30,401 nucleotides of DNA from a virus. The position numbers were made by a program, and so were the translations under genes. The stretch lies in the IMG/VR virus record IMGVR_UViG_3300021139_000082, positions 1 through 30,401 of that record; one strand, written 5' to 3'. Under the pieces are notes generated by a model that saw nothing but the letters and a program-made list of their open reading frames with translations, did not search any database and was not told the DNA's origin. Shown piece by piece: positions 1 to 30,401 of this stretch (the first letter of the stretch is position 1; every line of letters starts with the position of its first letter).

Positions 1-1
1 A

Positions 2-106
2 AAGGTGTGTGACCAATTAGAAAGCGGTAAATATGAAGATGGTTTTCCTGCCGCTGGCATGGCTTGGGAGTGTGCAAACGCAATCCGAGCAAGGGGACAA
101 GCATGA
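2..106 (+). CDS. C-terminal end of an unknown small phage protein (partial)
   Basis: The window opens inside this reading frame and only the last 34 residues are visible, ending at TGA 104-106. The fragment contains the stretch EDGFPAAGMAWECANAIRA, which looks like an amphipathic helix. The stop overlaps the ATG of the next small ORF (ATGA), the coupling style used throughout this genome, and that is the main reason to believe it is coding. I do not recognise a family. Its position upstream of the HNH and terminase genes suggests the end of an early or DNA-metabolism block, but this is inference. Confidence 0.45.
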   Translation, partial: KVCDQLESGKYEDGFPAAGMAWECANAIRARGQA

Positions 107-183
107 ATGACATTCCCGAGTTCATAGAAGACTTGCTGGCGCTGGGCGCAATATGTATTATTTTATTGGTTTTTTTTAAGTAA
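103..183 (+). CDS. Very small putative membrane protein (26 aa)
   Basis: The ATG at 103 overlaps the previous stop (ATGA), and the frame runs 26 codons to TAA 181-183. The N-terminus is acidic (MNDIPEFIEDLL). The rest is a hydrophobic run, ALGAICIILLVFF, capped by a single lysine, which is what a one-pass membrane peptide looks like. The next gene starts 3 bases after the stop. No family is recognisable at this length. A holin-like or superinfection role is possible for such peptides but nothing here shows it. Chance ORFs of this size are common, so the call rests on the overlap and the hydrophobic segment. Confidence 0.35.
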   Translation: MNDIPEFIEDLLALGAICIILLVFFK

Positions 184-186
184 AGC

Positions 187-504
187 ATGGGTCAAGGATT
201 CAAATACAAGCGTATGAACACCCGAGAACAAAAAGAACATTACTCAAGGCTTGCTGACTTTGGCTGTGTTCTTTGTTACTATTTGGGGTATGGTGAAGGC
301 ACACCCGCCGAGATTCACCATATACGAAGGGCTGGCAAGCGTGACAACGCCCCAGTGATACCGCTTTGTCCACCGCATCATCGAGGAACTCAATTCGGGG
401 TGCATGGACTAGGGCGCAAAGCTTTTGAAAAGTTGCATGGGACTTCGGAAGAACAACTTTTGGAGTTGATTAATGGCAAAATCGAGGAAAACAAAAATGG
501 CTGA
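187..504 (+). CDS. Ref-like HNH-fold nuclease
   Basis: This 105-residue protein resembles the C-terminal nuclease part of the P1 Ref (recombination enhancement function) family, whose P1 member is a RecA-dependent HNH-fold DNase. Visible signatures are a CVLC pair at about residues 27-30, a TPAEIHHIR segment at about 39-47, and PLCPPHHRGTQFGVHG in the middle, which supply zinc and metal ligands in an HNH/beta-beta-alpha-metal arrangement. It lacks the long basic N-terminal arm of P1 Ref. It lies just before TerS/TerL, where many phages carry an HNH enzyme that assists terminase cutting, so it could serve packaging rather than recombination. The start at 187 has only a weak Shine-Dalgarno; an in-frame ATG at 214 is an alternative. 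Confidence 0.8.
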   Translation: MGQGFKYKRMNTREQKEHYSRLADFGCVLCYYLGYGEGTPAEIHHIRRAGKRDNAPVIPLCPPHHRGTQFGVHGLGRKAFEKLHGTSEEQLLELINGKIEENKNG

Positions 505-745
505 CCAAACCCCTGACACAAGCGAAACAGTGACACTCCCATTTGATAACCAATCGACCGTGACTGTCACAAGCACTGCAACATCGGCAGTGGTTCAACC
601 TAACCCAGCCGCTCGAATCAAAGCATTGGTTGAAAAGCTGGAAGCCGAGGTCGAAGAACTGGGAACTATTAAATCCATGTTCCATGTTGCCGAAATCAAA
701 GCCAAGGTCAAGGCAATCATCGCTGAAGCGAAGACCATCCTGTAA
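473..745 (+). CDS. Small helical protein of unknown function
   Basis: This 90-residue ORF has a Ser/Thr-rich N-terminal half (TVTVTSTATSAVV) and a C-terminal half that is a charged helix or coiled coil (AARIKALVEKLEAEVEELG, then KAKVKAIIAEAKTIL). Two starts are credible: ATG 473 with GGAG seven bases upstream, overlapping the HNH gene by 32 bases, or ATG 497 with AGGA eight bases upstream, overlapping by 8 bases. The second gives a protein beginning MADQTPD. No family is recognised. The helical tail and the position next to TerS suggest a small DNA-packaging or virion accessory protein, but this is only context. Confidence 0.6.
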   Translation: MAKSRKTKMADQTPDTSETVTLPFDNQSTVTVTSTATSAVVQPNPAARIKALVEKLEAEVEELGTIKSMFHVAEIKAKVKAIIAEAKTIL

Positions 746-763
746 TACACCCAAAAGGTGTAT
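745..763 (+). promoter_or_regulatory. Perfect 7-bp hairpin at the terminase start, overlapping a -10-like TATGAT
   Basis: ATACACC (745-751), loop CAAAA and GGTGTAT (757-763) form a perfect inverted repeat in the 27-base gap before terS. The right arm overlaps TATGAT (761-766), a 5/6 match to a sigma70 -10 box, although no good -35 lies at the proper distance. Initiation from it would begin at or near the terS ATG (773). It may be an operator, a translation-control hairpin, or chance; there is no T tract, so it is not an intrinsic terminator. Confidence 0.35.
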
Positions 764-772
764 GATGCGGCT

Positions 773-1216
773 ATGGAATCAGACATCCCCTATGAACCAA
801 AGCTAGGTCGACCTTCGGCATATACCGAGGAATTGGCTGACCTTTTTTGTCAGCGCATCGCTGATGGGGAGTCAACGGTAAAAATTTGCCGTGATGAGTC
901 AATGCCTGACCGCCGAACAATCTTCAAGTGGCTAGATAAGTATGAGGAATTTAGCCATAAATACGCAAAAGCGAAGGAAGTGGCTGTCGAAAACCTCATG
1001 GATGAACTCATCGACATTGCGGATGATTCAAACAACGACACCTATATCGACAACAACGGCAATGAGAAAACAAACAACGAAGTCGTATCCCGAAGCCGCC
1101 TAAGGGTCGACACCCGCAAATGGGTCATCATGAAGCTTGCACCGAAGAAGTATGGCGACAGGCTAGAGCAAACATCCGATACAACCCTCACCATCGTGAA
1201 TGCGCTCCAAATATGA
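773..1216 (+). CDS. terS: Terminase small subunit
   Basis: This 147-residue protein is the DNA-recognition subunit of the packaging motor. The N-terminal half has the usual phage TerS helix-turn-helix layout: GRPSAYTEELADLFCQRIADG, then STVKICRDESMPDRRTIFKWL, where the recognition helix is expected. A long charged helix for oligomerisation follows (FSHKYAKAKEVAVENLMDEL). The C-terminus (RKWVIMKLAPKKYGDR) matches the family's conserved end. ATG 773 is preferred; an in-frame GTG at 758 would add five residues but sits on the hairpin with no Shine-Dalgarno. ATG 773 itself has only AAAAGG 14 bases upstream, so initiation may be unusual. The stop overlaps the terL start. Confidence 0.9.
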   Translation: MESDIPYEPKLGRPSAYTEELADLFCQRIADGESTVKICRDESMPDRRTIFKWLDKYEEFSHKYAKAKEVAVENLMDELIDIADDSNNDTYIDNNGNEKTNNEVVSRSRLRVDTRKWVIMKLAPKKYGDRLEQTSDTTLTIVNALQI

Positions 1217-2481
1217 GAGTTGAACTCCCTTTGCTACATGATGGGCAAAGAGCCATTTACGAAAACCGAACCCGCTTTAATCGAATCCGATGCGGTCGCC
1301 GCTGGGGAAAGACAGTTCTTGCCGAAACCATCGGGGCGAATTCAGCCGCAAACGGTCGAAGGGTTGGCTGGTTTGTTCCCCAGTACAAAATCCTTGCTGA
1401 AGCATTCTCTGAACTCTCAGATATGCTCGACCCCATCATCACGACCTCATCTAAGATTGATGGCATCATCAATATCCGAGGTGGTGGGCGCATAGACTTT
1501 TGGACACTCGAAAATGAGCGAGCGGGTCGGTCAAGGAAATATCACGATGTCATCATTGATGAGGCGGCTTTCACAAAACCTAATATGCTCCATATTTGGA
1601 ATACAAGTATTAAGCCGACATTGCTGGATTATGTCGGCAACGCTTGGGTTCTCAGCACTCCAAATGGCGTGGGTGATGACAATTTCTTTTATAAGATTGG
1701 CGATGACCCTTTGCTTGGGTTTACTGACTTTCACGCTCCTACTCATACTAACCCTTTTCTCCCGAAAGAAGAATTAGAGAAGCTGGAAAAGGAAAACCAT
1801 CCGCTTGTCTTTCGTCAGGAATACCTCGCCGAATTCGTGGATTGGTCAGGGGTCGCCTTTTTCTCGCTGGACAAACTTCTATCCGCTGGGTTGCCTGTTG
1901 CTTACCCAGCCAAAACCGATGGGGTTTATGCAATCATTGATACAGCGGTCAAGGGCGGCAAAGACAACGATGGAACAGCCATCACCTATTTTGCGGTTAA
2001 TCAGTTTTATGGAAACCCGCTGGTCATCCTCGATTGGGACATCATCCAAGTGGATGGGGCGATGCTAGAAAACTGGATGCCCTCGGTGTTTCACCGCCTC
2101 GAAGAACTGGCAACCCTGACCAACTCCCGAAATGGGACTTTGGGCGCTTGGATTGAAGATGCCGCCGCTGGTTCGGTGCTTTTGCAACAGGGGCGCAACC
2201 GAGGCTGGAATGTTCACTCGATTGACTCGGGGCTTACAAGCGTGGGCAAAGATGAGCGAGCAATTTCGGTTTCGGGCTATGTCCACCAAGAAAAGGTCAA
2301 AATCTCGCAATATGCTTTTGATAAGGTCGTGACCTTCAAAGGCGTGACAAGAAATCATTTACTCAGCCAAGTGACAAGCTTTAGAATAGGCGACAAAGAC
2401 GCTTACAAAAGACCCGATGACTTGCTGGACACTTTTGTGTATGGAATCGCTATCGGGATTGGCGACAAATATGGATATTAA
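1213..2481 (+). CDS. terL: Terminase large subunit (ATPase and nuclease)
   Basis: This 422-residue motor ATPase pumps and cuts the genome at the portal. The Walker A motif is CGRRWGKT (27-34), Walker B is VIIDE (113-117), and the coupling motif is LSTPNG (147-152). The RNase H-like nuclease half begins near residue 236. Likely metal-binding acids are D243 in AIIDTAVKGG, D316 in AWIEDAAAG, and D402/D406 in RPDDLLDTFVYG. The ATG at 1213 forms an ATGA overlap with terS; the frame extends upstream to 1120 but that part lies inside terS. The length is typical for compact terminases of this type. The motif set makes the identity secure, but I cannot assign the packaging mode (cos or headful) from it. 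Confidence 0.96.
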   Translation: MRVELPLLHDGQRAIYENRTRFNRIRCGRRWGKTVLAETIGANSAANGRRVGWFVPQYKILAEAFSELSDMLDPIITTSSKIDGIINIRGGGRIDFWTLENERAGRSRKYHDVIIDEAAFTKPNMLHIWNTSIKPTLLDYVGNAWVLSTPNGVGDDNFFYKIGDDPLLGFTDFHAPTHTNPFLPKEELEKLEKENHPLVFRQEYLAEFVDWSGVAFFSLDKLLSAGLPVAYPAKTDGVYAIIDTAVKGGKDNDGTAITYFAVNQFYGNPLVILDWDIIQVDGAMLENWMPSVFHRLEELATLTNSRNGTLGAWIEDAAAGSVLLQQGRNRGWNVHSIDSGLTSVGKDERAISVSGYVHQEKVKISQYAFDKVVTFKGVTRNHLLSQVTSFRIGDKDAYKRPDDLLDTFVYGIAIGIGDKYGY

Positions 2482-2490
2482 GGACTGAGC

Positions 2491-5133
2491 ATGGCAGATA
2501 TTTCAATCAACAGTTCCTCGCTGGGTAGCAATTTGATGCAGTTGCTGGAGTCAAGCGATATTCAGCCCGGGACTGATACAGGCTATGGCATTTGTAAAGC
2601 CCTGTGGGAATATCACCCGCTCGGTGGCAAACTGGTCGAAAAGCCTGTGCGCCTTGCCCTGTCCAAACCCCGAATCATCACAGTCGATGCCCAGCCCAAA
2701 GAAATGCTGGTTGACGCTTTCGAGAAGGAAGCCCGAAGCCTTGGCGTGACCGCTCATGTGCGTGACACCATGTTCTTGAAGCGTTGCTATGGAGCGGCGG
2801 CTATTATTTATGGGGCTGAAGGCATTCCCACTACTGAGCCAATCGACCCTTGGGATTTGCCCAATTTGCGTTTGTACTTCAACCAGCTTGACCCGCTCAA
2901 CTTAGCTGGTTCTATCGTCACAAACCAAAACCCCAATTCTCCTGACTTCCAAAAGCCGAAGAACTACATCACAGCCGCTGGTCAACCCTACCATCCCAGC
3001 CGCTCGGTGACTGTGTTCAATGGCACACCGATTTATCTGAGTTTTCAATCTTCGGCGTTTGGCTTTACTGGGCGCTCGGTTTTCCTTCGTGCGCTGTATC
3101 CTATGCGCTCATTCATTCAATCAATGGTCACTGACGATTTGGTGACTTTCAAGGCTGGCTTGATTATTGCCAAGCAAAAACCCGCTGGTTCGATTGTGAA
3201 CCGAGCCATGCAATATGCCGCTGGCATCAAGCGTGGTTATTTGCAACAAGGCACGACAGGCAATGTGCTGTCAATTGATGTGGATGAAGAAATCCATGCG
3301 ATTGACCTGACCAACACCAACACAGCGATGACCACCGCAAGGGACAACATCATTGCCAATATCGCCGCCGCTTCGGATGTTCCCGCCCTATTGCTCAAGG
3401 ATGAAGCATTCACCCAAGGGTTCGGCGAAGGCACTGAAGACGCAAAAGCCATCGTGCAATACATCAATGGCTTGCGTGAAGAAATGAACTCGCTGTATGA
3501 GTTCTTCGACAACATCGTCATGCACCGAGCATGGAATGAGGAATTCTTCGAGTCGGTCAAGAATGCCTACCCTGACCAATACGGCAAGATGTCTTACAAG
3601 CAAGCCTTCTACCATTGGAAAAACTCATTCAAGGCTGAGTGGGATACCTTGATGGAAGAACCCGAAAGTGAGCGGGTAAAAGTCGCCGAAACCAAATTGC
3701 GTGGTTTGACTGATGTATTGAAAACTCTATTGCCTGTGGTCGACCCACAAAACCGAGCAATGGTTATTCAATGGGCGCAAGACAACATCAATGAGATGCC
3801 CGACATCTTCCAATCTAGTCTGTCGCTGGATAGTGAAGCCATCGCCGATTATGAAATCCCTGACGAAGAATTGAAGAACTTGCCAAGGCTTGATGCTTAT
3901 TTTGCGAGCAAAAAAGATTCTGCTGTGGGTGGAAGCAACACATACATTGACAACTTCTTCAGCAACCATCGCCATGATGCCCGAGCCGATGACTTCAAAG
4001 AGCATGAACATCCCCGAGACAATTCGGGCAAGTTCACCTCAGGCGGTGGTGGTGGCGGATTGTCAAGTATGACAACTTCACAATTGAGAACCAAAGGCTA
4101 TGACTTAGCACAAGAGCGAAAATATAAAGAAGCCGCCGAGCATTACCGAGCCGCATTGGAAAACTATCCTGAACACCATGAAGGTAGCCAATCAGCATTG
4201 GCAGATAAAAAGAAACTTGAAAGCTTGGCAAAGCGTTATGAATCCCTAGCCAATGAGCATGTAGAAAACGAAGCACCAGCCGCTGAAAAGCCAAAAGCCA
4301 AGAAAGAGCCAAACAAAAAAGAAGGCTATGTTGACAAGCATGGGTTCGAGCGGTCGCCAAATCTAACCACCGAACAGCGCAAAATTGAAAGTAGTTTCTA
4401 CAACGCCATCCGCACTAATAAAGCCAAGCTGGTCGAGGACTATTGGACTCGCATGAAGTCTGAGGACTTCCCGAACACCATTGACGCTGATGCGGTCAAA
4501 ATGCTTTCCCCAGCATTCCGCAAGAATCGCAACCTCGCTGGTGCTGTGCATGAGCCAAGTTCATACTTGTCGAAGGTCATCTACCAACAGGCACTGGACA
4601 AGAAAAAAGCCGCTGGTGACAAAACCCCTGTCGTGTTCACAGCTGGTGGTTCGGGTTCGGGCAAGTCAGCCACTACACCGCTCGCCGCTGGTTTGCTGGG
4701 AGTCGGTCAGGATGGCTTGATTTACGACTCGGTGATGTCCAGCTTCAAATCATCCAGCAAGAAGATTGACCAAGCCCTGAACAGCACTGATGCCGATGCC
4801 GCCATTGTGTACACCAACACCCCAATCGAGCGAGCCTTGCGTTTCAATGCTGGTCGTGAGCGGTCGGTGTCCCTCGATGTGCTGATTGACGCTCATGTAG
4901 GCGCAAGCAACACCATTCGGGAATTGTCCGAGCATTACAAAGACAACCCCAGAGTCAAAATCCAAGTGGTCAACAATCAGGGCGCTCCCAAGAATGTTCA
5001 CATGGGCGAACTGGGCGACATCCCCAAATACGACAAAGCCGAGTTGCGTACCAAGCTGGAAGGCATTGTCAAGGAGATGCACAGCGAAGGTCGAATCAGC
5101 GATGCCAAACTTGCCGTGTTGCTCGGAAAATAA
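2491..5133 (+). CDS. Portal protein (DUF1073-like) fused to a zeta-toxin-like kinase domain
   Basis: This 880-residue fusion follows terL with a 9-base gap and AAGGA upstream. Residues 1 to about 480 form a DUF1073-type portal, the dodecameric DNA gate of the head, with conserved-looking segments PLGGKLVEKPVRLALSKP and ASDVPALLLKDEAFTQGFGEG. A linker follows: EHPRDNSGKFT (506-516), then six glycines (518-523). Residues 530-590 resemble a TPR pair (YDLAQERKYKEAAEHYRAAL). The C-terminal 250 residues look like a zeta-toxin/PNK-type P-loop kinase: HEPSSYLS, Walker A GGSGSGKS (719-726), and the arginine-rich segment ERALRFNAGRERSVSLDVLIDAH typical of zeta proteins. Zeta kinases phosphorylate UDP-N-acetylglucosamine or nucleotide substrates; the substrate here is unknown. 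The DUF1073 family is, to my recollection, also named for Acb1-like anti-CBASS proteins, but no Acb1 phosphodiesterase domain is visible here. Confidence 0.9.
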   Translation: MADISINSSSLGSNLMQLLESSDIQPGTDTGYGICKALWEYHPLGGKLVEKPVRLALSKPRIITVDAQPKEMLVDAFEKEARSLGVTAHVRDTMFLKRCYGAAAIIYGAEGIPTTEPIDPWDLPNLRLYFNQLDPLNLAGSIVTNQNPNSPDFQKPKNYITAAGQPYHPSRSVTVFNGTPIYLSFQSSAFGFTGRSVFLRALYPMRSFIQSMVTDDLVTFKAGLIIAKQKPAGSIVNRAMQYAAGIKRGYLQQGTTGNVLSIDVDEEIHAIDLTNTNTAMTTARDNIIANIAAASDVPALLLKDEAFTQGFGEGTEDAKAIVQYINGLREEMNSLYEFFDNIVMHRAWNEEFFESVKNAYPDQYGKMSYKQAFYHWKNSFKAEWDTLMEEPESERVKVAETKLRGLTDVLKTLLPVVDPQNRAMVIQWAQDNINEMPDIFQSSLSLDSEAIADYEIPDEELKNLPRLDAYFASKKDSAVGGSNTYIDNFFSNHRHDARADDFKEHEHPRDNSGKFTSGGGGGGLSSMTTSQLRTKGYDLAQERKYKEAAEHYRAALENYPEHHEGSQSALADKKKLESLAKRYESLANEHVENEAPAAEKPKAKKEPNKKEGYVDKHGFERSPNLTTEQRKIESSFYNAIRTNKAKLVEDYWTRMKSEDFPNTIDADAVKMLSPAFRKNRNLAGAVHEPSSYLSKVIYQQALDKKKAAGDKTPVVFTAGGSGSGKSATTPLAAGLLGVGQDGLIYDSVMSSFKSSSKKIDQALNSTDADAAIVYTNTPIERALRFNAGRERSVSLDVLIDAHVGASNTIRELSEHYKDNPRVKIQVVNNQGAPKNVHMGELGDIPKYDKAELRTKLEGIVKEMHSEGRISDAKLAVLLGK

Positions 5134-5139
5134 TATAAT
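5111..5139 (+). promoter_or_regulatory. Sigma70-type promoter inside the portal 3' end
   Basis: TTGCCG (5111-5116), a 17-base spacer and TATAAT (5134-5139) give a near-consensus promoter. The -10 box straddles the portal stop region. Transcription would start near 5146, shortly before the ATG at 5160. It gives the small-gene island its own transcription, independent of the portal mRNA. Inferred from sequence only. Confidence 0.6.
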
Positions 5140-5159
5140 ACTTGTGTAAAGGATTAATC

Positions 5160-5342
5160 ATGGATTTTGAAGAAGCAAAAGCCAAGTGGCTTGAAAAGAT
5201 GGGTGGCAAGTCAATCGAGGAATTCGAGGAAGACAAGGAGCGCAAGCTTTTGAAGTCTTTCAATGAATTGGACAGCGACCCCAAAACTGAAAAGATTTGG
5301 GCGCAAGCCGAGAAAGAATCCGATGAGGGCGATGACTCTTGA
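5160..5342 (+). CDS. Small acidic helical protein, unknown function
   Basis: This 60-residue, strongly charged protein is rich in Glu, Lys and Asp (FEEAKAKWLEKMGGKS, FEEDKERKLL, ending KESDEGDDS) and is probably all helical. ATG 5160 is preferred over an in-frame TTG at 5142 because AAAGG sits at 5148-5152 with good spacing, and the start context AATCATG recurs in this genome. It is the first gene after the promoter at 5111. Its last bases overlap the next ORF. It has no recognised family. A DNA-mimic or protein-binding role is conceivable for such a small acidic phage protein, but there is no specific evidence. Confidence 0.65.
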   Translation: MDFEEAKAKWLEKMGGKSIEEFEEDKERKLLKSFNELDSDPKTEKIWAQAEKESDEGDDS

Positions 5343-5505
5343 CGAAGCCTATGAGGTAATCGAGAAATCCAGCGAGGGGGTGAGATACCCTTTTTCGCTG
5401 GTGAAGGAAGCACACCGCATCATTGACGAATCTCGAAAACAAGAAGAAAAGAAGCCCTCGATTGAGGGCTTTGTTTTTTCTGAAACCCAGCTTCCATTAT
5501 TCTGA
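5332..5505 (+). CDS. Small protein whose 3' end contains a terminator
   Basis: The 57-residue frame begins MTLDEAYEVIEKSSEGV and reads LVKEAHRIIDESRKQEEKKP before its tail. GAGGG lies just before ATG 5332; an ATG three codons earlier (5323) is an alternative. It overlaps the previous gene by 11 bases. The final 18 codons (about 5452-5505) are the sequence of a strong intrinsic terminator and its run-off. Messages ending there would lack the stop codon, so either the C-terminal extension is rarely made or the phage tolerates non-stop products. The family is unknown; the helix-rich N-terminal part looks coding. Confidence 0.5.
   Translation: MTLDEAYEVIEKSSEGVRYPFSLVKEAHRIIDESRKQEEKKPSIEGFVFSETQLPLF
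5452..5479 (+). terminator. Intrinsic terminator
   Basis: AAGCCCTC (5452-5459), loop GATT and GAGGGCTT (5464-5471) form a perfect 8-bp stem, followed by TGTTTTTT. It ends the unit started by the promoter at 5111 and is embedded in the 3' end of the ORF at 5332-5505. The next 120 bases (5506-5596) are AT-rich and hold no gene I can support. Confidence 0.85.
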
Positions 5506-5596
5506 AAACTCGGGTTTCTCATATATCTACACAAAAGAAACACAAGTATTAATATTTTGATGTGTTGTATTTTCATCATATATCTTAAAAAAAGTC

Positions 5597-5624
5597 TTGC
5601 AACGATGCTTAATTAGGATATACT
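5597..5624 (+). promoter_or_regulatory. Promoter, cassette copy 1
   Basis: TTGCAA (5597-5602), a 16-base spacer and TATACT (5619-5624). A 39-base leader follows, ending TCATTGAAAAGG AGTTAATC before ATG 5664. The same -35, spacing, -10 and leader ending recur at 6356 and 7204, which is the strongest support that it is a real promoter. Confidence 0.72.
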
Positions 5625-5663
5625 GAAGGTGTTGGTTAGGTAGTCATTGAAAAGGAGTTAATC

Positions 5664-5816
5664 ATGGAAGCCCTCAGAAGATACGGATATTTGGCTGTGA
5701 TGGGACTGCGTGAAGTACGAGTGATTTATGCGATTGCAGTCGCCAAAGGTCACGCTGGTCGTGCCGCCGCCGCCCTTGCCGCAATTGCCGAACTCGAAGC
5801 CGCTGGTTGTTATTAA
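5664..5816 (+). CDS. Small Ala-rich protein, unknown function
   Basis: This 50-residue ORF begins MEALRRYGYLAVMGLREVRV and continues through an Ala-rich helix (HAGRAAAALAAIAELEAAG) to TAA 5814-5816. AAAAGGAG lies nine bases before the ATG, and the gene directly follows promoter cassette 1. The next gene's Shine-Dalgarno (AAGGAG) begins at its stop codon. The sequence suggests two amphipathic helices and possible self-association. No family is recognised. It is supported by the promoter, the ribosome site and the compact spacing, not by homology. Confidence 0.6.
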   Translation: MEALRRYGYLAVMGLREVRVIYAIAVAKGHAGRAAAALAAIAELEAAGCY

Positions 5817-5827
5817 GGAGAAAAATC

Positions 5828-6088
5828 ATGAGACTGTACGAAATTGCAAAAACTGGCGCTGAGATTCGTAGGGGTTTGGTGATGATGTGCTTAGAGGGAT
5901 TGCCTGAAGAAGTCAGGGCTGTTCGCTGTGCCTTGGAAGGCAGAGGATACCCAAGCACTGAATGCACCGAGGAAGGTGAAAGAGAAGGCGAAGTGGCTGA
6001 GTTCTTCATGGTTCGCCGAGCCGAACTTGGTGAGTTTCGCTGGACTTACAAAGACATGAAAAGAGAAATCAGAGTTTTTGGACTTTAA
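5828..6088 (+). CDS. Small protein, unknown function
   Basis: This 86-residue ORF starts at ATG 5828 with AAGGAG eight bases upstream; the frame can be read further up from a TTG, but that would overlap the previous gene. It is rich in Arg and Glu, with EEGEREGEVAEFFMVRRAELG in the second half and KDMKREIRVFGL at the end. A first helix (LYEIAKTGAEIRRGLVMM) leads into a loop. It shares the promoter at 5597 with the preceding gene. I recognise no domain. Its position in a block of tiny promoter-borne genes suggests host-directed function, by analogy with morons. Confidence 0.65.
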   Translation: MRLYEIAKTGAEIRRGLVMMCLEGLPEEVRAVRCALEGRGYPSTECTEEGEREGEVAEFFMVRRAELGEFRWTYKDMKREIRVFGL

Positions 6089-6107
6089 TCATTGAAAGGA
6101 ATTTGAA

Positions 6108-6329
6108 ATGCTTCAACTCACTCGTTACAACAAACCAACCCCAATAATTGTTCTGACGGTCGAAGCGGGTTTCCCGCTGGTTGAGGTGGCTGGCAAACGC
6201 CTTGATACCTTGCGTGAAGACTTCTACGACAACGCTGTCAATTGCATGAACCGCCGCCCATTTTCTCCAATCGTGTCGCCCTATGACATCGCCCTGAGTG
6301 GTGGCGAGCCTTACGGTAACTGGAAATAA
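6108..6329 (+). CDS. Small protein, unknown function
   Basis: This 73-residue ORF is third in the transcript from the promoter at 5597 and is preceded by the repeated linker with GAAAGGA. It begins with a beta-like segment (PTPIIVLTVEAGFPLVEV), then a charged helix (KRLDTLREDFYDNAVNCM), and ends SGGEPYGNWK. It has one cysteine and no membrane segment. No family is recognised. After its stop the next 96 bases contain promoter cassette 2 and no visible terminator, so read-through from this gene into the next unit is likely. Confidence 0.62.
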   Translation: MLQLTRYNKPTPIIVLTVEAGFPLVEVAGKRLDTLREDFYDNAVNCMNRRPFSPIVSPYDIALSGGEPYGNWK

Positions 6330-6355
6330 ATTTTGTTGTATTTTTGCAATCCCTA

Positions 6356-6383
6356 TTGCAATTATGCTAAATAGGGATATACT
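6356..6383 (+). promoter_or_regulatory. Promoter, cassette copy 2
   Basis: TTGCAA (6356-6361), a 16-base spacer and TATACT (6378-6383), the same elements and spacing as at 5597. The 42-base leader contains AACTGTGGAAAGTAGTTAA, also found almost unchanged in copy 3, and ends with TCATTGAAAAGGAGTTAGTC before ATG 6426. Confidence 0.75.
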
Positions 6384-6425
6384 AAGAACTGTGGAAAGTA
6401 GTTAATCATTGAAAAGGAGTTAGTC

Positions 6426-6614
6426 ATGAAAGTTGATGTTTTTGTAAACCCAATGGGCAATGAAACTCAGTTCTTGGCATCGAGTCAAGCGGCTAAAGAA
6501 TTCTTTGCCGAAAGATTTGGATATGCGGCTGTGGGAGTCAATATCCTGACCAGCGAATCAGCCAATCTGCAAGAAGCGATTTATGAAGCTGGTTTGAAAA
6601 TGTATCTTGTTTAA
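6426..6614 (+). CDS. Small protein, unknown function
   Basis: This 62-residue ORF lies directly behind promoter cassette 2, with AAAAGGAG before the ATG. The predicted fold is mixed alpha/beta: a first strand (KVDVFVNPMG), a helix (SSQAAKEFFAERFGYAAVG), and a C-terminal helix (NLQEAIYEAGLKMYLV). Its composition is balanced and shows no membrane segment or metal-binding motif. No family is recognised. Its TAA forms the head of the next linker repeat, so it is translationally linked to the next gene. Confidence 0.65.
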   Translation: MKVDVFVNPMGNETQFLASSQAAKEFFAERFGYAAVGVNILTSESANLQEAIYEAGLKMYLV

Positions 6615-6633
6615 TCATTGAAAGGAAGTGACC

Positions 6634-6843
6634 ATGAAAACATTTGAAAAAATCCTCGCAAATCGCCTTTGGGTCAAATACATTGACGATGAGCGTGGTG
6701 ATGGAAGTAGCATCATCGTGACCCTTGACAACGATTATGTTTGGGATGATGAGCGTGATTGTGGAGTCCGAGGGTTTGACACTGTGAAGGAAGTCGAACT
6801 GGCAACCCGATTCGACAATGTAATCAACATCAAGAACCTGTAA
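6634..6843 (+). CDS. Small acidic protein, unknown function
   Basis: This 69-residue protein is acidic in its middle: YIDDERGDGSSIIVTLDND and YVWDDERDCGVRGFD. ATG 6634 has AAAGGAAG six bases upstream; a GTG two codons earlier (6628) overlaps that ribosome site and is rejected as the start. The sequence suggests a small beta-rich fold followed by a helix (VKEVELATRFDN). It is the second gene of the unit from the promoter at 6356. A UUCG hairpin follows its stop. No family is recognised, and the high acidic content is the only notable trait. Confidence 0.65.
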   Translation: MKTFEKILANRLWVKYIDDERGDGSSIIVTLDNDYVWDDERDCGVRGFDTVKEVELATRFDNVINIKNL

Positions 6844-6850
6844 TCAACCA

Positions 6851-6864
6851 GCCCCTTCGGGGGC
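6851..6864 (+). other. UUCG-loop hairpin without a T tract
   Basis: GCCCC, loop TTCG and GGGGC form a very stable 5-bp hairpin between two genes. The same stem and loop with a T8 tract forms the terminator at 7885. Here ATCAAGGAG follows instead, so it cannot act as an intrinsic terminator. It may protect or separate mRNA segments, or be a decayed terminator. The Shine-Dalgarno of the next gene starts 4 bases after it. Confidence 0.6.
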
Positions 6865-6878
6865 ATCAAGGAGAGACT

Positions 6879-7055
6879 ATGTTAATCATGACCCTGCCCA
6901 ATCGTGAATATGGAATTGAAGCCCAAATCGTCAAAAACAATCGGGGGTATGGTGTTCGCTTGTACGACACCGATGCCGAGGAATTTTTGCCGATGATGAA
7001 GATTTTCAAAATCCTCGACAAAGCTGTCGAGTATGCAAAGAAGTGTGTTCGTTAA
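6879..7055 (+). CDS. Small protein, unknown function
   Basis: This 58-residue ORF has AAGGAG five bases before ATG 6879; a second ATG three codons on (6888) is a weaker candidate. It opens MLIMTLPNREYGIEAQIV, suggesting two strands, then GYGVRLYDTDAEEF and an amphipathic helix (MMKIFKILDKAVEYAKK) near the C-terminus. The pattern resembles small phage proteins that bind a partner through one sheet and one helix, but I cannot name a family. Its stop heads a further copy of the linker repeat. Confidence 0.6.
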   Translation: MLIMTLPNREYGIEAQIVKNNRGYGVRLYDTDAEEFLPMMKIFKILDKAVEYAKKCVR

Positions 7056-7072
7056 TCATTGAAAGGTTCAAA

Positions 7073-7168
7073 ATGAATTCCTACGATACCGAAGACAAAA
7101 TCGTGATGGTCGCCTCATTCTTGGCGGCGATTTTTCTAGCTGTTGCCTGTTATTTGGATTGGTTGTAA
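7073..7168 (+). CDS. Very small single-pass membrane protein (31 aa)
   Basis: The ATG at 7073 follows a copy of the linker repeat with AAAGG seven bases upstream. The peptide has a polar acidic N-terminus (MNSYDTEDK) and then a continuous hydrophobic run, IVMVASFLAAIFLAVACYL, ending DWL. That is a convincing one-pass transmembrane segment with the acidic tail probably outside the bilayer. It is the last gene of the unit from the promoter at 6356. A role at the host membrane, such as superinfection control, is possible but not shown. The linker and the composition together make it credible despite its size. Confidence 0.55.
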   Translation: MNSYDTEDKIVMVASFLAAIFLAVACYLDWL

Positions 7169-7203
7169 ATGTGCAACAAACAAAAAATATTTTCACTAAC
7201 CCC

Positions 7204-7231
7204 TTGCATTTATCCTAAATAAGTGTATTAT
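7204..7231 (+). promoter_or_regulatory. Promoter, cassette copy 3
   Basis: TTGCAT (7204-7209), a 16-base spacer and TATTAT (7226-7231). The 41-base leader carries AGAACTGTGGAAAGTAATTAA and ACATTGAAAGGAAGTAATC before ATG 7273, matching copy 2 closely. It drives the single gene 7273-7869, which ends in a strong terminator. Confidence 0.72.
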
Positions 7232-7272
7232 TAGAACTGTGGAAAGTAATTAAACATTGAAAGGAAGTAATC

Positions 7273-7869
7273 ATGAAAGTCGCTGAAAATCGTTATGTTC
7301 CCGAAGGTTATGAGTTGGTCGCTCGTGACGAAGGTTTGGGTTTGGAAGTGTTCGCTGACAAAACTCGCAATGTTGCTATGGGGTTCAGCGGTCGCCGCAA
7401 CAAACCCGACTTCAACTATCGCTTCAAAAATGCCGAAAAAATGCAAGCGTACATTGAAGAATTTGTGGTTGATGTGATTGGTCGGGCAAAAGTCAAAGAG
7501 AACCGCAAAGCAGAGCGCCTCGCCGCTAATCGTAATGCTGTCGTAAAAGTCGGCGACATCTTTCGGGCAAGCTGGGGTTATGACCAAACCAACATTGACT
7601 ATTACGAAGTTGTTGCGGTAAAAGGTCAAATGGTTGATGTGCGTGAGATTGGTCAACAGCGTGAAGGCAATGGTTGCTATGACCAAGGGGTTTGTGTTCC
7701 AGTACCCAGCGCTTATCGTGGTGAAGTGATGCGGAAAAAAATTCAAGCGTGTGGCGAGAATGTTTATTTCCGAATCAACAGCTTCAGTAGCGCCTACTTG
7801 GAAAAACCTGTTGCTGTCGTGGCTGGTGTGCCAATTTTCAAAGAAAGCACTTGGACTGCTTACGCCTGA
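7273..7869 (+). CDS. 198-residue protein of unknown function with its own promoter and terminator
   Basis: This is the largest gene of the island and forms a complete moron-like unit: promoter 7204, ribosome site GAAAGGAAG, gene, terminator 7885. The first 75 residues look like a compact alpha/beta domain (EGYELVARDEGLGLEVFAD, then NYRFKNAEKMQAYIEEFV). A basic linker follows (KVKENRKAERLAANRN), then a beta-rich domain starting VKVGDIFRASWGYDQTNID with YYEVVAVKGQMVDVREI, which resembles small barrel folds. Two cysteines lie in CYDQGVCVPVP. I recognise no family with confidence. A long minus-strand frame across it is a shadow. Confidence 0.75.
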   Translation: MKVAENRYVPEGYELVARDEGLGLEVFADKTRNVAMGFSGRRNKPDFNYRFKNAEKMQAYIEEFVVDVIGRAKVKENRKAERLAANRNAVVKVGDIFRASWGYDQTNIDYYEVVAVKGQMVDVREIGQQREGNGCYDQGVCVPVPSAYRGEVMRKKIQACGENVYFRINSFSSAYLEKPVAVVAGVPIFKESTWTAYA

Positions 7870-7884
7870 TAAGGCAAAACCGAT

Positions 7885-7908
7885 AAGCCCCTTCGGGGGC
7901 TTTTTTTT
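7885..7908 (+). terminator. Intrinsic terminator with UUCG loop
   Basis: AAGCCCC (7885-7891), TTCG and GGGGCTT (7896-7902) make a 7-bp stem with a UUCG tetraloop followed by eight Ts in total. It closes the small-gene island; AAAGGAG for the next gene starts right after it. Confidence 0.9.
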
Positions 7909-7917
7909 AAAGGAGAA

Positions 7918-8172
7918 ATGATGTTAAATGCAATATTCGCAAAGCTAAAAGACAAACCAGTTAAAGTGACCGTAAAGCGTAGGCGTGGGGGCATTGGCTA
8001 TGTGCCGACACCCGAGGAAATTAAAAACGCTCGGGGCGAGGTTTCGCAAGCCACTTGTGCAAGCTTAATTTATACTACCCAAGCGAGGTGGTCAGACTAT
8101 GAGACAGGTCGAAGCCGAATGCACCCAGCAATGTGGGAATTATTCAGGAAGAAAATAAATGACATTCTTTGA
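7918..8172 (+). CDS. XRE-like helix-turn-helix protein
   Basis: This 84-residue protein matches a common phage HTH type. After a basic N-terminus (KVTVKRRRGG), residues 29-78 read PTPEEIKNARGEVSQATCAS, LIYTTQARWSDYETGRSRMH and PAMWELFRKKI. This is the spacing of an XRE/Cro-like four-helix DNA-binding domain, with the recognition helix near QARWSDYETG. Such proteins can regulate phage genes or be passengers. It follows the island terminator by ten bases, has AAGGAG upstream, and overlaps the next gene by 14 bases. ATG 7918 and the adjacent ATG 7921 are equally possible. It could act on the repeated promoters upstream, but that is a guess. Confidence 0.75.
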   Translation: MMLNAIFAKLKDKPVKVTVKRRRGGIGYVPTPEEIKNARGEVSQATCASLIYTTQARWSDYETGRSRMHPAMWELFRKKINDIL

Positions 8173-8953
8173 AGTTCTAACCGCCGCAATCAACGACATC
8201 ATCGAACATGGCTTTGACAGCCAAAAACGAATTGATGATTGGGTGAAGAAAATCAGAGAAGCCGCACTTCGGGAAATGATTCCCGACTCGAAAATCCAAG
8301 CGGAACTTGAAAAGTCGCTGAATGCGGCTTTTTCTCGTATGGTCACAAAGGGCGGCTTGGTCAATGCCAATGTGAGCAAATATGATGTCGACCGACTCAA
8401 GCCCAAGCTTCGGGCTGAACTCGACCGCCGCATCATGGCAAGCACCAATCTAATCAAGTACAACCGAGAAGAAGCCTTGAGCAATGTATTACGCCGCTTT
8501 GAAGGCTGGGCGACATCCATTCCAAAGGGCGGCTCGGATGTGGTCGACCGTAGGGAAGAAAAACAGAATATTAGGAAATCCCTTGGCAAGCTTCCATTTG
8601 AACAGCGCCGAGTAATCATCGACCAAACGCACAAGCTGGTTTCAAACATCAATGAAATCGTTGCGGTCGACAATGGCGCAATTGCCGCTCGCTGGCATTC
8701 ACATTGGAAGCAAGCTGGCTACAACTACCGCAAAGACCACAAAGAGCGTGACGATAAGGTTTATGTGATTCGTGGAAGCTGGGCGCATGAGAAGGGTTAC
8801 ATCAAGCCGATTAATGGTTATACTGATGACATTACTACACCGGGCGAAGAAGTTTTCTGCCGCTGTAGTTATGTCTACCTTTACCATTTGAGACAGGTTA
8901 AAGGATTGTTGACAAAAAAAGGTGAATTGGTTTTACAATCATCAAAAATATAG
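8159..8953 (+). CDS. Head morphogenesis protein (Mu gpF/SPP1 gp7-like)
   Basis: This 264-residue minor head protein belongs to the Mu gpF/SPP1 gp7 type, which binds the portal and is packaged in small numbers. The N-terminal 150 residues are helical and charged. The diagnostic C-terminal part holds RWHSHWKQAGYNYRKDH at about 193-209, VYVIRGSWAHEKGYI, and the closing PGEEVFCRC motif near 240, with the Cys/His arrangement seen in the family. AGGAAG lies before ATG 8159. In most genomes this gene directly follows the portal; here the small-gene island separates them, which suggests later insertion. A promoter for the capsid genes lies inside its last 45 bases. Confidence 0.85.
   Translation: MTFFEVLTAAINDIIEHGFDSQKRIDDWVKKIREAALREMIPDSKIQAELEKSLNAAFSRMVTKGGLVNANVSKYDVDRLKPKLRAELDRRIMASTNLIKYNREEALSNVLRRFEGWATSIPKGGSDVVDRREEKQNIRKSLGKLPFEQRRVIIDQTHKLVSNINEIVAVDNGAIAARWHSHWKQAGYNYRKDHKERDDKVYVIRGSWAHEKGYIKPINGYTDDITTPGEEVFCRCSYVYLYHLRQVKGLLTKKGELVLQSSKI
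8909..8939 (+). promoter_or_regulatory. Promoter for the capsid unit
   Basis: A perfect TTGACA (8909-8914) is followed after 19 bases by TACAAT (8934-8939), 5/6 to consensus. The spacer is long, which should lower activity. It lies in the 3' end of the gpF-like gene and would start RNA near 8946, before ATG 8967. Together with the terminator at 13094 it defines a protease/scaffold-decoration-capsid transcript. Confidence 0.55.
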
Positions 8954-8966
8954 GTAGGGTGTTTCT

Positions 8967-11402
8967 ATGCCATTTCAGTCGGAAAACCAAAGGAAAGCGA
9001 TGTTCGCCGCCGCATCGGGCAAAAGCAATATCGGTATCCCCAAGGAAGTGGCTGAAAAATTTATTAAGCATAGCGAAGACGACACCCTCGATGCCCCTTC
9101 CCTTTTGGCATTGCCCACCGAAAAATCTGACGCTGGCGACAAAGACCCTCGAAATGAATTGAAGGGTATGTCCGAAATGTTGCAAAGCATGATTGGTGAA
9201 ATTAAAGCCATGAAGCAAGATTCGGAAGCTTGGGAAACCAAAGAAGGCAAAAACAAAAATGGCGGCTTGAATGAAAAGGGTCGTGAGTCTTACAACAAAA
9301 CTCATGGCGCACATTTAAAAGCCCCCCAGCCTGAAGGCGGCTCTCGCAAAGAATCTTTTTGCGCTCGCATGAAAGGCATGAAAGCCAAGCTGACTTCCAG
9401 CAAGACAGCGCATGACCCTGATTCCCGCATCAACAAATCTTTGCGTAAATGGAAATGCGACAGCGATTCCATCAAAGAAGATTTGGCAAAAATCTGCGAC
9501 TCAATGATTGATTACGCTCAATCAATACCTGACGAAGACCCATGCTGGGAAGGTTATAAGCAAGTTGGCATGAAAGAAAAAGATGGCAAGGAAGTGCCAA
9601 ATTGTGTGCCTGATGCCGAAAATACAGCGACCCTAGTGCCTACAGCGCCCCCAGTTGTCGAACCAGTTGACAAAATGGCTGGTGCGGCTGGTCGTGCTTC
9701 GGGCATCATGTTTCTGACTGATGATGGACAAGTTTTGATGATTCGCCGAGGTCTAGGTGGTGGGGACTACCCCGGCACTTGGTGCATCCCCGGTGGACAC
9801 CAAAACGAAGGCGAGACTTTGGAAGAAGCCGCTCGCCGGGAAACCGAAGAAGAAACGGGCATCAAATATGAAGGCAAGCTCGATGTGCTTTTTGACGATG
9901 GGCAATTCTGCTATTACATCGCACGAAACGCAAAAAAAGAAGATGTCAAGCTTAACTACGAATCCAGCGGGTTCGATTGGTGCGATGCAAAAACACCGCC
10001 CATGCCTCTGCACCCCGGACTCGAAATTGCCCTTCGTGTTGCGGAAGCCAAAACCGAATACGACAAATCAGAATTGATTCGTGAAGGCATTTTGGCAAGC
10101 CCCCAAATGTTTGCCAATGTTATGTTGCTCGCAATTCGGATTACTGGCACAGGGCTTGCATATCGCTCAAGCATTGAGGAAAATGTTTGGCGTGACCCTT
10201 CTTTGTATTTGAATGATGAATTCTTGAAACGATGCAACGGCTTGATTGTCGTGCGTGACCATCCCGAGACAGCTGTGCTGACTTCGGATGAATTTAAAGA
10301 TAGAGCCATTGGAAGTGTTATTCTTCCATACATAAAAGGCGATGAAGTTTGGGGTATTGCGAAAATTTACGACCAAGATTCAGTAAATGAAATCTTGGAA
10401 GGTGAAGTAAGCACATCCCCTTCAGTGGTGTTTGACAGCACCGCTGGAAACACTACACTTACAACCGAGAATGGTACGCCGCTCTTGATTGAAGGTGTGC
10501 CCTTCCTTTTAGACCATATTGCAATCGTCACGAAAGCAAGGGGTTCTAAAGGTGTTTGGGACAAAGGCGGCGACCCTGCCGGAGTTTTATTAACTAACCC
10601 TGAGGTGTCTGATATGACAGAAAAAACGATTGAGCCGAAGGCAGATGCCCAAGGCGATAAACTGGATACCCTTTTGTCGATGATGAGCGGTCTTGTCGCT
10701 CGAGTTGACGAAATGGAAAAAAACCTTCCTGCTCCCCCCTTAGTCACTGCGGCTGATAAAAAAGCCAAAAAAGATGACGATTCCAAATCTCGCATGGATA
10801 ATGATGATGAAGATGAGGAAAAAGAAAAAAAAATGAAAAAAGACGATGACATGAAATCCCGCAAGGATTCCAAAAAGTCTCGCAAAGATGCTGAAGGCTC
10901 TGACAAAGGCGAGGAAGAAGCACCCGCTGGCGAAATGAAGCCTGATGACGATTGCAGAATGGATGATGACGAAGAAGAAGCCGCTCGCAAAGCTGATGAA
11001 GAAGCCGCCGAGTATGCTGACGCTCAAGCCAAGTGCGACAGCGTTTTGGCAAGCTTCGGCAAATCTGCATCTCGCCCATTGCAAGGTGAAAGCCTGATGG
11101 CTTACCGCAAACGCTTGTTGCGTGGTTTGCAAGCCTATAGCGACTCTTACAAAGATGTGAACTTGAATGCAATCAAAGATGGCAAATTGCTTTCAATTGC
11201 AGAAAAACAAATCTTTGCTGATGCCGCCGCCGCTTCTCGTGCTTCAGTGGGTATGCCCGCTGGTCAATTGATTGAGATGCACGAAAAAGACCGTGCTGGT
11301 CGTACCATCACCAAATTCAAGGGTTCGATGTCTGCTTGGCTGGATGACTTCAAAGTCCCCGCCCTTCGTGCGACTCAGTTCCATACTTCTAACACTCGCT
11401 AA
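8967..11402 (+). CDS. Nudix hydrolase - DUF2213 prohead protease - scaffold fusion
   Basis: This 811-residue multi-module protein has, in order: residues 1-40, a short motif (MPFQSENQRKAMFAAASGKS) frequent in phage proteins; 98-164, a DUF6321-like segment (NGGLNEKGRESYNKTHGAHL to KWKC, with SFCARM at 130-135); 191-215, a DPCWEGYKQVGMK to VPNCVP motif; about 246-352, a Nudix hydrolase with an intact Nudix box G277-I299 (GX5EX7REUXEEXGU); about 370-540, a DUF2213-type prohead protease domain with STSPS at 482-486; and 560-811, an Asp/Glu/Lys-rich scaffold-like region ending in an ordered C-terminus. Protease and scaffold in one chain before the capsid gene is a known phage layout. The Nudix and small modules are additions of unknown substrate. 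The Shine-Dalgarno is modest (TAGGTAGGG). Confidence 0.85.
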   Translation: MPFQSENQRKAMFAAASGKSNIGIPKEVAEKFIKHSEDDTLDAPSLLALPTEKSDAGDKDPRNELKGMSEMLQSMIGEIKAMKQDSEAWETKEGKNKNGGLNEKGRESYNKTHGAHLKAPQPEGGSRKESFCARMKGMKAKLTSSKTAHDPDSRINKSLRKWKCDSDSIKEDLAKICDSMIDYAQSIPDEDPCWEGYKQVGMKEKDGKEVPNCVPDAENTATLVPTAPPVVEPVDKMAGAAGRASGIMFLTDDGQVLMIRRGLGGGDYPGTWCIPGGHQNEGETLEEAARRETEEETGIKYEGKLDVLFDDGQFCYYIARNAKKEDVKLNYESSGFDWCDAKTPPMPLHPGLEIALRVAEAKTEYDKSELIREGILASPQMFANVMLLAIRITGTGLAYRSSIEENVWRDPSLYLNDEFLKRCNGLIVVRDHPETAVLTSDEFKDRAIGSVILPYIKGDEVWGIAKIYDQDSVNEILEGEVSTSPSVVFDSTAGNTTLTTENGTPLLIEGVPFLLDHIAIVTKARGSKGVWDKGGDPAGVLLTNPEVSDMTEKTIEPKADAQGDKLDTLLSMMSGLVARVDEMEKNLPAPPLVTAADKKAKKDDDSKSRMDNDDEDEEKEKKMKKDDDMKSRKDSKKSRKDAEGSDKGEEEAPAGEMKPDDDCRMDDDEEEAARKADEEAAEYADAQAKCDSVLASFGKSASRPLQGESLMAYRKRLLRGLQAYSDSYKDVNLNAIKDGKLLSIAEKQIFADAAAASRASVGMPAGQLIEMHEKDRAGRTITKFKGSMSAWLDDFKVPALRATQFHTSNTR

Positions 11403-11414
11403 AAGGATTAAGCC

Positions 11415-12032
11415 ATGACAGCACAAATCTCTATTACGCCAATGGCTACAACCAATGCGGCAAATTTATTCAATGTAAATTCCGCTGGTTTTACCCAAGG
11501 TGATGCACAAGATGACCCAGCGGTCAAGTTTGCGCTCTCTGGTGGTGTTCTTTCCTCTGCCGCAACTGCTCCTTTGTGGGGTGGTTTGCCAATTCAGGAA
11601 TTGATTCCATCAGCCGCTTCGCAACCCGGCACTGATACATTGGGTTCAACAGTTTTGGTCGCTACCGCTTCCGCTGTTCCCACTGGCATCTCTGTGTACA
11701 ACCAAGCTTTTGGTGGTATCACTACCCCTCAATCACCTGCTCCTTTGTTCTCTCCCGGCATGAGCGTGAACTTCTACCGCTTCGGTAGCGGCGCTCGCAT
11801 TCCATTGCCGATTGACCCAGCATTGGTCAGCCTTGATGGTAACAGCATCGTGGAAACTGTTTACTGGGATTACAGTGCAAACCGTATTGTTGGCACGAAC
11901 CCCGGCACTCAAGCCGCTTTGCCTGTCAAGATTTTGAAAATCGCTACAAGCGGTAATAAAACTGTCTCCTACAACTCAGGTACTGGTAACGCTACTTGGG
12001 TGGATGCGGCTGTTGCCCTTTGCTTAATCTAA
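11415..12032 (+). CDS. Putative head decoration or cement protein
   Basis: This 205-residue protein is rich in Ala, Ser, Thr and Gly, with short hydrophobic strands and no helices of note, typical of a virion surface protein. Segments include PLWGGLPIQELIPSAASQPG, FSPGMSVNFYRFGSGARIPL and VETVYWDYSANRIVG. It sits between the protease/scaffold and the major capsid gene, where decoration or structural cement proteins are normally encoded. It starts 12 bases after the previous stop with AAAAGGA upstream. No catalytic motif is present. I recognise the type and position, not a named family, so decoration function is an inference. Confidence 0.65.
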   Translation: MTAQISITPMATTNAANLFNVNSAGFTQGDAQDDPAVKFALSGGVLSSAATAPLWGGLPIQELIPSAASQPGTDTLGSTVLVATASAVPTGISVYNQAFGGITTPQSPAPLFSPGMSVNFYRFGSGARIPLPIDPALVSLDGNSIVETVYWDYSANRIVGTNPGTQAALPVKILKIATSGNKTVSYNSGTGNATWVDAAVALCLI

Positions 12033-12045
12033 AAGGAGAATAAAT

Positions 12046-13071
12046 ATGTCAGGTTTCGCACCTTCATTTGTAACTGTCAATCCTAACTACATGATGCCTG
12101 AACTCATCATGCAGTACAGCCTTGCCTCGGGCGCATTCACGACTCTCGCCACTGAGAATCCAATGGCTCGTTTGGGTGAAGCGGATTTGTATGTTTACGC
12201 TAAAAAAATCCAATTGACAACTCAAGTTGCATCTAACCAATCGCAAGTGAACCAACTGCCTAGCGCATCGGTCATCCCTTCGATGATTAGCACTGCCACT
12301 TACCGTATGCAAACTCGTGCCCAGTACGACAACTTCGATGAAGCCGCCACTGGTCACTGGGGTTATGCACTGCCTGAAGCGATGCGCCTCGCCGCTCGCC
12401 AAGGTATTGCACAGCAAATGCGTAATGCGTTGTTGTATGGTTTCAACCCATCAAACGGCGAAGGCTTGTTGAACACTTCGGGTGCAACAACTGCTTCTCT
12501 CGGCGCTGACACCAATGGCAACACTGGCTACAGCAACTGGGATTCAGGTCAATTGGCTCAATACTTGTTGAACATGATTGGCGCTTTGAAAACCCGCACC
12601 TTGCAAATCGGTCAACCTTTGCGCTTGGTGTTCCTCGCTCCCCAGCGTTTCATCAGCCAAATCAGCTACTCAGGCGTTGTGTCTCTGACTCAATTCCAGC
12701 GTATCGGTGCTGGTGTTGAAACTGCCGCTGGCTTGGTGGAAACTGTCGCTAAGTGGGCGGGTGGTGATGATGTGTCTTTCGCTGTGGATGACACCCTTAT
12801 CGGTCAAGGTTCAGGCGGTACTGACGCAATCTTGTTGATTGCCCCTGAATTGAAGATTCCTAAGGCTAACGACCGCATCAACACCAACATCTTCGCAACC
12901 TTGACACCTAACCAAACAGCAACATCTTTGATGCTGTGCGATGTGTCTGCTCCTACTGAAATCCCTACGCCTATTGCTGACGGTGGTATCACTACCCTGT
13001 ACACAATGCGTTCGACTTCAGGCTGGGGTATTCGCCCTGAAGCCTTGACAATCTTGTCAGCCGCTTACTAA
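12046..13071 (+). CDS. Major capsid protein (DUF2184-like)
   Basis: This 341-residue shell protein has strong expression signals (AAAAGGAGAATAAAT before the ATG) and the composition of a phage capsid. Segments FDEAATGHWGYALPEAMRLA, ALLYGFNPSNGEGLLNT and LVFLAPQRFISQ fit the DUF2184 (HK97-fold) capsid family, including the GXXXXXXGLLN segment seen in its members. The C-terminus ends TSGWGIRPEALTILSAAY. Unlike HK97 there is no obvious N-terminal delta domain, consistent with the scaffold being in the upstream fusion. A strong terminator follows 22 bases after the stop, as expected for a highly expressed unit. Confidence 0.9.
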   Translation: MSGFAPSFVTVNPNYMMPELIMQYSLASGAFTTLATENPMARLGEADLYVYAKKIQLTTQVASNQSQVNQLPSASVIPSMISTATYRMQTRAQYDNFDEAATGHWGYALPEAMRLAARQGIAQQMRNALLYGFNPSNGEGLLNTSGATTASLGADTNGNTGYSNWDSGQLAQYLLNMIGALKTRTLQIGQPLRLVFLAPQRFISQISYSGVVSLTQFQRIGAGVETAAGLVETVAKWAGGDDVSFAVDDTLIGQGSGGTDAILLIAPELKIPKANDRINTNIFATLTPNQTATSLMLCDVSAPTEIPTPIADGGITTLYTMRSTSGWGIRPEALTILSAAY

Positions 13072-13093
13072 GCGAACATTGCAGTTGCCTTTG

Positions 13094-13119
13094 AAACCCC
13101 CTTCATCGGGGGTTTTTTT
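13094..13119 (+). terminator. Intrinsic terminator after the capsid gene
   Basis: AAACCCCC (13094-13101), loop TTCATC and GGGGGTTT (13108-13115) form an 8-bp stem, with the T run continuing to 13119. It closes the capsid transcript. Confidence 0.92.
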
Positions 13120-13127
13120 GTTATAGT
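13119..13127 (+). promoter_or_regulatory. Possible extended -10 promoter
   Basis: TGTTATAGT contains an extended -10 TGn and TATAGT (5/6 to TATAAT) directly after the capsid terminator. No -35 is recognisable because that position is occupied by the terminator stem. Downstream genes need a new promoter if termination is efficient, and this is the best candidate I can see. Confidence 0.35.
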
Positions 13128-13140
13128 GCTAATACTCGTG

Positions 13141-13208
13141 TGATGCCGAGGATGGTTTATATGGGGGGGCTGGGGAGATTAAAAAACTCCCGCATCATCA
13201 GTCCCCCC
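13141..13208 (+). ncRNA. Structured leader RNA before the neck genes (candidate)
   Basis: The gap between terminator and next ATG (about 110 bases) contains nested inverted repeats. GGGAG 13173-13177 pairs with CTCCC 13187-13191 around an A-rich loop. G7 at 13163-13169 can pair with C6 at 13203-13208. TGATGC 13141-13146 can pair with GCATCA 13192-13197. The last two pairings interleave, so alternative folds or a pseudoknot-like arrangement are possible. It could control translation of the gene at 13229 or stabilise the mRNA. Inferred from pairing only. Confidence 0.35.
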
Positions 13209-13228
13209 ACCCTAATGGGAAAATAATC

Positions 13229-13741
13229 ATGATGAAGTTATACATTGCAAATTGCAGTAAACAGGAACATTTATTCACATATATGTTGCCTGAGAATCCT
13301 CGCCCCTTTTCGCATAGCATTCGGGCTGGGTCGCAAATTGAAATCCCCGGCGACAAGGATGTGGTTGACGCAATTGTCAAACAGCATTCAATCTATGGCT
13401 TGCAAAAAGCCAATGATGTTCGCAAGGGTTTCGGTGGTCTTTGCTACCAACTCGACAAACCAATCAGCGTGGAAGCCATCAAAAACGGCTTTACTCAAAC
13501 TGAGCAAGAGCAAATCGACCGAGCCTTAGAAGCCCGAAAGATTACCGCCGCCGCCGCTGACCAAATTATGTCGAACAAGGCACAGGAAATGGGCATCAAA
13601 CAAACTTCAGGCTTGGAAGTGGAAGTGCTTGAAGAAAAGAAAAATGCCGCTGATAATGAGCCTAAATTTGAGCAAACAATCGAAGTCGTGCGTCAAGGTG
13701 TCCAGCCAATTAAAGGGCGTGGTCGACCAAGAAAAGCGTGA
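13229..13741 (+). CDS. Structural protein of unknown function with basic tail
   Basis: This 170-residue protein begins MMKLYIANCSKQEHLFTYML. It contains a central segment, SIRAGSQIEIPGDKDVVDAI, a charged helical second half (QEQIDRALEARKITAAAA and later VEVLEEKKNAADNEP), and a basic C-terminus, KGRGRPRKA, that looks like an AT-hook (GRGRPRK). The latter suggests contact with DNA or another acidic partner. It is the first gene after the capsid terminator and the structured leader, and opens the neck/tail operon. Two adjacent ATGs (13229, 13232) could start it, with GGGAAA about ten bases upstream. Its family is not recognised; genes in this position are often head-completion or accessory virion proteins. 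Confidence 0.65.
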   Translation: MMKLYIANCSKQEHLFTYMLPENPRPFSHSIRAGSQIEIPGDKDVVDAIVKQHSIYGLQKANDVRKGFGGLCYQLDKPISVEAIKNGFTQTEQEQIDRALEARKITAAAADQIMSNKAQEMGIKQTSGLEVEVLEEKKNAADNEPKFEQTIEVVRQGVQPIKGRGRPRKA

Positions 13742-13771
13742 TTTTCGACCTGACATTGGATAAAATTAATC

Positions 13772-14230
13772 ATGGCTGACCCAATCACAAACCCCCCTTC
13801 GTTATCAGGCTTTGTTGCTTGGAGTCAAGCTGTGATGGGTTTGTCATCCACTGTCATCTCACCGACTGACCCGGGGTATGCGTATGCTTACCAAATTGCG
13901 ATTGACCTTGTACCAATGGACTTCGCACAAGCATTGCCCGACATTTACACATTGACGGTCTACAACTGGGCTGGAAGTCAACTGCTCCAGTTCCAGCAAG
14001 ATATTTCGGGTCAGACCTTTTTCGCCGATGCTCGAGCCGCCTACGGCATTAATGCTTTCGTGGCTGGAGTTGTCGACAGCGCAAACGATGTCTCAACAGG
14101 CGAACACCTCGCTGTGGGTAAAGGTTTGCAAAACTTACAACTTCTTGACTTGCAGAGAATCAAAGACCCTTACGGTCGCCAAGCCCTTGCCTTCATGCAA
14201 ACCCTTGGCACTCTTTGGGGGCTGACATGA
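13772..14230 (+). CDS. Putative neck or head-completion protein
   Basis: This 152-residue protein has a Pro/Ser-rich start (ITNPPSLSGFVAWSQAVMG), a central segment (YAYQIAIDLVPMDFAQALPD, IYTLTVYNWAGSQLLQF) and a mostly helical C-terminus (LQNLQLLDLQRIKDPYGRQ, ALAFMQTLGTLWGLT). It lies between the capsid and tail genes and overlaps the next ORF by ATGA, where adaptor and connector proteins are encoded. No catalytic residues are evident. I infer a connector role from position and compact size; the sequence alone does not identify the family. Confidence 0.6.
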   Translation: MADPITNPPSLSGFVAWSQAVMGLSSTVISPTDPGYAYAYQIAIDLVPMDFAQALPDIYTLTVYNWAGSQLLQFQQDISGQTFFADARAAYGINAFVAGVVDSANDVSTGEHLAVGKGLQNLQLLDLQRIKDPYGRQALAFMQTLGTLWGLT

Positions 14231-14685
14231 TTCTTCACCTTGGGGTCATTGATGTTCCTGAACCCGAAGGTGGCACGACTTATGGGGTAGCGACTGCCCT
14301 CGAGCAAAGATATGGATTGTTTTCGGCATTCGCTGATTACGACAAACAAAAAATAGTCGACCACCTTGCTGAAAGCATGGCTGGGGCGCTTGAAACGATG
14401 ATGCAAGGGGGCAATGTCAAAGACCCCTTTGCGGCGGCTACAAGCGAGATTGAGCGGGAATTCAAGGACTTTTTGAGCCTTCAGATTGTGGAGACACTGG
14501 GCATCCCCGGCGTACCAACGCAAGCCGCTCTTGAAGGAAAAAGCACTCGATTTAAAAATCGAGTGACCGCAAGGTCTTATGTGAATGGCAAAAGAGCGCC
14601 GACTGTCAAGGTCAAAGGCGCTCGCCGCCCTTCTTTCATTGATTCAGGGGTGATGCAAGCCTCATTTAAATCGTGGGTTGATTGA
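14227..14685 (+). CDS. Putative neck or tail-completion protein
   Basis: This 152-residue protein starts at ATG 14227, overlapping the previous stop (ATGA). A central helical region (YDKQKIVDHLAESMAGAL) precedes a C-terminal sequence, KGARRPSFIDSGVMQASFKSWVD, whose RRPSFIDSGVMQASF pattern recurs in phage neck or tail-terminator type proteins (often RRPSFIDTGLLQASFRAW). The product is basic in its last third. It overlaps the next ORF by TGATG. Such proteins close the neck or tail end before joining; whether it is head-side or tail-side cannot be decided from sequence. Confidence 0.6.
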   Translation: MILHLGVIDVPEPEGGTTYGVATALEQRYGLFSAFADYDKQKIVDHLAESMAGALETMMQGGNVKDPFAAATSEIEREFKDFLSLQIVETLGIPGVPTQAALEGKSTRFKNRVTARSYVNGKRAPTVKVKGARRPSFIDSGVMQASFKSWVD

Positions 14686-15689
14686 TGGCAACAGTATCTG
14701 AAACCTCAGGCGCAAAGCCACAATTAGCCGCTGGGTTAGCCCAAGGCGTTGAAACCATTTCGGCAAATGAACAAGTCAACTTCAATTTGTATGTGAAGCT
14801 GGTCTTGCCGCTGGATGGTTATGTTTTTTGGGTCAATGCCAATTTGCTAAATGATTCAGCAATTTACAACGCCCTGACTTATGGGTTTGGTGAATTCAAC
14901 AATCGTGGTCAAACCTTGCCACCCAAAACAATCACTGCACAAGGCTCGTTCCACTATGCGACCGATATGCACCAACAGGATGACAAGTTTGTCGCATACA
15001 ACCATGTGATTTTTACTTCCACCCGATTGATTCAAGACTTCAATTTGGTGAACCCAAACCTCATGTACATCGCCACCTATGAGGGTTTGAGGTTCGGTTT
15101 CAGTCGCAAAGAGAATTTTTACAAGCAAGCCGACCTGTACCATTACAGGGGAGATTCGCTGTATTCGACCATGACCACTCAGATTATCGACACCATGAGT
15201 GGTTTCGATTCGACCAGTGTGATTGTCTCGAACAGCCTTCCAATTTGGCTTTCACTAAATAAGTATTTCACACTCTACCCATCGTATTTGTTGCCGCAAA
15301 ACGCTTTGCCGCCTTATGCTTCGGTGGATATTTTCCCCGCTTCGACTACTGCGATTCAAGCTTTCCCTTTGCTGGATAAGATGTCAAATCCAAACCAGCT
15401 GGTGCATGACCAAGTAAAAATCACGGTTTATGGGACTCGCAACAATGAAGCTTTAAACTTCGCAAATTATGTGTTCCAATACAGTTTGAACACTGATAAT
15501 TTTGGGGTGATGAATATGCCTGTAATTCAAGATGAGAAATTTACTCAGCCTGAGTTCGGCATCATTGCTCAGAAAAAGTCAATTACTTTTGACATTAGTT
15601 ATTACCAAACAACGGTGAACAACATTGCTCAAAAGTTGATTGAAACCGCTTTTGTGGACTTCACAGTTGCGGAATTCACATTCTCTTAA
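14685..15689 (+). CDS. Virion structural protein of unknown function
   Basis: This 334-residue protein begins MATVSETSGAKPQLAAGLAQ at an ATG overlapping the previous stop. It is rich in aromatic and polar residues with many short strands: NFNLYVKLVLPLDGYVFWVN, GSFHYATDMHQQDDKF and VKITVYGTRNNEALNF. No helix bundle, membrane segment or catalytic motif is apparent, which fits a beta-sandwich virion component. It sits between neck genes and the sheath. In related contractile-tail phages, large unassigned structural genes occur here; I cannot name its family. Confidence 0.65.
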   Translation: MATVSETSGAKPQLAAGLAQGVETISANEQVNFNLYVKLVLPLDGYVFWVNANLLNDSAIYNALTYGFGEFNNRGQTLPPKTITAQGSFHYATDMHQQDDKFVAYNHVIFTSTRLIQDFNLVNPNLMYIATYEGLRFGFSRKENFYKQADLYHYRGDSLYSTMTTQIIDTMSGFDSTSVIVSNSLPIWLSLNKYFTLYPSYLLPQNALPPYASVDIFPASTTAIQAFPLLDKMSNPNQLVHDQVKITVYGTRNNEALNFANYVFQYSLNTDNFGVMNMPVIQDEKFTQPEFGIIAQKKSITFDISYYQTTVNNIAQKLIETAFVDFTVAEFTFS

Positions 15690-15716
15690 CAACACAAACA
15701 CACAGGAGTTTGACAA

Positions 15717-16028
15717 ATGGCTATCACTTCCCTTCCCCAAAAATACGGCGCACTCGTTGTTGCCAAAGGTCTTAACCTCGTTACTAACATCACAACCGCA
15801 ACTGTGATTAAAGCTGTCCCCGGTCGCATTGCCAAAGTCAGCGTTTTGGTCGCTGGTTCAGGCACTGGCACTGTGAACAACTGCATCACTACAGGTGCGG
15901 CGGCTACAGCAAACGAAGTTGCTGTAATCCCACAATCTGTTGGTGTTTTGGATATTGATATGCCTTGTAGCACTGGTATCGTGGTTGTACCCGGTACTGG
16001 TCAAACTCTCGCTGTCAGCTACTGCTAA
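15717..16028 (+). CDS. Small beta-rich virion protein
   Basis: This 103-residue protein is rich in Thr, Val, Gly and Ala, with alternating hydrophobic residues throughout (VTNITTATVIKAVPGRIAKV, SVLVAGSGTGTVNN, STGIVVVPGTGQTLAVSYC). This is the signature of a small beta barrel such as a head-surface or decoration protein. CAGGAG lies nine bases before the ATG. It sits just before the sheath gene. Its compact Gly/Thr-rich sequence resembles head fibre or decoration proteins, but it could equally be a tail component. Function is inferred from composition and location. Confidence 0.6.
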   Translation: MAITSLPQKYGALVVAKGLNLVTNITTATVIKAVPGRIAKVSVLVAGSGTGTVNNCITTGAAATANEVAVIPQSVGVLDIDMPCSTGIVVVPGTGQTLAVSYC

Positions 16029-16041
16029 TCAGGGGGTCTAA

Positions 16042-17343
16042 ATGACAACTCAAATCGTTACAGTCAATGTAACGCAAACTATTGCTCCAGCACCCAGCGA
16101 ATTACAGCGCACAGGGTGTTTTGTATCTCAAGGTGCAACCACCTTAGGTGCTGGCAATACTGCGTTGCTGACACAATTTTCTGACCTAGCATCAATTTTG
16201 GCTGGCGCTGTTTCAATTGCATCCGCAACTTGGACAGCCAATGTGGTGACTTTGACAACTTCAGCCCCTCACGGTATTCCTAGTAGCGATACAGTTTTGG
16301 GTGTGATTGCTGGTTTGTCTGTGTCTTCTTTGAATGGCACTTTCAGTGTCACTTCAACTGGCACAAATACCTTGACCTACACAGTCACTGGAAGCGGCTC
16401 TGTTACTACAACAGGCGCAACTTTCACTCTCGAAGATGTGCAAGAACTGGTTGCTATGGCTACCACCTTCTTTGCTCAAGGTTCACAAAACGCAATCTAT
16501 GTCCTCGAATTGGGCGCTGGTACTCCAGCCCAAGGCGTGACTGCATTGAACACTTATTTGGCAAACCCAACAATTCGCTTCTATGCTTATTTGTTGCCAA
16601 ATACTTGGGCTAGTGAAACCACTGCTGTGACAATGGCATCGAATCATGATTCGACTACCGCACAAGTCTATTTTTGGGTGTCTGCTACTTTGGCAAACTA
16701 CTCAAGCTGGACAGGCAAAAAGTCGGCTGTGGTCATGGTCGAAGATGTCAATGCTCCAGTGACTGAATGCTCTGCCGCCGCAATGCTGTGGAATGCTCTG
16801 AATTACAACCCAAGCAACACCAACAAAGTCGCTCCAATGGCTTTCCAATATGTTGTTGGCGTTACCCCATTCAGCGGCAATCAAACCGTTCAACAACAAC
16901 TCAAAACAGCCAATGCCAACTACATTGGAACTGGTGCTGAAGGCGGTATTAGCAACACCCTCATTTTGTGGGGCGTGACTGCTGATGGTCGTGATTACAC
17001 CTACTGGTATTCAGTGGATTGGGTTCAAATCAACATCAACTTGTCTTTGTCCAATGCGATTATCAATGGGTCAAACAATCCCATCAATCCGCTGTACTAC
17101 AACCAAGCTGGCATCAATACTTTGCAAAAGGTTGCCCAAGGCACAATGAACTCGGGTGTTGCTTTTGGTTTGGTGTTGCCCCCAGTGTCTGTTCAGGCTG
17201 TTTCTTTCAGCACTTATGTCACTGATAACCCAAGTGACTACGCCATTGGTAAATATGCTGGATTGTCAGTTACCTACACACCCGCAAGAGGATTCACTCA
17301 GATTATCTTTAATGTGAATGTTTCTGACTTCGCACTCGCATAA
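16042..17343 (+). CDS. Tail sheath protein (DUF3383-like) with inserted beta module
   Basis: This 433-residue contractile sheath subunit has a DUF3383-type framework: an N-terminal part (IAPAPSELQRTGCFVSQGAT), then AIYVLELGAGTPAQGV, a central domain (VVGVTPFSGNQTVQQQL), and a C-terminal domain ending SVTYTPARGFTQIIFNVNVS, the segment expected to interlock subunits. Residues of about 56-132 are an inserted module (PHGIPSSDTVLG, then LNGTFSVTSTGTNTLTYTV) also present in the baseplate J-like protein. It is followed at once by the tube gene, as in all myoviruses. AGGGGG lies seven bases before the start. Confidence 0.85.
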   Translation: MTTQIVTVNVTQTIAPAPSELQRTGCFVSQGATTLGAGNTALLTQFSDLASILAGAVSIASATWTANVVTLTTSAPHGIPSSDTVLGVIAGLSVSSLNGTFSVTSTGTNTLTYTVTGSGSVTTTGATFTLEDVQELVAMATTFFAQGSQNAIYVLELGAGTPAQGVTALNTYLANPTIRFYAYLLPNTWASETTAVTMASNHDSTTAQVYFWVSATLANYSSWTGKKSAVVMVEDVNAPVTECSAAAMLWNALNYNPSNTNKVAPMAFQYVVGVTPFSGNQTVQQQLKTANANYIGTGAEGGISNTLILWGVTADGRDYTYWYSVDWVQININLSLSNAIINGSNNPINPLYYNQAGINTLQKVAQGTMNSGVAFGLVLPPVSVQAVSFSTYVTDNPSDYAIGKYAGLSVTYTPARGFTQIIFNVNVSDFALA

Positions 17344-17355
17344 AGGAACTAAATC

Positions 17356-17799
17356 ATGGCTGGAAATCCACTAATTACACAAGGCACACTTAATAGACTG
17401 CGTGGTAGCGTAGTTTATTCAAGCAACTCCACCTTGAATGTGACTGCTCCTTACTTGGCTCGTGAAGCTATCAGTGTCGCCTTTGATGGTGACGCTGGTA
17501 TGCTCATCCCGACCTTGACAGGTGGGGTCACTTCACCAGAGCCATATCAAATGGCAAACATCACAATCAACCTGATTAAATCTCAGGCGCTTGCGAATAT
17601 CTACAAACAGCAAATCGAAACAAATGTCAACTTGGGCGACATCAGTGTCATTACTGACTCTGCCGCTCTCGGTGACTATGAGTTCACGAATTGCGTGTTG
17701 AAGGGCGTTCGGGATGTGACATTTGATGGCAATGTGCCCGGCTTTGTGGTTGTCCTCACAGGCATCTACTCTGTCAACTCATCCCTTTGGGGTCTTTAA
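17356..17799 (+). CDS. Tail tube protein
   Basis: This 147-residue protein directly after the sheath gene has the size and beta-rich profile of a myovirus tube subunit. It begins MAGNPLITQGTLNRLRGSVV, followed by strands (LNVTAPYLAREAISVAF), a helix (KSQALANIYKQQIE), and C-terminal strands (NVPGFVVVLTGIYSVN). Tube proteins form stacked hexamers through which DNA passes. AAAGGA lies eleven bases before the ATG. The call rests mainly on gene order (sheath, tube, chaperone, tape measure), which is conserved, and on length. Confidence 0.8.
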   Translation: MAGNPLITQGTLNRLRGSVVYSSNSTLNVTAPYLAREAISVAFDGDAGMLIPTLTGGVTSPEPYQMANITINLIKSQALANIYKQQIETNVNLGDISVITDSAALGDYEFTNCVLKGVRDVTFDGNVPGFVVVLTGIYSVNSSLWGL

Positions 17800-17816
17800 T
17801 TAATTGAGGTTATCTT

Positions 17817-18395
17817 GTGATGCGGATAAACAAATCATTAAACCTAGTCATTCCAGTTGACTATGAGAAGGGTGGACAAATCTTTGTCCACTCGACTCCA
17901 ATTTCCCGAGAAATTTTTGAGCAATATTTTTTGGTTATCTCCAAAACTTTTGCCAACATCTTCTCTCAGGGGCTTGGCGCAATATCCGGTCCTCGGGTGG
18001 CGTACCTAATGCTTAAACAAACAGCCACTGAAATGGGAATTTGGCATGGAGAAACTGGGGTACAAGCTGGCTTAATAAATGAAATCATTCGATTGAGCAA
18101 TGTATTAATCCCTGACAAAAAAGGCTGGAAGCAACTTCCTTTGCACACTGCGGTGACAAAGGGGTTCATTGATTCCGAGACATTAGCCGAGATTGAGGGC
18201 GAACTCGTTTTTTTTACTTGCGTTTCCTTGATGAACAAGAAGAATCAAGTCGAGGGCATCATGGAAACAGTGAGTGGATTGTGGGGTTCGCAAACTACAT
18301 TGTTAGGCTTTATGGAATTCCTGAATTCCTTATCGACCTCGACAGAGGAAGGGAATACTGGCGAGATGGAGAACACATCGTCAGTTCCTGCCTAG
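17817..18395 (+). CDS. Tail assembly chaperone (gpG-like frame)
   Basis: This 192-residue chaperone sits between tube and tape measure, the gpG position of lambda-type tail operons. It is mostly helical (SREIFEQYFLVISKTFANIF and LINEIIRLSNVLIP). GTG 17817 has GAGG seven bases upstream and is slightly favoured over ATG 17820. A T8 run at 18208-18215 lies 60 codons before its stop, and a second open frame continues from there in the -1 phase, as expected for the G/GT frameshift. Read to its own stop, the chaperone ends GEMENTSSVPA. The short form coats the tape measure while the tube polymerises. Confidence 0.8.
   Translation: MMRINKSLNLVIPVDYEKGGQIFVHSTPISREIFEQYFLVISKTFANIFSQGLGAISGPRVAYLMLKQTATEMGIWHGETGVQAGLINEIIRLSNVLIPDKKGWKQLPLHTAVTKGFIDSETLAEIEGELVFFTCVSLMNKKNQVEGIMETVSGLWGSQTTLLGFMEFLNSLSTSTEEGNTGEMENTSSVPA
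18209..18215 (+). other. Candidate -1 ribosomal frameshift site (T TTT TTT)
   Basis: In the zero frame the codons are GTT TTT TTT ACT. A slip back by one base at 18209-18215 moves into the frame that stays open to 18520. That frame has a TGA at 18194-18196, so the shift must occur downstream of it, and this is the first and best slippery stretch. CTTGAT 18227-18232 and ATCAAG 18244-18249 can form a 6-bp stem 11 bases downstream, in the usual stimulator position. Confidence 0.75.
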
Positions 18396-18520
18396 ATTAC
18401 TTGGCGGGTAGAGGCTTTCAAAAGTTTTTTGAGGATGTCGATATAGAGTTCAAATCGAGCGCACATGAATTTCGTCAGCGGCATATTTTGAGGGCATTGA
18501 GGAACACACATGGCTACTAA
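18215..18520 (+). CDS. Frameshifted extension of the tail assembly chaperone (gpT-like)
   Basis: Read in the -1 frame from the slippery run, this gives 101 residues fused to the first 133 of the chaperone (about 234 in total). It reads YLRFLDEQEESSRG at the junction and continues FANYIVRLYGIPEFLIDLDR, then REYWRDGEHIVSS and FRQRHILRALRNTHGY. No good independent ribosome site or ATG precedes it (only TTG 18218), which argues for production by frameshift. It ends 11 bases inside the tape measure gene. The T domain is known in lambda to contact tail tube protein; the same is presumed here. Confidence 0.75.
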   Translation, partial: YLRFLDEQEESSRGHHGNSEWIVGFANYIVRLYGIPEFLIDLDRGREYWRDGEHIVSSCLDYLAGRGFQKFFEDVDIEFKSSAHEFRQRHILRALRNTHGY

Positions 18521-20255
18521 AAGTGTCATTGACATTGAAGTAAATGATGAGAAATTCAAAGAGTTTTCCAAGCTTTTTGAAAAATATCAAAAGTCGTTGA
18601 CCAAGATGCCGGGTCAGTGGGGGAACATCAACAAAAGTGTTTCCAGCTTGCAAGGCAACTTTGACCGCATCCAGCATTCGCTCGATACGATTGCAAGTCG
18701 ACTTGACAAAAATTATGTTGCTCTCAAGAACACAAACGATGTCGCTCAAAAAACAGCGAGAAATTTTGATGGCATCAGCAAGTCAGCAAAGAGCGTTGCT
18801 TCGAGCGTTGCTGGTACAACCTTCAACCTGTTGAAATGGGGTGCGGCAACAGCCGCATTCGGTCTTCTTGGTGCGGCTGGTGGCTTGTTTGGTATTGGCT
18901 CGCTGGCGGGTAGTGCAAGCAATTTGCGCCGCCAAGGTCAGGAACTGGGAGTGACACCGGGGCAACTCAAAGCCGCTCGCCTGAACTTCGGTCGATACGG
19001 CGATGTCAATGGTTTACTTCAAGGCATCTCAGGCGCTCAAACCGACTTGAGCAAACAATGGGCATTTGGTGCATCAGGTTTAAATCCAAACCAAAATGCG
19101 GCGCAACTGTTGCCGCAAATTCTTCGTAAAGCCGCCGAGGTTTACAAAAGCGGTTCAGCGGCAACAGCTGGTCAAAGGCTTGAAGTTAGCGGTTTAACCC
19201 AATTAGGCGTGACCGTTCAACAGGCTCGCCAATACGCATCTTTGACCAAAGAAGAAATTGCCCTTGCTGAAAAACGCTATGCCGAAGATTCAAAAGCCCT
19301 CGAACTCAACGACAAGCTTTTGCGTAGATGGCAAGACCTCGATGTCCAGCTTGGTCGAGCAAGGGAAAAAATAGAAAATACATTCTTAACAGGTTTAGAA
19401 AAGCTAACTCCAAGCTTGACTAAGCTTTCTGATGCGTTTTCAACTGCTGTTTCCAATTTGTTGAAATCGCCAAAAATCGGCGACTTCTTGGAGGCTGTCG
19501 GCAAAAAGCTAGAAAACTTTGCCAACTATTTGACAACTGATGAATTCAAAGATGATGTCAATGATTTTCTTCAGGCTACCAAAGACATTGCCAATGCTTT
19601 AGTGGAGTTGGCTGACTTCATCAGAGAAGTTTTGCCCAAAAAAGGCGGCTCTCCCGAAGAATTGCCCAAGGAAGGCGAACCAGCATTCAAGCCTCGAAGC
19701 ATGAACTTGAATGACATTCGCCAAATGTTGCGTGGTACTGACAAAAAGTTGCAAGGCGTTGACCCCAAGTTGGCACAAGCCATTTGGAGTGCTGGTTTGA
19801 CCCCAATCAGCGGCTTTCGCACTGAGCAAGAAGAAGCGGATTTGCGTGACCATATCGACCCCAAAACTGGATTGTGGGTGACTAAGGAAGGTCGCCCAGT
19901 GGCACAGCCGGGGCAGACAAGTCATCACACCACTGGCACAGCGGTCGACATTGACCCAATACAAGCTGAAAGAATCAGCGATGAATACCTTGACAAATAT
20001 GGCTTGTATCGCCCTTATGGGAAAAAAGATTACAACCATATTGAGTTGAAAAAGCAATTGGACAAAGAGAAGAAATCCAATGCTGACGAAAAACATAGTA
20101 TGTTGAACTCATCGAGTTTTGGTGGCGGCACTCCTTCGCCTTGGAATCCCACCTCGATTGCGTTGAACATCAACACAACGAAAATCCCCGGTGTCGACAA
20201 CAACATCGCCTTGTTGCAAGCTGGTGGATATTACACACAAATGGGGATAGGCTAA
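18510..20255 (+). CDS. Tape measure protein with M15 peptidase domain
   Basis: This 581-residue tape measure sets tail length and is ejected into the envelope. The N-terminal 100 residues are coiled coil-like (FKEFSKLFEKYQKSL). Residues 103-135 are hydrophobic and glycine-rich (NLLKWGAATAAFGLLGAAGG), likely membrane-inserting. Helices follow. Residues of about 440-515 form a D,D-carboxypeptidase/M15 fold: SGFRTEQEEADL, then SxHxxGxAxD at 471-480 (H473 and D480 as zinc ligands) and DYNHIE at 507-512 with H510. The length predicts a short tail (roughly 80-90 nm if 1.5 angstrom per residue applies). The C-terminal 50 residues are Gly/Ser/Asn-rich. It starts inside the chaperone extension. Confidence 0.88.
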   Translation: MATKSVIDIEVNDEKFKEFSKLFEKYQKSLTKMPGQWGNINKSVSSLQGNFDRIQHSLDTIASRLDKNYVALKNTNDVAQKTARNFDGISKSAKSVASSVAGTTFNLLKWGAATAAFGLLGAAGGLFGIGSLAGSASNLRRQGQELGVTPGQLKAARLNFGRYGDVNGLLQGISGAQTDLSKQWAFGASGLNPNQNAAQLLPQILRKAAEVYKSGSAATAGQRLEVSGLTQLGVTVQQARQYASLTKEEIALAEKRYAEDSKALELNDKLLRRWQDLDVQLGRAREKIENTFLTGLEKLTPSLTKLSDAFSTAVSNLLKSPKIGDFLEAVGKKLENFANYLTTDEFKDDVNDFLQATKDIANALVELADFIREVLPKKGGSPEELPKEGEPAFKPRSMNLNDIRQMLRGTDKKLQGVDPKLAQAIWSAGLTPISGFRTEQEEADLRDHIDPKTGLWVTKEGRPVAQPGQTSHHTTGTAVDIDPIQAERISDEYLDKYGLYRPYGKKDYNHIELKKQLDKEKKSNADEKHSMLNSSSFGGGTPSPWNPTSIALNINTTKIPGVDNNIALLQAGGYYTQMGIG

Positions 20256-20857
20256 TGGCTAACAGCATCGGCGAATCAATCTATCAGCTGAGTTATGAAA
20301 TCAGCCCGATTATTTTGTCGGGTGGATTGGCACAGGCTGTGCCCGGCGGCTTGTTGCCCATCATCGCAATCACCGAAGCGGCAAACTTTGGATTCAGCAT
20401 TTTGAATGGCGGCAACCCGCTGAACTTGAACAACTTTTTTGGTCACTTTCGACCATTGCCGGGCGCATCGCTGGTCAGCAATGACATTGCCATGTATCCC
20501 TTTGCCAATCAAAGCTATGCGGCAAACGCCATCATTGCCAAGCCACTCAACATTTCAATGTTGATGAATTGCCCAGCCAATGCAAACGGTGGCTACATTT
20601 CAAAGATGATTACCTTCACCGCCCTCAAAGCGGCGCTGGATGCCCACAATCAAGCTGGTGGCACTTTCGTAGTGGCTACCCCTTCCTATGTGTATTTAAA
20701 CTGCATTTTGACCAGCCTGACCGATGTGTCACGACCTGACAGTCAACAACCTCAAAACGCTTGGCAATTTGACTTTACGCAACCGCTTATTTCACAAGGA
20801 GCGCAAAATACACTTGGCGCTTTGATGAATGCTTTTGAAGGCGGGTTGAAATTATGA
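20255..20857 (+). CDS. Tail or baseplate protein of unknown function
   Basis: This 200-residue protein starts at an ATG overlapping the tape measure stop (TAATG); longer readings of the frame lie inside that gene. It opens with SIYQLSYEISPIILSGGLAQ and has LPIIAITEAANFGFSILNGG, strand-forming segments with Gly/Asn turns, then KMITFTALKAALDAHNQAGG and a beta region (VVATPSYVYLNCILTSLTDV). The region after the tape measure in contractile-tail phages usually encodes a distal-tail or tail-adaptor protein. Its ATGA coupling to the plug-like gene puts it in the baseplate module. I do not recognise the family. Confidence 0.6.
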   Translation: MANSIGESIYQLSYEISPIILSGGLAQAVPGGLLPIIAITEAANFGFSILNGGNPLNLNNFFGHFRPLPGASLVSNDIAMYPFANQSYAANAIIAKPLNISMLMNCPANANGGYISKMITFTALKAALDAHNQAGGTFVVATPSYVYLNCILTSLTDVSRPDSQQPQNAWQFDFTQPLISQGAQNTLGALMNAFEGGLKL

Positions 20858-21258
20858 CAACAAGTTACTGGTCAAATCCAAGTAGTGTTATCAATAACAC
20901 CAACTCGGTTGCAACCCCGCTTTATGGTGGCTCTCAAAATACCCAAGCGGCGGCATCAACTTATGGGGTCAACAACAACCCAAACGCACCAAGCGCAACA
21001 GTTGTTCAGTTCACGCCTTCAAAAGTATCAAATTTCCAATTCCAAGCCACTTTTGATGGGGCTATTTACAATGTCATCGTGACCTACAACATTTATGGTC
21101 AAAGGTACTATGTGAACATCTATGACACTTCAAATGTGCGGATTGTCACCTTGCCGCTCATTGGTTCGCCATTGGACTACAACATTTCATTGACAGCTGG
21201 ATATTTCACGACCCAGTTGGTCTATCGTGTCGCTAATCAACAATTTGAGATTATCTGA
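20854..21258 (+). CDS. Baseplate plug-like protein (Pam3 gp18/DUF6983 type)
   Basis: This 134-residue protein has a low-complexity Asn/Ser-rich N-terminus (SNPSSVINNTNSVATPLYGG) and a C-terminal domain of about 85 residues. It reads NFQFQATFDGAIYNVIVTYN, then GQRYYVNIYDTSNVRIVTL and FTTQLVYRVANQQFEII. The GQRYYVNIYD pattern and closing FEI match what I recall of the cyanophage Pam3 baseplate plug domain (DUF6983). It is a small beta-barrel lying in the hub channel of the baseplate. Its place directly before the hub gene fits. Starts and stops are coupled on both sides (ATGA, TGATG). Confidence 0.75.
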   Translation: MTTSYWSNPSSVINNTNSVATPLYGGSQNTQAAASTYGVNNNPNAPSATVVQFTPSKVSNFQFQATFDGAIYNVIVTYNIYGQRYYVNIYDTSNVRIVTLPLIGSPLDYNISLTAGYFTTQLVYRVANQQFEII

Positions 21259-22289
21259 TGCGTAGATATGAAATCCTCATCACTGACCAAGATGGCAAGC
21301 CCAAAGTGGTGGCTGGCACGAATGGCACGACCTTGTTTAATGGGTCGTTTTCAAGTACTGATAAGGCTGGGAACACAATCCCCGGGGCGCTAAACATCGA
21401 ACTCGATGCACCCATTTCTGTCTACAACTCTCCCCTTGGTGGCGCATCTTTGCGGGTTTATGGCGTGGGTTTGCCTTTGTTGGCTCAAGCTTCAAACTTC
21501 AACCCTAGCGTGGATGGCACGAAATATTGCAATATCCAAATTTCATGCGGCATGGCAAAAGGATTGCCCTTGGCAAAGCCTAGTCAATATGGAATTATTC
21601 TTCAGTCAAGAATACAGCAAGCTTTTGGCAATTGGCAAGGGACATCTCAAACCCTTGACCTCATCATGATTCAGCCAACAGGAAGCTTTGAAAATCCTTA
21701 CAACTTTACTTTTTCATGCCCGAACAATGGATTTTTGGGTGATGCAATTACTACAACGCTGAAGAAGGTTTTCCCTACCGCACAGGTGAACATCAGCATC
21801 AGCGACCGATTGGTAGCGCCCGAGGCTCTTGAAACGGTGTATTACAGTCTTGACGAATTTGCGGCTTTTTTGAATGAGAAAAGCAAAAGCATTGTGAATG
21901 ACAAGACAAAAAAATACCCCGGCATTCAAATCACATACATCAACAATGTCATCAATGTTTACGATTGGACTGCTCCCCCAGCTGAAAAGCCAATTCAAAT
22001 TGCTTTTGAAGATTTGATTGGTCAGCCGACTTGGATTAGCCCATACACAATGACTTTCAAAACGACCATGAGATACGACATCAAAGTCGGTTCACAGGTC
22101 ATCATGCCCCAAAAATCGGCTCAAAGAGGGCTGATTTTGACGAATGCCGCCGCTCAGTCGCAATACAAGGAAACAGTGGACTTCCAAGGCACATTCAATG
22201 TGCAAATGGTGCGTCATGTTGGTAATTTTCGACAAAGCGATGCAAACAGCTGGGTCACTCTTTATCAAGTCTACATTCCACCAGCATGA
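21258..22289 (+). CDS. Baseplate hub protein (gp27/Mu gp44-like)
   Basis: This 343-residue protein in the position and size range of the myovirus hub links tube and spike. It begins MRRYEILITDQDGKPKVV and has a beta-rich N-terminal half (ALNIELDAPISVYNSP, ASLRVYGVGLPLL), a middle with a helix (YYSLDEFAAFLNEKSKSI), and a final domain (VGSQVIMPQKSAQRGLILTN, then FNVQMVRHVGNFRQSDANSW). The C-terminal VXHXGXFR segment is typical of gp27-like hubs. It overlaps both neighbours by four bases or fewer. It is followed by the spike gene, its normal partner. No lysozyme domain is present here; the peptidoglycan enzyme is in the tape measure instead. Confidence 0.8.
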   Translation: MRRYEILITDQDGKPKVVAGTNGTTLFNGSFSSTDKAGNTIPGALNIELDAPISVYNSPLGGASLRVYGVGLPLLAQASNFNPSVDGTKYCNIQISCGMAKGLPLAKPSQYGIILQSRIQQAFGNWQGTSQTLDLIMIQPTGSFENPYNFTFSCPNNGFLGDAITTTLKKVFPTAQVNISISDRLVAPEALETVYYSLDEFAAFLNEKSKSIVNDKTKKYPGIQITYINNVINVYDWTAPPAEKPIQIAFEDLIGQPTWISPYTMTFKTTMRYDIKVGSQVIMPQKSAQRGLILTNAAAQSQYKETVDFQGTFNVQMVRHVGNFRQSDANSWVTLYQVYIPPA

Positions 22290-22924
22290 GCGACATTAAT
22301 CAAAAAATCCCTTTCCAGCAATCCTTGAACAACTTTGCAACTCGCAAGGTTTCCAAGGCATTGCAAATGCTGGGTCAATCGCTCCCAGCCACTGTCACGG
22401 CTGTTTCAGGGTCGATTGTCACTGTGTCTTTTGATGTCACCGCCCCTGATGGCGTGGTGTTGCCTCAAGTGACCATTCCTTTGTTTGGCGGTGAATGGAT
22501 TCGCTACCCCACCCAAATTGGGGACAAAGGATTTGTCATTCCAGCCGATGTCAGCTTGCGTCATGTGAGCGGCTTGGGAACTGGTGTCCCTGATTTGACC
22601 GACACTGGCAACTTGACCGCCCTTGTTTTCATGCCAATTGGCAATACGGCTTGGGTAAGTGTAAACCCTAACTATTTGGTGATGTATGGCAAAACAGGAG
22701 TCGAAATCACCACCAAGAATTTTGACTGCAAATTGACCCTGACATCTTCGGGCATTACCATTGATTTAAATGGTGGAAATCTGACTATTAACAATGGAAG
22801 TGTTTCCATTAACGGCAATGTTTCTACCACTGGAACAATCACAAACAATGGCAAAAACATTGGTAGCACTCATGAACACAGTGGGGTTACAACAGGAAGT
22901 AGCAACACAGGAACACCAGTATGA
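22286..22924 (+). CDS. Baseplate spike protein (Gp138 N-terminal type)
   Basis: This 212-residue central spike has an N-terminal OB-fold of the Gp138/gpV kind (PATVTAVSGSIVTVSFDV, then IPLFGGEWIRYPTQIGDKGF). A helical-beta stalk with repeating short strands follows (LTLTSSGITIDLNGGNLTIN, NGSVSINGNVSTTGTIT). The tip is STHEHSGVTTGS; H196 and H198 give the HxH pattern that binds iron at the apex in P2-type spikes. It trimerises and pierces the outer membrane, which implies a Gram-negative host. It is coupled to the hub upstream and to the gp25-like gene downstream by ATGA-type overlaps. Confidence 0.88.
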   Translation: MSDINQKIPFQQSLNNFATRKVSKALQMLGQSLPATVTAVSGSIVTVSFDVTAPDGVVLPQVTIPLFGGEWIRYPTQIGDKGFVIPADVSLRHVSGLGTGVPDLTDTGNLTALVFMPIGNTAWVSVNPNYLVMYGKTGVEITTKNFDCKLTLTSSGITIDLNGGNLTINNGSVSINGNVSTTGTITNNGKNIGSTHEHSGVTTGSSNTGTPV

Positions 22925-23271
22925 GAACTTATGGCAGAGTAAAAGACTCAGAGGGTCTATATACAAAATGGGTGGAAATCGACTCGGATGCAAACGGCAA
23001 TTTCGAGCAAGGATATGCCACTACCTTGATTCAGGTTCTTAAACTTTCGCTTGGTGAATCGCCCTTTTATGCCAATTTTGGCATTCCAGCACAGCGAGCG
23101 GTCATCCAGCAAGTTTTCCCTGACTATTATGTCGTGATGACTCAACAACAATTTGCGCCATTCTTTGCTAGTCTCACGATTACCAAAGACCAAACTTCAA
23201 CAACCCCAATTTACAATGTGGACATTGTGACCACTTATGGGACAAAAATAACTTCACAGGTGGCAGTATGA
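22921..23271 (+). CDS. Baseplate wedge protein (gp25-like)
   Basis: This 116-residue protein of the T4 gp25/Mu gp46 type starts sheath polymerisation at the baseplate. Visible family features are YATTLIQVLKLSLGESPFYA, the segment NFGIPAQRAVIQQVFPDYYV, and QFAPFFASLTITKD. The length is normal. It follows the spike with ATGA overlap and precedes the J-like wedge gene with a four-base overlap, the order found in most simple myoviruses. No anomalies are seen. Confidence 0.85.
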   Translation: MRTYGRVKDSEGLYTKWVEIDSDANGNFEQGYATTLIQVLKLSLGESPFYANFGIPAQRAVIQQVFPDYYVVMTQQQFAPFFASLTITKDQTSTTPIYNVDIVTTYGTKITSQVAV

Positions 23272-24707
23272 CAACTGATTACACACAAGACATGACAACG
23301 ACAGTGCCGATTGTCATGACACCGACAGGGTTGCAACCAACCCCGCCAACAACGCTTTTGAACAATCTTTTGACTTTGGTTGCCGCCACCAACCCCGGCT
23401 ATACCGCCAACTTGCCCGGCTCGCTAATCGAGGACATCTCCAGCACCGATGTTGGTGCTTTGGCTTTGATTGACTCGGCTTTGGTTGAACTTGTGAACAG
23501 CATCACGCCCTATGGCGCAAACGAATTTTTGCTCAATCAATTGGGACAAATTTATGGGGTTCAACAAGGCGTGGGGTCAAACACTTCGGTGTATGTGACC
23601 TTCACGGGAAGCCCCGGGTTCGTCATCAATGCTGGTTTCATTGTGTCCGATGGCTCTCAACAATACATTGTTCAAGATGGTGGCGTGATTCAATCCGCTG
23701 GCACAAGTGCGGCTTTGTATTGTCTTGCAATCAACCAAGGCTCTTGGGCTGTTCCTATTGGCACAGTGACGCAAATTGTGTCTTCAGTGCCTTCGGGCGT
23801 GACGCTGACTTGTACGAACTTGACCGCTGGGTTGCCCGGGGCGACCGCTCAATCCCTCGAGTCCTATCAATCCCAAGTCATCCAAGCTGGCTTGTCAACC
23901 GCTCAAGGAATGCCAACATTTTTAAAAACACAGTTATTAAAAGTCAGCGGTGTTCAACCTAATTTAGTCTCGGTTAAAAATGTAACCTCAAGCACTTGGG
24001 AAATTATTTGTGGCGGCGGCGACCCATACGCTGTGGCAAATGCAATTTTCCAAGCAATCCCTGATGTGTCGATTTTGGTGGGTTCAACTTTGCAAGTTTC
24101 GGGGATTACGAATGCAAACCCCGGTGTCGTGACCACCAGCCTAAATCACGGTTACACCACTGGTCAAACAGTAGTCATTGCTGGCGTGACACCTTCCACT
24201 TTCAATGGAACTTACACAGCCACTGTTTTATCTGAAAACACTTTTAGCATTGGAACAAATACCACTTCGTTTGGAACTTACATAAGCGGCGGCGTGGTAA
24301 CTCCCAATTTGCGAAATGTCACGGTATCTATCAATGACTTCCCTGACACCTACAATATTATTTTTGTAAACCCACCTGTTCAAACTGTTGGGGTCACAAT
24401 CACTTGGAACACAATTTCCACTAATTTAGTATCTCCATCAGCTGTAGCGGCTTTGGCTCAACCCGCAATTGTGTCTTACATTAACAGCATCACAGTGGGA
24501 CAACCCATCAATGTGTTTGAATTACAAGACACATTCCAAGAGGCAATTGCTGGAATTTTGCCCATTCAATTAATCTCAAAAATTAATTGTTCAGTGTCAA
24601 TTAATGGAATTGTGACAGCGCCAACCTCAGGAACTTTCTTGATTTATGGCGACCCTGAAAGCTATTTTTCAACATCGACTTCTTTGGTCAGTGTTGTACA
24701 AGGCTAA
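23268..24707 (+). CDS. Baseplate wedge protein (J/gp47-like) with inserted module
   Basis: This 479-residue baseplate J-like protein begins with a flexible Thr/Pro-rich lead. The segment LLTLVAATNPGYTANLPGSL, IEDISSTDVGALALIDSALV and PYGANEFLLNQLGQIYGVQQ are the recognisable J-family start. A middle helical domain contains AQSLESYQSQVIQAGLSTAQ. Residues of about 282-345 are an inserted beta module (NHGYTTGQTVVIAGVTPSTF, NGTYTATVLSENTFSIG), homologous in pattern to the sheath insertion. The C-terminal region (VSYINSITVGQPINVFELQD) returns to family pattern. It forms the ring that holds tail fibres and sheath. Confidence 0.85.
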   Translation: MTTDYTQDMTTTVPIVMTPTGLQPTPPTTLLNNLLTLVAATNPGYTANLPGSLIEDISSTDVGALALIDSALVELVNSITPYGANEFLLNQLGQIYGVQQGVGSNTSVYVTFTGSPGFVINAGFIVSDGSQQYIVQDGGVIQSAGTSAALYCLAINQGSWAVPIGTVTQIVSSVPSGVTLTCTNLTAGLPGATAQSLESYQSQVIQAGLSTAQGMPTFLKTQLLKVSGVQPNLVSVKNVTSSTWEIICGGGDPYAVANAIFQAIPDVSILVGSTLQVSGITNANPGVVTTSLNHGYTTGQTVVIAGVTPSTFNGTYTATVLSENTFSIGTNTTSFGTYISGGVVTPNLRNVTVSINDFPDTYNIIFVNPPVQTVGVTITWNTISTNLVSPSAVAALAQPAIVSYINSITVGQPINVFELQDTFQEAIAGILPIQLISKINCSVSINGIVTAPTSGTFLIYGDPESYFSTSTSLVSVVQG

Positions 24708-24709
24708 TC

Positions 24710-25528
24710 ATGCAAGAACTAATCATTCCAAGCTATCTTTACCAACAATATTCCGATGATTCGGATTTGAAAGCTTTTGTTGATTCTTACAATTTGCTTG
24801 CACAGTATTATTTGAACACATTCAATCAACTGGATTTGCCAATTTACACAAATCCAATGATTAGTGGTCAATTGCTGGATTGGGTTGCTCAAGGAATTTA
24901 TGGTTTTTCTCGCCCTTCTTTGTCTGCACCAGTTGCGTTTTCAGGGCTTGGGGTTTACAACACAGAGCCTTATGACACCATTCCTTATTCGTATGATGTA
25001 AAAAGTGGGGCAACATCTTATTACACGGTCACTGATGACTATTACAAAAGAATGTTGACTTGGAATTTTTACAAAGGCGATGGTTTCCAATACACAACCA
25101 CTTGGCTAAAAAATAGAATTGCTCGTTTCCTTTTTGGTTTGAATGGCGCTCCACTTCAAATTGACCAAACTTATAACTTGGGAACACCAGCTGTTCTAAG
25201 TGGTTGCACTATTTCAGGAACAACATTGACTGTCGGTTCGGTGGTGTCAGGAACAATTCTTCCTTATATGATTTTAAATGGGGCAAGTGTGACCGAACCA
25301 ACTTTTATTGTTTCGGGTTCAGGTACAACTTGGACACTCAGCCAAAGCCTCACAATCTCAACTCCTGAGTCAATGCAAGCACTAAATGCGGTCAGTGTTT
25401 CATACTCTGCACCAAACACAGTAAACATCAAAATTCCTAATCTTCCCATCGCTCCAATTCTTCAAGCGGGTATACAAGAAGGTGTTTTGTATTTACCATT
25501 CCAGTACAATTACAGCGTCACTTACTAG
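24710..25528 (+). CDS. Baseplate protein (tail protein I/DUF2612-like) with inserted module
   Basis: This 272-residue protein comes directly after the J-like gene, the place of P2 gpI. It begins MQELIIPSYLYQQYSDDSDL, followed by LLAQYYLNTFNQLDLPIYTN and GQLLDWVAQGIYGFSRPSLS, which resembles the DUF2612/gpI kind of short, aromatic-rich wedge-end protein. TTTWLKNRIARFLFGLNGAP is a conserved-looking helix. Residues of about 163-218 look like an insert: GCTISGTTLTVGSVVSGTIL, then ILNGASVTEPTFIVSGSGTT. This type of Gly/Thr beta module is widespread in phage tail proteins. It joins the fibre to the baseplate. Confidence 0.72.
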   Translation: MQELIIPSYLYQQYSDDSDLKAFVDSYNLLAQYYLNTFNQLDLPIYTNPMISGQLLDWVAQGIYGFSRPSLSAPVAFSGLGVYNTEPYDTIPYSYDVKSGATSYYTVTDDYYKRMLTWNFYKGDGFQYTTTWLKNRIARFLFGLNGAPLQIDQTYNLGTPAVLSGCTISGTTLTVGSVVSGTILPYMILNGASVTEPTFIVSGSGTTWTLSQSLTISTPESMQALNAVSVSYSAPNTVNIKIPNLPIAPILQAGIQEGVLYLPFQYNYSVTY

Positions 25529-25537
25529 GGGGTTTGA

Positions 25538-26692
25538 ATGTCAAGCTTGATTCAGTTATTTGCTAACAATGCGAAGACCACCCTAGCGGCTGGAATTACT
25601 AGCACTCAGACTACCATTACGGTTGCTTCAGGCACTGGGTCGCTTTTTCCTTCTCCTGTTTCGGGTGTTTCTGCTTTCACTTTGACCTTGGTAAGTGCAA
25701 CATCTTCAAGCACTTACGAAATTTGCCTTTGTACCGCTCGTTCAGGCGATACTTTGACTGTGGTTCGGGGTCAAGAAGGAACATCAGGTCAGCCTTTCTT
25801 GTTGAATGACATTGTTGGTCAATATGACACCGCTGGTGTTATGACTAACCTTGTTCAATCTCAACAACTGCAAAATCAATCATATTTGTTCTCTGTTGCT
25901 ACTGGAACAGCCAACGCATTGACAGCAACAATTCCATCATTGTTGACTTCCCTTCCTGATGGAATGTCAATTGTTGTCAAGTCTAGTTATGCAAACACAG
26001 GTGCGGCAACATTGAATTTGACTTTGGGGTCAACTTCAACAGGCGCAAAAGCAATTGTTACTGGAAACAACAATGCTTTGGCAAGTGGCACAATCCCCGG
26101 CGCTGGCTACCCAATCACCCTTTCTTACAGTTCAACTTTTGATGCTTGGGTGATTACTGATGGCAATGTGGACTTGTCTACTTATGCCCCAATCAACAGC
26201 CCAACATTTACTGGTACGCCATCCGCTCCTACGCCAACCATCAATGACAACACCACAAAGTTGGCAACCACTGCGTATGTGCAAAATAATTTAGCAAACT
26301 ATGCGCCAATTTATAGTCCATCGCTTACAGGTACACCAACTGCACCAACTCCATCGGCGGGTACAAGTAACACCCAAATAGCAACTACTGCTTTTGTCAA
26401 TCAAGCTTCATCGCTTTCAACAAATGGGTATCAGAAACTCCCAAGTGGATTGATTATTCAGTGGGGAACTTTTACAACTTCTAGCGGCGGTTACACAAAT
26501 TTGACTTTCCCTATCGCATTTCCAAATGCTTTGTTGTCAATTACTGCTAATGATGTTCTTTCTTCAACTCAAATTTATCCAGTGAACATTAACATGGGTG
26601 GTAAAACAACATCTTATGTCCCTGTTGCGGCGGTTTCGACAATGGGTTCTTACAATTCAAATGACATTGTTTGGATTGCAGTTGGATATTAA
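25538..26692 (+). CDS. Tail fibre protein 1 (short)
   Basis: This 384-residue fibre has three parts. The N-terminal 115 residues form a baseplate-binding domain (LIQLFANNAKTTLAAGI, TLTVVRGQEGTSGQPF) shared with the longer fibre downstream. Two repeats of the type YAPINSPTFTGTPSAPTP then TKLATTAYVQNN (about 215-290) form the shaft. A C-terminal host-binding domain reads GLIIQWGTFTTSSGGYTNLT, FPIAFPNALLSITAND, with the GLIIQWG and FPxxFPN motifs of widespread tail-fibre tips. The tip probably trimerises and binds a surface polysaccharide or protein. It is likely one of two adhesins. Confidence 0.88.
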   Translation: MSSLIQLFANNAKTTLAAGITSTQTTITVASGTGSLFPSPVSGVSAFTLTLVSATSSSTYEICLCTARSGDTLTVVRGQEGTSGQPFLLNDIVGQYDTAGVMTNLVQSQQLQNQSYLFSVATGTANALTATIPSLLTSLPDGMSIVVKSSYANTGAATLNLTLGSTSTGAKAIVTGNNNALASGTIPGAGYPITLSYSSTFDAWVITDGNVDLSTYAPINSPTFTGTPSAPTPTINDNTTKLATTAYVQNNLANYAPIYSPSLTGTPTAPTPSAGTSNTQIATTAFVNQASSLSTNGYQKLPSGLIIQWGTFTTSSGGYTNLTFPIAFPNALLSITANDVLSSTQIYPVNINMGGKTTSYVPVAAVSTMGSYNSNDIVWIAVGY

Positions 26693-26710
26693 TTTTCAAA
26701 AGGAAAAATC

Positions 26711-26983
26711 ATGAACTATGGAAGTCCAATCACAGGAACATTGACAGGTGCAACAGCTGTTGTTTCTTTGCCAAATGGCGCTATTCAATATCCTGCAACG
26801 CTTATTTTGAATTCATCTAATGGAAGTCGAGCAATTCAACTTTCATTTGATAATGGCACAACCTATTATTCTGCTGTAACTCCTACATTGAGTGAAACAG
26901 GTCAATTGGTCTATGCTTTGACTTACCCTGCAACCACTGTCAAATTTACTGGTGCGGCTAACGACACTTACACAATTTTGTAA
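26711..26983 (+). CDS. Small beta-rich protein between the two fibres
   Basis: This 90-residue protein starts at 26711 with AAAAGGA seven bases upstream. It consists of Thr/Ser/Gly-rich strands: SPITGTLTGATAVVSLPNGA, IQYPATLILNSSNGSRAIQL and TVKFTGAANDTYTIL. This pattern is similar to small phage proteins that attach to fibres or baseplates. It may be a fibre-tip accessory or a decoration protein. It lies in the fibre module but shares no clear motif with either fibre. No family is recognised. Confidence 0.6.
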   Translation: MNYGSPITGTLTGATAVVSLPNGAIQYPATLILNSSNGSRAIQLSFDNGTTYYSAVTPTLSETGQLVYALTYPATTVKFTGAANDTYTIL

Positions 26984-27007
26984 AAACAAGTTTCGCTTGA
27001 GGACTGT

Positions 27008-30000
27008 ATGACCACTTTATTATTTGCAAATCAAGCGCAAACTGCTCTTGCCCTTCCGATTGCAAGCACCGACACAACCATCACTGTTGCGGCGGGAACT
27101 GGTTCATACTTTCCAGCACCTTCTACAAACCAAGCAATTAAGTTAACCATTGTCAGCACACAAACTCAACTTATCAATGAAGTTGTTCTTTGCACAAATA
27201 TCAGTGGTGATGTTTTAACTGTTCAGCGTGGTCAAGAAGGAACAGTTGCAAGGGCTTGGGGAATTGGAAGCTATGTTGTCAACTTGATGACCGCTGGAAC
27301 TGGTAGTGCGTTTGCTCAAATTTATGGGCTTGAAAATGGGCTTTACTCAGCGTCATTTTCAAATATGCTTACCCAAACAGGGCAAGTTGTTTCAGCGCCA
27401 ACTCAAGCAATTGATTTGGTCAACAAAGCTTATGCGGATTCAATTTCCCAAGGAACTTCAAAAGCTGAATGCCAATGTGCAACAACTGCTCCAATTACTC
27501 TTTCAGGATTGCAAGTCATTGATGGATATACCACTTTGGCTGGTGATAGGGTTGTTGTAAAAAATCAATCCAATCAAGCTGACAACGGTATTTATGTTGC
27601 AAGCACTACAGCTTGGGCTAGGGCAAATGATATGTCGGCGTGGTCGCAAGTGCCCGGCGCTTCGACATTTGTTCAAAACGGCACTCTTTACACCAACACT
27701 GGCTGGAATGTGATTGCGCCCGAGTCAGGAACAATTGGAGTCACTCCTATTGTTTGGACTCAGTTCTCAGGCATGGGTACTTATACCGCTGGTGTAGGCT
27801 TGACCTTAACTGGAACACAGTTCAGCATCACCAATACAGGTGTGACCGCTGGCTCTTATGGTGTTGCGGCATCAGTGCCAACATTGATTTTGAATGCACA
27901 AGGTCAAGTGACTAGCGCATCCAATACACCAATCAGCATTTCTCCAAGTCAAATCAACGCACCAATTCCAAACTCAAGTTTGCAAAACTCATCAGTGACC
28001 ATTGGCTCGACCAATTTGGCACTTGGTGGAACTTTGACAACTTTTGCTGGCGTGAATATCAGTGGCTCTGCGAATACGCTGACAAACATTCCAAATAGTG
28101 CATTGAACAACAGTTCAGTGACTTACAACGGCGTGAATGTTGCATTGGGTGGAAGCGGAACAATTACAGCCGCCACAATCCATCCTTTGACTTTTGGAAC
28201 TGGATTGAATAGCGGAAGTTTTGACGGTTCAACCGCCCAAACAGTTTCCATTGCAAACACTGCTGTGACCGCTGGGTCTTATGGTTCGGCTGGTTCGGTC
28301 GGCACTTTTACAGTTAATGCTCAAGGTCAACTGACTGCCGCATCAACTGTTTCAATCGCAATCAGCAATACTCAAGTTTCAGGCTTGGGAACAATGTCCA
28401 CCCAAAATGCAAATGCTGTTGCAATCACAGGCGGGACAATTTCGGGAGTTTCTTTAACTCTTGACAGTTTGGACAATACGCCAATTGGAGCAACGACTCC
28501 TAGCACTGGCAAATTTACGACATTGAGCGCATCAGGTGCGGTTACTCTTGGAAATTACACAGGTTATGTGTATGCCAATGGAAGTAGTCAAATCAGTGTT
28601 CAAACCACCATTCCAAATTCGGGTTTGACTTATTCGTCAATCACCATTAATGGGAATGCGGTTTCTTTAGGCGGCTCAACAACTGTTACCGCTGACACAC
28701 CTAATGCTTTGACATTCAACAACAGCGGGTCAGGTGCGACATCAGGTTCGACTTTCAATGGCAGTTCACCTGTAACTATTTCCTACAACTCTGTTGGTGC
28801 ATCTCCTTTGGCTGGTTCAACCAGTTTGACAACAACTGGCACAGTTACAACAGGAACATGGTCAGGTTTGTTTGGTGCTGTGAGCGGCGCTAATTTGACA
28901 AACCTGACCGCTGGTAATTTGGTGGGGACTATTCCAAGCACTGTTCTTGGAAACTCAACTTTGTACATTGGAACAACTGGAGTTGCTTTAAATCGTGCAT
29001 CGGCAAATTTGGCATTGGGTGGGATTTTGTCGATTACGATGCCCGGCTCGAGTTCGGGGTCAGTTGAAATTATTCCCGCCGCCACCGCTGGCACTGGAAC
29101 AGTTTTAACTTTACCCGCCACCACTGGCACAGTCATCACATCAGGCGACACAGGAACTGTCACCAACACAATGCTGGCTGGCTCTATTGCCAACAGCAAA
29201 TTGTCAAATAGTTCGGTTACTTATAACGGCGTAAATGTGGCGCTGGGTGGCTCGGGAACAATCACCGCCACTACAACTAGCACTTTGACTTTTGGGGCAC
29301 ATCTCACAGGTACTTCTTTCAATGGTTCGACACCTGTAACGATTGCAACCGATGCAACAAATGCAAACACTGCATCGACCATTGTTGCCCGAGATGCTTC
29401 AGGCAATTTCAGTGCTGGAACAATCACAGCCAATTTGACAGGTACTGCCACCCAAGTTTCCAATGCTTTGACTATTGGAACAGGGTTGACAGGAACATCC
29501 TACAACGGCGGTTCGGCGGTCACTATTGCACTCAGTAATGTGGGAACAACTGGTACTTACGGCTCACCCTATCAAGTTCCTGTCATCACTACCAATGCAC
29601 AAGGTCAAGTTACTGGTGTAACAAATACAACCATTAATGCGGTCACTCTGACCACTGGTTCTATTTCTTCAGCCCCTGTCAATACGACCGACATTGCAAA
29701 CAAGTTGTATGTTGACACAGTGGCTCAAGGTCTTGCTCCAAAAGCACCAGTTTTAGTCGCAACAACTGCAAATATTACTTTGTCAGGCGAACAAACTATT
29801 GATGGTGTGACAACATCGTCAAGTCGAGTTTTGGTAAAAAATCAATCGTTGTCTCAAAACAACGGTATTTATGTTTCTTCTTCGGGAGCATGGACTCGTT
29901 CATCGGATGCAAATACATGGAATGAATTGGTTTCTGCTTTTGTGTTTGTTGAGGAAGGTACAACACAAGCTGACACTGGGTGGACTTGTACGGTTGACCC

Positions 30001-30401
30001 GGGCGGCACTCTTGGCACTACCCCTATCACTTGGGTTCAATTCAGTGGTGCTGGTACTTATTTGGCTGGTACAGGTCTGACGCTAACAGGCAACACTTTC
30101 AGTATTTCTAACACCACTGTAAGTGCTGGCTCTTATGGCTCTGCCACTCAAGTTGGAACTTTTACTGTCAACGCTCAAGGTCAATTAACAGCGGCTAGTA
30201 ATACGACAGTGACTCCAGCCGTGACTTCAATCACAGGGTTGGGAACTGGTGTTGCGACTGCGCTTGCGGTCAACACTGGCAGTGCTGGCGCTTTTGTGGT
30301 CAATGGCGGCGCATTGGGTACACCTTCTTCGGGTACTTTGACCAATGTTACTGGTTTGCCTTTGACCACTGGTGTGACAGGCGTTTTGCCTGTTGCCAAT
30401 G
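27008..30401 (+). CDS. Large tail fibre protein (partial, runs off the window end)
   Basis: This frame runs without a stop from ATG 27008 to the window end, at least 1,131 residues. GAGGA lies seven bases before the ATG. The first 95 residues (LLFANQAQTALALPIASTD, VLTVQRGQEGTVARAWGIG) are a paralogue of fibre 1's N-terminal anchor. The rest is a shaft of Thr/Ser/Gly/Asn repeats: a 168-codon unit occurs twice, SSVTYNGVNVALGGSGTITA occurs twice (28112, 29210), and AGSYGxxxxVxxxxxNAQGQLT-type motifs occur four times. Late in the window it reads NGGALGTPSSGTLTNVTGLP, a sequence common in phage fibre proteins. The host-binding tip lies outside the window. Confidence 0.88.
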   Translation, partial: MTTLLFANQAQTALALPIASTDTTITVAAGTGSYFPAPSTNQAIKLTIVSTQTQLINEVVLCTNISGDVLTVQRGQEGTVARAWGIGSYVVNLMTAGTGSAFAQIYGLENGLYSASFSNMLTQTGQVVSAPTQAIDLVNKAYADSISQGTSKAECQCATTAPITLSGLQVIDGYTTLAGDRVVVKNQSNQADNGIYVASTTAWARANDMSAWSQVPGASTFVQNGTLYTNTGWNVIAPESGTIGVTPIVWTQFSGMGTYTAGVGLTLTGTQFSITNTGVTAGSYGVAASVPTLILNAQGQVTSASNTPISISPSQINAPIPNSSLQNSSVTIGSTNLALGGTLTTFAGVNISGSANTLTNIPNSALNNSSVTYNGVNVALGGSGTITAATIHPLTFGTGLNSGSFDGSTAQTVSIANTAVTAGSYGSAGSVGTFTVNAQGQLTAASTVSIAISNTQVSGLGTMSTQNANAVAITGGTISGVSLTLDSLDNTPIGATTPSTGKFTTLSASGAVTLGNYTGYVYANGSSQISVQTTIPNSGLTYSSITINGNAVSLGGSTTVTADTPNALTFNNSGSGATSGSTFNGSSPVTISYNSVGASPLAGSTSLTTTGTVTTGTWSGLFGAVSGANLTNLTAGNLVGTIPSTVLGNSTLYIGTTGVALNRASANLALGGILSITMPGSSSGSVEIIPAATAGTGTVLTLPATTGTVITSGDTGTVTNTMLAGSIANSKLSNSSVTYNGVNVALGGSGTITATTTSTLTFGAHLTGTSFNGSTPVTIATDATNANTASTIVARDASGNFSAGTITANLTGTATQVSNALTIGTGLTGTSYNGGSAVTIALSNVGTTGTYGSPYQVPVITTNAQGQVTGVTNTTINAVTLTTGSISSAPVNTTDIANKLYVDTVAQGLAPKAPVLVATTANITLSGEQTIDGVTTSSSRVLVKNQSLSQNNGIYVSSSGAWTRSSDANTWNELVSAFVFVEEGTTQADTGWTCTVDPGGTLGTTPITWVQFSGAGTYLAGTGLTLTGNTFSISNTTVSAGSYGSATQVGTFTVNAQGQLTAASNTTVTPAVTSITGLGTGVATALAVNTGSAGAFVVNGGALGTPSSGTLTNVTGLPLTTGVTGVLPVAN
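27422..27925 (+). repeat. Fibre internal repeat, copy 1 (168 codons)
   Basis: This copy begins NKAYADSISQG and contains ITLSGLQVIDGYTTLAGDRV, VVKNQSNQADNGIYVAST and GTYTAGVGLTLTGTQFSITN, ending NAQGQVTSASN. Aligned with copy 2 at 29699 it keeps a constant offset of 2,277 bases at both ends, so no net insertion or deletion separates them. The DNA has diverged enough that it is evident mainly in protein. Confidence 0.75.
29699..30202 (+). repeat. Fibre internal repeat, copy 2 (168 codons)
   Basis: This copy begins NKLYVDTVAQG and contains ITLSGEQTIDGVTTSSSRVL, VKNQSLSQNNGIYVSSSG and GTYLAGTGLTLTGNTFSISN, ending NAQGQLTAASN. Both copies carry the KNQS...NGIYV core and a WTxFSG/WVQFSG strand before the AGSYG motif. 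It represents duplication of a shaft domain, common in long fibres. Confidence 0.75.

What the first reader, a model, noticed from the sequence alone, without database searches (positions are those of the whole stretch)
4321..5133. Zeta-toxin-like kinase fused to the portal protein
The visible portal protein does not end after its family domain. A glycine linker and a TPR-like pair lead into a P-loop domain with GGSGSGKS (719-726) and an Arg-rich zeta-like segment (ERALRFNAGRERSVSLDVLID). Zeta kinases poison cells by phosphorylating UDP-N-acetylglucosamine or nucleotides. Here twelve copies would sit on the portal ring, inside or beneath the head, so the domain could be delivered with DNA or act during assembly. 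It could serve host takeover, superinfection exclusion or counter-defence. The related DUF1073 family is, as I recall, also linked to Acb1 anti-CBASS proteins, which would make the portal tail a variable effector slot.
Basis: partly seen in the sequence, partly recalled or inferred. Interest (0 to 1): 0.78.

Follow-up and report, generated by a model that had tools for sequence, protein, structure and literature searches.

The report
Phage portal carrying swappable toxin-like kinase
In a group of freshwater bacterial viruses, the ring protein through which DNA enters and leaves the virus head carries an extra enzyme at its tail end, here a kinase of the zeta-toxin kind, and close relatives carry other toxin-like enzymes in the same place, so the ring looks like a carrier for exchangeable weapons.

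Summary
ORF 2491-5133 (880 aa) is a DUF1073 portal (residues ~20-466) whose relatives normally stop near residue 470. Here a joint (DFKEHEHPRDNSGKF, Gly run), a dispensable TPR-like segment and a kinase domain (~618-880) follow. A 52-sequence AlphaFold2 model (pLDDT 90) matches the gonococcal zeta_1 toxin at Z 25 over 249 residues. The P-loop lysine K725, the base D667 and Arg pair R789/R791 are invariant, but the residue matching zeta_1 Asn75 (UDP-MurNAc contact) is Ala, so the substrate is open.

Relatives carry zeta kinase, a Tas1-like alarmone synthetase, HExxH metalloprotease, an ART-like domain, or nothing; portals 99% identical can carry different ones. A small acidic ORF (window 5160-5342) occurs in 6/6 kinase loci and 0/107 others: a candidate antitoxin.

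Portal-effector fusions (2H, PBECR, InPase) and zeta-MuF fusions are published, so this is a new variant of a known kind. Delivery, toxicity and substrate are inferred, not shown.

The parts
2491..5133 (+). portal-kinase fusion ORF, 880 aa
2491..3870 (+). DUF1073/Phage_portal_3 portal core (residues 1-460), where most relatives end
3988..4059 (+). joint motif DDFKEHEHPRDNSGKFTSGGGGGG (residues 500-523); every portal that carries a whole effector domain has it; most separate effector ORFs have it too, but the metalloprotease ORFs and L138 have a different joint
4087..4182 (+). TPR-like segment (residues 533-564), absent in sister L003; L092 has a GNAT-like insert at this place
4342..5130 (+). 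zeta-type kinase domain (residues ~618-880)
4489..4491 (+). D667, matches catalytic base Asp56 of gonococcal zeta_1; invariant in 52 of 52
   Evidence: PMC5923241
4645..4668 (+). P-loop GGSGSGKS (residues 719-726), Lys K725 = Lys115 of zeta_1
   Evidence: PMC5923241
4855..4863 (+). R789 and R791, invariant Arg pair in the region of zeta_1 Arg175/Arg181
   Evidence: PMC5923241
5111..5139 (+). promoter-like site TTGCCG-17-TATAAT at the 3' end of the portal gene, upstream of the acidic ORF; a TATAAT sits at the like place in L108 and L205
5160..5342 (+). 60-aa acidic ORF (pI 4.4), candidate antitoxin or immunity gene of the kinase
5332..5505 (+). 57-aa ORF overlapping the acidic ORF; terminator-like hairpin at 5451-5472; found only in the window, L002 and L003
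1120..2481 (+). terminase large subunit (context)
8159..8953 (+). MuF-like head morphogenesis gene (no effector extension); far end of the slot
8967..11402 (+). NUDIX + DUF2213 head-maturation-protease-like protein; possible protease for the joint (hypothesis)
12046..13071 (+). major capsid protein (context)

Best explanation
The portal gene carries, behind a conserved joint, one member of an exchangeable set of effector enzymes; here a zeta_1-type P-loop kinase with an intact active site. Because portal subunits are built into the head, the kinase should be carried in the virion (inferred; about twelve copies if the ring is a normal dodecamer). It most likely phosphorylates a small UDP-sugar or nucleotide-like metabolite in the infected cell, hurting the host or rival elements and favouring the phage (inferred). 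The acidic ORF 5160-5342 probably restrains it in the producing or lysogenic cell (inferred from strict co-occurrence and a promoter-like site of its own). Shown: the fusion, the kinase fold and active site, the swapping of effectors between near-identical portals, the co-occurrence. Inferred: activity, substrate, neutralisation, presence in virions, cleavage at the joint and delivery.
For: Fold and active site: model pLDDT 90.4; 6eph Z 25.0, 2.4 A over 249 residues, next AvrRxo1 Z 12-13, zeta/PezT Z 10-11; D667, H687, E688, K725, K758, R789, R791 invariant in 52 of 52. Purifying selection: dN/dS 0.10-0.37 for pairs of slot kinases that can be scored. Slot: relatives stop within ~10-25 aa after residue 455-460 or carry zeta, Tas1/RelA-like (PDB 6ox6 E=1.3e-15, 1e-12), HExxH, or ART-like domains, fused or as the abutting ORF. 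Portals 99.1% identical differ in effector (L103 HExxH vs L104 Rel), and 99.1% identical ones differ in having one (L096 none vs L097 HExxH); 9 state changes on the tree. Acidic ORF: 6/6 kinase loci with the slot fully covered, 0/107 without, Fisher p 4e-10, not corrected for relatedness (about four lineages). A parallel: an HD_4 alarmone-hydrolase-like gene lies in the slot of three Rel loci, L090, L111, L123. Phage MuF-fused alarmone synthetases exist, and toxSAS enzymes are encoded beside immunity proteins (PMC12691689).
Against: No activity, virion proteomics or toxicity data. The zeta_1 Asn75 position is Ala683, so the UDP-MurNAc contact is not conserved. The acidic ORF has no detectable relative among solved structures or Pfam. 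In L092, L094 and L102 it sits kilobases from the kinase, in L102 next to MuF. The region between portal and MuF holds many small ORFs and more promoter-like sites than shuffles give (8 vs 3.7), so the promoter is weak evidence. L104/L105 carry a Rel effector without the HD gene in the slot. A portal-fused domain cannot be injected unless it is cut off; cleavage is unproven.
Confidence: 0.6

Rival explanations
1. The kinase works in the producing cell, not the next host: as a late gene product it blocks wall-precursor synthesis near lysis or excludes competitors, and its link to the portal is only a way to regulate or dispose of it.
For: The portal is a late gene in the head operon; zeta_1 expression lyses E. 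coli (PMC5923241); a candidate neutraliser lies beside it; no proof of cleavage or ejection.
Against: The same domain sits beside packaging genes or in large polyvalent proteins of other phages, and a distant DUF1073 portal carries Acb1 at its end, which makes sense early in infection.
Confidence: 0.25
2. It is a zeta-like kinase with another target, such as NAD (like AvrRxo1) or nucleic-acid ends, and serves counter-defence or metabolism rather than wall poisoning.
For: AvrRxo1 and polynucleotide kinases are the next structural matches (Z 12-13 and 9); Asn75 of zeta_1 is not conserved; Acb1 occupies the same position in a distant DUF1073 portal.
Against: Zeta_1 is the closest by a wide margin in sequence and structure, including the positions of Asp56 and Lys59.
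Confidence: 0.3
3. The C-terminal domain has lost catalysis and is a structural or assembly module of the portal.
For: It is fused to a structural protein.
Against: All catalytic residues are invariant across 52 divergent homologues, selection is purifying, and many closely related portals do without it or carry an unrelated enzyme.
Confidence: 0.05

Closest known systems
Gonococcal zeta_1 toxin (PDB 6eph/6epg/6epi; PMC5923241)
   Same: Whole kinase domain fold (Z 25), P-loop lysine, catalytic Asp, Lys59 equivalent, Arg pair region.
   Different: Fused to a phage portal; Asn75 equivalent is Ala; no detected relative of the known antitoxin beside it; activity untested.
Polyvalent proteins and portal/MuF-effector fusions (Iyer et al. 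2017, PMC5512222)
   Same: Effector domains fused to portal (2H, PBECR, InPase) or MuF (zeta, RelA/SpoT) in portal-terminase phages; the zeta-like kinase is proposed there to act on wall precursors.
   Different: Zeta on the portal, Tas1-like synthetase on the portal, the joint motif, swapping between near-identical portals and the linked acidic ORF are not in the passages of that paper that I read.
MuF polymorphic toxins (Jamet et al. 2017, PMC5576092)
   Same: Variable C-terminal toxin-like domains in the packaging module, small ORFs downstream as candidate immunity genes.
   Different: Carrier is the portal or the ORF abutting it; the MuF gene is separate and has no extension here.
Tas1/Apk1-type and MuF-fused Apk2 alarmone synthetases (PMC12691689)
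   Same: The alternative slot domain is of this kind (6ox6).
   Different: Portal-fused; only in relatives, not in the window.
Acb1 anti-CBASS nuclease (Pfam PF23474; PMC9117128)
   Same: Found fused to the C-terminus of another DUF1073 portal (L264).
   Different: Unrelated fold and function; only shows that the position carries effectors.

Membership tests
Phage_portal_3/DUF1073 portal | Match to the family profile over the portal core | tested here: met
   59.3 bits vs cut-off 33.8; PHROG portal E=3e-52
Zeta-type kinase (zeta_1 subclass fold) | Kinase fold covering the whole domain | tested here: met
   6eph Z 25.0, 2.4 A, 249 residues; profile E=6e-22
Zeta-type kinase (zeta_1 subclass fold) | P-loop lysine and catalytic Asp | tested here: met
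   K725, D667 invariant 52/52
Zeta-type kinase (zeta_1 subclass fold) | Active-site Arg pair (Arg175/Arg181 of zeta_1) | tested here: inconclusive
   R789/R791 invariant, but alignments differ by a residue or more in the exact pairing
Pfam Zeta_toxin PF06414 | Score over the curated cut-off | tested here: inconclusive
   Window domain 20.3 vs 22.3; many relatives pass, e.g. L112 24.3, L060 59.1
UDP-MurNAc 4'-kinase (zeta_1 activity) | Asn75 and Lys59 contacts to the carboxyethyl group | tested here: not met
   Lys59 = K670, but the Asn75 position is Ala683 in the window and Ser or Ala throughout; so it is not filed as a UDP-MurNAc kinase
UDP-sugar kinase | Phosphorylation of UDP-N-acetyl sugars | not testable with these tools
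   needs an enzyme assay
Toxin-antitoxin pair | Neighbouring neutralising partner | tested here: inconclusive
   acidic ORF 6/6 with kinase, 0/107 without; neutralisation untested
MuF toxin | Toxin domain C-terminal to a MuF domain | tested here: not met
   MuF-like gene 8159-8953 is separate and unextended
Polyvalent / virion-borne effector protein | Effector domain fused to a packaging-module protein | tested here: met
   portal fusion in the window and six other contigs; homologous kinase in polyvalent proteins with ART-PolyVal, ddrB-ParB, LPD22
Polyvalent / virion-borne effector protein | Protein present in the virion and entering the cell | not testable with these tools
   needs virion proteomics

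The most novel reading that the evidence does not exclude
DUF1073 portals and the ORF abutting them form a polymorphic-toxin-like system of their own: a portal carrier (or a short shared N-terminal head), a conserved joint that may be cut by the head protease, interchangeable effectors (zeta kinase, alarmone synthetase, metalloprotease, ART, elsewhere Acb1 or ParB), and separately expressed small neutraliser genes such as the acidic ORF.
Probability: 0.5. Interest if true: 0.82.

Novelty: new variant of a known kind. Interest (0 to 1): 0.7.

Why it matters
The portal is an essential, highly conserved ring; showing that it doubles as an exchangeable effector carrier would explain how tailed phages load enzymes next to the DNA exit and would give a simple handle (the joint motif and the slot between portal and MuF) for finding new phage effectors and their neutralisers. 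The paired kinase and acidic ORF give a directly testable toxin-antitoxin candidate.

Tried and rejected
Assembly artefact or frameshift: rejected, the fusion recurs in independent contigs. Single-sequence structure: pLDDT 54.6, uninformative, replaced by the alignment-based model. Isolated-phage records: no match to the kinase domain of the window; with the L004 homologue one match at 32% identity, in a gene annotated 'thymidylate kinase'. A sample of 398 genomes of the phylum of G002 gave one weak partial match to the kinase profile, not followed. PADLOC: no match. Acidic ORF: no match in solved structures or Pfam. HExxH and ART-like effectors: no confident match in PDB sequences or Pfam, so they rest on motifs I read in the sequence. 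tRNA and Rfam: none in the window. Internal start at M527 after the Gly run: considered, not conserved in L003, and no good Shine-Dalgarno match in the DNA. Literature for a zeta-portal fusion: nothing found in the library held. One locus fetched as a portal relative (L083) also holds annotated enterotoxin genes; it was left out of the comparisons.

Full report
Observation. The window holds a phage packaging and head module. ORF 2491-5133 encodes 880 aa: portal core by PHROG (20-466, E=3e-52) and Pfam DUF1073, then a C-terminal extension. The P-loop GGSGSGKS is at 719-726 and the Arg segment at 780-800, as stated. The TPR is a single weak match and is missing in L003, a sister with a 98%-identical kinase domain.

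Kinase. A search of the solved structures with the window domain alone finds gonococcal zeta_1 (6eph, E=1e-5); profiles from 4 and 52 relatives give E=8e-17 and 6e-22. The 52-sequence AlphaFold2 model has mean pLDDT 90.4. Foldseek ranks 6eph first (E=4e-12); VIA-align gives Z 25.0 at 2.4 A over 249 residues, with AvrRxo1 (12-13), streptococcal zeta and PezT (10-11) and polynucleotide kinase (9) well below. By alignment with zeta_1, whose numbering in 6eph agrees with the paper (PMC5923241: Asp56, Lys59, Asn75, Lys115, Arg175, Arg181), the window has D667, K670, A683, K725 and the Arg pair R789/R791; D667, H687, E688, K725, K758, R789 and R791 are invariant in 52 of 52. The exact pairing of the Args is not settled, as the two alignments disagree. 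The Asn75 contact is not conserved, so the zeta_1 preference for UDP-MurNAc cannot be assumed.

Distribution of the kinase. A viral-contig scan found 93 relatives (80 kept). Most are separate genes of about 290-360 aa; in five loci looked at, the gene lies shortly upstream of the terminase genes as judged by sequence features. Others are domains of large proteins with ART-PolyVal, ddrB-ParB, LPD22 or SLT domains. In the window's phage group it is on or next to the portal.

The slot. Cultured relatives of the portal (44-46% identity) are about 470-485 aa and are followed directly by a MuF-like gene. Scans with the portal gave 175 portal frames, many from the same contigs. Most end within ~10-25 aa of the core and are followed by MuF. 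Others carry: fused zeta kinase (window, L002, L003, L108, L112, L197, L198); zeta kinase as the abutting or next ORF (L092, L093, L094, L102, L204, L205); a fused or separate domain matching Tas1 (PDB 6ox6, E=1.3e-15 and 1e-12; RelA_SpoT below the Pfam cut-off); ORFs with HExxH motifs (L097, L103, L196, L209); and an ART-like ORF in L138 (sequence motif only), behind a 158-aa ORF nearly identical to one that in L205 precedes a zeta kinase. Every portal with a whole effector domain carries the joint D.F.E..HPR[DG]..G.F followed by glycines. The separate zeta and Rel ORFs have it too, after a shared short N-terminus, whereas the metalloprotease ORFs and L138 have a different joint (HW[IV]TL.G). 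Portals 99.1% identical carry different effectors (L103 vs L104), and others 99.1% or 96% identical differ in having one (L096 vs L097, L093 vs L096); a portal tree needs 9 state changes (shuffled mean 18.4), so the trait is clustered yet swapped repeatedly. A distant DUF1073 portal in a bacterial genome ends in Acb1 (PF23474, E=1.1e-45), and another has the same joint and a weak ParB-like match.

Candidate neutraliser. ORF 5160-5342 (60 aa, pI 4.4) begins 27 bases after the portal-kinase stop. Its family occurs in 6 of 6 kinase loci whose slot is covered up to MuF and in 0 of 107 de-duplicated loci without the kinase; it is also in L092, L094 and L204, whose MuF was not detected in the stretch held. 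The count is not corrected for relatedness; the kinase loci make about four lineages. In the window, L108 and L205 it lies directly behind the kinase with a TATAAT-type -10 upstream, and hairpins with T-runs follow in the window and L205. In L092, L094 and L102 it lies kilobases from the kinase, in L102 just before MuF. Three Rel loci have an HD_4 hydrolase-like gene in the slot, a parallel with alarmone synthetases that are kept in check by hydrolases (PMC12691689), but L104/L105 do not.

Reading. I take this as a virion-associated, exchangeable effector on the portal, here a zeta_1-type kinase with a probable dedicated neutraliser. Fold, active site, swapping and co-occurrence are shown; activity, substrate, virion presence, cleavage and delivery are inferred. 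Iyer et al. 2017 (PMC5512222) already describe 2H, PBECR and InPase domains fused to portals, and zeta-like and RelA/SpoT domains fused to MuF, and Jamet et al. 2017 (PMC5576092) describe MuF toxins with downstream small ORFs; hence 'new variant of a known kind'. The literature search covered only the open papers held here, so novelty of the exact zeta-portal fusion is a finding of absence in that library.

Noticed in passing
window 5134-8158: About 2-3 kb between portal and MuF filled with small ORFs, with more promoter-like sites than shuffles give (8 vs 3.7) and terminator-like hairpins; looks like an array of small gene cassettes. In relatives the number and content vary.
   Followed up: partly
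window 8967-11402: One 811-aa protein combines DUF6321, a NUDIX domain and a DUF2213 head-protease-like part; some PHROG portal and protease families share pieces of it.
   Followed up: no
L133 8560-9804; L131 3775-4986; L169 1071-1796: The HPRDxxGKF-type joint also precedes or lies within other head-module proteins, including a topoisomerase IB (Pfam E=4e-23) and a protein with a ParB-like look; it may be a general joint or processing signal.
   Followed up: partly
L090 9020-9541 (same gene in L111, L123): HD_4 alarmone-hydrolase-like gene (Pfam E=6e-16) in the slot of Tas1-like portal fusions.
   Followed up: partly
L092 5622-7049: GNAT-like segment (weak Pfam match) inserted between joint and kinase, where the window has the TPR-like segment.
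   Followed up: no
L094 7586-7843 (minus strand), also L092, L093: Convergent ORF of 85-107 aa overlapping the kinase stop in this clade, conserved; function unknown.
   Followed up: no
L276 (genome locus): DUF1073 portal in a frame of about 1,087 aa with a long extension containing a motif like HNPYHDQKGRFTH; not identified.
   Followed up: no
L083 (Rac-SA53 record): The public record annotates heat-labile enterotoxin genes upstream of the terminase in this relative; locus left out of later comparisons.
   Followed up: no
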